Source: Candidatus Eisenbacteria bacterium (GTDB lineage Bacteria; Eisenbacteria; RBG-16-71-46; JASEGR01). From it: DNA of 43,528 nt. Made by a program: the position numbers and the translations under genes. This document shows positions 1-43,528 of this stretch, piece by piece. Under the pieces are notes generated by a model. It searched no databases. It saw nothing but the letters and a program-made list of their open reading frames with translations, and had not been told where the DNA came from. Within the stretch, counting starts at the first letter, position 1, and each line of letters opens with the position of its first letter. The stretch covers positions 1-43,528 of the forward strand of contig JASEGR010000016.1 in NCBI GenBank assembly GCA_030017955.1, written 5' to 3'.

Positions 1-158
1 CCCGAGGACGATGGCACTCTTTTTTCAGTAAACGCGTGCATAATTCAGGCTAGTCATAGGGATCCACCGCGGAATCCAGAGCACCCCTGTTAACCGAAGA
101 CATCTCCATCGCGGAAAACCAGATCCCTATTTATCATCGAGAAGACTTGATCCCCCTC
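1..158. other. left-edge non-coding stretch
   Basis: No convincing gene, RNA or repeat is visible between the window edge and the stop codon of the first gene. The segment lies downstream of the minus-strand SDR gene. A terminator hairpin with a T-run was not recognised. Confidence 0.4.
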
Positions 159-1721
159 TTAGCTCCGTCTTTCAATCTGCTTGATCAGGTCATTGAAAAG
201 CAGGCGGTGAAATGGCAGGAATAGGTACCAGTATATCTCGCCCCAGAGACCATGCGGAAAGTAATGGGCGGCGACTGACAATCTTCTCTTCCCCTCGCCA
301 GTCTGTATGAGTGGGGCGTGGCCGACCCCCTCTCCTTCCTGGATATTGAATTCCAGCCATGCCCGCCCGGGGAGCTTCATTTCCGCCCGGAGCAGAAGGC
401 GCCGATTCATCTGAAGATCCTCTGTGCGCCAGAAGTCTATTACGTCATTGATCTTCAAAGTTGTCTGGCTCCTCCGGCCGCGAGAGGTTCCTACGCCTAG
501 CAGAATTCGGTCAACCGCTCCGCGCAGCCGCCACATCCAGTTGTTGGAGAACCAGCCCCCTCTGCCCCCAACTTTGCAGATGGATTGAAAGAGTGCAGAG
601 GCGGCCTTCTCCGTAACCAGCGAGTAAGAGGCAGTGAACTTGGGGACCTCCTTGCACTCATGGAGTCTCAATGCCAATTCGTGAGCAGGTGGATAAGCGT
701 CAGACCAGCGGGTACGTATGTCATCCTGTTCTACGCGATTCATTGTTCTGATAATGGCCTCTTTATGGCCTAACGGCTGGAATGGCAGTAATTGTCGAAT
801 GGAATTATCCTGACAGACGACCTCATTCTTCAGACCTTCAATCAAACAGCGCGTTATGTGGTCTGGAACCGGCGTCAGGAGGCTCCCCACGTAGGAATAG
901 AACCGAATGTTGGAAACCATGAACGGGACAAAAAGTCTCTTCTTGTTCATCACTTTGGCACGAATCTTCAACATGTCCTCATAGGTTAGGACATCATTAC
1001 CCCCGATATGAAAGGATTTGCCGGCTGCTTCAGGCGTTTCCAGGACCCCGACCAGATACCTGATTACATCGCGGATGGCAATGGGCTGGCATCTTGTCTT
1101 TGCCCAGCGCGGGATGGGGATTATGGGGAGTCTTCTTACCAGATGTTGAATAATTTCATCCGAGGCGCTTCCGGACCCGATGATGATCGCTGCCTGCAGG
1201 ATTGTCACGGGGACTGTTCCTTGCTTCAGCTCCTCGGCTACGTGGATTCGACTCTGCAAATGAGACGAAAGCTGGGTCTGAGTATCGCCAAGTCCTCCAA
1301 GATATATAATCCTTCTGACCTTCTTCTCTTCCGCAGCCCTTCGGAAATTCGCGGCCGCCTTTATGTCCGCTGATGCAAATCCTCTCGGCCCCAGAAGCAA
1401 CGAGTGAATCAAATAATATGCAGTGTCGACACCTTCCAGGGCCTCTCTCAGACGGTCGATTTCAAGTGCATCGGCAACAGCGATCTCCGCCTCCGGCCAA
1501 CGCTCCTTATATACAGGAGATGCTGCTCTTACCATTACTCTGACCCGGTATCCGCGGGCCAACAGCTCCGGAACCAATCTTCCCCCGATGTAGCCGGAAG
1601 CACCTGTCACTAACACTTTCCCAATTCCTTTTTGCGGTCTTGAGGGGAGATCATGGCAGAAGAGGTTTTCATTTTCCCAGGGTCGCTTGGAGGAATTGCT
1701 GCCAATGGAATGATTCGACAT
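159..1721 (-). CDS. SDR-family NAD(P)-binding protein with C-terminal DUF2867-like domain
   Basis: A 520-residue protein. An extended-SDR Rossmann motif (VTGASGYIGGRL) lies near residues 38-49, followed by an NmrA/epimerase-like fold to about residue 330. The C-terminal third (WFSNNWMWRLRG..., ...HYFPHGLWGEIYWY) matches the pattern of DUF2867 domains that follow SDR domains in many bacteria. Proteins of this architecture are annotated as NAD(P)H-binding oxidoreductases of unknown substrate; no specific reaction can be assigned. The first ATG has no good Shine-Dalgarno. A GTG at 1616, at the start of the Rossmann strand and behind AAGGA, is an alternative start. It shares the strand with the regulator at 1745-2128, 23 bases upstream, and may be co-transcribed with it. 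Confidence 0.8.
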   Translation of the reverse strand: MSNHSIGSNSSKRPWENENLFCHDLPSRPQKGIGKVLVTGASGYIGGRLVPELLARGYRVRVMVRAASPVYKERWPEAEIAVADALEIDRLREALEGVDTAYYLIHSLLLGPRGFASADIKAAANFRRAAEEKKVRRIIYLGGLGDTQTQLSSHLQSRIHVAEELKQGTVPVTILQAAIIIGSGSASDEIIQHLVRRLPIIPIPRWAKTRCQPIAIRDVIRYLVGVLETPEAAGKSFHIGGNDVLTYEDMLKIRAKVMNKKRLFVPFMVSNIRFYSYVGSLLTPVPDHITRCLIEGLKNEVVCQDNSIRQLLPFQPLGHKEAIIRTMNRVEQDDIRTRWSDAYPPAHELALRLHECKEVPKFTASYSLVTEKAASALFQSICKVGGRGGWFSNNWMWRLRGAVDRILLGVGTSRGRRSQTTLKINDVIDFWRTEDLQMNRRLLLRAEMKLPGRAWLEFNIQEGEGVGHAPLIQTGEGKRRLSVAAHYFPHGLWGEIYWYLFLPFHRLLFNDLIKQIERRS

Positions 1722-1744
1722 GAGCAGTCTAGAGGGAAACCGGA

Positions 1745-2128
1745 CTATGCGTGTTTCATGTGCCTTGCGAAAACTTCACATCTCCGGCATGTAACAATTT
1801 TCTTGGACCAGTTATCCCGGGGCTTGCCCCGGCATATCGTGCCGCAGATGAACCAGCAGAGATGGCCGGCGTTGAATTCCCACGCAGGGCAGGTATCTCG
1901 AGTCTTAGGGGGACAGCCGCGAATTTCCCAGCAAGGACGAGGCCGCTTGCGGGTTCCAATCTTAAGGGCGCCTAGAAAGAGCACCTGGCGCTCCACGTGC
2001 ACCGGTATCTTTCTCCAACCTTGCTCAAAGCTTTGAATTGCCTTGACGGATGTTCCCAGGAGTTGCGCCATCTGTTCTTGGGTTTTCTCAAGTTTTTGGC
2101 GGAGAACCTGAAATTCTTTGCTGTCCAT
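1745..2128 (-). CDS. helix-turn-helix regulator with cysteine-rich two-CW domain
   Basis: 127 residues from the ATG at 2128, chosen because GAGGAGAGGAAC lies just upstream; the longer reading frame to 2230 runs through the promoter. Residues 1-60 look like an XRE/Cro-type HTH (LRQKLEKTQEQMAQLLGTS... with VKAIQSFEQG as recognition helix). The C-terminal half has the spacing CWEIRGC-C-CW-C-CRRC of the two-CW domain, a presumed metal- or Fe-S-binding module. A sigma-70-like promoter containing a perfect palindrome lies immediately upstream, so autoregulation is likely. The gene diverges from the decahaem cytochrome gene at 2333, and control of that operon is a reasonable inference. The ligand sensed is unknown. 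Confidence 0.75.
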   Translation of the reverse strand: MDSKEFQVLRQKLEKTQEQMAQLLGTSVKAIQSFEQGWRKIPVHVERQVLFLGALKIGTRKRPRPCWEIRGCPPKTRDTCPAWEFNAGHLCWFICGTICRGKPRDNWSKKIVTCRRCEVFARHMKHA

Positions 2129-2190
2129 TTTTGTTCCTCTCCTCGGGGAAGATGTAAGGATCCGTTTGTCGAGAAGATTTTGCTTGACGC

Positions 2191-2219
2191 ATAGTACCAC
2201 GTTGTGGTACTTTTGTAAA
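2191..2219 (-). promoter_or_regulatory. sigma-70-type promoter with palindromic operator
   Basis: Minus-strand TTTACA (2214-2219), 17-base spacer, TACTAT (2191-2196). The palindrome AGTACCAC-GTT-GTGGTACT (2193-2211) fills the spacer and overlaps the -10, the usual place for a repressor site. It lies about 65 bases upstream of the HTH/two-CW start. Confidence 0.75.
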
Positions 2220-2332
2220 GCTTTTTCCATTGTGCCAAAAAATCTATCAGAACGTCGTCCCCTTGCCGGGGATCTTCTTATCTACCCTAAAGGAAGACGA
2301 CTGCTGTTGCAATCAATTGAAGAGGGGGCCTG

Positions 2333-3241
2333 ATGAATAAGCATCTAACCTTTTTTCCGATTCTGGTCTTTTTATGGGCAGCTTTTCTCCCGGCAGAAGT
2401 CCGAGGAGGTAACGGTGTTCTCGGGGTGGAAGTCTGCAGAGGCTGTCATGAGGACCGCTACGCAAACTATTCGATGTCCACACACGCCCAAAAAGGAATC
2501 CCGAATAGTCCAGCCAGCAAGGATGGGTGCGAATCTTGCCACGGGCCGGGGGCTGCCCATGTGGAGAAAAGCGGCGAAAGAGGCGTGGGGATATTTATTT
2601 TTGGCAAGAGGATCGCAGATGCCACGGAGAAGTCTGCAAAATGCCTAGCCTGTCACGGTGAACAGAAAGACCTGTCCTTCTGGGACATAGGTAAGCACAA
2701 GGCCCAAGGTGTTTCTTGTGACAACTGCCATACGGTTCATTCCGGCACGCGGAAGAATCTGAAAGCCCCCGAGCCCGACCTCTGCAATATCTGCCATCGG
2801 AGCATACGATCCCAGGAAAACAAGCAGTCCCACCATCCCATAAGAGAAGGGAAAATGAAATGCACGGACTGCCACGATCACCACGGAGGTTTTGGCCAGA
2901 AGATGATCAAGGCGAACGAAGTGAATGAACTCTGCTACAACTGTCATGCAGAAAAAAGAGGTCCCCATATGTGGGAACATCCTCCGGTGGAAGAGAATTG
3001 CCTGAGCTGTCATACCCCGCACGGGAGCAATGTTTCCAAACTTCTGGTCAGCAGAGTCCCGCTGCTTTGCCAAAGCTGTCACGACTGGACTCGACATCCG
3101 GGGACGATCTACACCAGTTTTGAGACTTTCCAGGGAGCTACTCCTTCAAACAAGATGTTTGCCCGAAATTGTCTGAATTGCCACACAACAATTCATGGAA
3201 GCAACGCCCCGTCCACAAGAGGCGAAAGACATGTACGATAA
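2333..3241 (+). CDS. DmsE-type decahaem c-type cytochrome
   Basis: 302 residues with a signal peptide (about residues 1-25) and exactly ten CxxCH motifs, with first cysteines near residues 35, 66, 104, 129, 151, 177, 201, 223, 246 and 280. Size, haem count and the barrel gene next door fit the DmsE/MtrA-like family, which carries electrons across the periplasm into an outer-membrane porin. The start follows AGAGGGGG. It is separated by 12 bases from the MtrB-like gene, so the two are surely co-transcribed. No terminal reductase and no CymA-type quinol dehydrogenase is in the window, so the electron donor and acceptor are unknown; extracellular metal or DMSO-like acceptors are inferences from the family. 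Confidence 0.9.
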   Translation: MNKHLTFFPILVFLWAAFLPAEVRGGNGVLGVEVCRGCHEDRYANYSMSTHAQKGIPNSPASKDGCESCHGPGAAHVEKSGERGVGIFIFGKRIADATEKSAKCLACHGEQKDLSFWDIGKHKAQGVSCDNCHTVHSGTRKNLKAPEPDLCNICHRSIRSQENKQSHHPIREGKMKCTDCHDHHGGFGQKMIKANEVNELCYNCHAEKRGPHMWEHPPVEENCLSCHTPHGSNVSKLLVSRVPLLCQSCHDWTRHPGTIYTSFETFQGATPSNKMFARNCLNCHTTIHGSNAPSTRGERHVR

Positions 3242-3253
3242 GGGAGAAAGTCA

Positions 3254-5368
3254 ATGAGGTCGAAGATATTTGTTTGCGCCATGATTTCCGGCGTGATCGT
3301 GTTCTCGAGTGTTTCTGCTCAAGAGAAAAAATCTGAGACAGAGGCTTCGGTTACCTGGATCACTCCGGAAACGGATGGACAGAGGGGCAAATTCAATGAG
3401 TACCGGGATATCAAGGATGGAGTCTATGTCGGGGTCGAGACCAGGTTTGACAAGGAGAAATACTATCTGGATTTCAGGGCCAAGGATGTAGGGTACAAGA
3501 CTCAGAGGCACGACCTTGAAGGCAGGAAATGGGGAAAGCTTGGCTTTTTCCTCCAGTACAACGAGCTTCCTCACAACCTCACTTACGGAGCAACGAGCTT
3601 CTACACGGGAGTCGGAGGGGCCAACCTGACTTATGTCTCACCGACTCCGGCCAACGGATCGCCGAACAAAGACATATCTACCTGGACCGCTTTTGACTAC
3701 TCCACGGAGAGAAAAAACTACGGGGGAGGCCTTAGACTGGAAATGCTGAAACCGTTCTTTCTTGATGCCTCACTCAACAGGGAAGAAAGAAGTGGAGTAT
3801 ATCCGGTCGGAGTCGCGGGGACCAGTCCGGGAGGTCCTGCCATTGAGCTTCCCGCACCGACCAGCTACGTGACCGACGATTTGAAGCTGGAAGCCGGATA
3901 TGCCAGGAACCCCTTCTTCGTTTCGCTCAGCTACATTCACAGCAATTTCAAGAACAACAACTCTGAATTGGTTTTTGTCAACCCGTCAACCAAGAATACG
4001 GCGGCGACCAGCGATACGTTTATGCTCCCGCCAAGTAACGATTGTGACAAACTGGGCCTGAGCGGCGCGGTCAAGCTCCCATTTCGAAGCAAGCTCAGCT
4101 TCAACGCAACTTCTTCGAATACGCAGTCCCACGTCAACCTTCTTACCTCCTACGTGGCAGATGTCACCGGCGGAAGAACCTCTGTCACTTCTTTGCGCAA
4201 ATACGTTTTCGATGGGAAGACAGACACCAGAAGTTACAGATCTACGTTCACTTCCAGTCCGTTCTACTTCCTGGATGGAAAGGTGTTCTACAAATACTAC
4301 AACAGGGAGAATAAGTCAGACAGCATAAGGACAACAGTCGGAACAACGACTTTGGTCAACCACTTGTTTGATTATCGAAAGGCCGGCTACGGAGCAGAAC
4401 TAGGTTTCAAATTACCGGCGAGTTTCTACTTCACAACATCTTACACCCACGGCCGCATCGAGAGGGAGGAAAGGGACGATATCCCCACAAACACAGACGA
4501 CACCTACGGGACTGAACTGCGATGGGGCGGATCGGATTTCATGGTGGCCAGGATGGGTTATGAGAGGCTAGTGAGAAGAGGAGCTTTCGTGGGACGGACA
4601 GTCACAGGTGCCACGGATGCCGCCAATATCGAACGGTATCAAAGACGGTTTGATGCGGCCCCCAGAGACCGGAATGCCTACAAGGCCATGTTAGATGTCT
4701 TTCCAACGGAGAACGTCAATATCAACCTGGGGTACAGATACAAAGATACGAAGCACAAAGAGACGATCCTTGGGGTGCGGAGCGACAAAAGGAATGAATT
4801 CAACGTGGATGGGGATTACCTGATCGCAAAGAGAGTGAGACTTTTTGCCTACGTCGATTACGAGCACGCCAAGATTGATCAACAGGAAAGACGGTTCGAT
4901 ACTGGAACGAACGCCGATCCTGGAGGAAGCTCGGATTCCCTTTCTTACACGTGGCAAGTTGCTCAAATAGAATCAAACTATGGCTATGGAATAGGGACAG
5001 ACGTTCACATCCTTCCACAGAAGCTGGCTCTGAAGTTGCAGCACAGCTCTTCCAAATCGGATGGAAGCGCTGATTATACCATCGCCTTTCTTCGTGTTGG
5101 GAGAACGCAGGACAACATAGATATCTCCAACTGGGGAAGATACAGGACAAGGTATTATCTGGGCGAGTTGACGTATAACCTCACAAAAACCTTGTCCTTT
5201 GGTGCCGGCTACATCTACACGGTATTTGCTTCCGACGACGCACAGTACAGCGGATACAAGTTTCTATATCCCGCGGGGTCAACGAACGGCAATTTTCTGA
5301 CCGGAGCGTACGCGGACTTGACCTATAAGGCGAACATCGTGTACTTCAGTGTTGCATATCGGCCATGA
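3254..5368 (+). CDS. MtrB/PioB-family decahaem-associated outer-membrane barrel
   Basis: 704 residues with an N-terminal signal peptide ending near SVSAQ. The rest is strongly amphipathic beta-strand sequence rich in Y, F, R and D, typical of a large outer-membrane barrel. The N-terminal region (EYRDIKDGVYVG..., YLDFRAKDVGYKTQ) resembles MtrB/PioB proteins, which wrap a decahaem cytochrome to pass electrons across the outer membrane. The CxxC seen near the N-terminus of Shewanella MtrB is not present. Adjacency to the ten-haem cytochrome is the strongest support. No MtrC/OmcA-like surface cytochrome follows. Confidence 0.88.
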   Translation: MRSKIFVCAMISGVIVFSSVSAQEKKSETEASVTWITPETDGQRGKFNEYRDIKDGVYVGVETRFDKEKYYLDFRAKDVGYKTQRHDLEGRKWGKLGFFLQYNELPHNLTYGATSFYTGVGGANLTYVSPTPANGSPNKDISTWTAFDYSTERKNYGGGLRLEMLKPFFLDASLNREERSGVYPVGVAGTSPGGPAIELPAPTSYVTDDLKLEAGYARNPFFVSLSYIHSNFKNNNSELVFVNPSTKNTAATSDTFMLPPSNDCDKLGLSGAVKLPFRSKLSFNATSSNTQSHVNLLTSYVADVTGGRTSVTSLRKYVFDGKTDTRSYRSTFTSSPFYFLDGKVFYKYYNRENKSDSIRTTVGTTTLVNHLFDYRKAGYGAELGFKLPASFYFTTSYTHGRIEREERDDIPTNTDDTYGTELRWGGSDFMVARMGYERLVRRGAFVGRTVTGATDAANIERYQRRFDAAPRDRNAYKAMLDVFPTENVNINLGYRYKDTKHKETILGVRSDKRNEFNVDGDYLIAKRVRLFAYVDYEHAKIDQQERRFDTGTNADPGGSSDSLSYTWQVAQIESNYGYGIGTDVHILPQKLALKLQHSSSKSDGSADYTIAFLRVGRTQDNIDISNWGRYRTRYYLGELTYNLTKTLSFGAGYIYTVFASDDAQYSGYKFLYPAGSTNGNFLTGAYADLTYKANIVYFSVAYRP

Positions 5369-5411
5369 TCGAATCCTGGAGAATGTATGGACTCTGGCCA
5401 AAGGGGGAAAT

Positions 5412-6362
5412 GTGAGACGGGAATACTCATGGAATTCCAAGTCTGTGCTCCCATTAATACTGGGGATTATCTGGAGTGTGGGCGGGTGTGCAGCGGGAAA
5501 GTGGGGCTATATCGATTCATCGGATAAGATGGTTATCGTTCCGCACTATGACGATGCCACCCCCTTCACCGAAGGCCTGGCTGCCGTAAAAGTCGGTGAA
5601 AAGTGGGGCTATATTGACAAGGCAGGCAAGTTCATCATCGAGCCCCAATTCATAGAAGCCTGGCGTTTTCGTGAGGGATTGGCTGCCGTGCTAAGCGGGG
5701 ACAAGTGGGGCTTCATCGACACCAAAGGAAAGTTTGGAATCCCGCCTCAATTCGAGGATGCTGCTTCGTTTGCCGAGGGACTTGCACCCGTCGAAGTCGG
5801 GGGCAAATGGGGGTATATCGACAAGGCCGGAAAGTTTGCCATCCAGCCGCAGTTCGATTACGCCTGGCTCTTCTCCGAGGGGCTTGCCGAAGTGAAGCTT
5901 GGGGAGAAGTGGGGTTTCATCGATAGATCAGGACAGGTCGTTGTCAAACCTGAATATACCGGAGTATTGTCTTTTTCCCAGGGGCTGGCCGGGGTGATAA
6001 TCGGCAGTAAGCGTGGCTTCATCGATAAAAAGGGCCAAACCGTAATCAAACCGCAATTCGACAATGTCCTGTCTTTCTCCGAGGATTTGGCACCGGTGAA
6101 ACGTGAAAACAAATGGGGGTACATAGACAAGAGCGGGAAAATCGTCATTGAGCCCCAATTTGAGCGGGCTTTCCCCTTTCATGAAGGATTGGCTTCCGTA
6201 AAACTCGATTACAAGTGGGGCTACATCTTCAACACGGGACAATTCGCCATCCGGCCAAAATATGACGGCGCCTTCCCGTTCAGCGATGGGCTGGCCATCG
6301 TGAGAAAGGGACGGGCCACAGGTTATGCTGACAAGACCACAAAGTACATGAGGATTCTATAG
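5412..6362 (+). CDS. WG-repeat lipoprotein
   Basis: 316 residues from a GTG at 5412, which has AAAGGGGGAAAT directly upstream; the longer frame overlaps the barrel gene. A hydrophobic signal ends in VGGC (Cys26), a plausible lipobox. The mature protein is made almost wholly of eight or nine WG repeats with the core KWGYID-K-G-K-I-PQF-A-F-EGLA-V, the last ones degenerate (KRGFID, ATGYAD). WG repeats are short beta-rich modules of unclear function, often exported. Position at the end of the cytochrome/barrel operon suggests an envelope role linked to that conduit, but this is only inferred from context. Confidence 0.85.
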   Translation: MRREYSWNSKSVLPLILGIIWSVGGCAAGKWGYIDSSDKMVIVPHYDDATPFTEGLAAVKVGEKWGYIDKAGKFIIEPQFIEAWRFREGLAAVLSGDKWGFIDTKGKFGIPPQFEDAASFAEGLAPVEVGGKWGYIDKAGKFAIQPQFDYAWLFSEGLAEVKLGEKWGFIDRSGQVVVKPEYTGVLSFSQGLAGVIIGSKRGFIDKKGQTVIKPQFDNVLSFSEDLAPVKRENKWGYIDKSGKIVIEPQFERAFPFHEGLASVKLDYKWGYIFNTGQFAIRPKYDGAFPFSDGLAIVRKGRATGYADKTTKYMRIL

Positions 6363-6522
6363 GCAAGGCTGTTCCCTGATCCCGGTCCGGGTCGATCCTT
6401 CCTCGCGCCCCGATGCTGAGTCCGGGCCCGATGGAGGCATCCGGGCACCTGCGAACCGATTGGTTGCAGGTGCGAGTCCTGCCCGGGGAGCCAGAGGTTT
6501 TGCGTCCTTGCCCTCCGTGAGA
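6363..6522. other. convergent intergenic region with strong hairpins
   Basis: This lies between the WG-repeat gene (plus) and the ABC permease gene (minus), so it is a 3' region for both. It is GC-rich. One hairpin at 6446-6472 pairs CACCTGC with GCAGGTG and AACC with GGTT around a GATT loop. A second, mutually exclusive stem (6466-6482) pairs GCAGG with CCTGC. No T-run follows. It may act as a bidirectional terminator or RNA-stabilising structure. No ORF is supported. Confidence 0.5.
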
Positions 6523-7362
6523 CTATGGTGATATCTGCTCTCTCCGTCCAGTTGACCTAAGTCGAAAGACGGAGGCGATCATCGCTACGAGAAAGACGAT
6601 TCCAAACGTACACACGATCGCCGCACCGGTAGGCAGATCGAATGCCGCTGAGAAAAAGAGTCCTGCAAGGCTGGCAATTATGCTCACGCCCCATCCTAAA
6701 AGTAATTGGGTCCGAAGCCTGGACGACAAGAGCATTGCGCACGCGGCAGGGACCACGAGATAGGAGAAGATGAGCAGAACACCTGCGACTTCCACTGACG
6801 ATGTTACAACCACCCCAAGGGAAACATAGAAAAGAAAATCCCACCACGTGATTGAGAGACCCTGTCTTTCGGCCAGGTCTGGCTCTATTGAGATCGTGAG
6901 AAAGGGCTTTCTGAAAGCGACATGAAACAGGCCAATGACGCCGCAAATAATTGCCAGCCTTATCACATCCTGCCAACCAGCGAAGAGGATATTGCCGACA
7001 AGCATGTGTTTGATATGTTCCATTTCCGAAGGGCTTCGGCTCAGGACGATTATCGATGCGGAGGTCGTGACCACGTATACGATGCCGATAACCGCCTCCT
7101 GAGGGACGCTTTTCCCCTTGAGGCGCGTAAGGGCAAAAATTGCAGCACCGGCCAGAGCAAAGGCGAACGAAAACAAATACGCCGGTGCAGTATGCAACCC
7201 CACACCAAGGAGTATTCCGATCATAGCGCCCAGCGCTGCAATCTGCGCCAGTGCCAGATCTACAAAGATCACTTGGCGTTCAATAATGTGGATGCCTAGA
7301 TAGGCATAGATCCCGCTGAGGACTGCGCACAGGACAAACGGTATCACCATTAGCTCGAACAT
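6523..7362 (-). CDS. metal ABC transporter permease (ZnuB/MntB family)
   Basis: 279 residues from the ATG at 7362, preceded by AGGAGGTG; the longer frame is rejected. About eight hydrophobic segments are visible. The motif LALAQIAALGAMIG near the N-terminus and EVAGVLLIFSYLVVPAACAM in the C-terminal half are typical of ABC-3 permeases for zinc or manganese. It overlaps or abuts the binding-protein gene, whose stop lies at 7373. No ATP-binding subunit is encoded next to it. The metal cannot be told from the permease alone. Confidence 0.88.
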   Translation of the reverse strand: MFELMVIPFVLCAVLSGIYAYLGIHIIERQVIFVDLALAQIAALGAMIGILLGVGLHTAPAYLFSFAFALAGAAIFALTRLKGKSVPQEAVIGIVYVVTTSASIIVLSRSPSEMEHIKHMLVGNILFAGWQDVIRLAIICGVIGLFHVAFRKPFLTISIEPDLAERQGLSITWWDFLFYVSLGVVVTSSVEVAGVLLIFSYLVVPAACAMLLSSRLRTQLLLGWGVSIIASLAGLFFSAAFDLPTGAAIVCTFGIVFLVAMIASVFRLRSTGRREQISP

Positions 7363-7372
7363 GCCACACCTC

Positions 7373-8290
7373 CTATCGCGGAGCCTGGAGCGCGTCTGTA
7401 AGTCGGGCGATGTCATTGTCGAGAAGATCTATGTAAGTGTCTGTTCCCTCGAGCCCGCCGACCGAGGGAGCCAGTACCGCAACTCTTGCGGCAGCCTTTG
7501 ACGCGATTGACTGGGCAGTTCTCAGGTTGAAATATGGCTCCATGACTATGACTCTTACATTCTCGGCCTTCATCTTGCCAACGAGCGAGGCGATATGCGA
7601 CGGCGTCGGCGGTATGCCCGGTTTTGGTTCTACGAATCCGACGATAACGAGCCCGAAACATTGCGCAAAATAGGGCCATGAATTGTGATATGCGACGATT
7701 TTTGCGCCCCGATACGGCTTCAACCGTTCTTTCCATCTGTGAATCGCCGCATCGAGCCTTTTAGCATACTCTTCGTGATTCTTTCTGAAGTAATCAGCGT
7801 TCGAAGGGCTTATCTCGCACATCTTGGCGAGTATAGAGCTAAGAATGGGCTTGGCATTTTCAGGGCTGATCCAGTAGTGCGGGTTGCCATAGATATGTAT
7901 GTCGCCCATACGGCTGTCTATCCTGCCTTCCGGGATTTCCAGCTTGACAATAGGCAACGATGCATCAAGGTAACCTTTAGCCCCCTCCATAACGCTGGGA
8001 TTTCGTGCTGCGTCAATAAGGCTTTCTACCCACTGATCAAGATCCATTCCCACTCGAATAAGTAGGTTTGTCTTTTTGAGTTGCACGACCATCGAAGGCC
8101 GCGGCTCAACCGCATGTGGGTCCTGATCACCGCGGGAGAGGCTGGTGACGACTACACGATCCATGCCGATGTTCCTTGCAAAGTCAGCCATATCGGACGT
8201 CGTGGTGACTATTCGCAGTCTGCTATCTCCGTGGGCAACACCTGCCGTTAAAGCCGCTGCCGAAATCATGGCTATCAATAACCGAGTCAT
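7373..8290 (-). CDS. metal ABC transporter substrate-binding protein (ZnuA/TroA-like)
   Basis: 305 residues with a signal peptide (1-21). It has the cluster A-I binding-protein pattern: VTTTSDMADFARNIG at the start, GDQDPHAVEPRPS with His59, GNPHYWISPENA with His138, a third His in VAYHNSWPYF, and EPKPGIPPTPSHI before the C-terminal lobe. These residues normally form the Zn or Mn site. The long histidine-rich loop of many ZnuA proteins is absent. It lies between the permease and the outer-membrane protein genes, with gaps of about 10-15 bases, indicating one operon. Confidence 0.88.
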   Translation of the reverse strand: MTRLLIAMISAAALTAGVAHGDSRLRIVTTTSDMADFARNIGMDRVVVTSLSRGDQDPHAVEPRPSMVVQLKKTNLLIRVGMDLDQWVESLIDAARNPSVMEGAKGYLDASLPIVKLEIPEGRIDSRMGDIHIYGNPHYWISPENAKPILSSILAKMCEISPSNADYFRKNHEEYAKRLDAAIHRWKERLKPYRGAKIVAYHNSWPYFAQCFGLVIVGFVEPKPGIPPTPSHIASLVGKMKAENVRVIVMEPYFNLRTAQSIASKAAARVAVLAPSVGGLEGTDTYIDLLDNDIARLTDALQAPR

Positions 8291-8304
8291 TGTGTTCCCT
8301 CCCT

Positions 8305-9372
8305 CTACTGGAGTGGGTGACTATGCGGACCAATGCCGAATACGAGTTGGAGTGTTGCCTCATGTGCTCCGCTCGATGGTGCATATCCGTATTGAAGCCG
8401 TATCCTCGTTGTCTCGGTGAAACGATACCCGCCTACCGTTGAAACCATGGAGCCGGTTTTCCTTTGTGGGAAGGCATTCTCAGACCAGTCATACCTGAAT
8501 CCACCATCCCAATGCTTGTTGAACTGGAACCCGAGAAAACTCCAGAGGCCCAACCGTTCAATCCGTCCCACCGGGACTTTACGAATCAGGTGCACTATTT
8601 CATTCTGGAAGATCACCCTTTGATAGTTTGACAACCACATTCTCGTGGTCAGGTCGGCTCCGCCGATCATTACGTCATCCTGGTGTTCAAGATAGTGTGA
8701 GCCGTTACCTTTTGCGCCGCTAGCACCCATCTCGAGCTCCACCCTGTCACCCAACCGAAACCCCGCCCACATTCGACCGGTGTGAACTCGTCCGGCGGGC
8801 GAGAATTCCGTTGATTCTTCGGGCTCAGTGTCTCCCTCCTCATGGACATGACCTGCCGGAATCCACCATGTACCCGTATTCACCTCAAGAAAGAACGGCA
8901 GGGGAAAAAGGTAACCAAGCGTGACCCCCTCCCCCACAAAGCCGTGAGGTCCGAAGAAATTCGTAAGCGCAAGCGGCTGATCCACAAAGGGGCGTTCGTG
9001 CTGATGTATCTTGTTCAGTTTGCCAAAGTCGATGTGGATTCTTCCCGCTTTGAGGCCGAGCCCGTCAGCGAAAAAACGCAGGGAACTGACCAATGCCTCG
9101 CAGATTTCTGGTTCGAACGTATCTCCGTGACGGTGCATCGCCAGAAACACATCGGCTCGCATCTCCGGATACAGATACCCCTGGAGAGCAAGCTCTATCC
9201 CTCTGATAGTCACTCTGTTTCTACCTGCGGAGACTAAGTCGTTTGACGTCTGCGCGGATATGTCTCCTATGACGCTGATGTCGGGAAGATCTGTAGCCGC
9301 CGCATACACAGATACAGGTGGGAAAGCAATTAGAATCAAGAAGAGAACCGTTACATTCTTCATATTACTCAT
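8305..9372 (-). CDS. histidine-rich outer-membrane beta-barrel protein, probably metal-related
   Basis: 355 residues from the ATG at 9372, chosen for GGAGGAATTGACT upstream. A signal peptide ends near VSVYA. The mature part alternates polar and aromatic residues as in porins (LKAGRIHIDFGKLNKIHQHERPF, GYRFTETTRIRLQYGYAP). Clusters of His and acidic residues (MHRHGD, HQHE, HVHEEGDTEPEE, GPHSHP) suggest metal contact. It is the first large gene of an operon with a zinc/manganese-type binding protein and permease, so it may be the outer-membrane entry route for the same metal. There is no TonB box or plug domain that I can see. The family name is not certain. Confidence 0.65.
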   Translation of the reverse strand: MSNMKNVTVLFLILIAFPPVSVYAAATDLPDISVIGDISAQTSNDLVSAGRNRVTIRGIELALQGYLYPEMRADVFLAMHRHGDTFEPEICEALVSSLRFFADGLGLKAGRIHIDFGKLNKIHQHERPFVDQPLALTNFFGPHGFVGEGVTLGYLFPLPFFLEVNTGTWWIPAGHVHEEGDTEPEESTEFSPAGRVHTGRMWAGFRLGDRVELEMGASGAKGNGSHYLEHQDDVMIGGADLTTRMWLSNYQRVIFQNEIVHLIRKVPVGRIERLGLWSFLGFQFNKHWDGGFRYDWSENAFPQRKTGSMVSTVGGYRFTETTRIRLQYGYAPSSGAHEATLQLVFGIGPHSHPLQ

Positions 9373-9533
9373 AGTCAATTCCTCCGTTCGGGAACTAAAT
9401 AGCATCACCACGCGGCGACCACGGGACACAGGAGAAAATTCCGGCTCACAGGCTCTTGCCAGCCATCAGCAATCGGCTGACACGGCAAGGCAGAGCCATA
9501 GGACCGCACACGAATCTGGAATTGGGAAAAATG

Positions 9534-9806
9534 TCAAGCAGACAATGGAGGGCCGTGAATAGGGGGCAGGTAGGCGAATGAAAAACTGACAAAACCAGTA
9601 CACAGAGGAGCAATGAGACTGGTGAAAGCAGGCCGCCAGACAGATCCAATGGGCGAAGCGGGCGGGTCGCAACAAGAGAGCAGAAAGATGCAGAGCGGGC
9701 AATAGGCCCTTGCCTCTGCCTGGGCATCGGTGTGCACGTCGCATGAGGCAATAAAAATCGCTGAGAGGAAAGCCCCAATGAACAGGGAGGAAAACAATTT
9801 CTTCAT
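9534..9806 (-). CDS. small exported protein, DUF2946-like or lipoprotein
   Basis: About 90 residues from ATG 9806 (an upstream ATG at 9836 is also in frame). The N-terminus is a signal with IASC that could be a lipobox at Cys22. Further on, YCPLCIFLLSCCDPP and a C-terminus ending in LPPIHGPPLSA recall DUF2946 proteins, which are small membrane proteins found near metal and TonB genes. No good Shine-Dalgarno precedes either start. It lies upstream of and on the same strand as the metal-uptake genes, 161 bases from the barrel gene. Function unknown; the gene call itself is moderately secure. Confidence 0.5.
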   Translation of the reverse strand: MKKLFSSLFIGAFLSAIFIASCDVHTDAQAEARAYCPLCIFLLSCCDPPASPIGSVWRPAFTSLIAPLCTGFVSFSFAYLPPIHGPPLSA

Positions 9807-9848
9807 GTTTGAATAGGGAGGTTTAGAAGCGTTCATAAACGAATCTCA

Positions 9849-9876
9849 AGAATACGCCGTTCTACCCATGGTACAA
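9849..9876 (-). promoter_or_regulatory. candidate promoter for the metal-uptake operon
   Basis: Minus-strand TTGTAC (9871-9876), 16-base spacer, TATTCT (9849-9854). A start near 9842 would leave only a few bases before ATG 9836, or about 35 before ATG 9806. No clear Fur- or Zur-type palindrome was seen. Confidence 0.3.
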
Positions 9877-9903
9877 AGTATGAAGATGGTTTCTCCGGGT
9901 GTC

Positions 9904-10119
9904 TCAACTCGTCTTAGCCACCACATATACGTACTTGAGGATATCCGACCCAGTGTTAAGTACGTCATGCTCTGTATTGGGTGGGCAGTAGAGTGCAACG
10001 CCCGGTTTCATCTCTAACCGCGTGCCACCAGTGATTACTACTTGCCCATCATACCTTCCGCCAAGGTGCTTTGCAAGGAACTTCTCGGCAGCAGCATAGA
10101 CTTTCAGGCGAACAAGACT
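9904..10119 (-). pseudogene. remnant: S9-peptidase C-terminus fused to a cupin C-terminus
   Basis: Read on the minus strand, an open stretch with no usable start begins right after a TGA and encodes VRLKVYAAAEKFLAKHLGGR near its start. This is almost the same as the C-terminus of the intact S9 peptidase at 20394-22313 (LRFYAAAEKFLAKYLGGRYEE). It runs on in frame into about 45 residues resembling the end of a cupin (LEMKPGVALYCPPNTEHDV, then ILKYVYVVAK) and stops. The two halves come from unrelated families. The best reading is a deletion or recombination scar. It lies between the metal-uptake promoter and the Fur-family gene. Confidence 0.7.
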
Positions 10120-10153
10120 TCAGGAACTCCGGCTGCCTGTCGAAGAATGGCAC

Positions 10154-10182
10154 TTGACAACAAAATTACTTCGCTATACATT
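10154..10182 (+). promoter_or_regulatory. candidate sigma-70 promoter of the Fur-family gene
   Basis: TTGACA (10154-10159), 17-base spacer, TACATT (10177-10182); a TATACA overlaps with 15-base spacing. The predicted start site falls within a few bases of the ATG at 10194, implying a very short leader. Confidence 0.45.
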
Positions 10183-10193
10183 CCTATTTACGA

Positions 10194-10676
10194 ATGAAAC
10201 CGACCTCGGAGACTCACGACAATAAGCTTTGGCAGAAAGAACTGCAACATCGAATGAATTACCTCAAGGAACGATTCACACGTTCCGGCGTTAAGCTAAC
10301 GCACCAGCGCCTGGAGATTTTCCGCGAGGTAGCGATATCCGTTGACCATCCGGATGCAGAGACGATTTGCAAGGGCGTTCGCGAAAGAGTCCCCACGGTG
10401 TCGCTGGACACGGTGTATAGAACACTATGGTCGCTGCTGGATCTCGGGATCATAACCACCATAGGACCTCCTCGCGGGAGAATGCGATTTGACGCGAATA
10501 TGGGTTCTCACCATCACTTCATCTGCACGAAGTGTGGAATGACCCGTGACTTTTGCAGCAAGCAGTTTGACCAATTGAAGATTCCGGACACTGCGAAGAT
10601 GTTGGGAAGAGCGGAAAAGACGCAAGTGGAAGTCAGAGGCGCTTGTTTGAGATGTTCGAAGAAGAAGGGCAAATAA
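10194..10676 (+). CDS. Fur-family metalloregulator, PerR-like
   Basis: 160 residues. The winged helix is clear (LTHQRLEIFREVAIS, VPTVSLDTVYRTLWSLLDLGII). It is followed by RFDANMGSHHHFICTKCG and a C-terminal CLRC, the two CxxC pairs of the structural zinc site. RFD before the His cluster and DF after the first CxxC pair place acidic residues as in PerR, which senses peroxide through Fe/Mn. A zinc-sensing Zur role is the alternative, because zinc/manganese uptake genes lie just upstream in the opposite direction. No Shine-Dalgarno precedes the first ATG; an internal ATG at 10254 also lacks one. Confidence 0.85.
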   Translation: MKPTSETHDNKLWQKELQHRMNYLKERFTRSGVKLTHQRLEIFREVAISVDHPDAETICKGVRERVPTVSLDTVYRTLWSLLDLGIITTIGPPRGRMRFDANMGSHHHFICTKCGMTRDFCSKQFDQLKIPDTAKMLGRAEKTQVEVRGACLRCSKKKGK

Positions 10677-10799
10677 TCTGAATAGATTGACTGCCGGCCC
10701 CAAGAGACTTCAGCTGAACGTTGATGAGATCAAACGCCTCGCGGCGATGACTCAGGAGGAGCGCATCAGAGCGACTATGAGCTGAGGGGAGCAGCTTTG

Positions 10800-10886
10800 A
10801 TGCTTCGCGAGGCGCAGGGCGAGCCGGTCGAAATCATTTCCGAATTGGAGAGCCAAGATCGGCTCTTACAGGGATCGTCAGGATGA
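10800..10886 (+). CDS. possible 28-codon ORF coupled to the sigma-54 activator gene
   Basis: A short frame (MLREAQGEPVEIISELES...) starts behind GAGGGGAG and ends in a TGA that overlaps the ATG of the next gene (ATGA). The activator gene has no strong Shine-Dalgarno of its own, so translational coupling is plausible. The peptide matches no family known to me and could instead be a gene remnant. The rest of 10677-10799 shows no gene. Confidence 0.3.
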   Translation: MLREAQGEPVEIISELESQDRLLQGSSG

Positions 10887-12265
10887 GGAAACGCAAGAAG
10901 ATCAGGAAGCCCGCCGTCTTGACACCGGAGGAAACTATTCTCGAGAGCATCTCGGACGGTGTTTTCACGGTGGATCTGGATTGGCGCGTCACATCGTTCA
11001 ACCGGGCTGCCGAAGACATCACAGGTGTGGTGCGCTCGGAGGCGATGGGTCGGCGCTGCTCCGAGGTATTCCGCTCCAGTATGTGCGGCGCCGGCTGCGC
11101 TCTTCAGCGAACGCTCAAAACGGGTAAACCCATCATCGGCAAGTCCGGGTACATCATCGACGCGGACGAGAACCGCATTCCCATCAGCATCTCCACGGCC
11201 GTGTTGCGGGATACCGAAGGCCGCGTGGTCGGTGGAGCGGAGACCTTCCGGGACCTGTCTGAGGTTGAGGCCTTGCGCCGGGAACTCGAGGGTCGATTCC
11301 GAGTTGGCGACCTCGCAAGCCGCAGCCCTCTGATGCAAAGGGTATTCGAGGCCGTGCCCGTCATTGCCGTCAGTCCCAGTACGGTCCTTATTCTCGGGGA
11401 AACCGGGACGGGCAAGGAACTGATAGCGCGTACTATTCACGAGCTTAGCCCACGGCGGGACGGCCCATTCATACCGGTCAATTGCGGGGCATTACCGGAT
11501 ACTCTTCTCGAATCCGAACTCTTCGGCTACAAGGCTGGCGCGTTCACAGGGGCAAACAAGGACAAGCCTGGACGGTTTGCCATGGCACGGGGTGGGACTC
11601 TGTTCCTCGACGAGATCGGCGACGTGAGTCCGGCGCTCCAGGTGAGGCTCCTGCGGGTACTGCAAGACCATAGGTATGACCCGCTCGGAGCGACCCGCTC
11701 CGAGACGGCGGACGTCAGAGTCATCGTTGCCAGCAACAGGGATTTGGCGGTACAGATGCGCAAGGGTGCATTCCGGGAGGACCTCTACTACCGCGTGAAT
11801 GTGCTTCGCGTGGAGCTGCCACCACTTCGACGGCGCAAGGAGGATATCCCGCTTCTGGTAGATCAGTTCATTGAGAGATTCAACCGTCTGCAGCGTAAGT
11901 CTATCCAGGGGATCGCGGCCGAGACGCTTTCCTTGCTCATGGCTTATGATTGGCCCGGCAACGCGCGCGAACTGGAGAATGTCATCGAACGATCATTTGT
12001 CATCTGCCAGCAAGGTCTCATCGGCATCGGGCATCTGCCCGAGGAGTTGACGGCGCACAGCATGACGACAGGCGCGGACCTTAGCGTGCGATCAGCCCAC
12101 GATCTTGTTGACGCCCAAGCAATACGCGCCGCCCTGGATCGAAACCGCTGCAATCGGTCCGCTGCGGCCAGGGAGCTTGGCATTCACAAGACCACGCTCT
12201 TCCGCAGGATAAAGAAGCTGGGCATTTCCCTTCCCAGGCGGAACGGCCGCTCCCCCCAAGAATAG
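10883..12265 (+). CDS. PAS-AAA+-Fis sigma-54-dependent activator
   Basis: 460 residues. A PAS domain (about 15-125) carries cysteines at 59, 68 and 72 (CSEVF...MCGAGC), suggesting redox or metal sensing. The AAA+ domain (about 140-375) has Walker A GETGTGKE at 172, the sigma-54 contact loop GAFTGA at 219, Walker B GGTLFLDEI at 237, and arginine-finger region REDLYYRVNVLRVELPPLRRR. A Fis-type HTH closes the protein (NRSAAARELGIHKTTLFRRIKKLGI). It activates RNA polymerase holding sigma-54 from upstream sites. A near-consensus -24/-12 promoter and a perfect palindrome stand just downstream, before the first NifX-like gene, so the adjacent cluster is the likely target. Confidence 0.93.
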   Translation: MRKRKKIRKPAVLTPEETILESISDGVFTVDLDWRVTSFNRAAEDITGVVRSEAMGRRCSEVFRSSMCGAGCALQRTLKTGKPIIGKSGYIIDADENRIPISISTAVLRDTEGRVVGGAETFRDLSEVEALRRELEGRFRVGDLASRSPLMQRVFEAVPVIAVSPSTVLILGETGTGKELIARTIHELSPRRDGPFIPVNCGALPDTLLESELFGYKAGAFTGANKDKPGRFAMARGGTLFLDEIGDVSPALQVRLLRVLQDHRYDPLGATRSETADVRVIVASNRDLAVQMRKGAFREDLYYRVNVLRVELPPLRRRKEDIPLLVDQFIERFNRLQRKSIQGIAAETLSLLMAYDWPGNARELENVIERSFVICQQGLIGIGHLPEELTAHSMTTGADLSVRSAHDLVDAQAIRAALDRNRCNRSAAARELGIHKTTLFRRIKKLGISLPRRNGRSPQE

Positions 12266-12294
12266 TAGCGTCAGTGCACCTGGCCTTGCCTCCC

Positions 12295-12316
12295 ACAGTA
12301 GCAATCTTACTACTGT
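12295..12316 (+). promoter_or_regulatory. palindromic activator-binding site (putative UAS)
   Basis: ACAGTAG and CTACTGT flank an 8-base centre. The site lies about 85-105 bases upstream of the -24/-12 promoter, the normal distance for an enhancer-binding protein, and next to the gene for such a protein. Recognition by that protein is inferred. Confidence 0.6.
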
Positions 12317-12400
12317 ATAGCCCAAAACTATCCCCTCAATGAGATTCATAACTCTCTATCTTTCAATGTATTGTCGCGGATTCCACGGCTCGTCTCATCC

Positions 12401-12415
12401 TGGCACGACAAATGC
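12401..12415 (+). promoter_or_regulatory. sigma-54 (-24/-12) promoter
   Basis: CTGGCACG is followed by ACAA and ATGCT. The GG and GC pairs have the exact 10-base separation, and only one position (A for T in TTGC) differs from the TGGCACG-N4-TTGC consensus. Transcription would start near 12427, with the Shine-Dalgarno and ATG 12452 just downstream. Confidence 0.8.
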
Positions 12416-12451
12416 TTTCCTTCGCTAGAGAAGGACGAACGGGAGAATCGG

Positions 12452-13078
12452 ATGATGAAAGCGGCATTCGCAGCCTGGAACAATCGAATCGCGCCGGTCT
12501 TCGATGTGGCGGGCCAGATTCGCCTTGTGGAGACCGAGGACGGACAGGTTGTCCGCGAGACGCAAGAGACGATCACAGACGATCTGCCAGCTCAGAAGGC
12601 ACTTCGTCTTGCAGAACTGGGCGTCGGCATCCTGGTTTGCGGTGCGATATCTAAACCCTTGCATGAAATGGTCGCTGCCTACGGCATCCGGGTTGTTCCT
12701 TTCATGGCCGGCAGCCTGCAAGAAATCATCGGGGCTTGGCTCACTGGGGACCTTGATTGGAATGTCTTTGCAATGCCGGGCTGCTGCGGGCGAAGGCGGC
12801 TCGGGGGAACGTATGGCCTACACCGGGAGGATTACGTTATGAACGGAAGAAAAGGTGGTGGGATGGAACAAGGCGGGGACCGGGGTCAGGGCGGAGGAGG
12901 CGGTCGAGGTCAGGGGCGAGGTGGACAAAGACCCGGTCGGATGGGGGGCCCCAAAGCCGCCGGACCGACCGGTACCTGCGTGTGCCCTAAATGCGGGCAG
13001 AGGGAACCACACGAACGTGGTGTACCCTGCGTCGAGCGTAAGTGTCCGAAGTGCGGGGCCGCGATGAGCAGGGAATAG
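12452..13078 (+). CDS. NifX-like cofactor-binding protein with Gly-rich linker and zinc ribbon
   Basis: 208 residues from ATG 12452, chosen for GGGAG six bases upstream. The first about 110 residues form a DiNase_FeMo-Co/NifX-like domain (MKAAFAAWNNRIAPVFD, LAELGVGILVCGAISKPLHEM, YGIRVVPFMAGSLQEIIGAW). A run of about 45 residues rich in G, R and Q follows. The C-terminus has two paired CPKC motifs (CVCPKCG-REPHERGVPC-KCPKCGAAM), a zinc ribbon or rubredoxin-like knuckle. NifX-like proteins hold Mo-Fe or Mo-Cu sulfide clusters or their precursors. It is the first gene behind the sigma-54 promoter. It need not mean nitrogen fixation, since no nif structural genes are present. Confidence 0.85.
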   Translation: MMKAAFAAWNNRIAPVFDVAGQIRLVETEDGQVVRETQETITDDLPAQKALRLAELGVGILVCGAISKPLHEMVAAYGIRVVPFMAGSLQEIIGAWLTGDLDWNVFAMPGCCGRRRLGGTYGLHREDYVMNGRKGGGMEQGGDRGQGGGGGRGQGRGGQRPGRMGGPKAAGPTGTCVCPKCGQREPHERGVPCVERKCPKCGAAMSRE

Positions 13079-13109
13079 CAGTCAATCTTTGAGAGAGGAG
13101 GATACGAAA

Positions 13110-13496
13110 ATGCCAGGAGGAGATCGAACCGGACCGATGGGAATTGGCCCAATGACCGGCCGCTCGGCCGGGTACTGCGTAGGTTTCGGAATGCCTGGGT
13201 ACGCGAATCCAATGCCAGGATGCGGTTCCGGCATTGCCTTCGGACGCGGGCGAGGCTCTTGGGGCTTCGGCGGCGGTGGACGTGGATGGCGGCATTGGTT
13301 CTACGCCACTGGTCAGCCGGGATGGTTGAGGTTTGGTTCCTACGCCATGCCTCACGGATACCCGATGCCGTACCAGCAGCCTGACCCGGAAACGGAGAAG
13401 AAGGTGCTGAAGAACCAAGCCGATGCCTTGCAGTCGGAACTGGACTTCATCAAGAAGTGTCTCGATGAAATCGAAACGAGAACCGCGGCGGAATGA
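13110..13496 (+). CDS. DUF5320-type Gly-rich small protein
   Basis: 128 residues from ATG 13110 behind GAGGAGG. The N-terminus MPGGDRTGPMGIGPMTGRSA is the hallmark of DUF5320 proteins. A central Gly/Trp/Tyr-rich part follows, then a short coiled coil near 95-125 (EKKVLKNQADALQSELDFIK). Such proteins regularly accompany NifX-like and MinD-like ATPase genes in orange-protein-type operons; no biochemical role is known to me. One cysteine pair (YC, GCGSG) could bind a metal. Confidence 0.82.
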   Translation: MPGGDRTGPMGIGPMTGRSAGYCVGFGMPGYANPMPGCGSGIAFGRGRGSWGFGGGGRGWRHWFYATGQPGWLRFGSYAMPHGYPMPYQQPDPETEKKVLKNQADALQSELDFIKKCLDEIETRTAAE

Positions 13497-13593
13497 ACGC
13501 CACCTGCCCGCCTCAGACAGATTGAAGCCAATCCAGTAACGGACGCAGAATGGAGGAGATCAAGACCGCCTACAATTGAATGAGGGGGTGACA

Positions 13594-13965
13594 ATGAAAA
13601 TCATCTTCACAACTTCGGGTAATAATCTGAATGGCCCGTTGGACAGCCGGTTTGGCCGGGCCCCCAAGTTTCTCGTTTACGATCTGGATAGCGAGAACTT
13701 CGAGGTGGTGGACAACCAGCAGAACCTGAACGCGGCTCAGGGGGCGGGAATCCAATCGGCGGAAACCGTGGCCAGGTTGGGAGCGAAAGCGCTCGTGACC
13801 GGGCATTGCGGCCCGAAAGCGTTTCGTGTGCTCCTGGCGGCCGGAATCAAGATTTTCAACACCGATTCCCCCACGGTGGCCGTGGCTCTTGAGCGATACC
13901 GCGCGGGGAAACTAACCGAGGCAAAGGCCGCTGACGTTGAAGGGCATTGGGCTAAGCGTGGTTGA
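13594..13965 (+). CDS. NifX/NifB-type dinitrogenase-cofactor family protein
   Basis: 123 residues from ATG 13594, preceded by GAGGGGGTGACA. A single DiNase_FeMo-Co domain: MKIIFTTSGNNLNGPLDSRFGRAPKFLVYD at the start, NAAQGAGIQSAETVARLGAKALVTGHCGPKAF in the middle. The GHCGPKA segment, next to the ligand region in the family, carries a Cys. It is the closest of the three paralogues to a classical one-domain ORP/NifX protein that carries a metal-sulfur cluster. The next ATPase start is 90 bases away, with a short overlapping frame between. Confidence 0.88.
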   Translation: MKIIFTTSGNNLNGPLDSRFGRAPKFLVYDLDSENFEVVDNQQNLNAAQGAGIQSAETVARLGAKALVTGHCGPKAFRVLLAAGIKIFNTDSPTVAVALERYRAGKLTEAKAADVEGHWAKRG

Positions 13966-14059
13966 ACTGGTGCGCCGCGAAGGCAATGTGCTTCATCTTG
14001 GCGGGGAAACGGCTCGACAACGCGGCCGTCGGGGTTACGCGGGCGGTGGCACCTCATGA
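13958..14059 (+). CDS. possible 33-codon coupling ORF
   Basis: A GTG-started frame (VVELVRREGNVLHLGGETAR...) overlaps the end of the NifX-like gene by eight bases and stops in TGA, overlapping the ATG of the ATPase gene (ATGA). No family recognised. It could be a real coupling peptide or a chance frame in GC-rich DNA. Confidence 0.2.
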   Translation: MVELVRREGNVLHLGGETARQRGRRGYAGGGTS

Positions 14060-14910
14060 TTCTTGCGGTCGCTTCAGGCAAGGGCGGAACCGGCAAGACG
14101 ACGGTCTCCCTTAACCTGGCAAAGGCGCTTGGCTCTCCCGTGCAGCTTCTGGACTGCGACGTGGAAGAGCCGAATTGCCACCTGTTTCTCAGGGGCACCA
14201 CACGCGAAGCGGAAACCGTCAGCATTCCGGTCCCGCAAGTCGATGAATCCCTTTGCGACGGTTGCGGTGAGTGCGGCCGTTTCTGCGCATACCACGCCAT
14301 CGTCTCATTCGGGACCGAGACGCTCGTCTTCCCCGAGATATGTCACGGCTGCGGGGGATGCGCGATGGTATGCCCCAAGAAGGCCATTCACGAAGCTGAT
14401 AACCGCATAGGAGTTGTCGAGACGGTCCAGGCGGAGAACATCACTCTGATCCAGGGGCGACTTGACGTCGGTGTGGCCATGGTCCCACCTCTCATCCGCG
14501 CGGTGAAGGCTCGACTGAGAAAAGGCGCGCCCGCAATCCTGGACGCGCCTCCGGGAACGTCATGCCCGGTGATCGCGACACTCCGGGGAGCGGATTTCGT
14601 CGTGCTCGTCACAGAGCCGACGCCCTTCGGCCTGCACGATCTGAAACTGGCCGTGGATATGGTGCGCGAACTCCGAATTCCGTTAGGCGTGGTCGTCAAC
14701 CGGGTTGGGATCGGCGATGGCCGGGTGCATGCGTTCTGCGTGAAGAAAGACATTCCCATTCTCCTGGAAATTCCGGATGACCGGCGGATCGCCGAAACGT
14801 ATTCCCGCGGCGGGCTCGTTGTTGATGCGCTTCCGGAGTATCGGAGATCATTTGTCTCTCTGTCTTCCACGTTGGATCATTGGGCAACACATAGCGAAAA
14901 GAAGTACTGA
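14056..14910 (+). CDS. MinD/ParA-type ATPase with two inserted 4Fe-4S sites (ORP-cluster type)
   Basis: 284 residues. It has a deviant Walker A SGKGGTGKTT at 7-16 and DCDVEEPN at 33-40. A ferredoxin insert carries two complete CxxCxxCxxxC motifs (Cys67-70-73-77 and 96-99-102-106). The DAPPGTSCPVIATLRGADFVVLVTEPTPFG switch region follows. Proteins of this kind (CobQ/MinD superfamily with P-loop and ferredoxin) occur in pairs in orange-protein operons, where they form a complex with the NifX-like protein. ATP-driven delivery or assembly of a metal-sulfur cluster is the likely role, by family inference. Confidence 0.9.
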   Translation: MILAVASGKGGTGKTTVSLNLAKALGSPVQLLDCDVEEPNCHLFLRGTTREAETVSIPVPQVDESLCDGCGECGRFCAYHAIVSFGTETLVFPEICHGCGGCAMVCPKKAIHEADNRIGVVETVQAENITLIQGRLDVGVAMVPPLIRAVKARLRKGAPAILDAPPGTSCPVIATLRGADFVVLVTEPTPFGLHDLKLAVDMVRELRIPLGVVVNRVGIGDGRVHAFCVKKDIPILLEIPDDRRIAETYSRGGLVVDALPEYRRSFVSLSSTLDHWATHSEKKY

Positions 14911-15025
14911 TAGGGGATGACTGCACAAAGACTATGCTTCGGTATGGCGCGGTGATAAGGGTGCCTGATTCCGCCGGCCATACTGAAAGAAAAACGACAA
15001 CGATCAGGTGATTCAGGAGGATACC

Positions 15026-16210
15026 GTGGACGCAAAGCATCTCGGCATAAATTCAAAGCTGGTCCATGCAGGAATGGCGAAGGATCCCTTTGGGAGCGTC
15101 GTCACTCCAATATACCAAACGTCGACTTTTTCGTTCGACAACGCCCAGAACGGCGCGGATCGGTTTTCGAAGAAAGTGGACGGGTATATCTACACGAGGA
15201 TCGGGAATCCCACCATTGCCGCCTTGGAGAAGTGCGTGGCGCAGCTTGAAAGAGGCGTTGGGGGCGTCGCAACGAGCTCCGGCATGAGTGCTGTGACGAC
15301 GGCGTGCCTTGCCTTGCTGCAGCAGGGCGACCATGCAGTAAGCACCGCATCGGTGTACGGTCCTTCCCGCACATTGATGGAAAAGCATCTTTCGCGATTC
15401 GGGGGGCGATCAACCTTCGTGGATACTTCTGATGCGGAAAACGTCCATCATGCCCTACGGGCGGAAACGAGGCTAATCTATGTCGAAACCCCGTCGAACC
15501 CAATGATGCAAATCACGGATATTCAAGCCATGGCCGATCTCGCTCATGCCCACGGGGCACTGCTTGCGGTGGACAGCACATTTGCATCGCCTTGCCTGCA
15601 ACAGCCATTGGTTCTTGGCGCCGACGTGGTGTTGCATTCCGTCACCAAGTTTATCAACGGGCATGCGGATGTGGTGGGGGGAATTCTGGTGGCGCGGACG
15701 GATGAAATCCATTGCCGGCTCCGGGAAATCATGATCCTGACGGGATGCAACATGGATCCGCATCAGGCGTATCTTGTACACCGGGGGCTGAAAACCCTTT
15801 CGCTCCGGGTGGAGCGCTCCCAGAAGAACGCTCAAATTCTCTCCCAATGGCTCGAGTCGCGGCCGGAAATCTCTTGGACAAGATATATCGGGCTGCCATC
15901 CCATCCACAGCACGAACTTGCGAAAAAGCAGATGCTGGGATTCGGCTCCATGATCAGTTTTGAAATGCGCGGGGGCCTCGACGCAGGACGGCGATTGATG
16001 GACAGGCTGAGATTGGCCACGCTTGCCGTTTCACTGGGCGGCGTGGAGACACTGATCGAACATCCGGCATCCATGACCCATGCCGGAATACCGCAGCAAG
16101 AAAGGGAGGCCGTCGGCATTTCAGATGGTTTGGTCCGCCTTTCGGTTGGGATCGAGGATGTCGAGGATCTCATCGAGGATCTCCGCCAGGCCTTTGACAG
16201 CAGGCAGTAG
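15026..16210 (+). CDS. gamma-family PLP enzyme (methionine gamma-lyase/cystathionine-lyase type)
   Basis: 394 residues from GTG 15026, which has AGGAGGATACC upstream. Clear Cys/Met metabolism fold: YTRIGNPT at 56-63, SSGMSAV at 84-90, ETPSNP at 154-159 and the PLP lysine in HSVTKFINGH (Lys208). The enzymes cleave or exchange sulfur amino acids, releasing methanethiol or H2S, or forming cystathionine. The active-site cysteine typical of methionine gamma-lyase (in YGCT) is replaced here by Pro in VYGPSRTLM, so strict methionine gamma-lyase activity is uncertain. It lies between the two Fe-S ATPase genes, so a role in supplying sulfide for cluster assembly is attractive but inferred. Confidence 0.88.
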   Translation: MDAKHLGINSKLVHAGMAKDPFGSVVTPIYQTSTFSFDNAQNGADRFSKKVDGYIYTRIGNPTIAALEKCVAQLERGVGGVATSSGMSAVTTACLALLQQGDHAVSTASVYGPSRTLMEKHLSRFGGRSTFVDTSDAENVHHALRAETRLIYVETPSNPMMQITDIQAMADLAHAHGALLAVDSTFASPCLQQPLVLGADVVLHSVTKFINGHADVVGGILVARTDEIHCRLREIMILTGCNMDPHQAYLVHRGLKTLSLRVERSQKNAQILSQWLESRPEISWTRYIGLPSHPQHELAKKQMLGFGSMISFEMRGGLDAGRRLMDRLRLATLAVSLGGVETLIEHPASMTHAGIPQQEREAVGISDGLVRLSVGIEDVEDLIEDLRQAFDSRQ

Positions 16211-16259
16211 CATCCCGCCCCACAATGATGAATGCAAATACATGAATGAAGGAATGCAC

Positions 16260-17144
16260 ATGAAGGAACTCGTTATCATCAGCGGCAAGGGAGGGACGGG
16301 CAAGACCAGTGTAACGGCGTCGTTCGCTGTGCTTGCAAACCGGCCGGTTATAGCAGACTGTGACGTAGATGCGGCAGACTTGCACTTGGTTCTGGCGCCC
16401 GATGTCATCCGCCGCGCAAAATTCACCGGAGGCAAAAAAGCAAGGATCAAACCCGGTCATTGCATTGCCTGTGGCAAACGCGAGGAACTCTGTAACTTCG
16501 ATGCAATTACTTTCGACGGTCACGGCAACGGCCGGGTGGACAAAACCTTCCGTATCGATCCCATCGGCTGCGAGGGCTGCGGCGTCTGCGCGTGGTTCTG
16601 TGCAGAGAATGCGATAGAATTTGGCCCGGTGGTTAACGGTGAATGGTATGTTTCAAGAACACGCTGTGGTCCCATGGTTCACGCCCGACTGGGCGTGGCA
16701 GCCGAGAACTCCGGCAAACTGGTCTCCACGGTCCGCCGGGAAGCCCTCCGTATCGCCGAGGAGGAACATCGTTCTCTGATCATCGTGGACGGTCCGCCCG
16801 GGATCGGTTGCCCCGTCATCGCCTCGGTGACCGGCGCAACGCTGGTGCTGGTTGTCACGGAGCCCACAGTTTCCGGGGAACACGATTTGGAGAGGGTTCT
16901 TTCCCTGACGCGGCATTTCAACATTCCAACCGCGATCTGTGTGAACAAATGGGACCTCAACCCCGAGATGACGGACCGCATTGAGGACAAGGCGCGCCAG
17001 GCGGGCGCGCAGATCGCGGGCCGTATCCGGTATGACCACGGCGTGACATTGGCCCAGATGCGGGAGCGGGCGGTAGTGGAAACCGAAGCGCCATCCGCAA
17101 AGGATATTAGACAGCTATGGGACCATCTTGCCTGTTGGGTGTGA
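16260..17144 (+). CDS. second MinD-type ATPase with ferredoxin insert, one Cys ligand missing
   Basis: 294 residues from ATG 16260 behind GAAGGAA (ATG 16254 and 16242 are also in frame). Walker A SGKGGTGKTS at 8-17, DCDVDAAD at 33-40, DGPPGIGCPVIASVTGATLV as switch region, and NKWDLNP. The insert has C68-IA-C71-GKREEL-C78, so the usual third Cys (position 74) is Arg. The second motif, C104-EG-C107-GV-C110-AWF-C114, is complete. The first cluster, if present, would have three Cys ligands and an open iron site. It is the partner of the ATPase at 14056 in an ORP-type cluster. The spacing from the PLP gene is 49 bases. Confidence 0.9.
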   Translation: MKELVIISGKGGTGKTSVTASFAVLANRPVIADCDVDAADLHLVLAPDVIRRAKFTGGKKARIKPGHCIACGKREELCNFDAITFDGHGNGRVDKTFRIDPIGCEGCGVCAWFCAENAIEFGPVVNGEWYVSRTRCGPMVHARLGVAAENSGKLVSTVRREALRIAEEEHRSLIIVDGPPGIGCPVIASVTGATLVLVVTEPTVSGEHDLERVLSLTRHFNIPTAICVNKWDLNPEMTDRIEDKARQAGAQIAGRIRYDHGVTLAQMRERAVVETEAPSAKDIRQLWDHLACWV

Positions 17145-17159
17145 CATACGGGAGGCGTC

Positions 17160-17219
17160 ATGGCATCTAAGCCTGGAATGGATGGAGATTCATATCGGCG
17201 GGGGAGAATAATTGATTAA
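17160..17219 (+). CDS. possible 19-codon ORF
   Basis: ATG behind GGGAGGCGTC, ending in a TAA that overlaps the TTG start of the TauE/SafE fragment. No homology recognised; probably a remnant or coupling frame. Confidence 0.2.
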   Translation: MASKPGMDGDSYRRGRIID

Positions 17220-17421
17220 CCTCGCGTTGGTTCTGACCGCCGGTCTGTTGGCCGGTGTGCTGGGAGGTCTACTAGGAATCGGCGGCGGCACCGTTCTCGT
17301 GCCCGGGCTTTCGTTCACCACTACGCGGCGACCCCAACGGCTGAGATCATCCGCAACATCGTCAATTACATTGCGGTGTTGGACGGAGTCAAAGCTGCCG
17401 AAGAGACGGCGAACCCCATGA
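17212..17421 (+). pseudogene. truncated TauE/SafE (TSUP) membrane protein fragment
   Basis: From TTG 17212 (Shine-Dalgarno GGGGGAG) the first about 35 residues are the N-terminus of a sulfite/sulfonate-exporter-like protein (LALVLTAGLLAGVLGGLLG then IGGGTVLVPGLSF). After that the frame becomes low-complexity Arg/Ser sequence. Another frame over 17310-17420 reads HYAATPTAEIIRNIVNYIAV, then LDGVKAAEETANP, which looks like the tail of a different protein. This is a fusion scar between two truncated genes. An intact TSUP has about 250 residues and 7-8 helices. Confidence 0.7.
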
Positions 17422-17441
17422 CAAGTAAGGAGGAAAAACCC

Positions 17442-17780
17442 ATGAGAATTGCGATTCCGTTGGCGGATGGAATACTCTCGACGCATTTCGGACACTGCGA
17501 GCATTTTGCCCTCGTTGATGTGGACACCGCAACGAAAAAACTTGTCAGGCGGGAGGACATCCATGCGCCTCCACATCAGCCAGGGCTGCTGCCTCCCTGG
17601 CTGGCGGAGCGCGGCGCGACCATAATCATCGCCGGTGGCATGGGTCAGCGCGCTCAAGGATTGTTCACCGAATGTGGCATTCAGGTTTTGGTGGGAGCAC
17701 CTGCAGAAACGCCGGAAAAGCTAATCTCTGATTACCTTACAGGCACACTCGGTGTTGGAGAGAATGTCTGTGACCACTGA
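17442..17780 (+). CDS. NifX-like protein, third paralogue
   Basis: 112 residues from ATG 17442 behind AGGAGG. DiNase_FeMo-Co fold: MRIAIPLADGILSTHFGHCE at the start (Cys in FGHCEHFALVDV), HAPPHQPGLLPPWLAERG and ATIIIAGGMGQRAQGLFTE in the middle. The FGHCE and HQPG...AGGMG features match ORP-like proteins of sulfate reducers that bind metal-sulfur clusters. It overlaps the thioesterase start by 17 bases. Three paralogues in one cluster suggest a set of carriers or scaffold subunits. Confidence 0.88.
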   Translation: MRIAIPLADGILSTHFGHCEHFALVDVDTATKKLVRREDIHAPPHQPGLLPPWLAERGATIIIAGGMGQRAQGLFTECGIQVLVGAPAETPEKLISDYLTGTLGVGENVCDH

Positions 17781-18192
17781 GGATCCCGAAAGCATCAGTG
17801 CCCGGAATGGCCATAGCCAATGTCTGTTCTGCGGACGAGAAAACCCCTGGTCACTCAAGCTCGCTTTCCGAGCTGATGGTGACGCCGTTAAGACTACTTT
17901 TCAGCCTCACCAATGGCTTCAGGGATATGATGGCATCCTCCACGGCGGGATAATCTCCGCGCTGCTCGACGCAGCCATGACGCACTGTCTTTTTCACAAT
18001 GGCATCCGAGCAGTCACGGGAGACCTGAGGGTGAGATTCTTGCAGCCAGTGTCCTGCCGGACCATCTTGGGGCTCAGAGCATGGATGCTGTCCGCCAAGC
18101 CGCCGCTGTACGGATTGAAAGCTGAGTTGACCTGTGAGGGACAGATCATGGCTTGGGCCGAAGCCAAGTTCATGCGCCAAGCAAGCCCTTGA
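17764..18192 (+). CDS. PaaI-like hotdog thioesterase
   Basis: 142 residues from ATG 17764 (GTG 17752 is an alternative). Hotdog-fold signature HGGIISALLDAAMTHCLF with the helix-leading His and acidic Asp. A Cys pair in QCLFCGRENPW resembles the N-terminal CFxCG element of small thioesterases. It would hydrolyse acyl-CoA or related thioesters; substrate unknown. It is translationally coupled to the NifX-like gene and ends the plus-strand cluster, facing the minus-strand TPR gene. Confidence 0.75.
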   Translation: MSVTTEDPESISARNGHSQCLFCGRENPWSLKLAFRADGDAVKTTFQPHQWLQGYDGILHGGIISALLDAAMTHCLFHNGIRAVTGDLRVRFLQPVSCRTILGLRAWMLSAKPPLYGLKAELTCEGQIMAWAEAKFMRQASP

Positions 18193-18237
18193 TGAATACC
18201 AATTATGCCCGGATAACGATATTGGTCGATGAGGAGG

Positions 18238-20256
18238 CTACCTCTGACCGGGCCGCTGCCGGGGCGCCTGGTCGAGCAGGCTCACGAGCTGCAGGGCCTC
18301 CGGATCGCTGGGAACATCCTCCAAGTATCTCCTGGCATAGATTCTTGCTTTTTCAAGATCCTGGGTGAAGTATGCAGAGATTGCTGCTCCCTTGTAGGCA
18401 GTAGTGTCTTCCGGATCCGCCTCAATTGCCATTTCGAAATTGTCCAGGGAATTCTTGAAATCATGGCGGCCGTACAAATAGAACACGCCGAGGTTGTGGT
18501 ATCCCGGACTCAGCCCTGGATTGATTGCCAATCCTTTGCTTGTTAACTCGATGGCACGGTCGATTTCATGCCTATCCCAGACAAGCATGCCGAGATCAAT
18601 GAATGCTTCGGCGCCTCGCCAGCCCCGTCTGATTGCCTCTTCAAGAGCAAGCCTCTGCTGTTCCTTGTCTCCCATGAATTGATAAACGGTTGCAATCGAC
18701 TGATAGGTCCTCGGATTTCCTGAATTGATCGCCAGGTACCCCCGGTACGCTTCGAGTGCTTCTTTGTACATGCTCTTGTTGCGATAGTAGGCGCCGAGCT
18801 CATCCAGGTTTGAAAGACGGGCAGACTCTCCCCACAGGCGTTCATCCGGCAGGATCCGATGACGGGCCAGGGATTTGTTCTCGGAGGTGTTCAACGTCAC
18901 CCATGGGATTGTGTGGAGCAAAGTAAGACACGCCGCGGTGAAGAGGAGCTCCTTCTTGCCTTCAAGCTTCACATGTCGCCCATAGACCACGGCAACAAGA
19001 AAGATCAACGGAAGAAGGTTAAAGGAGAATAGATCCCAGTCCCGGCTCAAACCCAGGTTCGGATTCGCAACAGCAACGAATGCACAGCCGCAGAGGGCAG
19101 CAACAATGAGAAAGAAGAGTGGCGGCGCAGTCCAACGAATTTCCCTGCGGGAGCCTGCAACAAAGATAATGAGAAGAAGCAAGGCAAATGGCGAAACCAG
19201 GATCTGAAGATTGAACTGTTCCAGAAAGTACTGCCACGACAGGAACGGAAAATTCTGATTCGGATTGGAAACCTTGGCCAGAGGTATGAGATACGACCCA
19301 CCGCCGCCCAGTACCTTGAACAGTTTGAGTGGTTGGTAACCGATCAACATGAGCACAACCAGACCAACCACGGCCGCCGTCCCAACGGCAAAAAGCCCCT
19401 GATGCCATTTCTTCCTGAATTGAACGTAAAGAAGAACGAGCAAGGACGGAGCGAAGAAGATCGCACCCAGGTGAAGCGTTACCATCACTGCAAAGGCAAT
19501 CGAAGGCAGGACGAGGCTGCATCCGCCGCGCAGAAAGGAATAGCTGAGAACCAAATAGCCGAACAGAACCGCATACAGAATCGTGTAATCCTCTGCATAT
19601 CCAAGAAACAGCAGGCTGCTTCCGGCAAAAAGGATGAAGGCTCCCAGGAGAATTCTCTCTGTTGTGTTTTCAGTCAATCTCCGGATAAGCAGGAAAATGG
19701 TCAGCAGGAAGGCGACGCCAGATACGACTCCAATGATTCTGAAAGCCATTACGACATCCGCTCCGCCGAGCCTGGACAGCATCTTGAAGAGCTGAACATT
19801 TATGAAAATCGAAAGTGGTTCAGTTCTGAACTGCACTGGCGGGGGCGCATTTAGGGTGACGGCCCGAGCTACGTCCCGCAGCGTCAACTGCCCATCACCG
19901 AGCAGATACCATCGGGTATGCGCAAACCAGCAGAGGGCGGCCCAACATACAAGAAGAATTGCATACACGGCGCTCCTTGGGATACGAGAGATGCGTTCAA
20001 CCGTGCGTTCGGTCAGATGAAGCAGGAATCGTCGCGACGGGGGAACCAAGATGAGAAGTGCAAGCAGTATCCACACGAGCTTCGCGGGCAAGCTGAAGAA
20101 CGCCAGGGCGTGGAATCCCCAATTCAGCGAAGACGGGTAGAAAGCTGCATAGACATGGAGGACAACGATGAGCGTCGCCACAGTGTAGAACAGTCTAGTT
20201 GGCAGCGATCGCCCGGCGGTGTGTCCGGTCTCGATCGCTTGGGATGAGTGTTTCAC
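18238..20256 (-). CDS. polytopic membrane protein with C-terminal TPRs (GT-C-like)
   Basis: 672 residues. About 11-12 hydrophobic helices fill residues 20-460. The early loop WYLLGDGQLTLRDVARA carries acidic residues like the catalytic loop of GT-C glycosyltransferases, but no signature proves this. The soluble C-terminus (about 480-660) has four to five TPRs (YKEALEAYRGYLAINSGNPR, AIELTSKGLAINPGLSPGYH, NFEMAIEADPEDTTAYKG). Membrane-plus-TPR proteins of this layout are common in uncultured phyla and may glycosylate or assemble surface structures. The true activity is unknown. Confidence 0.65.
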   Translation of the reverse strand: MKHSSQAIETGHTAGRSLPTRLFYTVATLIVVLHVYAAFYPSSLNWGFHALAFFSLPAKLVWILLALLILVPPSRRFLLHLTERTVERISRIPRSAVYAILLVCWAALCWFAHTRWYLLGDGQLTLRDVARAVTLNAPPPVQFRTEPLSIFINVQLFKMLSRLGGADVVMAFRIIGVVSGVAFLLTIFLLIRRLTENTTERILLGAFILFAGSSLLFLGYAEDYTILYAVLFGYLVLSYSFLRGGCSLVLPSIAFAVMVTLHLGAIFFAPSLLVLLYVQFRKKWHQGLFAVGTAAVVGLVVLMLIGYQPLKLFKVLGGGGSYLIPLAKVSNPNQNFPFLSWQYFLEQFNLQILVSPFALLLLIIFVAGSRREIRWTAPPLFFLIVAALCGCAFVAVANPNLGLSRDWDLFSFNLLPLIFLVAVVYGRHVKLEGKKELLFTAACLTLLHTIPWVTLNTSENKSLARHRILPDERLWGESARLSNLDELGAYYRNKSMYKEALEAYRGYLAINSGNPRTYQSIATVYQFMGDKEQQRLALEEAIRRGWRGAEAFIDLGMLVWDRHEIDRAIELTSKGLAINPGLSPGYHNLGVFYLYGRHDFKNSLDNFEMAIEADPEDTTAYKGAAISAYFTQDLEKARIYARRYLEDVPSDPEALQLVSLLDQAPRQRPGQR

Positions 20257-20309
20257 GGCGCAATCCCGGGAGCCAAGCTCTTAAGGAGAAAACCGCCATC
20301 CAGCAGCTG

Positions 20310-20353
20310 GCGGCCGGGATCCTTGTTCCTGATCTTCAAGGGGTCCCGGCCGC
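20310..20353 (-). terminator. strong hairpin after the S9 peptidase gene
   Basis: GCGGCCGGGA (10 bp) pairs with TCCCGGCCGC, and an inner CCTTG pairs with CAAGG across a small bulge. It sits 41 bases past the S9 stop and before the TPR gene. There is no T-run, so factor-independent termination is uncertain. Confidence 0.5.
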
Positions 20354-20393
20354 TCAGAGCACCACACTCGATTTGCCGCAACGTGCTTACCGC

Positions 20394-22313
20394 TTACTCC
20401 TCATATCTTCCGCCGAGGTACTTCGCAAGAAACTTCTCGGCAGCGGCGTAGAATCTCAGACGGTTATCCGGTTTGGCGAATCCATGGCCTTCGTCCGGGA
20501 AAAGCATATACTGATGCTCGATTCCCCTTGCCTTTATTGCCGCGACGATTTGCTCGGACTCCGCCTGCTTGACTCGCGGATCATTCGCACCCTGGGCAAT
20601 CAGCATCGGAATCTTGATCTGATCTACTTTGAAAAGCGGTGAACGGGCCTTCAAGAAATCCGGCTCTGTATCGGGATTTCCGATTCTCTTGTAGAAAAGA
20701 GAACGAAGTGAAGACCAGTAAGGAGGGACGGACTGAATGAAGGTCAGAAGATTGCTCGGGCCAACAATATCCACCGCACAGCAGAACAGATCGGGAGTGA
20801 ATGTAGCTCCTACAAGGGCAGCGTAGCCGCCATAGGAGCCGCCGTATATTGCGACTTTCTTTGGATCCGCGATACCCTGCGCGATTGCCCATTTCACGCC
20901 GTCCACAAGGTCATCGTGCATTTTCCCGCCCCACTCGTGGTCCCCGGCATTCACGAAGCTCTTGCCATATCCTGTGGAACCTCTGAAATTGATTTGGAGA
21001 CAGGCATAGCCGCGGTTTGCCAGCCACTGAGCGTCCGGGTTATATCCCCACAAGTCGCGGGCCCATGGGCCGCCATGAACATTGAGCACCAACGGCAGAT
21101 TCTTCTTGTCCTTGCCCAATGGGTAGGTGAGGTACCCATAGACTGTAAGACCGTCGCGGGATTTGAACGATACCGGCTCCATCTGTGCAAGCGTGTAGTT
21201 GTTGAGCTCGGGCCGGTTGTCAAATAGAAAGGTCCCGCTTTGTTTCTTTCGATCGTAGGCAAAGTAAGAGACGGGTCCGTCATCTGCCGAAAATCCTACA
21301 ATCCACGTGCCGTCGGCATCGTCTCTGGAGTAAGCCGAAAAATCGCCCCTGTCAAGCTTCGCAATCTTGTCGAAATCAGCTTTTATCAATTTATCAATCA
21401 CTGTCCAGCTCTTCCGCTCTTTTGTAAACTCAACTGCCTGCACTTCGTAAGTATCAGGACTAATCATCACATCGCTGGCATCATACTGGGGATCCTCTGC
21501 AATCACCTGTATCTTCCCTGTTGAGATCTCCATCTTCACAACCCGGCCCGCATTGACATCTCTTGAATCAATCAGGAAGAGGTAGTTCCCGTCTTTGGAA
21601 AAACCAAAGGCGCCGCTTGTGAGGCTATTCTCAGAGTCCCATGTAAGCAATTTCTTCCAGTCCGACTGCTCATTGTCCCGGATAAGGAGATCGAATCCGC
21701 CTTCAGGCGTGGATGCCGTGGCGCCTCGAACCTTGAAATTTCTGTCAATTACCCAGCCCGCCACGTTACCAGGGTTTTTCGCGACGAGCTTGAGCTCTCC
21801 GGTAGCGAGGTCGAGGTGATACACATCATGAACCTGGGGATTTTCTTTGTTCATCGCGATCAGAAGCTCGTTCGGGAAATGCTTGTCTCGCGCCACAATC
21901 TGCACCTGGACGTTTTCGAACGGTGTGAGCTCGCGAATCTCACTTGACTGGAGGTTTACTCCATAAAGACGCCAGTTCTCATTGCCGCCGACGTCCTGAA
22001 GATAGAGAATGTGCTTTCCGTCTGCCGCCCAAAAGTAAATGCGAATGCCACGATTTGTGTCCTTTGTAACGGCCTTATCATCTTGAGCGCCGATAGTCCT
22101 AACCCATACATTAAGCACGTTGTTGACTGGAGCAAGATACGAGAGCCGCGTCCCGTCGGGTGAAATCTGTGGCCCAGCTTTGACTGGATTTCCAAAGATT
22201 GTCTGGCGCGGGATCAGCTTAGGTTCTGCCGCCAGGCAAAGCGAAGCAAGAACCACGACAACCAACGAAGCTACAATCGGAACGACCAGTTTGCAGCACC
22301 TTCCCCTCCTCAT
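20394..22313 (-). CDS. S9-family serine peptidase (prolyl oligopeptidase/acylaminoacyl type), exported
   Basis: 639 residues from ATG 22313, chosen for AGGAGGTGTCGT upstream. A signal peptide ends near SLCLAAEP. A seven-bladed beta-propeller fills about 45-385, with repeated SPDG, AADGK and SKDGN blade motifs. The alpha/beta-hydrolase domain follows: VHGGPWARD oxyanion region, nucleophile Ser493 in YGGSYGGY, Asp in GANDPRVKQAES, and His in DEGHGFAKPDNR. It cleaves peptides, probably in the periplasm or outside. Its last about 20 codons are copied in the pseudogene at 9904-10119. Confidence 0.92.
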   Translation of the reverse strand: MRRGRCCKLVVPIVASLVVVVLASLCLAAEPKLIPRQTIFGNPVKAGPQISPDGTRLSYLAPVNNVLNVWVRTIGAQDDKAVTKDTNRGIRIYFWAADGKHILYLQDVGGNENWRLYGVNLQSSEIRELTPFENVQVQIVARDKHFPNELLIAMNKENPQVHDVYHLDLATGELKLVAKNPGNVAGWVIDRNFKVRGATASTPEGGFDLLIRDNEQSDWKKLLTWDSENSLTSGAFGFSKDGNYLFLIDSRDVNAGRVVKMEISTGKIQVIAEDPQYDASDVMISPDTYEVQAVEFTKERKSWTVIDKLIKADFDKIAKLDRGDFSAYSRDDADGTWIVGFSADDGPVSYFAYDRKKQSGTFLFDNRPELNNYTLAQMEPVSFKSRDGLTVYGYLTYPLGKDKKNLPLVLNVHGGPWARDLWGYNPDAQWLANRGYACLQINFRGSTGYGKSFVNAGDHEWGGKMHDDLVDGVKWAIAQGIADPKKVAIYGGSYGGYAALVGATFTPDLFCCAVDIVGPSNLLTFIQSVPPYWSSLRSLFYKRIGNPDTEPDFLKARSPLFKVDQIKIPMLIAQGANDPRVKQAESEQIVAAIKARGIEHQYMLFPDEGHGFAKPDNRLRFYAAAEKFLAKYLGGRYEE

Positions 22314-22383
22314 ACGACACCTCCTATGGTTTGTGAACTGCACAGGACTACGGCGACTCAAGCCGATTTGTTCCAACTAGTTT

Positions 22384-22707
22384 CTAGTACGCGGCTTTCC
22401 GTATCGCTCTTTTCAGATCGTGAATCTTCCGCCGAACAGTCTTGAGCTGGGGATGATCGTGGGCAGAAAGAGCTTCATCCCGTTTTTTCTTAAGCTCTTT
22501 AATTTGTGCCTTCATGGCTCTTTTGTCGATGCCAACTGCTTCATGGCGCTCGTGGACAGTAACCCCAAGAGCCTTGCAGAGGGCTGTCAGAAGGACATCC
22601 TTGTGCATCTGACTATGGCCTTTCACTGCCTCGTGCTCAACGCCGTCTGCGATCTTCCTGAGTTCAGCCACAGTCTTCTTCTTGAGCTCTCCAAACGTGT
22701 ATGCCAT
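22384..22707 (-). CDS. small basic protein with Rho-N/SAP-like N-terminus
   Basis: 107 residues behind AAGGAGGAG. The N-terminus (TFGELKKKTVAELRKIADGV, then HSQMHKDVLLTALCKALGV) resembles the Rho_N or SAP helix-extended-loop module that binds nucleic acid. The C-terminal half is a charged coiled coil (KALKAQIKELKKKRDE-like, KTVRRKIHDLKRAIRK). It stands alone as a small protein; DNA or RNA binding is likely, role unknown. Confidence 0.75.
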   Translation of the reverse strand: MAYTFGELKKKTVAELRKIADGVEHEAVKGHSQMHKDVLLTALCKALGVTVHERHEAVGIDKRAMKAQIKELKKKRDEALSAHDHPQLKTVRRKIHDLKRAIRKAAY

Positions 22708-22750
22708 GGGTCAACTCCTCCTTTCGACATTGCTGCAACTCATCATCTGA

Positions 22751-23407
22751 TCACGACTGAGCTTGCCGCACAATATCGCTGACAGTCGTTACGTAGGCAA
22801 ACCCAAGCGAGAGATTGAGGAGACTCGCCAGGTGCATCTCCTCATTTATGGTCCCCGTCCCGTCGGCCAGGAAGAAAACTCTCAGGTCACGATAGTATGC
22901 ATCCCGTGCAGTGGATTCACAGCACATATTTGTCATGATGCCCGAGATCACAAGGTCTTCAATCTTGAGACAGCGAAGAATGGTTTCCAGGTCGGTATTG
23001 TAGAACGCAGAATATCTGTGTTTCAGGACTACTTTCTCATTCCTGCGAGGGAAAATATCTTCATGAACCTCACTCTCCGGGGTGCCTTCAACGCACATTC
23101 CTTCCCACCACCACTCCATAATGCCGGCATCAATCCGGTCCGGATGGTGAACGTGACGCGTGTAAATCACCGGGCGCTTGGCCCTTCTGAACGCTCGGAT
23201 GAGTCTTTTGACATTTGGAAGAATCGCGAGTCCGCCGCAGATGAATGAGGGAGACGACGGATCCAAGAAGTACTTCTGCATATCGATGACCATCAGAGCC
23301 GCTCCGCCCTTGCGTATCTTCATCCGGTGCCGGTTGTATAATTTGATCCTTGCAAGCCATTCATTGGTCTTCTCCCGGAGCGAGCCTTCCGTCACGTAGT
23401 AGTCCAA
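22751..23407 (-). CDS. isochorismatase-family cysteine hydrolase
   Basis: 218 residues from a TTG at 23407, which has AAAGGAGGAATCT five bases upstream; the longer frame runs into a repeat element. Catalytic triad visible: Asp in LMVIDMQKYF, Lys in EKVVLKHRYSAF, Cys in ISGIMTNMCCESTARDAY. The cis-peptide GI-MT precedes the Cys. Family members are amidohydrolases (nicotinamidase, isochorismatase, N-carbamoylsarcosine amidase). The substrate cannot be told. It lies downstream of glcF beyond the repeat. Confidence 0.85.
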   Translation of the reverse strand: MDYYVTEGSLREKTNEWLARIKLYNRHRMKIRKGGAALMVIDMQKYFLDPSSPSFICGGLAILPNVKRLIRAFRRAKRPVIYTRHVHHPDRIDAGIMEWWWEGMCVEGTPESEVHEDIFPRRNEKVVLKHRYSAFYNTDLETILRCLKIEDLVISGIMTNMCCESTARDAYYRDLRVFFLADGTGTINEEMHLASLLNLSLGFAYVTTVSDIVRQAQS

Positions 23408-23424
23408 AGATTCCTCCTTTAGGC

Positions 23425-23587
23425 AAAAATAGTGACAGTCACCTATTTTTCCAGCGACCAGGCTGTATGTGTCCCTGCTCTCGTCTCCTATTCCCGGCAA
23501 AAAGGCGCCCAGAACCCGATCTCCGCAGCCTTCCGCGAAAGAAGCGGTCGGGACGGGCACGAAAAATAGGTGACTGTCACTATTTTA
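23425..23587. repeat. inverted-repeat element (REP/MITE-like)
   Basis: Arms of 25-26 bases at 23425-23450 and 23562-23586 are reverse complements, each itself nearly palindromic around GTGAC-A-GTCAC between A/T flanks. The about 110-base centre contains a further GC-rich hairpin. The outer end supplies part of the TAA stop of glcF; the inner end abuts the Shine-Dalgarno of the hydrolase gene. This motif resembles the repeats mobilised by REP-associated (Y1) transposases; no transposase gene is present. Confidence 0.8.
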
Positions 23588-24799
23588 TAGCGCGGATGCG
23601 TAGAGTTCGGCCACGTGTTTCACGGACATTTCGATATCGTTCGCGCGGAGAACCCGCCTGAGCTGCAAGTAACAGCCCGGGCATGATGTGGTCACCATGC
23701 TTGCGGCAGTGTCTCTTATAGAAAGGGCTTTGCGGGATCCGATCTTCCTTGAGAGTTCAGGCCAGGTGAAGGCAAATGTCCCGGCTCCGCCGCAGCATCT
23801 CGTCGATTCCCTCATCTCTACGAGATTCACTCCTGGAATGTTCTTCAGAATCTCCCTCGGTTCATCCTTTATCCCCTGTCCCCGCGCAAGATGGCAGGGA
23901 TCGTGATAGGTTACCGCGAGCAAGAAGCTCCTTCTCGGCTTCTGAAGCTTCAGCTCTTTGACAAGAAATTCCGAGAAGTCATAGACTTTGTTCGAGAACT
24001 CCCGGGCATCAACACCGAGAACCTCATGCCATTCCTTCTTCAGCGTGAGCCCGCAGCTTCCGCATCCGGTTATGACTGCGTCTACTTTGGCCTTCTCGAA
24101 GACTTCGAGATTCCTTTCTGCCAGCTTGCGCCCAGTCCCGAATTCGCCTGAATTGAATACAGGCGTTCCGCAGCAGACCTGTTCCCTGGGGACGATGACT
24201 TCACAGCCGTGCCTTTCAAGAACCCAGACTATTGCCTCCCCGGCTTCTGTATGAAGGAAATTCGTGCCGCATCCCACAAAAAAGCCGACTCTCATGACCG
24301 GGTTCCTCACTCTCCTTCCGGGTCTATGACTGTCGATAAAGCTTCTTCCCTGGAGCTTGGGGAATCCACCTTCTCCATCAAGGCCGAGCATCGAGAACAG
24401 TCCCGGAAACCTTTGGAAGACAGAACCAGCTTTGACTGCGAGGTCAAGCTTTGTTCTTGACGGGACGATATCGTTCAGGACAAGCCGTTTGATAAGGCCG
24501 ATCTTGCCTCTCGATGCAAGCTCGGCACGGAGCGAAAGAACAAGGTCGTCAACGTTACAACCGCTCGGGCACGCTTCGACACACGCCTTGCAATTCAGGC
24601 ACGTGAAGATTCTATCTGACAGAATATGTGAAAGCGTGAGTCTCCCGTCCTGCAGCGCCTCCACGAGGGCTACTCTCCCCCTTGCCCCTTCCGATTCAAC
24701 AAACGTTTCGAGATACGGAGGACAGACGGACTTGCACAGGCCGCACTTTATGCACCTGACTATGTCTTCTGAATGGGCTGATATGTGGGGATATTGCAT
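23585..24799 (-). CDS. glcF: glycolate oxidase iron-sulfur subunit
   Basis: 404 residues. Two N-terminal 4Fe-4S motifs (CIKCGLCKSVCPP near 16 and CLNCKACVEACPSGC near 67) and two CCG domains (GCGTNFL...CCGTPVF, YHDPCHLARG...CCGGAGTF) as in GlcF. It passes electrons from the flavoprotein subunit. Its ATG overlaps the stop of glcD by one base (TAATG), showing coupling. No glcE is present, so it may act as a two-part glycolate or D-lactate dehydrogenase. Confidence 0.93.
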   Translation of the reverse strand: MQYPHISAHSEDIVRCIKCGLCKSVCPPYLETFVESEGARGRVALVEALQDGRLTLSHILSDRIFTCLNCKACVEACPSGCNVDDLVLSLRAELASRGKIGLIKRLVLNDIVPSRTKLDLAVKAGSVFQRFPGLFSMLGLDGEGGFPKLQGRSFIDSHRPGRRVRNPVMRVGFFVGCGTNFLHTEAGEAIVWVLERHGCEVIVPREQVCCGTPVFNSGEFGTGRKLAERNLEVFEKAKVDAVITGCGSCGLTLKKEWHEVLGVDAREFSNKVYDFSEFLVKELKLQKPRRSFLLAVTYHDPCHLARGQGIKDEPREILKNIPGVNLVEMRESTRCCGGAGTFAFTWPELSRKIGSRKALSIRDTAASMVTTSCPGCYLQLRRVLRANDIEMSVKHVAELYASAL

Positions 24800-26175
24800 T
24801 ACTCAAACATCTTCCCGGGATTCATTATCCCTTTCGGATCGAAAGAATCCTTGAGTCTTTTCATTATCTTGATTCCTGCCTCACCGATTTCCTTCTTGAG
24901 GAACCTTGCCTTCTCGAATCCTATACCGTGTTCCCCGGAGAGAGTTCCACCCAGGTCAAGTGCGCGTTCAAAGATCTCTCCCGCAGCGCTCCCGGCTCTC
25001 CTCATTTCGTCTTCGTCCCTCTTGTCGCACAAGATTGTCGGATGAAGATTTCCATCTCCCGCGTGGCCGTAGGTTGCGATCACCAACTGATGCCTTCTTC
25101 CGATTTCTGCCACGGCCCTGACCATTTCAACAAGCTTTGTCCGTGGAACTACTATGTCCTCAAGAATCGTCGTAGGCTTCTTCCTGGCGAGAGCTGCAAA
25201 TGCTCCACGCCTGGCCGCCCACAGTTTTTCACGTCTCTCCTTGTCTTTCTCCATCTGAACAGAAATTGCCCCGTTCTTTATGCTCAGTTCGCGCACTTTC
25301 TGCGCTTCCTTCATGGCAACTTCACTGAACCCATCGGTTTCTGAAAGCACAACCGCCGAAGTTCCCTCCGGGGAGTTCAGTCCCGAGCTCTCCTTGACTG
25401 CTGAGAGTGTGACACTATCCATGATTTCGAGAGCTGAAGGCGCAAGTCCGGCCGAGACTGCCTCACTTACAAGCGAGGCGGCATCTTCCAGACGTTTGAA
25501 CGAAGCGAGGACAGTTATCCGCTCTTCGGGAACGGGTATAAGCCTGAGAATCGCAGAGGTTATGACGCCGAGTGTTCCCTCGGAGCCGGTAAAGAGTCTG
25601 GCGAGATCATAGCCCGTCACGCATTTGACAGTTCTTGCACCTGTCTTCACCAGCTCCCCGGTTGGAAGGACGACCTCAAGGCCCAGGATATAGTCTTTCG
25701 TCATTCCGTACTTGAAACCTCTCGGCCCTCCAGCCGAGTTTCCGATGTTTCCCCCAATCGAAGAGATCTCGAGACTCGCGGGGTCGGGAGGATAGAAAAG
25801 CCCCTCCTCCTCAAGTTTTCTCTGCAGCTCGCCGGTTACAACTCCAGGTTCAACGACTGCGAGAAGGTCTGCGGGAGCAATCTCCCTTATCGAATTCATC
25901 TTTGTGAGACAGAGGACGATTCCGCCTCTTAGCGGAACTGAGCCTCCGGTGAGTCCTGTTCCTGAACCCCTGGGAGTAACAGGGATTGCGTTTTCATTCG
26001 CAAGTACAAGGACTTTCGAAACATCCTCGGCTGTCCTCGGGGTGACCACCGCATCGGGCAGGCTTCTTATGAGCGTGGCGTCGTAGGAATGACAGACCAG
26101 CTCTTCATCCGACGTCAGCACGTTTTCCTGACCCAACTCTTTTCTCAGCTTTTTCAGCAAGGCGTCAGAAAGCAT
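24799..26175 (-). CDS. glcD: glycolate/D-lactate oxidase FAD subunit
   Basis: 458 residues. FAD-binding 4 domain: VTPRGSGTGLTGGSVPLRGG and DPASLEISSIGGNIGNSAGG (40-150). C-terminal FAD-linked oxidase domain with ATYGHAGDGNLHP and GTLSGEHGIGFEKARFL. The protein oxidises glycolate or D-lactate with FAD. Start ATG 26175 follows GGAGAAATTGG. Paired with glcF downstream. Confidence 0.93.
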   Translation of the reverse strand: MLSDALLKKLRKELGQENVLTSDEELVCHSYDATLIRSLPDAVVTPRTAEDVSKVLVLANENAIPVTPRGSGTGLTGGSVPLRGGIVLCLTKMNSIREIAPADLLAVVEPGVVTGELQRKLEEEGLFYPPDPASLEISSIGGNIGNSAGGPRGFKYGMTKDYILGLEVVLPTGELVKTGARTVKCVTGYDLARLFTGSEGTLGVITSAILRLIPVPEERITVLASFKRLEDAASLVSEAVSAGLAPSALEIMDSVTLSAVKESSGLNSPEGTSAVVLSETDGFSEVAMKEAQKVRELSIKNGAISVQMEKDKERREKLWAARRGAFAALARKKPTTILEDIVVPRTKLVEMVRAVAEIGRRHQLVIATYGHAGDGNLHPTILCDKRDEDEMRRAGSAAGEIFERALDLGGTLSGEHGIGFEKARFLKKEIGEAGIKIMKRLKDSFDPKGIMNPGKMFE

Positions 26176-26214
26176 TGGCCAATTTCTCCGTGGACGATGT
26201 TCTCAGCCGGGATT

Positions 26215-27441
26215 TCATTGGGAATTCGGAATTGATGCAGGAGATTGGAAGACATCTCTCCTGAGGCTCTGAAGATACTCTTTCCTTTCCCCGACGGAAT
26301 CGTATGAGAACAGCGAAACTCCCAGGACTCCCAGTCTCCTGGCTATCCTGATCTTCTCAACTGCGCTCCTTGAATGCTGATTATACACTGCGATGCCCGC
26401 CATGACACGGTCTTTCCCGGCTGATTGAACGGCTTTCCTGAGCTGCCGCTCGATAACCTCGCTCGAACGTGAGTAGCACATAGGGACTGCAAAATCCAGA
26501 TATCCATTGCGCACCCATGAAACCCAGTCCTGGCCGTGAAGATCCCGCGACGCATCGCTGTCCGGCATCACGGCCGCCGAGAAAACGATGCCGGGCCTCT
26601 CTCTCCTTATTACTTCACCAATTCCCTTCACAGTTTCCGTAACACACTCGATCTGCCAGTTCTTCCACTTGCCGGCCAGGTCCGCTAAACCCGGCGCTCC
26701 AAAGTAGTCCAGGACGGCCCCGGGTCCGGTCTCAAGAGAAAGCGGATCGACGTAATAGACTCTCATGAACTCGCGCCTCGAAATCTCGTCAAAACCGGAC
26801 TTCAAGGTTGGAAACCTGACATAGTCAAGGTGAATGCCGTCAACGGCATACTTCTCCACGATTTCAGAGACAACCGCCCTGATATACTCCCTGACATCCG
26901 GATTCCCGGGTGAAAGAAAGAGCCCTTCAATACTTCTGCGCCCAAGCTCTTCCCTCGAAATTGAAACAAAACTCCTTCCATCAGGGAAGGCGCCAAACCA
27001 TTCCGGATGAAGATTTACCGCATGATCCGGTGAGACCGGCTTTGTCGGCTTGGACCAGGTGAGAAACACATTCACCCATGCGTGGACCTCAAGCCCCGCA
27101 CTGTGTGCCCGGGTGATAACCAGGGAGAGAGGGTCAAAGCCGGAACGATTCATGTCCTCGGGTGGAGGGACAATCGAAGAGGAATAATACGCATCTCCCC
27201 TCCCCCGCACCTGAACAAAGAGCATGTTGAAATTCGCCTTCTTTGCTTCTCTCACCATCTGTTCTATCTTCTCAGGCGAGGTGAGAGTCGTCCTCACAAC
27301 CCAGAGCGCCCTTCGTTCATGGACAGACCCCGGAGTAGTTCTCGCGCGCGGGGTAGAGAGCGAAACAGAAGGGTGAAATAGGAACAGCAACAGAAGAAGC
27401 AGAAAAGAAAAGAACCCGCATGAACGGGTCCCTGGTCTCAT
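26215..27441 (-). CDS. GHL10-type (DUF187) exported glycoside hydrolase
   Basis: 408 residues from ATG 27441 (AAGGATAGG upstream). A signal peptide with a Leu/Phe-rich core (about 10-27) is followed by a glycosyl-hydrolase-like TIM barrel: ERRALWVVRTTLTSPEKIEQ, FNMLFVQVRGRGDAYYSS, GLEVHAWVNVFLTW and YAVDGIHLDYVRFP, then FAVPMCYSRS. The DYVRFP and barrel pattern are those of the GHL10 family, thought to act on cell-wall or surface polysaccharide. It lies 54 bases past rplQ, possibly read through from the ribosomal operon. Confidence 0.88.
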   Translation of the reverse strand: MRPGTRSCGFFSFLLLLLLFLFHPSVSLSTPRARTTPGSVHERRALWVVRTTLTSPEKIEQMVREAKKANFNMLFVQVRGRGDAYYSSSIVPPPEDMNRSGFDPLSLVITRAHSAGLEVHAWVNVFLTWSKPTKPVSPDHAVNLHPEWFGAFPDGRSFVSISREELGRRSIEGLFLSPGNPDVREYIRAVVSEIVEKYAVDGIHLDYVRFPTLKSGFDEISRREFMRVYYVDPLSLETGPGAVLDYFGAPGLADLAGKWKNWQIECVTETVKGIGEVIRRERPGIVFSAAVMPDSDASRDLHGQDWVSWVRNGYLDFAVPMCYSRSSEVIERQLRKAVQSAGKDRVMAGIAVYNQHSRSAVEKIRIARRLGVLGVSLFSYDSVGERKEYLQSLRRDVFQSPASIPNSQ

Positions 27442-27501
27442 TATCAACCTATCCTTTTCTCGTGCTCTGAAACTCTGCCTCCTTCGAAATGGCGGCGGTT
27501 T

Positions 27502-27948
27502 CTACGGCCTTAAGGACTTTCTCTTTTTCTCCTTCTCTTCCTTCTGAGCCTTCAATTCGGCTATCTTGGCCTTCTCTGCTTCTCTTTGCTCTTTTGTCTT
27601 GAGCAATTCGAGGATGCCAAGCTCTCCGGCGTCTCCGAGTCTCCGTCCGAGCCGTATAATTCTTGTGTAACCGCCATTTCTTTCGGCGTACCACGGTGCA
27701 ATCGTGTCAAAGAGCTTCCTGATAACAGCCTCTTCTTGAACAAACCTTGCAACCTGTCTCCGCGATGACAGGTCTCCCTTTTTTGCAAAAGTGATCATTC
27801 TCTCGGCAACCCTTTTCGCCTCTTTTGCCTTTGCAACCGTTGTTGTCACCCTTTCAATCTTAAAGAGGGACGTGACAAGGTTTCTAAGCATGGCCTTCCT
27901 GTGGCTTGCCGTTCTGCTCAGCTGTTTCCAGTCTTTCCTATGCCTCAT
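27502..27948 (-). CDS. rplQ: ribosomal protein L17
   Basis: 148 residues: [20 protein letters not shown] and [20 protein letters not shown] are diagnostic. A Lys/Glu-rich tail of about 30 residues ([20 protein letters not shown]) extends it beyond the usual about 120. Last gene of the alpha operon, in the usual place after rpoA. Confidence 0.97.
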
Positions 27949-27978
27949 TGACTATTTCCTCTCCTGTTGTGGCCATCC

Positions 27979-28025
27979 CCCCTCACCTCCATCCTCTCCC
28001 CCAGGGGAGAGGGTAGGGTGAGGGG
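27979..28025. repeat. CCCTCACC-type palindromic intergenic repeat
   Basis: CCCCTCACC...CCTCTCCC and GGGAGAGG...GGTGAGGGG pair in an imperfect inverted repeat of about 47 bases, between rpoA and rplQ. The form recalls widespread REP-type repeats. It may form an mRNA hairpin inside the operon. Confidence 0.6.
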
Positions 28026-28032
28026 ATCACCC

Positions 28033-29094
28033 TTACTGGCTTGCCTCCTCACTTTCCAAAACCTTCTCCTCTTTTGGAGTCGTATCCTCAGGCTTTGAAG
28101 AAACTCTGTACTTCGAGACATCCATGCCGAAGTGCAAGTTGTCCCTGGCAAGTATTTCGGAGATTTCCTTCAGTGACTTTTTCCCGAAGTTTCTATACTT
28201 GAGCATATCCTGCTCGGTCTTACGAACAAGGTCTGCGATTGTCACTATCCCGGCATTCCTCAAGCAGTTTGCCGCACGAACGGAAAGCTCAAGTTCCTCG
28301 ACACTCCTTTCGAGGAGCTTGCGCATCATTCTCGTCTCCTCATCCTCCTCAACCTCGGCCTCCTCCTCAACTTCTTCTTCAAAGTGTATGAAGAGAGAGA
28401 AGTGGTCCCTCAGTATTCTTGCAGCATGAGCAAGGGCATCGCCCGGAAGCACGCTTCCATCAGTCCATATCTCGACAATCAGCCGGTCGTAATCGATTCT
28501 CTGCCCGACTCTTGCACTCTCAACGAAGTAGCTCACCCGTTCAATCGGAGAGAACAGTGCGTCAATAGGGATAGTACCTATGTTCCTTGATTTCTCTGAT
28601 TTCTCTGACTTCTCTGGTTCCTCCTGCATTTCGACCGGCACATATCCCCGCCCAGTCGAGATCTCCAGTTCGGCCTTGAATTCACCATTCTTGTTGATTG
28701 TAGCGATATGAAGGTCTGGCGTCAGGACTTCTATGTCAGGATCCGCTTCGAGATCGCCCGCGACCAGCCGTTTTTTCCCTTTTGCATTGAAATAGGCCTT
28801 CTTCACGCCGTCGGTGTGCATCTTCAGGCGCATCTTCTTTATGTTCAGGATTATTTCGGCCACATCCTCGACTACGCCGGGGATCGTGGCGAACTCATGA
28901 AGGGCTCCGTCAATCTTCACGGTCACCACAGCTGCTCCTTGCAGAGATGACAGAAGGACTCTGCGCAAGGAATTTCCAAGCGTAGTCCCGAATCCTCTCT
29001 CAAGAGGCTCGACCACAAACCTTCCGTACCGGTCAGTCATGGTCTTCTCGTCTATCTCAATTCTCTTGGGCATCTGAAATCCTTTCAGCTTCAT
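28033..29094 (-). CDS. rpoA: RNA polymerase alpha subunit
   Basis: 353 residues from ATG 29094 (AAGGGGG upstream; a GTG at 29112 is less likely). The alpha-NTD has FGTTLGNSLRRVLLSSLQGAAV and the dimer region; the alpha-CTD (about 265-330) has LSVRAANCLRNAGI, LVRKTEQDMLKYRNFGKKSL. Two oddities: an EKS-EKS-EKS insert in the NTD from a 9-base tandem repeat (28589-28615), and a strongly acidic linker (EEEVEEEAEVEEDEE) between the domains. Confidence 0.97.
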   Translation of the reverse strand: MKLKGFQMPKRIEIDEKTMTDRYGRFVVEPLERGFGTTLGNSLRRVLLSSLQGAAVVTVKIDGALHEFATIPGVVEDVAEIILNIKKMRLKMHTDGVKKAYFNAKGKKRLVAGDLEADPDIEVLTPDLHIATINKNGEFKAELEISTGRGYVPVEMQEEPEKSEKSEKSRNIGTIPIDALFSPIERVSYFVESARVGQRIDYDRLIVEIWTDGSVLPGDALAHAARILRDHFSLFIHFEEEVEEEAEVEEDEETRMMRKLLERSVEELELSVRAANCLRNAGIVTIADLVRKTEQDMLKYRNFGKKSLKEISEILARDNLHFGMDVSKYRVSSKPEDTTPKEEKVLESEEASQ

Positions 29095-29160
29095 GTAGCC
29101 ATCCCCCTTCACAGTAGGTGACAGAGCCTTGAATCACTTCCAACAACGGCAGGCCAACTC

Positions 29161-29188
29161 TGAATAGCCAGGCGCCACCTCCTGTCAA
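29161..29188 (-). promoter_or_regulatory. candidate internal promoter before rpoA
   Basis: Minus-strand TTGACA (29183-29188), 16-base spacer, TATTCA (29161-29166), in the 126-base gap between rpsD and rpoA, giving a leader of about 60 bases. It could give extra rpoA-rplQ transcript. Confidence 0.4.
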
Positions 29189-29220
29189 AAGTCAACCTTT
29201 CTGAGAGTAGTAGATCAAAA

Positions 29221-29853
29221 TTATTTTGAATAAAGCTCCACGATGAACTGCTCTTGAACCGCGACCGGGATGTCAGTGCGCGACGGTATCTGGACAAGCC
29301 TTCCTTTCATGTCTTCTCTGCTGACCTCGAGCCACTGGGGCAGGCCGCGGGCGCTTTGGCTTTCGAGCGCGGAGGTAATGAGCTTCAGGGTCTTGCTCTT
29401 CTCCCGCACAGCGACCTCGTCGCCGGCTCTGATCGCACGGCTTGGAACGTTGACGACCCTGTTGTTCACCTTAAGATGTCTGTGCCTCACGAGCTGCCTT
29501 GCAGCGTTTCTCGACGGGGCAAGCCCCATTCTGTAAACAACGTTGTCCAGGCGGGTCTCAAGAAGCTGAAGGAGTATTTCGCCGGTTTTCCCCTTCATTC
29601 CTTCCGCCTTGAGGAAGTAATTTCTGAACTGCCGTTCCATGATGCCGTAGATGCGTCTTGCTTTCTGCTTTTCTCTCAGCTGAAGCCCGTATCCAGTCTC
29701 TCTTCTTCTTCTGCCGCCCTTTCCATGCTCGCCCGGGACAAAATTCCTTTTGTCGATGGCGCAGTGATCAGTGAAACACCGGTCACCCTTGAGGAAGAGC
29801 TTCTCGCTTTCCCTTCTGCAGAGTCTGCATTTTCCTTCCCTGTACCTTGCCAT
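29221..29853 (-). CDS. rpsD: ribosomal protein S4
   Basis: 210 residues: zinc-type N-terminus (CRLC at 9-12, then C26 and C31), EKQKARRIYGIMERQFRNYF, and S4 RNA-binding domain RLDNVVYRMGLAPSRNAARQ. A primary assembly protein of the 30S. It lies upstream of rpoA, as usual. Confidence 0.97.
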   Translation of the reverse strand: MARYREGKCRLCRRESEKLFLKGDRCFTDHCAIDKRNFVPGEHGKGGRRRRETGYGLQLREKQKARRIYGIMERQFRNYFLKAEGMKGKTGEILLQLLETRLDNVVYRMGLAPSRNAARQLVRHRHLKVNNRVVNVPSRAIRAGDEVAVREKSKTLKLITSALESQSARGLPQWLEVSREDMKGRLVQIPSRTDIPVAVQEQFIVELYSK

Positions 29854-29930
29854 TTATTGCCTCGTATCTCCTTCCCCTAACCCGCAGCCGGCGCCGCATG
29901 AATACGGCCGCTGCAAGGATTCCCTGAAGA

Positions 29931-30320
29931 TTAGACCCTCCTTCTCTTCGGTGGTCTGCATCCGTTATGAGGAATTGGTGTCACGTCTCTTATTGCCGAT
30001 ATTTCCAGGCCTGCTGCCTGGAGGGATCTGATTGCCGCCTCCCTGCCGGAGCCGGGTCCTTTGACCCATACCTCTATCTTCTTCACTCCCTGACTCAAAG
30101 CCTCCTTTGCAGACGCCTCGGCAGCAATCTGCGCGGCAAATGGAGTGCTCTTCCTCGAGCCCTTGAACCCTACCTTCCCGGAGCTTGACCATGTAATCAC
30201 ATTTCCGGACGGATCGGTGATAGTCACAATGGTGTTATTGAAACTCGCCTGGATGTGGGCGACCCCGACATTCCCTACTTTCCGTTCCTTCTTCTTCGGC
30301 TTTTTTCCTTCTGGTGGCAA
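29931..30320 (-). CDS. rpsK: ribosomal protein S11
   Basis: 129 residues from a TTG at 30320 behind GGAGGAAAATT. Signature [20 protein letters not shown] and the basic end [18 protein letters not shown]. Part of the alpha operon. Confidence 0.97.
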
Positions 30321-30346
30321 ATTTTCCTCCTTGCTGGCCTTAGTTC

Positions 30347-30760
30347 CTATGCGCTTGCTGTCTCAGCTTTCTTTGTTGCCGGCGAAGCAGCCTTTTGCCT
30401 CCTCACTCCCGCAGTCTTCTTCGGACCCTTCCTTGTTCTTGCGTTTGTCTTGGTTCTCTGTCCCCTGACGGGAAGGCCCTTTCTATGTCTCAATCCACGG
30501 TAGGCGCCGACATCCATGAGGCGCTTGATATGCAGAGAGACCTCTCCGCGAAGGGCTCCTTCGACCTTGCAGTTGCGCTCAATCTCACTCCTGAGTTTTG
30601 CAGTATCCTCTTCAGAGAGACTCTTCACTCTCATGTTAGGATTGACTCCGGTAATCTTGAGAATCTTTCTTGCCGTTGAATCACCAATTCCAAAGATGTA
30701 AGTGAGAGCCACCTCGACTCTCTTCTCAGCAGGGAGATCAACACCAGCTATTCTTGCCAA
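30347..30760 (-). CDS. rpsM: ribosomal protein S13
   Basis: 137 residues from a TTG at 30760 behind [32 protein letters not shown] at the start and [20 protein letters not shown] near the end, then a Lys/Ala-rich tail longer than usual. Confidence 0.97.
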
Positions 30761-30787
30761 GTTCTACCTCCTGACGAAACCCCAGAC

Positions 30788-30904
30788 TTAGGACTTCTGT
30801 CTCTGCCTGTGTCTCGGATTCTTGCAGATGACGCGAAGAATCCCTTCCCTTCTCACAATCTTGCATTGTTCGCAAATCTTCTTTACTGATGCCCTGACTT
30901 TCAT
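30788..30904 (-). CDS. rpmJ: ribosomal protein L36
   Basis: 38 residues, too short for most ORF cut-offs: [20 protein letters not shown] and [14 protein letters not shown]. The Cys-Cys-Cys-His zinc pattern (C+ form) is complete. Shine-Dalgarno GAGGG precedes the ATG. It sits between infA and rpsM as expected. Confidence 0.95.
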
Positions 30905-30972
30905 TCAGCTAACCCTCAGCGTTGTCCGGCTTTATTCCGGGACCAGAATCTTCGGTGAAAATACTCTCAACT

Positions 30973-31191
30973 CTATTTGTAGCGATAAATAATCCGGCCC
31001 CTCGTCAAGTCGTAGGGTGAAAGCTCAACTGTTACCTTGTCCCCGGGCAGTATCTTTATGAAGTTCATCCGCATCTTTCCTGAAATGTGAGCAAGTACCC
31101 TGTGACCGTTCTCGAGTTCCACTCTGAATGTTGCGTTGGGAAGAGGTTCGATTACAGTACCATCAACCTGTACGCCTTCTTCCTTAGGCAC
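30973..31191 (-). CDS. infA: translation initiation factor IF-1
   Basis: 72 residues from a GTG at 31191. OB-fold S1-like: [20 protein letters not shown] and [20 protein letters not shown]. Standard neighbour of map and rpmJ. Confidence 0.97.
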
Positions 31192-31259
31192 GGATTTCCA
31201 CCTGCCTCAAGTGACGATGCCATTCAGGGCAATCTGTGCCCCGGGCTCCGCTCTGAACT

Positions 31260-32009
31260 CTATCCAACACAAGAAAGAACCTCCGGCCCATCGCTCAAAA
31301 CCGCCACCGTGTGTTCGAAGTGTGCAGACAGGGACCTATCCCTTGTCACAACTGTCCATCCATCGTCAAGAATCTCCACTTCGAAATTGCCGGCGTTAAC
31401 CATCGGCTCAATTGCAAAGACCATTCCTTCCTTAATCAGTGCCCCGCTTCCTTCCCTTCCATAGTTTGGAATCTGGGGCTCCTCATGCATTTCCTTTCCT
31501 ATGCCATGGCCTGATAGGGCCCTCACGACGGAAAACCCGTTGGATTCGACCGATGACTGTATCGCATGCGAAATCGCTCCCACCCGGTTCCCCGGCCTTG
31601 CCTTCTCTATCCCCTTCACGAGAGCCTCTTCGGCAGAAGCAAGAAGTCTCTTGCCGATATCATGGACATCGCCTACTGCAAAGCTCCTGGCAGAATCTCC
31701 GTAATAGCCGTTCTTGAGGACCCCTATGTCAACACTCACGATGTCTCCTCCATTGATCATTCGTTCTCCAGGGATCCCGTGAACCACTTCGTGATTCACT
31801 GACACGCACATGTTTGCCGGAAACCCTCTGTACCCTTTGAAAGCGGGCACTGCACCATTTTTTCTTATGTATGCGTCAACTTCCCTGTCGAGCTCCACCG
31901 TCGAAATGCCGGGTCTGAGAAGATGTCCGACGAGCTCGAGGCATCCGGCTACAAGCGCGGAGCTCCCGGCAATCAACTTGATTTCTTCCTTGCTCTTGAT
32001 CGGAATCAA
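31260..32009 (-). CDS. map: methionine aminopeptidase type I
   Basis: 249 residues from a TTG at 32009 (AGGAG upstream). Metal ligands visible: Asp in VSVDIGVLKNGYYGDSA, His in LSGHGIGKEMHEEP, Glu in MVFAIEPMVN. Removes the initiator methionine. Lies between adk and infA as in many bacteria. Confidence 0.96.
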   Translation of the reverse strand: MIPIKSKEEIKLIAGSSALVAGCLELVGHLLRPGISTVELDREVDAYIRKNGAVPAFKGYRGFPANMCVSVNHEVVHGIPGERMINGGDIVSVDIGVLKNGYYGDSARSFAVGDVHDIGKRLLASAEEALVKGIEKARPGNRVGAISHAIQSSVESNGFSVVRALSGHGIGKEMHEEPQIPNYGREGSGALIKEGMVFAIEPMVNAGNFEVEILDDGWTVVTRDRSLSAHFEHTVAVLSDGPEVLSCVG

Positions 32010-32090
32010 CTCGTGCGCTCCTCATTCCACCCTCTCTCGATGTAGGAGGAAAACAACTCCTTGTGCCTGTCTCCGGATAGAAGAGAGCCA

Positions 32091-32744
32091 TCAGCCTGCA
32101 CTGCTGTTCAGACTTTTCACAACCCTGCCAAAGACACTGCTTACTTCTCCGTCCCCGCTAATCGAATGGAGAAGCGAACGTTCCCTGTAAAATGCAAGAA
32201 GCGGCTCCGTGCTTGAATGATAAACTGCAATTCTCGTTCTGACAGTTTCCTCAGCATCATCAGCTCTTTTCTCGAGCTTCCCCCCGCATGCATCGCACCG
32301 GCCCGGAACCCTGGTCGGATTCGTCGCCAGGTTATAATTCGCGGCGCACTTGGAGCATACGACTCTTGACACAAGCCTCTTCACAATCACTGCTTCGGGA
32401 ACATCCACATTCACAACTGCATCAAGCCGTGTGCCCATCTCGCCGAGGAGTTTCTCGAATTCCAGGGCTTGGGGTTCGGTCCGCGGAAATCCATCGAGGA
32501 TGAAACCTCCCTTTGCATCATTCCGGGAGATTCTCTCCCTTACGATCCCCAGCATCACGTCGTCAGGAACAAGCTTGCCCTTGTCGAGAAATTTCTCTGC
32601 TTCCGACCCAAGCTCAAGCTTCAGCTTGATCGCCTCTCTGAGAATTTCTCCCGTCGAAATGAGAGGAATCTTGTATCTCTGAGAGAGGAGCCTTCCCTGG
32701 GTGCCCTTACCTGAACCCGGCGGTCCAAGGAGAACCACTCTCAA
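32091..32744 (-). CDS. adk: adenylate kinase
   Basis: 217 residues from a TTG at 32744 (GGAGGAAAAGC upstream). P-loop LGPPGSGKGTQG at 6-17; FILDGFPRTEPQA; the LID has four Cys (CSKC...CDAC), a zinc-binding long form. Balances adenine nucleotides. Confidence 0.96.
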   Translation of the reverse strand: MRVVLLGPPGSGKGTQGRLLSQRYKIPLISTGEILREAIKLKLELGSEAEKFLDKGKLVPDDVMLGIVRERISRNDAKGGFILDGFPRTEPQALEFEKLLGEMGTRLDAVVNVDVPEAVIVKRLVSRVVCSKCAANYNLATNPTRVPGRCDACGGKLEKRADDAEETVRTRIAVYHSSTEPLLAFYRERSLLHSISGDGEVSSVFGRVVKSLNSSAG

Positions 32745-32792
32745 GCTTTTCCTCCGTCAATTCATTCACGCCGTCGCCTGGGGCGCCCGACC

Positions 32793-34103
32793 CTATCTTC
32801 TCCCCCTGATTCTTCCGCCCTTGAGGAACCCGTCGTAGTGCCGCATAACAAGGTGAGACTCGATCTGCTGGAGTGTATCAAGCGCAACGCCGACCACAAT
32901 CAGCAGACTCGTTCCTCCGAAGTAGAAGGGAGCATTAAACTTCCTGATCAGAACATCAGGAAGAACCGCTATTGCAGCGAGAAATACGGCTCCAGGAAGA
33001 GTAATCCTGGTCATGATGCCGTCGATGTACTCTGCGGTCTTCTTTCCGGGTCTCATGCCCGGGATGAAACCGCCATATTTTTTCATATTGTCGGCAAGAT
33101 CGTTCGGATTGAGAACAATAGCCGTGTAGAAATAGGTGAAGAATATTATTATTGCCGAATAAAGTATGAGATAGACCGGCGCGCCAGGCTGAAAAAGATT
33201 GGCAACTCCAAGCATTATCTGATTCGTCTGGAAGAAATTCACAAGTGTACTCGGAAACATGATAATGGACTGGGCAAAGATGATGGGAATAACGCCTGCC
33301 GTGTTGACGCGAAGCGGTATGTGAGTATTCTGCCCGCCATACATCTTTCTTCCAACCACTCTTTTTGCATACTGAACGGGAATTCTTCTCTGCCCCTGAG
33401 TTATGAGAATGACTGAGGCTATGACCGCCAGCATCATCACGGCGAGGACACTCATGGTGATGATGCTGATTGTCCCGACCATGACTGATCTTACGGAATT
33501 GAGGACATCATTCGGAAAGCGCGCCACTATTCCAATGAAAATGATGAGCGATATTCCGTTGCCGATGCCCTTCTCGGTTATCTGCTCTCCAAGCCACATT
33601 ATGAAAATTGTCCCGGTTGTCTGAGTAAGGACTGTTACCATCCTGAAACCGAAACCTGGATTGGGAATAACTCTTTGTCCGCCCGTGCCCGTTAGATTCT
33701 CAAGAAAAAGAGCAAATGCGAACGATTGGATCACGGAAAGAAGAACCGTCCCATACCTTGTGTACTGAGTTATCTTCTTTCTTCCCTCTTCGCCCTCCTT
33801 CTGCAGCTTCTCAAAGTACGGGATCACCGCTCCAAGAAGCTGAAGGATGATGGAGGCACTGATATAAGGCATTATCCCAAGAGCAAAAACTGTCGCCCTT
33901 CCCAGTGAACCGCCTGCAAACAAGTCGTAGAGCCCGAAAAGAGTGCCCTTTGCCTGCTCAAAAAAAGTCGCCAGAGCACGGGCATCAACTCCGGGTGTAG
34001 GCACATGACTGCCAAGCCGGAAAACAATCAGGAGAAGGGCGGTGAAGAAAATTCTCCTCTTGAGTTCCGGAATTCGGAAAACACTCTGGAAGCTGTTAAG
34101 CAT
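32793..34103 (-). CDS. secY: SecY protein translocase channel
   Basis: 436 residues with about ten transmembrane segments. FALGIMPYISASIILQLLGA, and the C-terminal YGGFIPGMRPGKKTAEYIDG loop are diagnostic. Main pore of the Sec translocon. Its ATG overlaps the rplO stop by eight bases. Confidence 0.97.
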   Translation of the reverse strand: MLNSFQSVFRIPELKRRIFFTALLLIVFRLGSHVPTPGVDARALATFFEQAKGTLFGLYDLFAGGSLGRATVFALGIMPYISASIILQLLGAVIPYFEKLQKEGEEGRKKITQYTRYGTVLLSVIQSFAFALFLENLTGTGGQRVIPNPGFGFRMVTVLTQTTGTIFIMWLGEQITEKGIGNGISLIIFIGIVARFPNDVLNSVRSVMVGTISIITMSVLAVMMLAVIASVILITQGQRRIPVQYAKRVVGRKMYGGQNTHIPLRVNTAGVIPIIFAQSIIMFPSTLVNFFQTNQIMLGVANLFQPGAPVYLILYSAIIIFFTYFYTAIVLNPNDLADNMKKYGGFIPGMRPGKKTAEYIDGIMTRITLPGAVFLAAIAVLPDVLIRKFNAPFYFGGTSLLIVVGVALDTLQQIESHLVMRHYDGFLKGGRIRGRR

Positions 34104-34542
34104 GACTTAGGGTGAGCTTCCCTCCTGCCTTCTCAATCTTCTCCCGCGCTGATGTGCTGGCCGCGTCAACTTTTACCGTGAGAGCCTTCTCGACCTTTCC
34201 GTCGCCGAGCAGTTTCACCGGCAGGTTCAGTCTGTGGATAAGCCGCTTCTCTTTCAAACGCTCCGGAGTTATCTCTTCCCCTTCCTCGAATCTATTGAGG
34301 TCCGACACATTCACAATCTGGACTTTCTTCCTTGTGAAGTTAACAAAACCCACCTTGGGGGTCCTTCTCTGGAGCGGCATCTGACCGCCTTCGAACCAGC
34401 GGTGCACTCTCCCGCCGGAGCGCGCTTTCTGCCCCTTATGTCCTTTTGTGGATGTGCCGCCGTGACCTGTGCCTCTTCCCTTGCCAAGGCGTTTTCTTAT
34501 CTTCACCGCTCCCGCATTGTGCCTGATAGCACCGAGTCTCAC
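34096..34542 (-). CDS. rplO: ribosomal protein L15
   Basis: 148 residues from a GTG at 34542. Signature KRLGKGRGTGHGGTSTKGHK and GFEGGQMPLQRRTPK-like FEGGQMPLQRRTPKVGF. Ends overlapping secY. Confidence 0.97.
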   Translation of the reverse strand: MRLGAIRHNAGAVKIRKRLGKGRGTGHGGTSTKGHKGQKARSGGRVHRWFEGGQMPLQRRTPKVGFVNFTRKKVQIVNVSDLNRFEEGEEITPERLKEKRLIHRLNLPVKLLGDGKVEKALTVKVDAASTSAREKIEKAGGKLTLSHA

Positions 34543-34739
34543 TTCTCCTCCACTTCTACTTTAACCAAGTGCTGGACTTTCTTGATCATTCCCCTTATCT
34601 CAGGTGTGTCCTTGTGAAGAACAGTCTGATGCCTCTTTCTTAAGCCCAGCGCCCTCAAAGTGAGCCCCTGCGACTTTTCCCTGCGAAGCGAACTCTTAAT
34701 CTGGGTTATCTTGAGCACCTGAGACGTTTCTCCCTTCAT
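34539..34739 (-). CDS. rpmD: ribosomal protein L30
   Basis: 66 residues from the ATG at 34739. [20 protein letters not shown] and [20 protein letters not shown] are typical. It overlaps the rpsE end by 44 bases, an unusually long overlap within this operon. Confidence 0.93.
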
Positions 34740-35241
34740 CCATTCCCAACACCTCACGCACAGACATTCCCCTGAGGCGGGCAACATCTTTTGCCTTTCT
34801 GAGCTGGGCCAAAGCATCCATCGTTGCTTTGACAACGTTATGCGGATTGCTCGACCCAAGCGATTTCGTGAGAACATCCTGAATTCCGCAGACCTCAAGC
34901 ACCGCCCTGACGGCGCCACCGGCTATGACACCCGTACCTGGAGATGCCGGCTTCAGAAACACCTTCCCGGCATCATGCTTTCCATAGACCTCGTGAGGTA
35001 TCGTGGTTCCCAGCAAGGGAACAGATATCCGACTTTTCTTCGCCGCCTCGGTGGCTTTTCTGATCGAATCGGCAATCTCGTTTGCCTTTCCGAGCCCAAC
35101 GCCAACACTACCCATCCGATCGCCAACTGCGACCAACGCGTTGAAGCTGAACCTTCTTCCACCCTTTACAACCTTAGCCACCCTGTTGAAATAAATGACC
35201 TTTTCAATCAGTTCACTTGTTGGAGCTCCCTCGTCCTTCAA
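34696..35241 (-). CDS. rpsE: ribosomal protein S5
   Basis: 181 residues from a TTG at 35241 behind [30 protein letters not shown] and [20 protein letters not shown]. Accuracy-related 30S protein. The last codons are read in another frame by rpmD. Confidence 0.96.
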
Positions 35242-35252
35242 ATATCCCTCCT

Positions 35253-35672
35253 TTATTTTTTGCGGTCACCTGCAGGACTTGACTTGGCGGCTGTTTTCTC
35301 CGTTCCCGAAAGAGATTCCATAAATCCGTCACACAATGCCTTCACACGTCCATGAAAGAGGTACCCGCCTCTGTCAAATGCAATCTTCGTGATTCCCAGG
35401 GAAAGTGCCTTCTTGCCGAGAAGCACGCCTACCACACGGCTTTTCGCGGTCTTTCCCTTCACTTCCGCGATCGCTTTCTTCACTTCGGGGCTGAGCGTGG
35501 AAAGCGAAGTAATAGTGCGCAGCTCACCGTCGTCCACCAGAATTCCGCTGATGTGCTTGAGACTCTTGAAGACGCACAATCTCGGTCTTTCGGCTGTGCC
35601 CGAGAGGCGCCTTCTCACTCTAAGATGTCTTCTCTTTCTTGCCAGGACTTTGAGTTGAGATTTTGTCTTCAC
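35253..35672 (-). CDS. rplR: ribosomal protein L18
   Basis: 139 residues from a GTG at 35672 that directly follows the rplF stop (TAGGTG). [20 protein letters not shown] and [20 protein letters not shown]. Binds 5S rRNA. A short extra tail is present. Confidence 0.96.
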
Positions 35673-36227
35673 CTAGGCCTTTGCTCCTGTCCCCGCAGCT
35701 CCCTTCACAGGTTTCTTCCTCACATACTCACCCACGTATCTAATACCTTTCCCACGATACGGCTCCGGCTTTCTTACTGCCCTTATTTCGGCGGCCACTT
35801 CTCCAACCAGCGCCTTGTCTATTCCTTTCACGACGATTCTCGTTGGAGAATCGAGGGAAATCTCTATTCCCTCTGGCGGGTCAAACACAACCGGATGCGA
35901 GAAGCCAATCTGAAGAACAAGCTTCTTCCCATCCATCTGAGCTCTGTATCCGGTGCCGTGAATCTCAAGTGTTTTCGAGAATCCCTGAACCACTCCGGAG
36001 ACCATGTTAAAGACAAGGGTCCTCGTGAGCCCGTGGAACGCACTCGCGTTTTTGCCTTCATCGGACTGAATCACCCTCACGGTACTCTCTTCCGTCGAAA
36101 TCGAAAGCCCGGGAAGAAGGTCATAGCTCAGCTCGCCCTTCGGCCCGGTCACGGAAACGCGCCTTCCCTCACACTTCACGCTCACGCCTTTTGGGAGCTC
36201 AATGATTTTCTTGCCTACCCTCGACAC
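35673..36227 (-). CDS. rplF: ribosomal protein L6
   Basis: 184 residues from a GTG at 36227 (AGGAGGAGCAAA upstream). MSRVGKKIIELPKGVSVKCE and EPYRGKGIRYVGEYVRKKPV. Stop shared edge to edge with rplR. Confidence 0.97.
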   Translation of the reverse strand: MSRVGKKIIELPKGVSVKCEGRRVSVTGPKGELSYDLLPGLSISTEESTVRVIQSDEGKNASAFHGLTRTLVFNMVSGVVQGFSKTLEIHGTGYRAQMDGKKLVLQIGFSHPVVFDPPEGIEISLDSPTRIVVKGIDKALVGEVAAEIRAVRKPEPYRGKGIRYVGEYVRKKPVKGAAGTGAKA

Positions 36228-36237
36228 TTTGCTCCTC

Positions 36238-36636
36238 CTACCAGACCTTGCAGACGATCTCCCCTCCGAGTCCTCTCACTCGTGCCTCTTTCTCTGTCAT
36301 GAGACCCGATGGGGTTGAGATTATGGCTACACCCAGACCGCCGACCACTTTCGGAAGCTTCTTTGCTCCGAGATAAACTCTTCTTCCCGGCTTGCTGACG
36401 CGCTCCAGACCGGTTATCACGCTGGTTTCATCCTCGTCGTACTTCAGGAATATCCTCAAAATTCCCTGTTTGCTGTCTTCGACGCTCTTGTAGTTTGCTA
36501 TGAACTTCTCCTTCAGGAGGACTCTGGCTATTTCAGCCTTGAACCTCGACGAAGGGATTTCAACTCTCTTGTGCCTTGCCTTGCAGGCATTCCGAATTAC
36601 AGTGAGCATGTCTGAAATCGGATCGGATACGGACAT
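36238..36636 (-). CDS. rpsH: ribosomal protein S8
   Basis: 132 residues. MSVSDPISDMLTVIRNACKA and the ISTPSGLMTEKEARVRGLGG end are typical. Binds 16S rRNA and in other bacteria represses the spc operon. Confidence 0.97.
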   Translation of the reverse strand: MSVSDPISDMLTVIRNACKARHKRVEIPSSRFKAEIARVLLKEKFIANYKSVEDSKQGILRIFLKYDEDETSVITGLERVSKPGRRVYLGAKKLPKVVGGLGVAIISTPSGLMTEKEARVRGLGGEIVCKVW

Positions 36637-36644
36637 ATGTTCTC

Positions 36645-36830
36645 CTACCAGCTAGACTTCACAACACCTGGGATCAAACCGTCGAGGGCAAGCTCTCTGA
36701 AGCATATCCTGCACATTCCGAACTTTCTGATATAGCCCCGGGGCCTCCCGCATCTGTGACATCTGTTGTAAGCTCTCACCTTGAACTTGGGTTCTTTTTT
36801 CCATTTCTCAATCAATGCCTTCTTTGCCAC
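36645..36830 (-). CDS. rpsZ: ribosomal protein S14, zinc type
   Basis: 61 residues from a GTG at 36830. Four cysteines in [20 protein letters not shown] mark the zinc-binding short form. Eight-base gap to rpsH. Confidence 0.96.
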
Positions 36831-36841
36831 TCTTCCTCCTC

Positions 36842-37387
36842 TTACTTTGCTTTGAACGGCATTTCCATGAGCCTCAAGAGTTCAAGACCCTCTTCATCGG
36901 TCCTTGCGGTCGTCACTATCGTCACATCCAGCCCCCTCACCTTGCCCACCTTGTCGTAGTTGACCTCCGGAAAGATAATCTGTTCGGTGAGCCCGATCGA
37001 ATAGTTTCCCCTTCCGTCGAAGGACTTTGTGGAGAGTCCCCTGAAATCGCGAATCCTAGGGATGGCAATATTGGTGAGCCTGTCATAGAACTCGTACATC
37101 CTGTCTCCCCTGAGTGTTACGGCACAGCCAATAGGAGCACCCGCTCTCAGCTTGAAATTCGCAATCGATCTCCTGGCACGCCTGATGGTAGGCTTCTGGC
37201 CTGTGATGGCCGCGAGCTCACTTGCGGCAGAATCCAGGAGCTTGATGTTCTGAAGGGCATCGCCCACTCCCATATTGACAACTATCTTGTCAAGCCGCGG
37301 AGCTTGAAGCGCATTCTTGTATCCAAAGCGCTTCACCAGGGCAGGAACAACCTGTGAATCATACTTTTTCTTTAGTCTTGCCTTCAT
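36842..37387 (-). CDS. rplE: ribosomal protein L5
   Basis: 181 residues from ATG 37387; longer frames overlap rpl[21 protein letters not shown] and [20 protein letters not shown]. Binds 5S rRNA. Confidence 0.96.
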
Positions 37388-37394
37388 AGTCTCA

Positions 37395-37724
37395 TCACTT
37401 TTGTCTTGAAATTGTCTCCCCGCAGATCTTGCAGAGTCTTTCTTTGGTTCCATCTTCCAGGGTATGGAAAGAAATCCTCACGCCCCTGTCGCATTTTGAG
37501 CAATAGAGGAGAACATTCGACGCGTTTATCGGAGCCTCTTTTTCAATGATTCCCCCCGGAGATCCCGGCCCCTTGGTCTTCACGTGTTTCTTGACAAGGT
37601 TCACCTTTTCAACAATGATCTTTCCATCATCCGGAAAGATCTTGAGTACCTTTCCTCTCTTTCCTTTGTCGTCCCCCGAAATGACGACGACTGAATCGTT
37701 CTTGGTAACCGCGGTCGAGGCCAT
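37395..37724 (-). CDS. rplX: ribosomal protein L24
   Basis: 109 residues. KOW motif in [21 protein letters not shown]-terminal CSKC and CKICGE form a zinc site. Its ATG directly follows the rplN stop (TAGATG). Confidence 0.96.
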
Positions 37725-38093
37725 CTAGATCACCTCTGGCGCAAGGGAAACGATCTTCATGAACTTTTTGTCCCTGAGTTCTCTTGCAACCGGGCCGAAG
37801 ATTCTCGTCCCTCTTGGCTCGTTCTGTTCATCAATCAAAACGGCGGCATTCTCATCAAATTTCACGTAGGAGCCGTCTTTTCTCCTCATCTCTTTTTTGG
37901 TCCTGATTAGCACTGCCTTGGCGACATCGCCCTTCTTTATTGTCGCCCCCGGAATTGCGTCCCGGATTGAAACGACTATTATGTCCCCGATCCGGCCGTA
38001 ACGCTTCTTGCTCCCGCCGAGGACCTTCACGCACCGGGCGATTCTTGCCCCCGTATTATCAGAGATTGTTATTATGCTTCTCGGTTGAACCAC
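37725..38093 (-). CDS. rplN: ribosomal protein L14
   Basis: 122 residues from a GTG at 38093. [20 protein letters not shown] and [20 protein letters not shown]. Confidence 0.97.
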
Positions 38094-38180
38094 CGTGACA
38101 CCCAGTTCTCTCCACGTTTCCGCACGAATTCAGATTGCCTAACTGCCTTCGCTGGCTTGCAAGGAGTTCCCGCCCGGCAA

Positions 38181-38438
38181 CTAGTCAGCCTTTTTCACAA
38201 ACTCCACAAGCCTCCAGCATTTTTCTTTACTCAGAGGCCTCGTCTCAGTGAACTTTATGACATCGCCTACCTTGCATTCGTTCTTCGCATCGTGCACTTT
38301 GAATTTCGTTCTTCTCCTGACATACCTTCCGTAGGACGGGTGCTTCACAAGCCGTTCAATCAGGACGACGGCGGTCTTATCCATTTTGTCACTTACGACC
38401 CTTCCTACTCTGACCTTCCTTTTCCCTCTTTCTGTCAT
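38181..38438 (-). CDS. rpsQ: ribosomal protein S17
   Basis: 85 residues. [20 protein letters not shown] and [20 protein letters not shown]. The following 87-base gap to rplN holds no gene. Confidence 0.97.
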
Positions 38439-38459
38439 AAGATTTGCCTCGACAGCTTC

Positions 38460-38699
38460 CTATTTTGCCTCGCCGTGAGTGGCTATTTTCCTTATTCCCA
38501 GTTGGGCTTCCTTCAAAACTGTCTTGATCCTGGCAATATCCCTTCGTGTCTCCCTGATCTTCAGAGAGTTGTCAAGCTGCTTCATCGAGTTTCTGAATCT
38601 CAGGTTGAAGAGCTCCTCACTGGTCCCCTTCAGTTTCTCCTGCAGCTCTTCAAGGGACATTTCCCTCAAACGCTCCGGTCTCAGCTCGCGCGGCATCAT
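38460..38699 (-). CDS. rpmC: ribosomal protein L29
   Basis: 79 residues. [20 protein letters not shown] and [20 protein letters not shown]. Start overlaps the rplP stop by four bases. Confidence 0.96.
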
Positions 38700-39118
38700 T
38701 TACCCCCCGTCTCATCCCTTGAGACGAACTTTGTTCTTATCGGGAGCTTGCTTGCGCCAAGAGCGAAGGCTTTTTTCGCCAGGTCTTCTCCAATCCCCTC
38801 GAGTTCGAAAAGAACTCTTCCGGGTTTTACGACTGCCACCCAGTACTCGGGATTCCCTTTGCCCTTTCCCATTCTTGTCTCTGCAGGTTTTATCGTTACG
38901 GGTTTGTCGGGAAAGATGCGTATCCACATCTTCCCGCCTCTTTTGATGAACCTGGTTATTGCCACTCTTGCGGCCTCAATCTGCCTGTTTGTCACCCAGG
39001 CAGGCTCGAGCGCTTTCAGGCCATACTCACCAAAGGCGACCGTCGAGCCTCTTGTGGCTTTGCCTTTCATTCTTCCGCGCTGCTGCTTTCTATGCTTGAC
39101 TCTCTTTGGCACTAACAT
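38696..39118 (-). CDS. rplP: ribosomal protein L16
   Basis: 140 residues. [20 protein letters not shown] and [20 protein letters not shown]. Starts 29 bases inside the end of rpsC. Confidence 0.97.
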
Positions 39119-39803
39119 TGGATACTTCCTCGCTTGGAACAGGAGCAGGAACCTCGCGCGGCTCCGTTATCTTGGGCTGCTTGAGAATCTCTCCCTTGAA
39201 AATCCATACTTTCACGCCCACGCACCCGTACGTCGTATGAGAAGTGGCCCTGGCGAAGTCAATGTCCGCCCTCAGCGTGTGGAGAGGAACTCTCCCTTCC
39301 CTGTAGGATTCGGTCCTTGCCATCTCGGCGCCGCCAAGCCTGCCGGAGGACGTAATCTTTATTCCCTTCGTGCCGCCTCTCATTGCGGACGTAATCGCCC
39401 TCTTCATGGCCCTCCGGAAAGACACTCTCTGTTCCAGCTGCCTGGCAACATGTTCCGCAACAAGCTGGGCGTCCGTGTCAGGCCTTTTGACTTCCTCTAT
39501 GTTCAGAGCAACCTCTTTCTTCGTGAGATGTTGAAGCTCATCCCGCAATTGATCAACCTGGGTCCCTTTTCTTCCAATGACCAGGCCCGGCCTTGCCGCA
39601 TGAATCGTGACCGTAAACTTGTCTGATGCCCTCTCAATCTCTATCTTGGAAATCCCCGCCTGGGAGAGTTTTTTCTTGAGATATGACCTGAGGAGGATGT
39701 CTTCTTTAAGAAATGCAGTATAATCCTTCTCAGCAAACCACTTTGAATCCCAGGTCTTGACTATGCCGAGTCTCAGGCCGATTGGATTTGTTTTCTGACC
39801 CAA
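39090..39803 (-). CDS. rpsC: ribosomal protein S3
   Basis: 237 residues from a TTG at 39803. [22 protein letters not shown] domain [20 protein letters not shown], and [22 protein letters not shown]-terminal Pro/Ser-rich tail is present. Confidence 0.97.
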
Positions 39804-39886
39804 ACTAACACCTCCATAGTGAACAACTGATGTCCCAATCCAACTTCAGCATCCCCTTGACCCCTTGACCCCCTAACCCTTGTCTC

Positions 39887-40234
39887 TCACCCTTTCGGCT
39901 CTCGCACATCGACTATGATCGTGATGTGACTCGTCCTTTTCAAAATAGGTGTGGCTCTTCCCTGCGCTCTCGGAAGCCAGCGTTTGAGCGTTGGGCCGGG
40001 TCCGACCCAGGCTTCTTTCACGAAAAGGGAATCCACATCCACCTTTCCTTCCATATTCACAGCATTCGCCACCGCAGATTTAAGAAGCTTGTTCAGAGTC
40101 TTTGCAACATACCTGGGCGTGAACTGAAGAAGACTGAGAGCAGAATTGACATTCTGTCCCCTTATCTCATCGAGAACCTGCCTGGCTTTTCTCGGCGAAA
40201 CTCTCACATGTTTTGCAACAGCTCTTGCTTCCAT
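39887..40234 (-). CDS. rplV: ribosomal protein L22
   Basis: 115 residues from ATG 40234 (CAGGGGGAA upstream). [20 protein letters not shown] and [20 protein letters not shown]. The 83-base gap to rpsC (39804-39886) holds short CCCCTTGA repeats but no gene. Confidence 0.96.
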
Positions 40235-40319
40235 TTCCCCCTGCTCCTGCAAACATCAGACTCAAGAACAAGAAACTCTGCGATCTATCTCCGAACTTCG
40301 ATTCTCGGTTCCAGACTTC

Positions 40320-40607
40320 TCACTTCAGAGGCGCCGCGGCTTTTTCCACGTGAGCACCGTGAGCCCTGAAAACCCTTGTTGGGGAGAATTCCCCAAGCTT
40401 GTGCCCGACCATATTCTCTGTGATATAGACGGGAATGAACTTGTTCCCATTGTGAACCGCAAGAGTATGACCCACAAAATCCGGCGTAATAGTAGAGCGC
40501 CGGGCCCACGTCTTGATAACTCTCTTATCCCGGGTCTGATTCATCGCCGCAACCTTCTTCAGCAGTTTCTCATCAACAAACGGACCCTTTTTTACCGACC
40601 TTGCCAC
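40320..40607 (-). CDS. rpsS: ribosomal protein S19
   Basis: 95 residues from a GTG at 40607. [20 protein letters not shown] and [20 protein letters not shown]. Confidence 0.97.
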
Positions 40608-40610
40608 CTT

Positions 40611-41435
40611 CTACTTCCTCCTTTTCAATATGTACTTCGAAGAAGGCTTGTTCTTTTTCCCTGTCTTGTAACCCTTCGTGGGCACTCCCCAGGGAGTTAC
40701 AGGGTGTCTTCCTCCCGAACTCTTTCCTTCACCGCCGCCAAGAGGATGGTCAACCGGATTCATTGCAACACCCCTAGTGATCGGCTTTCTCCCGAGCCAT
40801 CTGGTTTTCCCGGCTTTTCCATAGACGATGTTCTCAAAGTCCAGGTTTCCGACCTGACCGAGGGTCGCCCTGCACTCTTCCTTGACCATTCTCACCTCGC
40901 CGGAAGGAAGCTTGAGATGAGCGAATCCGTTCTCTCTTGCGGCAAGCGATACAAAACTTCCTGCCGAACGCGCAAGCTGGCCGCCTCTTCCGGGCACGAG
41001 CTCAACACAGTGAACACTGGCACCCAGCGGAATCTCTTTCAGAGGAAGGCAGTTGCCGTCCCTTATCTCGGCGCCGGAGCCGGAAAGAAGCTTGTCCCCG
41101 ACGGACACACGGAGAGGAGCAAGAATGTACCTTTTCTCTCCGTCGGCATAGCAGAGGAGAGCAATCCTTGCGGACCGGTTGGGATCATACTCAATTGCCT
41201 TCACTTTTGCCGGAATCCCATCCTTGTCACGCTTGAAATCCACCATCCGGTATTTCCTCTTGTGACCGCCGCCGATATGGTAAGAAGTGATATGGCCGTA
41301 GTTGTTCCGGCCGCCGGTCTTCTTGAGGGGCACGACGAGATTTTTCTCGGGTTTCGATTTCGTGACATCAGAGTAGTCAGCATCTATGCGATACCTGAGC
41401 GTCGGTGTAAGCGGTCTATGTTTCTTGAGCCCCAT
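40611..41435 (-). CDS. rplB: ribosomal protein L2
   Basis: 274 residues. [20 protein letters not shown] and [20 protein letters not shown] near the catalytic-centre His of the peptidyl-transferase region. Confidence 0.97.
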
Positions 41436-41443
41436 TTTCTCTC

Positions 41444-41734
41444 CTAGATCTGCTCAAAGATGTCGATTGTGTCGCCCTTCCGCAGCGTGACCACGGCTTT
41501 CTTCCAGTCCGAGCGCTTTCCCTGGAACACTCCCATTCTCTTTGTCTTTCCCACGACCTGGAGCGTTCTCACTCTTTCCACCTTGACTCCGAAAATTGCC
41601 TCCACGGCTCTCTTTATTTCTATCTTGTTGGAATCCCGGAAGACCTCAAACAGGTAATGATTCCCGCTGGTCCTGATTTGGGTCCCCTTCTCGCTGATCA
41701 GAGCCCGTCTGACTATTTCCCTAGGTTCTTTCAA
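41444..41734 (-). CDS. rplW: ribosomal protein L23
   Basis: 96 residues from a TTG at 41734. [20 protein letters not shown] and [20 protein letters not shown]. Overlaps the rplD end by four bases. Confidence 0.96.
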
Positions 41735-42363
41735 GCTTCCCCCAGAGCCTCAATGAGTTTTGTCAATGCGTCCTGAGTAAAAACGACTGCCTCAGAATCT
41801 ATAAGATCGTATGCATTGAGATTCGCCGCAAGTCTCGGCCTTACATGCGTAATGTTCCTGACTGAAAGACTGATATTCTTGTCCATGTTCCCGAGGACCA
41901 GAGTGCACTTCTTCTCGTCAAGTCCAAGGTCCTTGATTATCTTCACCATCTCCTTCGTCTTCGGAGATTCCAGAGTCAGACTGTCCAGGAGATAAATCGA
42001 ATCTTCCTTTGCCTTGGCAGAAAGAGCGCACTTGAGAGCCAGCCGCTTGACCTTCGCAGGTATCGAGTAGCTGTAATCCCTCGGTTTCGGCCCGAACGCG
42101 CGGCCTCCGCCGACCCATACCGGAGATGTGTTCGTGCCGGCACGTGCCCTTCCCGACCCTTTCTGTCTCCACGGCTTCTTTCCTCCGCCGCTCATCGTTG
42201 ACCTGGATTTGACTGAAGATGTCCCCTGCCTCTGATTCGCCAGATAGTTTCTGACATATTCATAGAGAACATGTTCATTCACTTCCACGCCAAACAAGGC
42301 GGGAGGCAAAGTGAACTTGCCCAGTTCTTTCCCGTTCATTCCTAGTTTCTTCAGTTCTGTCAT
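41731..42363 (-). CDS. rplD: ribosomal protein L4
   Basis: 210 residues from ATG 42363, which fits the family's usual start; a GTG at 42405 would add 14 residues and neither has a clear Shine-Dalgarno. SGGGKKPWRQKGSGRARAGT is diagnostic. In other bacteria L4 represses the S10 operon. Confidence 0.94.
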   Translation of the reverse strand: MTELKKLGMNGKELGKFTLPPALFGVEVNEHVLYEYVRNYLANQRQGTSSVKSRSTMSGGGKKPWRQKGSGRARAGTNTSPVWVGGGRAFGPKPRDYSYSIPAKVKRLALKCALSAKAKEDSIYLLDSLTLESPKTKEMVKIIKDLGLDEKKCTLVLGNMDKNISLSVRNITHVRPRLAANLNAYDLIDSEAVVFTQDALTKLIEALGEA

Positions 42364-42412
42364 GTTCGCATTCAAGACGGCTGTATTCAACCTGTCGCTG
42401 GTCACAGTTCGT

Positions 42413-43060
42413 TCAGGCTGCGCCCTTCTCCTCTCGTCGCTTGCTTACTTTCTCGACCAGAAGAAAGCCGTTCGAAGGGCCTGGAACTGCGCCCTTAACC
42501 CAAAGGAGATTTCTCTCCTTGTCAACCCCGATGACCGCGAGGTTCCTGATTGTAAGTCTTGCTCCACCCATTCTTCCCGGAAGCTTCTTTCCTTTCAGGA
42601 CCCTGGACGGGAACGCGCTTGCTCCGATTGAACCGGGCTGCTTGTGAGTCGTGCACCCGTGTGTGTCATCGCCTCCTGAAAAACCATGCCTTTTCACGAC
42701 TCCCTGGAAACCTCTTCCCTTCGTCGTTCCTGTGACATTGACAACAATTCCCGGCGAAAACATCTCAACCGTGAATACATCCCCCGCCTTGCCCTCTTCA
42801 CCGGGATTAGTCCTCGCCTCTTTCACAAGTCTCTTTGGACTCTGCCCTGCACGCTTGAAATGTCCGAGAAGCGCTTTGGTTGTTCTCTTCTCTCTTTTCT
42901 CTGCAAAACCGAGCTGGAAAGCGTGGTACCCGTCCTTCTTCTGCTCTTTTCTCTGAAGAAGATAGCATGGGCCGGCTTCTATCACTGTCACAGGCAGAAC
43001 CCTGCCTTGAGAGTCAAAGATCTGCGTCATTCCGACTTTTCTGCCAAGAAGACAATTCAA
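42413..43060 (-). CDS. rplC: ribosomal protein L3
   Basis: 215 residues from a TTG at 43060 (AAGGAGTGAG upstream). LLGRKVGMTQIFDSQGRVLP and KGRGFQGVVKRHGFSGGDDT. Contacts the peptidyl-transferase centre. Confidence 0.96.
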   Translation of the reverse strand: MNCLLGRKVGMTQIFDSQGRVLPVTVIEAGPCYLLQRKEQKKDGYHAFQLGFAEKREKRTTKALLGHFKRAGQSPKRLVKEARTNPGEEGKAGDVFTVEMFSPGIVVNVTGTTKGRGFQGVVKRHGFSGGDDTHGCTTHKQPGSIGASAFPSRVLKGKKLPGRMGGARLTIRNLAVIGVDKERNLLWVKGAVPGPSNGFLLVEKVSKRREEKGAA

Positions 43061-43159
43061 TTAAACTCACTCCTTACGTTAGGAATCAGAACTTCCTCGC
43101 TCCCCCACCAGGATCGAGGAGGGGCGGCTACCCCGTCGAAAGACCAAGCTGCCAGAGTT

Positions 43160-43480
43160 CTAGACCTTTATTTCTATGTCCACGCCCGCAGGAAGCTCGA
43201 GCTTTGTCAGCGCCTCAAGAGTCTGCGGCGTAGAGCGGACGATATCAATGAGCCTCTTATGAACTCTTATCTCAAACTGCTCTCTGGATTTTTTGTCAAC
43301 ATGGGGGGAGCGAAGTACCGTGTACACCGTCCTCTTGGTCGGAAGCGGTATGGGACCGGCGACTTTAGCGCCTGTCCTCTTGGCGGTACGGACGATCTCC
43401 TCGCTGGAAAAATCCAGCATGGCGTGGTCGTACGACTTAAGCCTTATTCTTATCCTCTGTGTCTGTGCTGTCGTCGTCAT
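43160..43480 (-). CDS. rpsJ: ribosomal protein S10
   Basis: 106 residues. [20 protein letters not shown] and [20 protein letters not shown]. First gene of the S10 operon, only ten bases after tuf, so there is no room for a separate leader. Confidence 0.97.
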
Positions 43481-43490
43481 TCTCTCTCTC

Positions 43491-43528
43491 TTATTCCAGG
43501 ATTTCTACGACTACCCCTGCGCCTACAG
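43491..43528 (-). CDS. tuf: elongation factor Tu, 3' end only
   Basis: The last 11 codons at the window edge read [11 protein letters not shown] then TAA, the standard EF-Tu C-terminus. The str operon continues outside the window. Confidence 0.85.

Follow-up and report, generated by a model that had tools for sequence, protein, structure and literature searches.

A probable sigma-54-controlled orange-protein (ORP) operon of Candidatus Eisenbacteria with a built-in PLP enzyme and without the Mrp half of MrpORP

Roles in cell division and in Fe-S or thiometalate trafficking were proposed for the orange-protein (ORP) complex, studies of which are, to our knowledge, limited to a few sulfate reducers. 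Its subunit Orp8 carries an S2MoS2CuS2MoS2 cluster. In D. vulgaris the complex is composed of Orp3, Orp4, Orp5, Orp8 and Orp9, encoded in two divergent operons that are under sigma-54 control by DVU2106, and Fe-S clusters were shown to be transferred in vitro from MrpORP to Orp3-Orp4-Orp8 (PMC6345978; PMC3897727). For the DiNase domain of MrpORP the motifs HFGHCE and CDH were described by Pardoux et al. (PMC6345978). Here, a stretch of 43,528 nucleotides from a Candidatus Eisenbacteria genome (contig JASEGR010000016.1; referred to as the window) was analysed; the host genome is a 3.1 Mb MAG, 97% complete and distributed over 248 contigs. The window encodes a cluster that is an ordinary, widespread ORP system of anaerobes, and what is slightly unusual about it are a built-in PLP enzyme and the apparent loss of the Mrp ATPase.

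The cluster spans positions 10883-18192. As listed in a first-pass annotation made from the letters alone, all of its genes are encoded on the forward strand, and they turned out to be complete and to match the families named there. The translation starts of the DUF5320 protein (13110), NifXb (13594), the PLP enzyme (GTG, 15026) and NifXc (17442) were corrected by the position of the Shine-Dalgarno sequence. The intergenic gaps within the run are small, with 49 bp between the PLP enzyme and ATPa. Since the scan for sigma-70 promoters stayed at chance level and the terminator scan gave no internal terminators above it, the continuity of the operon is judged by spacing and strand. Rfam and tRNA scans of the window were empty. 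The presence of rpoA and secY in the same window shows that the cluster is chromosomal.

Directly before the regulator of the cluster lies a gene for a Fur/PerR-type regulator (10194-10676), and Fur-like genes were also found near the ORP loci L059, L113, L146 and L148. Positions 6523-9429 encode an ABC-3 permease, a ZnuA-type binding protein and an outer-membrane-like protein of 374 aa without Pfam match; homologous trios sit downstream of the ORP clusters L051 (13675-16299) and L086 (16517-19105). At 2333-6362 the genes for a multiheme cytochrome (Paired_CXXCH), an MtrB/PioB porin and a WG-repeat protein lie in this order and likely encode an outer-membrane electron conduit. Elsewhere in the host genome a COX1-family protein (PF00115; G000:C53, L249) is encoded that may be an NO reductase or an oxidase and has no NCBIfam match at 1e-20, and a search of this genome for dsrA gave no match.

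The ORP-type identity suggested by the first-pass annotation was borne out by searches against ORP and MrpORP proteins. NifXb (13594..13965), a PF02579 protein of the Orp8 type, has D. gigas ORP as its best solved relative (PDB 2wfb, E 1e-19). NifXc (17442..17780) contains a PF02579 DiNase domain with the HFGHCE and CDH motifs, and its sole NCBIfam match is the MrpORP model NF041136, of which it covers positions 265-365 of 365; with 128 bits it stays below the curated cut-off of 450 for membership in this family. ATPb (14056..14910), of the MinD/Mrp type, and ATPa (16260..17144), of the MinD type, are both MinD/CbiA ATPases with a deviant Walker A motif (GKGGTGKT) and ferredoxin inserts. Both 4Fe-4S motifs of ATPb are classical, whereas in ATPa a classical motif is accompanied by a less regular cysteine motif, i.e., the two ferredoxin motifs per ATPase known from ORP operons are present in both proteins. 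NifXa (12452..13078) combines a DiNase domain (PF02579) with a Gly/Arg linker and a Cys-rich tail of the CxxC type. A whole-genome search resulted in exactly three PF02579 matches, namely NifXa, NifXb and NifXc. The set is completed by a DUF5320 protein with a Gly-rich N-terminus and a C-terminal coil (13110..13496; 88 bits) and by a PaaI-like hotdog thioesterase (4HBT/PaaI; 17752..18192), the gene of which overlaps the NifXc stop. Judged by sequence, ATPa and ATPb would be the counterparts of Orp3/4, NifXb that of Orp8, NifXc that of the DiNase half of Orp9 and the regulator that of DVU2106. The Cys-rich tail of NifXa, often a separate match in related loci, might, as a guess, correspond to Orp5. 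A FeMo-co or nitrogenase-related NifX/NifY system would agree with the Pfam name of PF02579 only; it was rejected as highly improbable in view of the similarity of NifXb to D. gigas ORP and of NifXc to the MrpORP model, and because nitrogenase genes were not found in that part of the window which was annotated.

The proposed sigma-54 control is supported at several levels. The first gene of the cluster (10883..12265) encodes a DVU2106-like sigma-54 enhancer-binding protein (EBP) with PAS, Sigma54_activat and HTH_8 domains (PAS-AAA+-Fis) and the GAFTGA motif, and RpoN is encoded in the host genome. A -24/-12 promoter, TGGCACGACAAATGCT (12401..12416, forward strand), precedes NifXa by 35 bp and is, with one mismatch, the top match in the window. 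A relaxed version of the pattern occurs frequently, with 11 matches in the window compared to 6.2 expected; the site is convincing because of its position, which is conserved upstream of the same gene. The strict pattern, for which a hand calculation based on base counts gives about 0.002 chance matches per 300 bp, was found within about 130 bp upstream of NifXa in 20 of the 31 loci having both regulator and NifXa. A dedicated EBP and a sigma-54 promoter, as in described ORP operons, are thus both present. Moreover, Cys59, Cys68 and Cys72 of the PAS domain are invariant in all aligned regulators covering the site (30/30), making these three cysteines a candidate metal or redox sensor.

To see how ordinary this core is, related loci were collected by a scan with ATPa, and the best 80 among the matches were listed. 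They span Acidobacteriota, Planctomycetota, Desulfuromonadales, Syntrophaceae, Krumholzibacteria, Aminicenantes, WOR-3, Marinimicrobia and others, so that the cluster is far from being specific to sulfate reducers. Among these best 80 listed loci both ATPases are present in all, NifX in 76, DUF5320 in 54 and PaaI in 25, and regulator, NifXa, NifXb, ATPb, ATPa and NifXc occur together in 29 loci from many phyla. The regulator, the three NifX proteins, DUF5320 and PaaI therefore belong to a common kit. The neighbourhood comparison thereby supports the placement among ORP loci, but it does not set the core of the window apart, and the suggestion that the locus is a variant with three cluster-binding proteins does not hold: three is the commonest number of NifX domains (27/80; three or more in 38/80), and the number of NifX proteins was rejected as a special feature. 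Frequent extras of related ORP loci, i.e., radical SAM, zinc ribbon, TrmO, DUF89/ARMT1, IscU-like and CGGC genes, are absent from the window cluster. In one related locus (L139 of G023, 12770-13468) fragments of a third ATPase resembling ATPa/ATPb, with an internal stop, lie between the ORP regulator and NifXa, and are possibly a decayed duplicate.

An MrpORP, i.e., an Mrp fused to a DiNase domain, is not encoded in the cluster; its DiNase half and a tail are left. Between ATPa and NifXc (17212-17441) the N-terminal fragment of a TauE/SafE permease (17212..17316; 30.9 bits, just below the curated cut-off of 32.6; E 2.8e-7) is followed by a remnant of the C-terminal tail of the Mrp P-loop domain and the MrpORP linker (17314..17441; 49% over 39 aa to the MrpORP of L074, E 7.7e-8). 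This remnant, AFVHHYAATPTAEIIRNIVNYIAVLDG in the NifXc frame, also resembles tail and linker of MrpORP from L041, L053 and others. Such a junction would result from a single deletion that starts within TauE and reaches the end of Mrp. Hence, either the Fe-S-delivering ATPase of the MrpORP at this locus is gone or there is an error in the assembly. An assembly chimera, with an artefactual Mrp loss and TauE/SafE junction and an intact MrpORP at this place in the true genome, appears rather unlikely to us: fragments of two unrelated genes are joined here in a MAG of many contigs, but a PF10609 search of the host genome resulted in one strong match, a stand-alone Mrp on another contig (C77; L154), and no further ORP-type Mrp was found. 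Furthermore, relatives show the same arrangement. Among the best 80 listed loci, 66 have a complete NifXc start, and Mrp is located within 160 nt upstream of it in 36 and not in 30; the class relatives G011 and G021 also encode NifXc without an upstream Mrp. The loss of Mrp is therefore not unique and the cluster is still called ORP-type; unusual at the window is the visible Mrp remnant rather than the loss.

The second particularity is the PLP enzyme (15026..16210, forward strand), the GTG start of which follows AGGAGG in a reading frame open from 15008. It matches PF01053 over the full length and contains the PLP lysine, and its closest relative in the PDB is the methionine gamma-lyase of C. 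freundii. However, the active-site Cys115 (C. freundii numbering) is replaced by Pro, the Lys-Asp pair and the CGL-type Glu are absent, and the scores are below the cut-offs of all NCBIfam models, those for methionine gamma-lyase (MGL) included. The MGL label was rejected on these grounds, and the protein is best described as a non-canonical MGL-like enzyme of a subfamily with the signature YGPSR and DPHQA. A second, distant PF01053 subfamily, forming one clade, was observed within ORP clusters, or close to them, in genomes of FCPU426 and of the Planctomycetota type (L070, 5726-6877; L040, 11830-12999; L112, 15672-16787); these genes were rejected as being the same enzyme due to their separate, distant clade in the tree.

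Close and more distant relatives of the PLP enzyme were selected by similarity to the window enzyme, not by neighbourhood, and up to about 10 kb were inspected on each side. Linkage to NifX or ORP genes was found in 10 of the 37 subfamily rows, in one of these (G244) to Mrp only, compared to none of 31 rows outside the subfamily. With the window excluded the ratio is 9/36 to 0/31 (Fisher p 0.002), a value that is only indicative, since it is inflated by the relatedness of the rows and some of the neighbourhoods are truncated by contig ends. The window enzyme belongs to a clade of eight rows (100% SH-aLRT). Three other members adjoin DUF134 and a DiNase protein in the order DUF134-NifX-(TrmO)-PLP (G023, G046, G343), with the PLP gene of G023 lying also about 3 kb from an ORP regulator, and one further member has a DUF134 remnant; FeoB is a neighbour at G034 and an Rrf2 regulator at G032. 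In further genomes, the gene orders ATPb-ATPa-PLP-NifXc-Mrp (G526) and Mrp-NifX-PLP (G530) were found, and in G165, G549 and G550 a distance of no more than about 8 kb separates the PLP gene from ORP genes. Within the phylum to which G165 belongs, the ORP-linked copies (G526, G530, G165) form one clade (100% SH-aLRT) apart from unlinked copies, and each of these three genomes carries copies of both kinds. In the one genome searched from the phylum of G047 nothing was found.

Since members of the subfamily are also found on their own, and in genomes without detected ORP ATPases (G046, G034, G032), the PLP enzyme cannot be regarded as an obligatory component of ORP systems. It could even be a metabolic passenger of a plain ORP operon, acting in sulfur amino-acid metabolism without any role in cluster assembly. 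In agreement with this, 27 of the 37 subfamily members are unlinked to NifX or ORP, the best 80 listed ORP loci do not have the subfamily at the position it takes in the window, and PF01053 enzymes are encoded in all control genomes, with two further strong ones in the host. However, the repetition of the linkage in at least three lineages, its restriction to the subfamily in the counts given above and the distinct clade of ORP-linked paralogues make a passenger somewhat improbable. It is plausible that the enzyme functions as a sulfur donor dedicated to ORP clusters; the designation as sulfur-mobilising enzyme thus gains independent support from the neighbourhoods, but not from the catalytic residues of MGL, which are missing. 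A broader reading, that the whole YGPSR/DPHQA subfamily of gamma-family PLP enzymes might be a dedicated DiNase/ORP sulfur donor that replaces or supplements cysteine desulfurases of the NifS/IscS type, with DUF134-NifX-PLP as an ORP-independent form, appears doubtful at present. The literature search gave no paper joining this PLP subfamily and the NifX/ORP family.

Taken together, we consider it reasonably probable that the locus is a sigma-54-controlled ORP operon of the Eisenbacteria class, with a co-transcribed PLP enzyme as sulfur donor and a deleted Mrp half. The PAS regulator would activate sigma-54-dependent transcription under anoxic or metal/sulfur conditions. By analogy to D. vulgaris, ATPa and ATPb might form a complex with NifXb carrying a metal-sulfide cluster. 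The PLP gene, placed between the genes for ATPb and ATPa, would be transcribed with them, and its product might act on a thio-amino acid and thereby provide the reduced sulfur from which the clusters on the NifX proteins are assembled. With the Mrp half of MrpORP, the usual Fe-S loader, deleted, this function would be lost or supplied in trans, and the stand-alone Mrp encoded on another contig may serve as replacement.

Compared to known systems, the locus is a known ORP system in a clade for which a description was not found, with one repeated and testable addition, the PLP enzyme, which by its recurrent linkage to NifX/ORP genes in several lineages is a concrete candidate for the ORP sulfur source. 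The suspicion that the cluster may not have been described in this lineage agrees with the searched literature, in which no paper on ORP in Eisenbacteria was found, but the full cluster is present in the same class in Candidatus Eisenbacteria Zod_Metabat.294 (L045). There, the gene order is the same and shared proteins are 56-78% identical; however, L045 has an intact MrpORP, and the place of the PLP enzyme is taken there by radical SAM and zinc-ribbon genes. With DVU2103-DVU2109 of D. vulgaris Hildenborough the window shares two ferredoxin-bearing MinD-type ATPases, an ORP-like NifX, the MrpORP DiNase domain and the sigma-54 EBP with its promoter. It differs in the common direction of its genes, which in D. 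vulgaris form two divergent operons, in the deleted Mrp domain and in the additional PLP enzyme, DUF5320 and PaaI, the latter two being common in relatives. Relative to MrpORP itself (Orp9/DVU2109, Dde3202; NF041136), NifXc retains both motifs of the DiNase domain, but the first Cys of CxHFGHCE is a Ser and the P-loop Mrp domain is missing except for the short C-terminal tail. NifXb resembles D. gigas ORP in sequence along the whole domain. Finally, the PLP enzyme keeps the PLP lysine, Tyr and Arg of the C. freundii L-methionine gamma-lyase (4mkk/2rfv), whereas Pro in place of Cys115, the lack of the Lys-Asp pair and a different clade in the tree separate the two enzymes.

Follow-up and report, generated by a model that had tools for sequence, protein, structure and literature searches.

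At glnA, activated by NtrC, and at norVW, activated by NorR, multiple dyads 100–150 bp upstream of the promoter nucleate an AAA+ oligomer that acts on the sigma-54 polymerase. The nearest described system to the locus analyzed here, set beside it by description, is OrpR (DVU2106) of Desulfovibrio vulgaris Hildenborough, for which the available excerpts of the original reports give palindromic activator sites at −131 and −88 of the orp1 and orp2 sigma-54 promoters (PMC3897727), with IHF between the activator sites and the promoters and with DiNase and Mrp/MinD-type targets (PMC3897727, PMC4641369). According to the same excerpts, OrpR activates a divergent pair of operons and acts as a repressor at its own sigma-70 promoter (PMC3897727), carries a GAFTDA motif and has local target operons (PMC3897727, PMC4641369).

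The DNA analyzed here (the window) is a stretch of 43,528 nt from Candidatus Eisenbacteria bacterium (GCA_030017955.1, contig JASEGR010000016.1, forward strand). Judged by comparison with related loci, it contains a real sigma-54 control region that is larger than previously read, is dedicated to one operon and is part of a conserved family. More specifically, we put at about 0.85 the probability that positions 12262–12415 serve as the control region for a sigma-54 switch with one dedicated target, in which an OrpR-like activator with a three-cysteine PAS domain drives the downstream operon.

Like OrpR, as the excerpts describe it, the activator of the window is a one-component protein with palindromic sites upstream of a −24/−12 promoter and with predicted DiNase and Mrp/MinD-type targets in a local operon. 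Two features looked for in an OrpR orthologue, GAFTDA and two divergent flanking operons, are absent and set the window apart from that description: its activator carries GAFTGA, and whereas OrpR combines two divergent operons and autorepression with two palindromic sites, one per operon, the window has a single operon downstream and two sites in tandem at one promoter, the first overlapping the activator stop codon. The locus would share with glnA and norVW the multiple upstream dyads, the AAA+ oligomer and the sigma-54 polymerase, but differs from both in its sensor domain, in the letters of its sites, in its single dedicated target and in the stop-overlapping site. MrpORP (NF041136), in the available part of its description (PMC6345978), comprises the same domain types as the window cluster, a MinD/Mrp ATPase with Fe-S domains and DiNase, which in the window are separate proteins. 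Four cluster proteins score 134, 49.3, 28.2 and 25.1 bits against that model, below its equivalog cut-off of 450, and none of 9 genomes searched for MrpORP as a route to OrpR had a match above this cut-off. A conserved family of such activators with paired sites was not found in the open-access literature searched. DiNase-domain proteins, DUF5320 and MinD/ferredoxin ATPases have no settled role, and the recurring arrangement makes this little-studied gene switch easy to find and to test.

The activator and the genes downstream of it

The gene at 10883–12265 (plus strand), already recognized as an activator gene in the sequence-only reading, encodes a one-component sigma-54 activator with a PAS domain, an AAA+ domain and a Fis-type HTH (LGIHKTTLFRR); its Pfam matches are Sigma54_activat (5.3e-66), PAS_9 (3.1e-12) and HTH_8 (2.4e-9). 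The hallmarks of a sigma-54 activator, namely the AAA+ sigma-54 domain, GAFTGA and an HTH, are thus all present. Species genomes were scanned with an alignment of the PAS domain, and the best 80 of 555 confirmed relatives were used together with the window; these come from Desulfobacterota-type bacteria, Eisenbacteria, KSB1, Omnitrophota, Zixibacteria, Nitrospirota and others, and 6 of the 80 activators ran off the contig. To judge from this set, many bacteria that are unrelated to one another, most of them anaerobes, share the arrangement. Among the best 80 relatives, a C-x8-C-x3-C motif is found in all 80 loci, and the corresponding PAS cysteines Cys59, Cys68 and Cys72, like the GAFTGA of the window activator, are conserved in 45 of 45 aligned relatives. 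In a phylogenetic tree of these 45 activators and seven GAFTDA or divergent paralogues, the 45 form a separate clade (98/93); the paralogues belong to two Desulfovibrionaceae (L108, L109, L111 and L112) and to the class of the window (L015, L016 and L018).

The first gene of the cluster, which the sequence-only reading had placed after the promoter, begins at 12452. This gene (12452–13078; PF02579, 30.5 bits against a cut-off of 26.3) encodes a Nitro_FeMo-Co (NifX-like, DiNase) protein in which the DiNase domain is followed by a glycine-rich linker and a C-x2-C zinc-ribbon-like tail. It is succeeded on the plus strand by genes for a DUF5320 protein (13110–13496; PF17253, 7.1e-25), a second DiNase-domain protein (13594–13965; PF02579, 8.8e-23) and a MinD/Mrp-type ATPase with inserted 4Fe-4S ferredoxin domains (14056–14910; CbiA 3.8e-16, Fer4 8.1e-10). 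A PLP enzyme of the methionine gamma-lyase/cystathionine family (15008–16210, plus strand, with a putative start codon; PF01053, 5.3e-149; best NCBIfam match below cut-off) would, from its position, be encoded on the same transcript. Further along the same strand lie a second MinD/Mrp-type ATPase with a ferredoxin domain (16260–17144, the start likely being 16260 within the open reading frame 16080–17144; CbiA 2.8e-9, Fer4_7 9.7e-6) and a third DiNase protein (17442–17780, the start likely being 17442 within 17376–17780; PF02579, 3.7e-19), which resembles the C-terminal half of MrpORP and accounts for the 134-bit match, over positions 251–365 of NF041136. In 42 of 47 loci (best 80 of 555 plus the window), the gene directly after the promoter is a DiNase counterpart with the start motif MK-AF--W--RIAPVFD; three more loci have one no further than approximately 1.1 kb away. 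In D. desulfuricans, the DiNase/ferredoxin cluster Ddes_1864–1867 is 3.6- to 5.4-fold down in a growth-response table, the part of the source drawn on here (PMC5701242). The decrease would fit a redox-tuned operon, albeit in another organism; such a physiological role is what we infer for the window. Between the last two genes of the cluster, at approximately 17213–17320, a short stretch resembles the N-terminal part of a membrane exporter (AGVLGGLLGIGGGTVLVPG) but ends abruptly ahead of the third DiNase gene (17442); judged by eye, it is possibly a decayed gene.

A single-sequence fold prediction of the PAS region, with a mean pLDDT of 38.7, is too poor to be used. The three cysteines would most likely gate the switch through an oxygen- or redox-sensitive Fe-S cluster, the mode of redox sensing that a 2021 paper reportedly proposed for the PAS domain of OrpR, and a C-x8-C-x3-C motif in the sensor domain of anaerobes, encoded beside Fe-S proteins, fits that proposal. 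A serious if somewhat unlikely alternative keeps the sigma-54 control region as described and gives the PAS cysteines another signal, be it a ligand, a metal or thiol chemistry. It draws on the absence of a fourth invariant cysteine from the PAS domain (in the 45 aligned relatives, the near-invariant cysteines 201 and 375 lie outside it), on target genes that could equally serve metal or sulfur handling, and on the available excerpts of PMC3897727 and PMC4641369, in which no signal is named for DVU2106. Gating by an Fe-S cluster is the reading that we prefer.

The control region and its recurrence among relatives

The palindrome ACAGTAG-N8-CTACTGT (ACAGTAGCAATCTTACTACTGT) reported in the sequence-only reading is exact and constitutes UAS2, at 12295–12316 (plus strand, ACAGTAGC-AATCTT-ACTACTGT). 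About 85 bases on, again as that reading had it, the −24/−12 promoter element TGGCACGACAAATGC (TGGCACG-ACAA-ATGC) occupies 12401–12415 on the plus strand, with exact spacing in its GG-N10-GC core (GG at 12402–12403, GC at 12414–12415). What had been overlooked is a further upstream copy of the site, UAS1, at 12262–12283 (plus strand, ATAGTAGC-GTCAGT-GCACCTGG), which overlaps the TAG stop codon of the activator (12263–12265). Because the activator site is double and only its second copy had been noted, the region called complete at 12295–12415 was not, and the control region extends over 12262–12415. Measured from start to start, UAS2 follows UAS1 by 33 bp and the −24 element follows UAS2 by 106 bp; the relative L013/L022 has these three elements at 33 and 107 bp, the promoter counterpart being TGGCACTACACTTGC. 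The right halves of UAS2 (ACTACTGT) and UAS1 (GCACCTGG) deviate from the consensus in the window. A tentative IHF-like sequence at 12361–12373 (plus strand, TTTCAATGTATTG) has one mismatch to WATCARNNNNTTR, and the genome contains two IHF/HU-family genes. The gene for sigma-54 itself, rpoN, for which a check had been proposed, is present in the genome (one Sigma54_DBD match, E 2.2e-63).

Taken alone, the palindrome is within chance: the window contains 7 exact 7+7 dyads with a gap of 8 and 56 with gaps of 0–12, and the palindrome is the sole such dyad within 12266–12401. The case therefore rests on comparison. The promoter has a consensus score of 20.0, the maximum on both strands of the window, where the only other site reaching at least 18.5 scores 18.5; the plain promoter pattern with up to 2 mismatches gives 15 matches in the window against 11.6 expected by chance, and 12401–12415 is the only one of the 15 with a single mismatch.

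Among the best 80 of 555 relatives plus the window, 73 loci (the window included) extend far enough for a promoter search, and 47 of them have a GG/GC element scoring at least 17.5 at 60–165 nt past the stop codon of the activator, compared with 139 of 4,679 control intervals (3.0%) of equal length from the same loci; at a threshold of 18.5, the corresponding numbers are 42 of 73 and 35 of 4,679. A promoter-like site is absent from this interval in 28 of 75 activator loci with a stop (best 80 of 555 plus the window), and these 28 were excluded from motif training. In four of them (L021, L033, L086 and L053), a second frame or another gene intervenes and the pair lies further on (2.8 kb in L053), and in three more the two sites are at +127/+159 (L029), +79/+112 (L074) and −2/+31 (L098); the remaining left-out loci have no pair near the stop.

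A symmetric 22-bp motif learned from the 47 control regions, with no spacing rule imposed, has the consensus AGAGTAGC-N6-GCTACTCT. Two sites are predicted in 42 of the 47 loci (best 80 of 555 plus the window), and 41 of these 42 pairs start 31–34 bp apart, 25 of them at exactly 33 bp. When each locus was left out in turn, the 31–34 bp spacing was retained in 42 of 47 loci, and the top site of the control region was the top of the whole scanned stretch in 46 of 47; in the window, UAS2 is that top site with 18.6 bits and UAS1 scores 13.3 bits. Motif matches of at least 15 bits number 63 in 7,290 bp around activator stops and 23 in 597,792 bp elsewhere, and many of the latter are further pairs, 32–34 bp apart, in loci outside the training set. 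The distances from UAS2 to the −24 element fall into clusters (82–83, 91–95, 103–109, 114–118 and 127 bp), a pattern that would follow from a need for activator and promoter to lie on the same helical face. Periods of up to 12.5 bp fit as well as or better than 10.5–11 bp, and strict helical phasing is therefore not claimed. Collectively, the recurrent site, the promoter, the neighbors and the fixed spacings, together with rpoN, are best explained by sigma-54 control from an upstream activator site, as the sequence-only reading had proposed.

The overlap of UAS1 with the stop codon is a compact layout for which no counterpart was found in the open-access papers searched. Among the best 80 of 555 relatives plus the window, 40 loci have the start of UAS1 at −8 to +3 relative to the stop, and 35 of these have a TAG stop, compared with 5 of 35 activators lacking the overlap and 80 of 384 other long open reading frames from the same loci. 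Since TAG is part of the motif, this excess describes the overlap and does not prove function. The overlap in most loci could mean that part of the conservation is coding, and UAS1 is the weaker copy in the window; hence, UAS1 might be a mere coding remnant around a conserved stop codon, with UAS2 alone bound. We consider this quite improbable, as the site adopts three registers relative to the stop (starts at −7, −4 and −2 in 18, 8 and 8 of the 40 loci, together 34), all of which yield TAG and leave the distance to UAS2 unchanged, and in some loci it is found at 0 to +2, at +17 or further downstream, with the 31–34 bp to UAS2 still preserved. The spacing is thus tied to UAS2, not to the stop.

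In the mechanism that we infer with both sites bound, two dimers of the activator would sit in tandem on UAS1 and UAS2, with starts 33 bp or approximately three helical turns apart, and this would aid assembly of the AAA+ ring. The DNA between UAS2 and the promoter would bend or loop, perhaps with IHF/HU, in which the IHF-like sequence at 12361–12373 may help. The ATPase of the activator would then open the sigma-54 polymerase complex waiting at 12401–12415, and transcription of the operon, with its genes for DiNase proteins, DUF5320 and MinD/ferredoxin ATPases, would start at approximately 12426.

The paired site as a search pattern and its letters

The palindrome had been put forward as a handle for finding other targets, an expectation that was not borne out in its own genome. 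The exact palindrome occurs once in the window and once in the 3.1-Mb assembly. A copy with 1 mismatch, at C87:10181, was rejected as another target, being inside a coding frame (a methyltransferase-like open reading frame of L003), and the remaining matches have 3 mismatches. With up to 3 mismatches, the pattern is found at 46 places per strand across the genome compared with 179 for a reversed control pattern; thus, nothing besides the exact palindrome stands out.

The 55-bp double site can be searched without a protein query. We built a pair model of it from the DNA of 38 loci, those of the window and of G009 included; L058, whose first site falls within coding sequence, was for this reason left out of the alignment (A2). 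The model (R1) scores 27.1 bits over 12262–12315, the window itself being one of its 38 rows, and matches the window's genome at one place. Among 45 genomes, besides that of the window, only G009 matches, plus a match in G005 that, with an E of 0.57, was taken as chance. G047 belongs to a phylum other than that of the window; of 297 genomes searched from that phylum, 24 have a match at E≤0.01, one place each. The search is lossy, with 19 candidates scored in each genome, and it overlooked a site already known, that of G047, from which training locus L048 comes; 24 of 297 is therefore a lower bound. Two of the matches, L138 and L151, repeat loci already used for training; without them, 22 out-of-sample matches remain. 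An activator gene ends −26 to +94 nt from the pair in 18 of these 22, and a −24/−12-like site of at least 18.5 accompanies 20 of 22. In L147 and L158, a DiNase gene is downstream of the pair with no activator in view, and in L137 a fragment of a GAFTDA activator lies nearby in the opposite orientation. The DNA signature thus predicts the location of the switch and its activator in phyla without genetics. Adjoining such pairs in six loci (L145, L146, L148, L152, L153 and L155) are GAFTDA activators with the same cysteine motif; therefore, this class of site also occurs with activators other than GAFTGA proteins and may well extend to OrpR. The pair at L140 (G199:C11) has neither an activator nor a DiNase gene; this good UAS pair, in the middle of the locus, and TGGCACATAAGATGC precede an open reading frame with a CxxCH motif, possibly an extra target of this activator family.

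The recognition helix of the activators reads LG(I/M)HKT or HKS, and the letters of the half-site suggest a simple code between activator and site. Position 6 of the half-site is C in 5 of 116 half-sites of HKT activators (29 loci) and in 30 of 48 of HKS activators (12 loci). Outside the training set, the counts are 0 of 20 half-sites for HKT (5 loci) and, for HKS, 31 of 48 (12 loci). Of 58 loci, 53 have the site class that matches their helix class. The activator of the window is of the HKT type, and position 6 is A or T in all four of its half-sites. The helix changed at least seven times on the tree, with 3 changes forced by supported branches. Tests that allow for relatedness, with 2 supported independent pairs in one and 3 in the other (sign test, median p 0.5), did not reach significance; therefore, the tracking of the recognition helix by the site letters is suggestive, not proven.

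The palindrome could instead be the operator of another protein, for example, the Fur/PerR-family regulator encoded at 10194–10676, on the same strand and 0.2 kb upstream of the activator, leaving the −24/−12 promoter as the sole sigma-54 element. The window has many dyads of similar size, but the one considered here recurs beside the activator family in many phyla, at a fixed distance from the −24 element, and its letters appear to follow the activator's own recognition helix, which makes such an operator very improbable. That an unrelated palindrome met a near-consensus GG/GC match by chance, for which one might invoke the 7 comparable dyads of the window and the approximately 3% of control intervals scoring at least 17.5, is scarcely credible given the recurrence and spacing in relatives and the outcome of the DNA-only search.

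Distribution of the cassette and neighboring genes

Activators as close as E≤1e-160 are present in 3 of 47 genomes searched of the window's phylum, one of which (G023) lacks the site pair. The activator of the window is 80–81% identical to activators of other phyla versus 78% and 73% for the activators from its own class, the two sets of values being computed over different columns; this hints at spread of the cassette by lateral transfer, the branches around the window being weakly supported. Extending this idea, a self-contained cassette of three-cysteine PAS activator, stop-overlapping twin enhancer and DiNase/MinD Fe-S operon might travel between phyla as a unit, keeping its geometry (33 bp between sites, the promoter in roughly helical steps) and a one-residue code in which HKT corresponds to GTAGC/GTTGC and HKS to GTCGC. 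We regard this broader proposal as tentative and, as a whole, rather doubtful.

The closest activator within the class after that of G009 is that of G023 (locus L064; 73% identity), which is followed by neither a site pair nor a promoter. A short C-x2-C protein encoded there on the same strand resembles the tail of the first target protein in the window; upstream there is a peroxiredoxin-like open reading frame. In two other loci of the class, L016 and L018, GAFTDA activators precede DiNase genes, and repeated GTTGC/GCAAC-type dyads, downstream of the activator on the reverse strand, replace the UAS1/UAS2-type pair.

In the window itself, the minus strand at 6523–8290, near the Fur/PerR-family gene, encodes a ZnuA-type binding protein and an ABC-3 permease for zinc/manganese uptake. 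At 2333–5368, a multihaem cytochrome (Paired_CXXCH, 9.8e-35) is followed by an MtrB/PioB-type outer-membrane porin (6.8e-65), a pair suggestive of extracellular electron transfer through a porin-cytochrome conduit.
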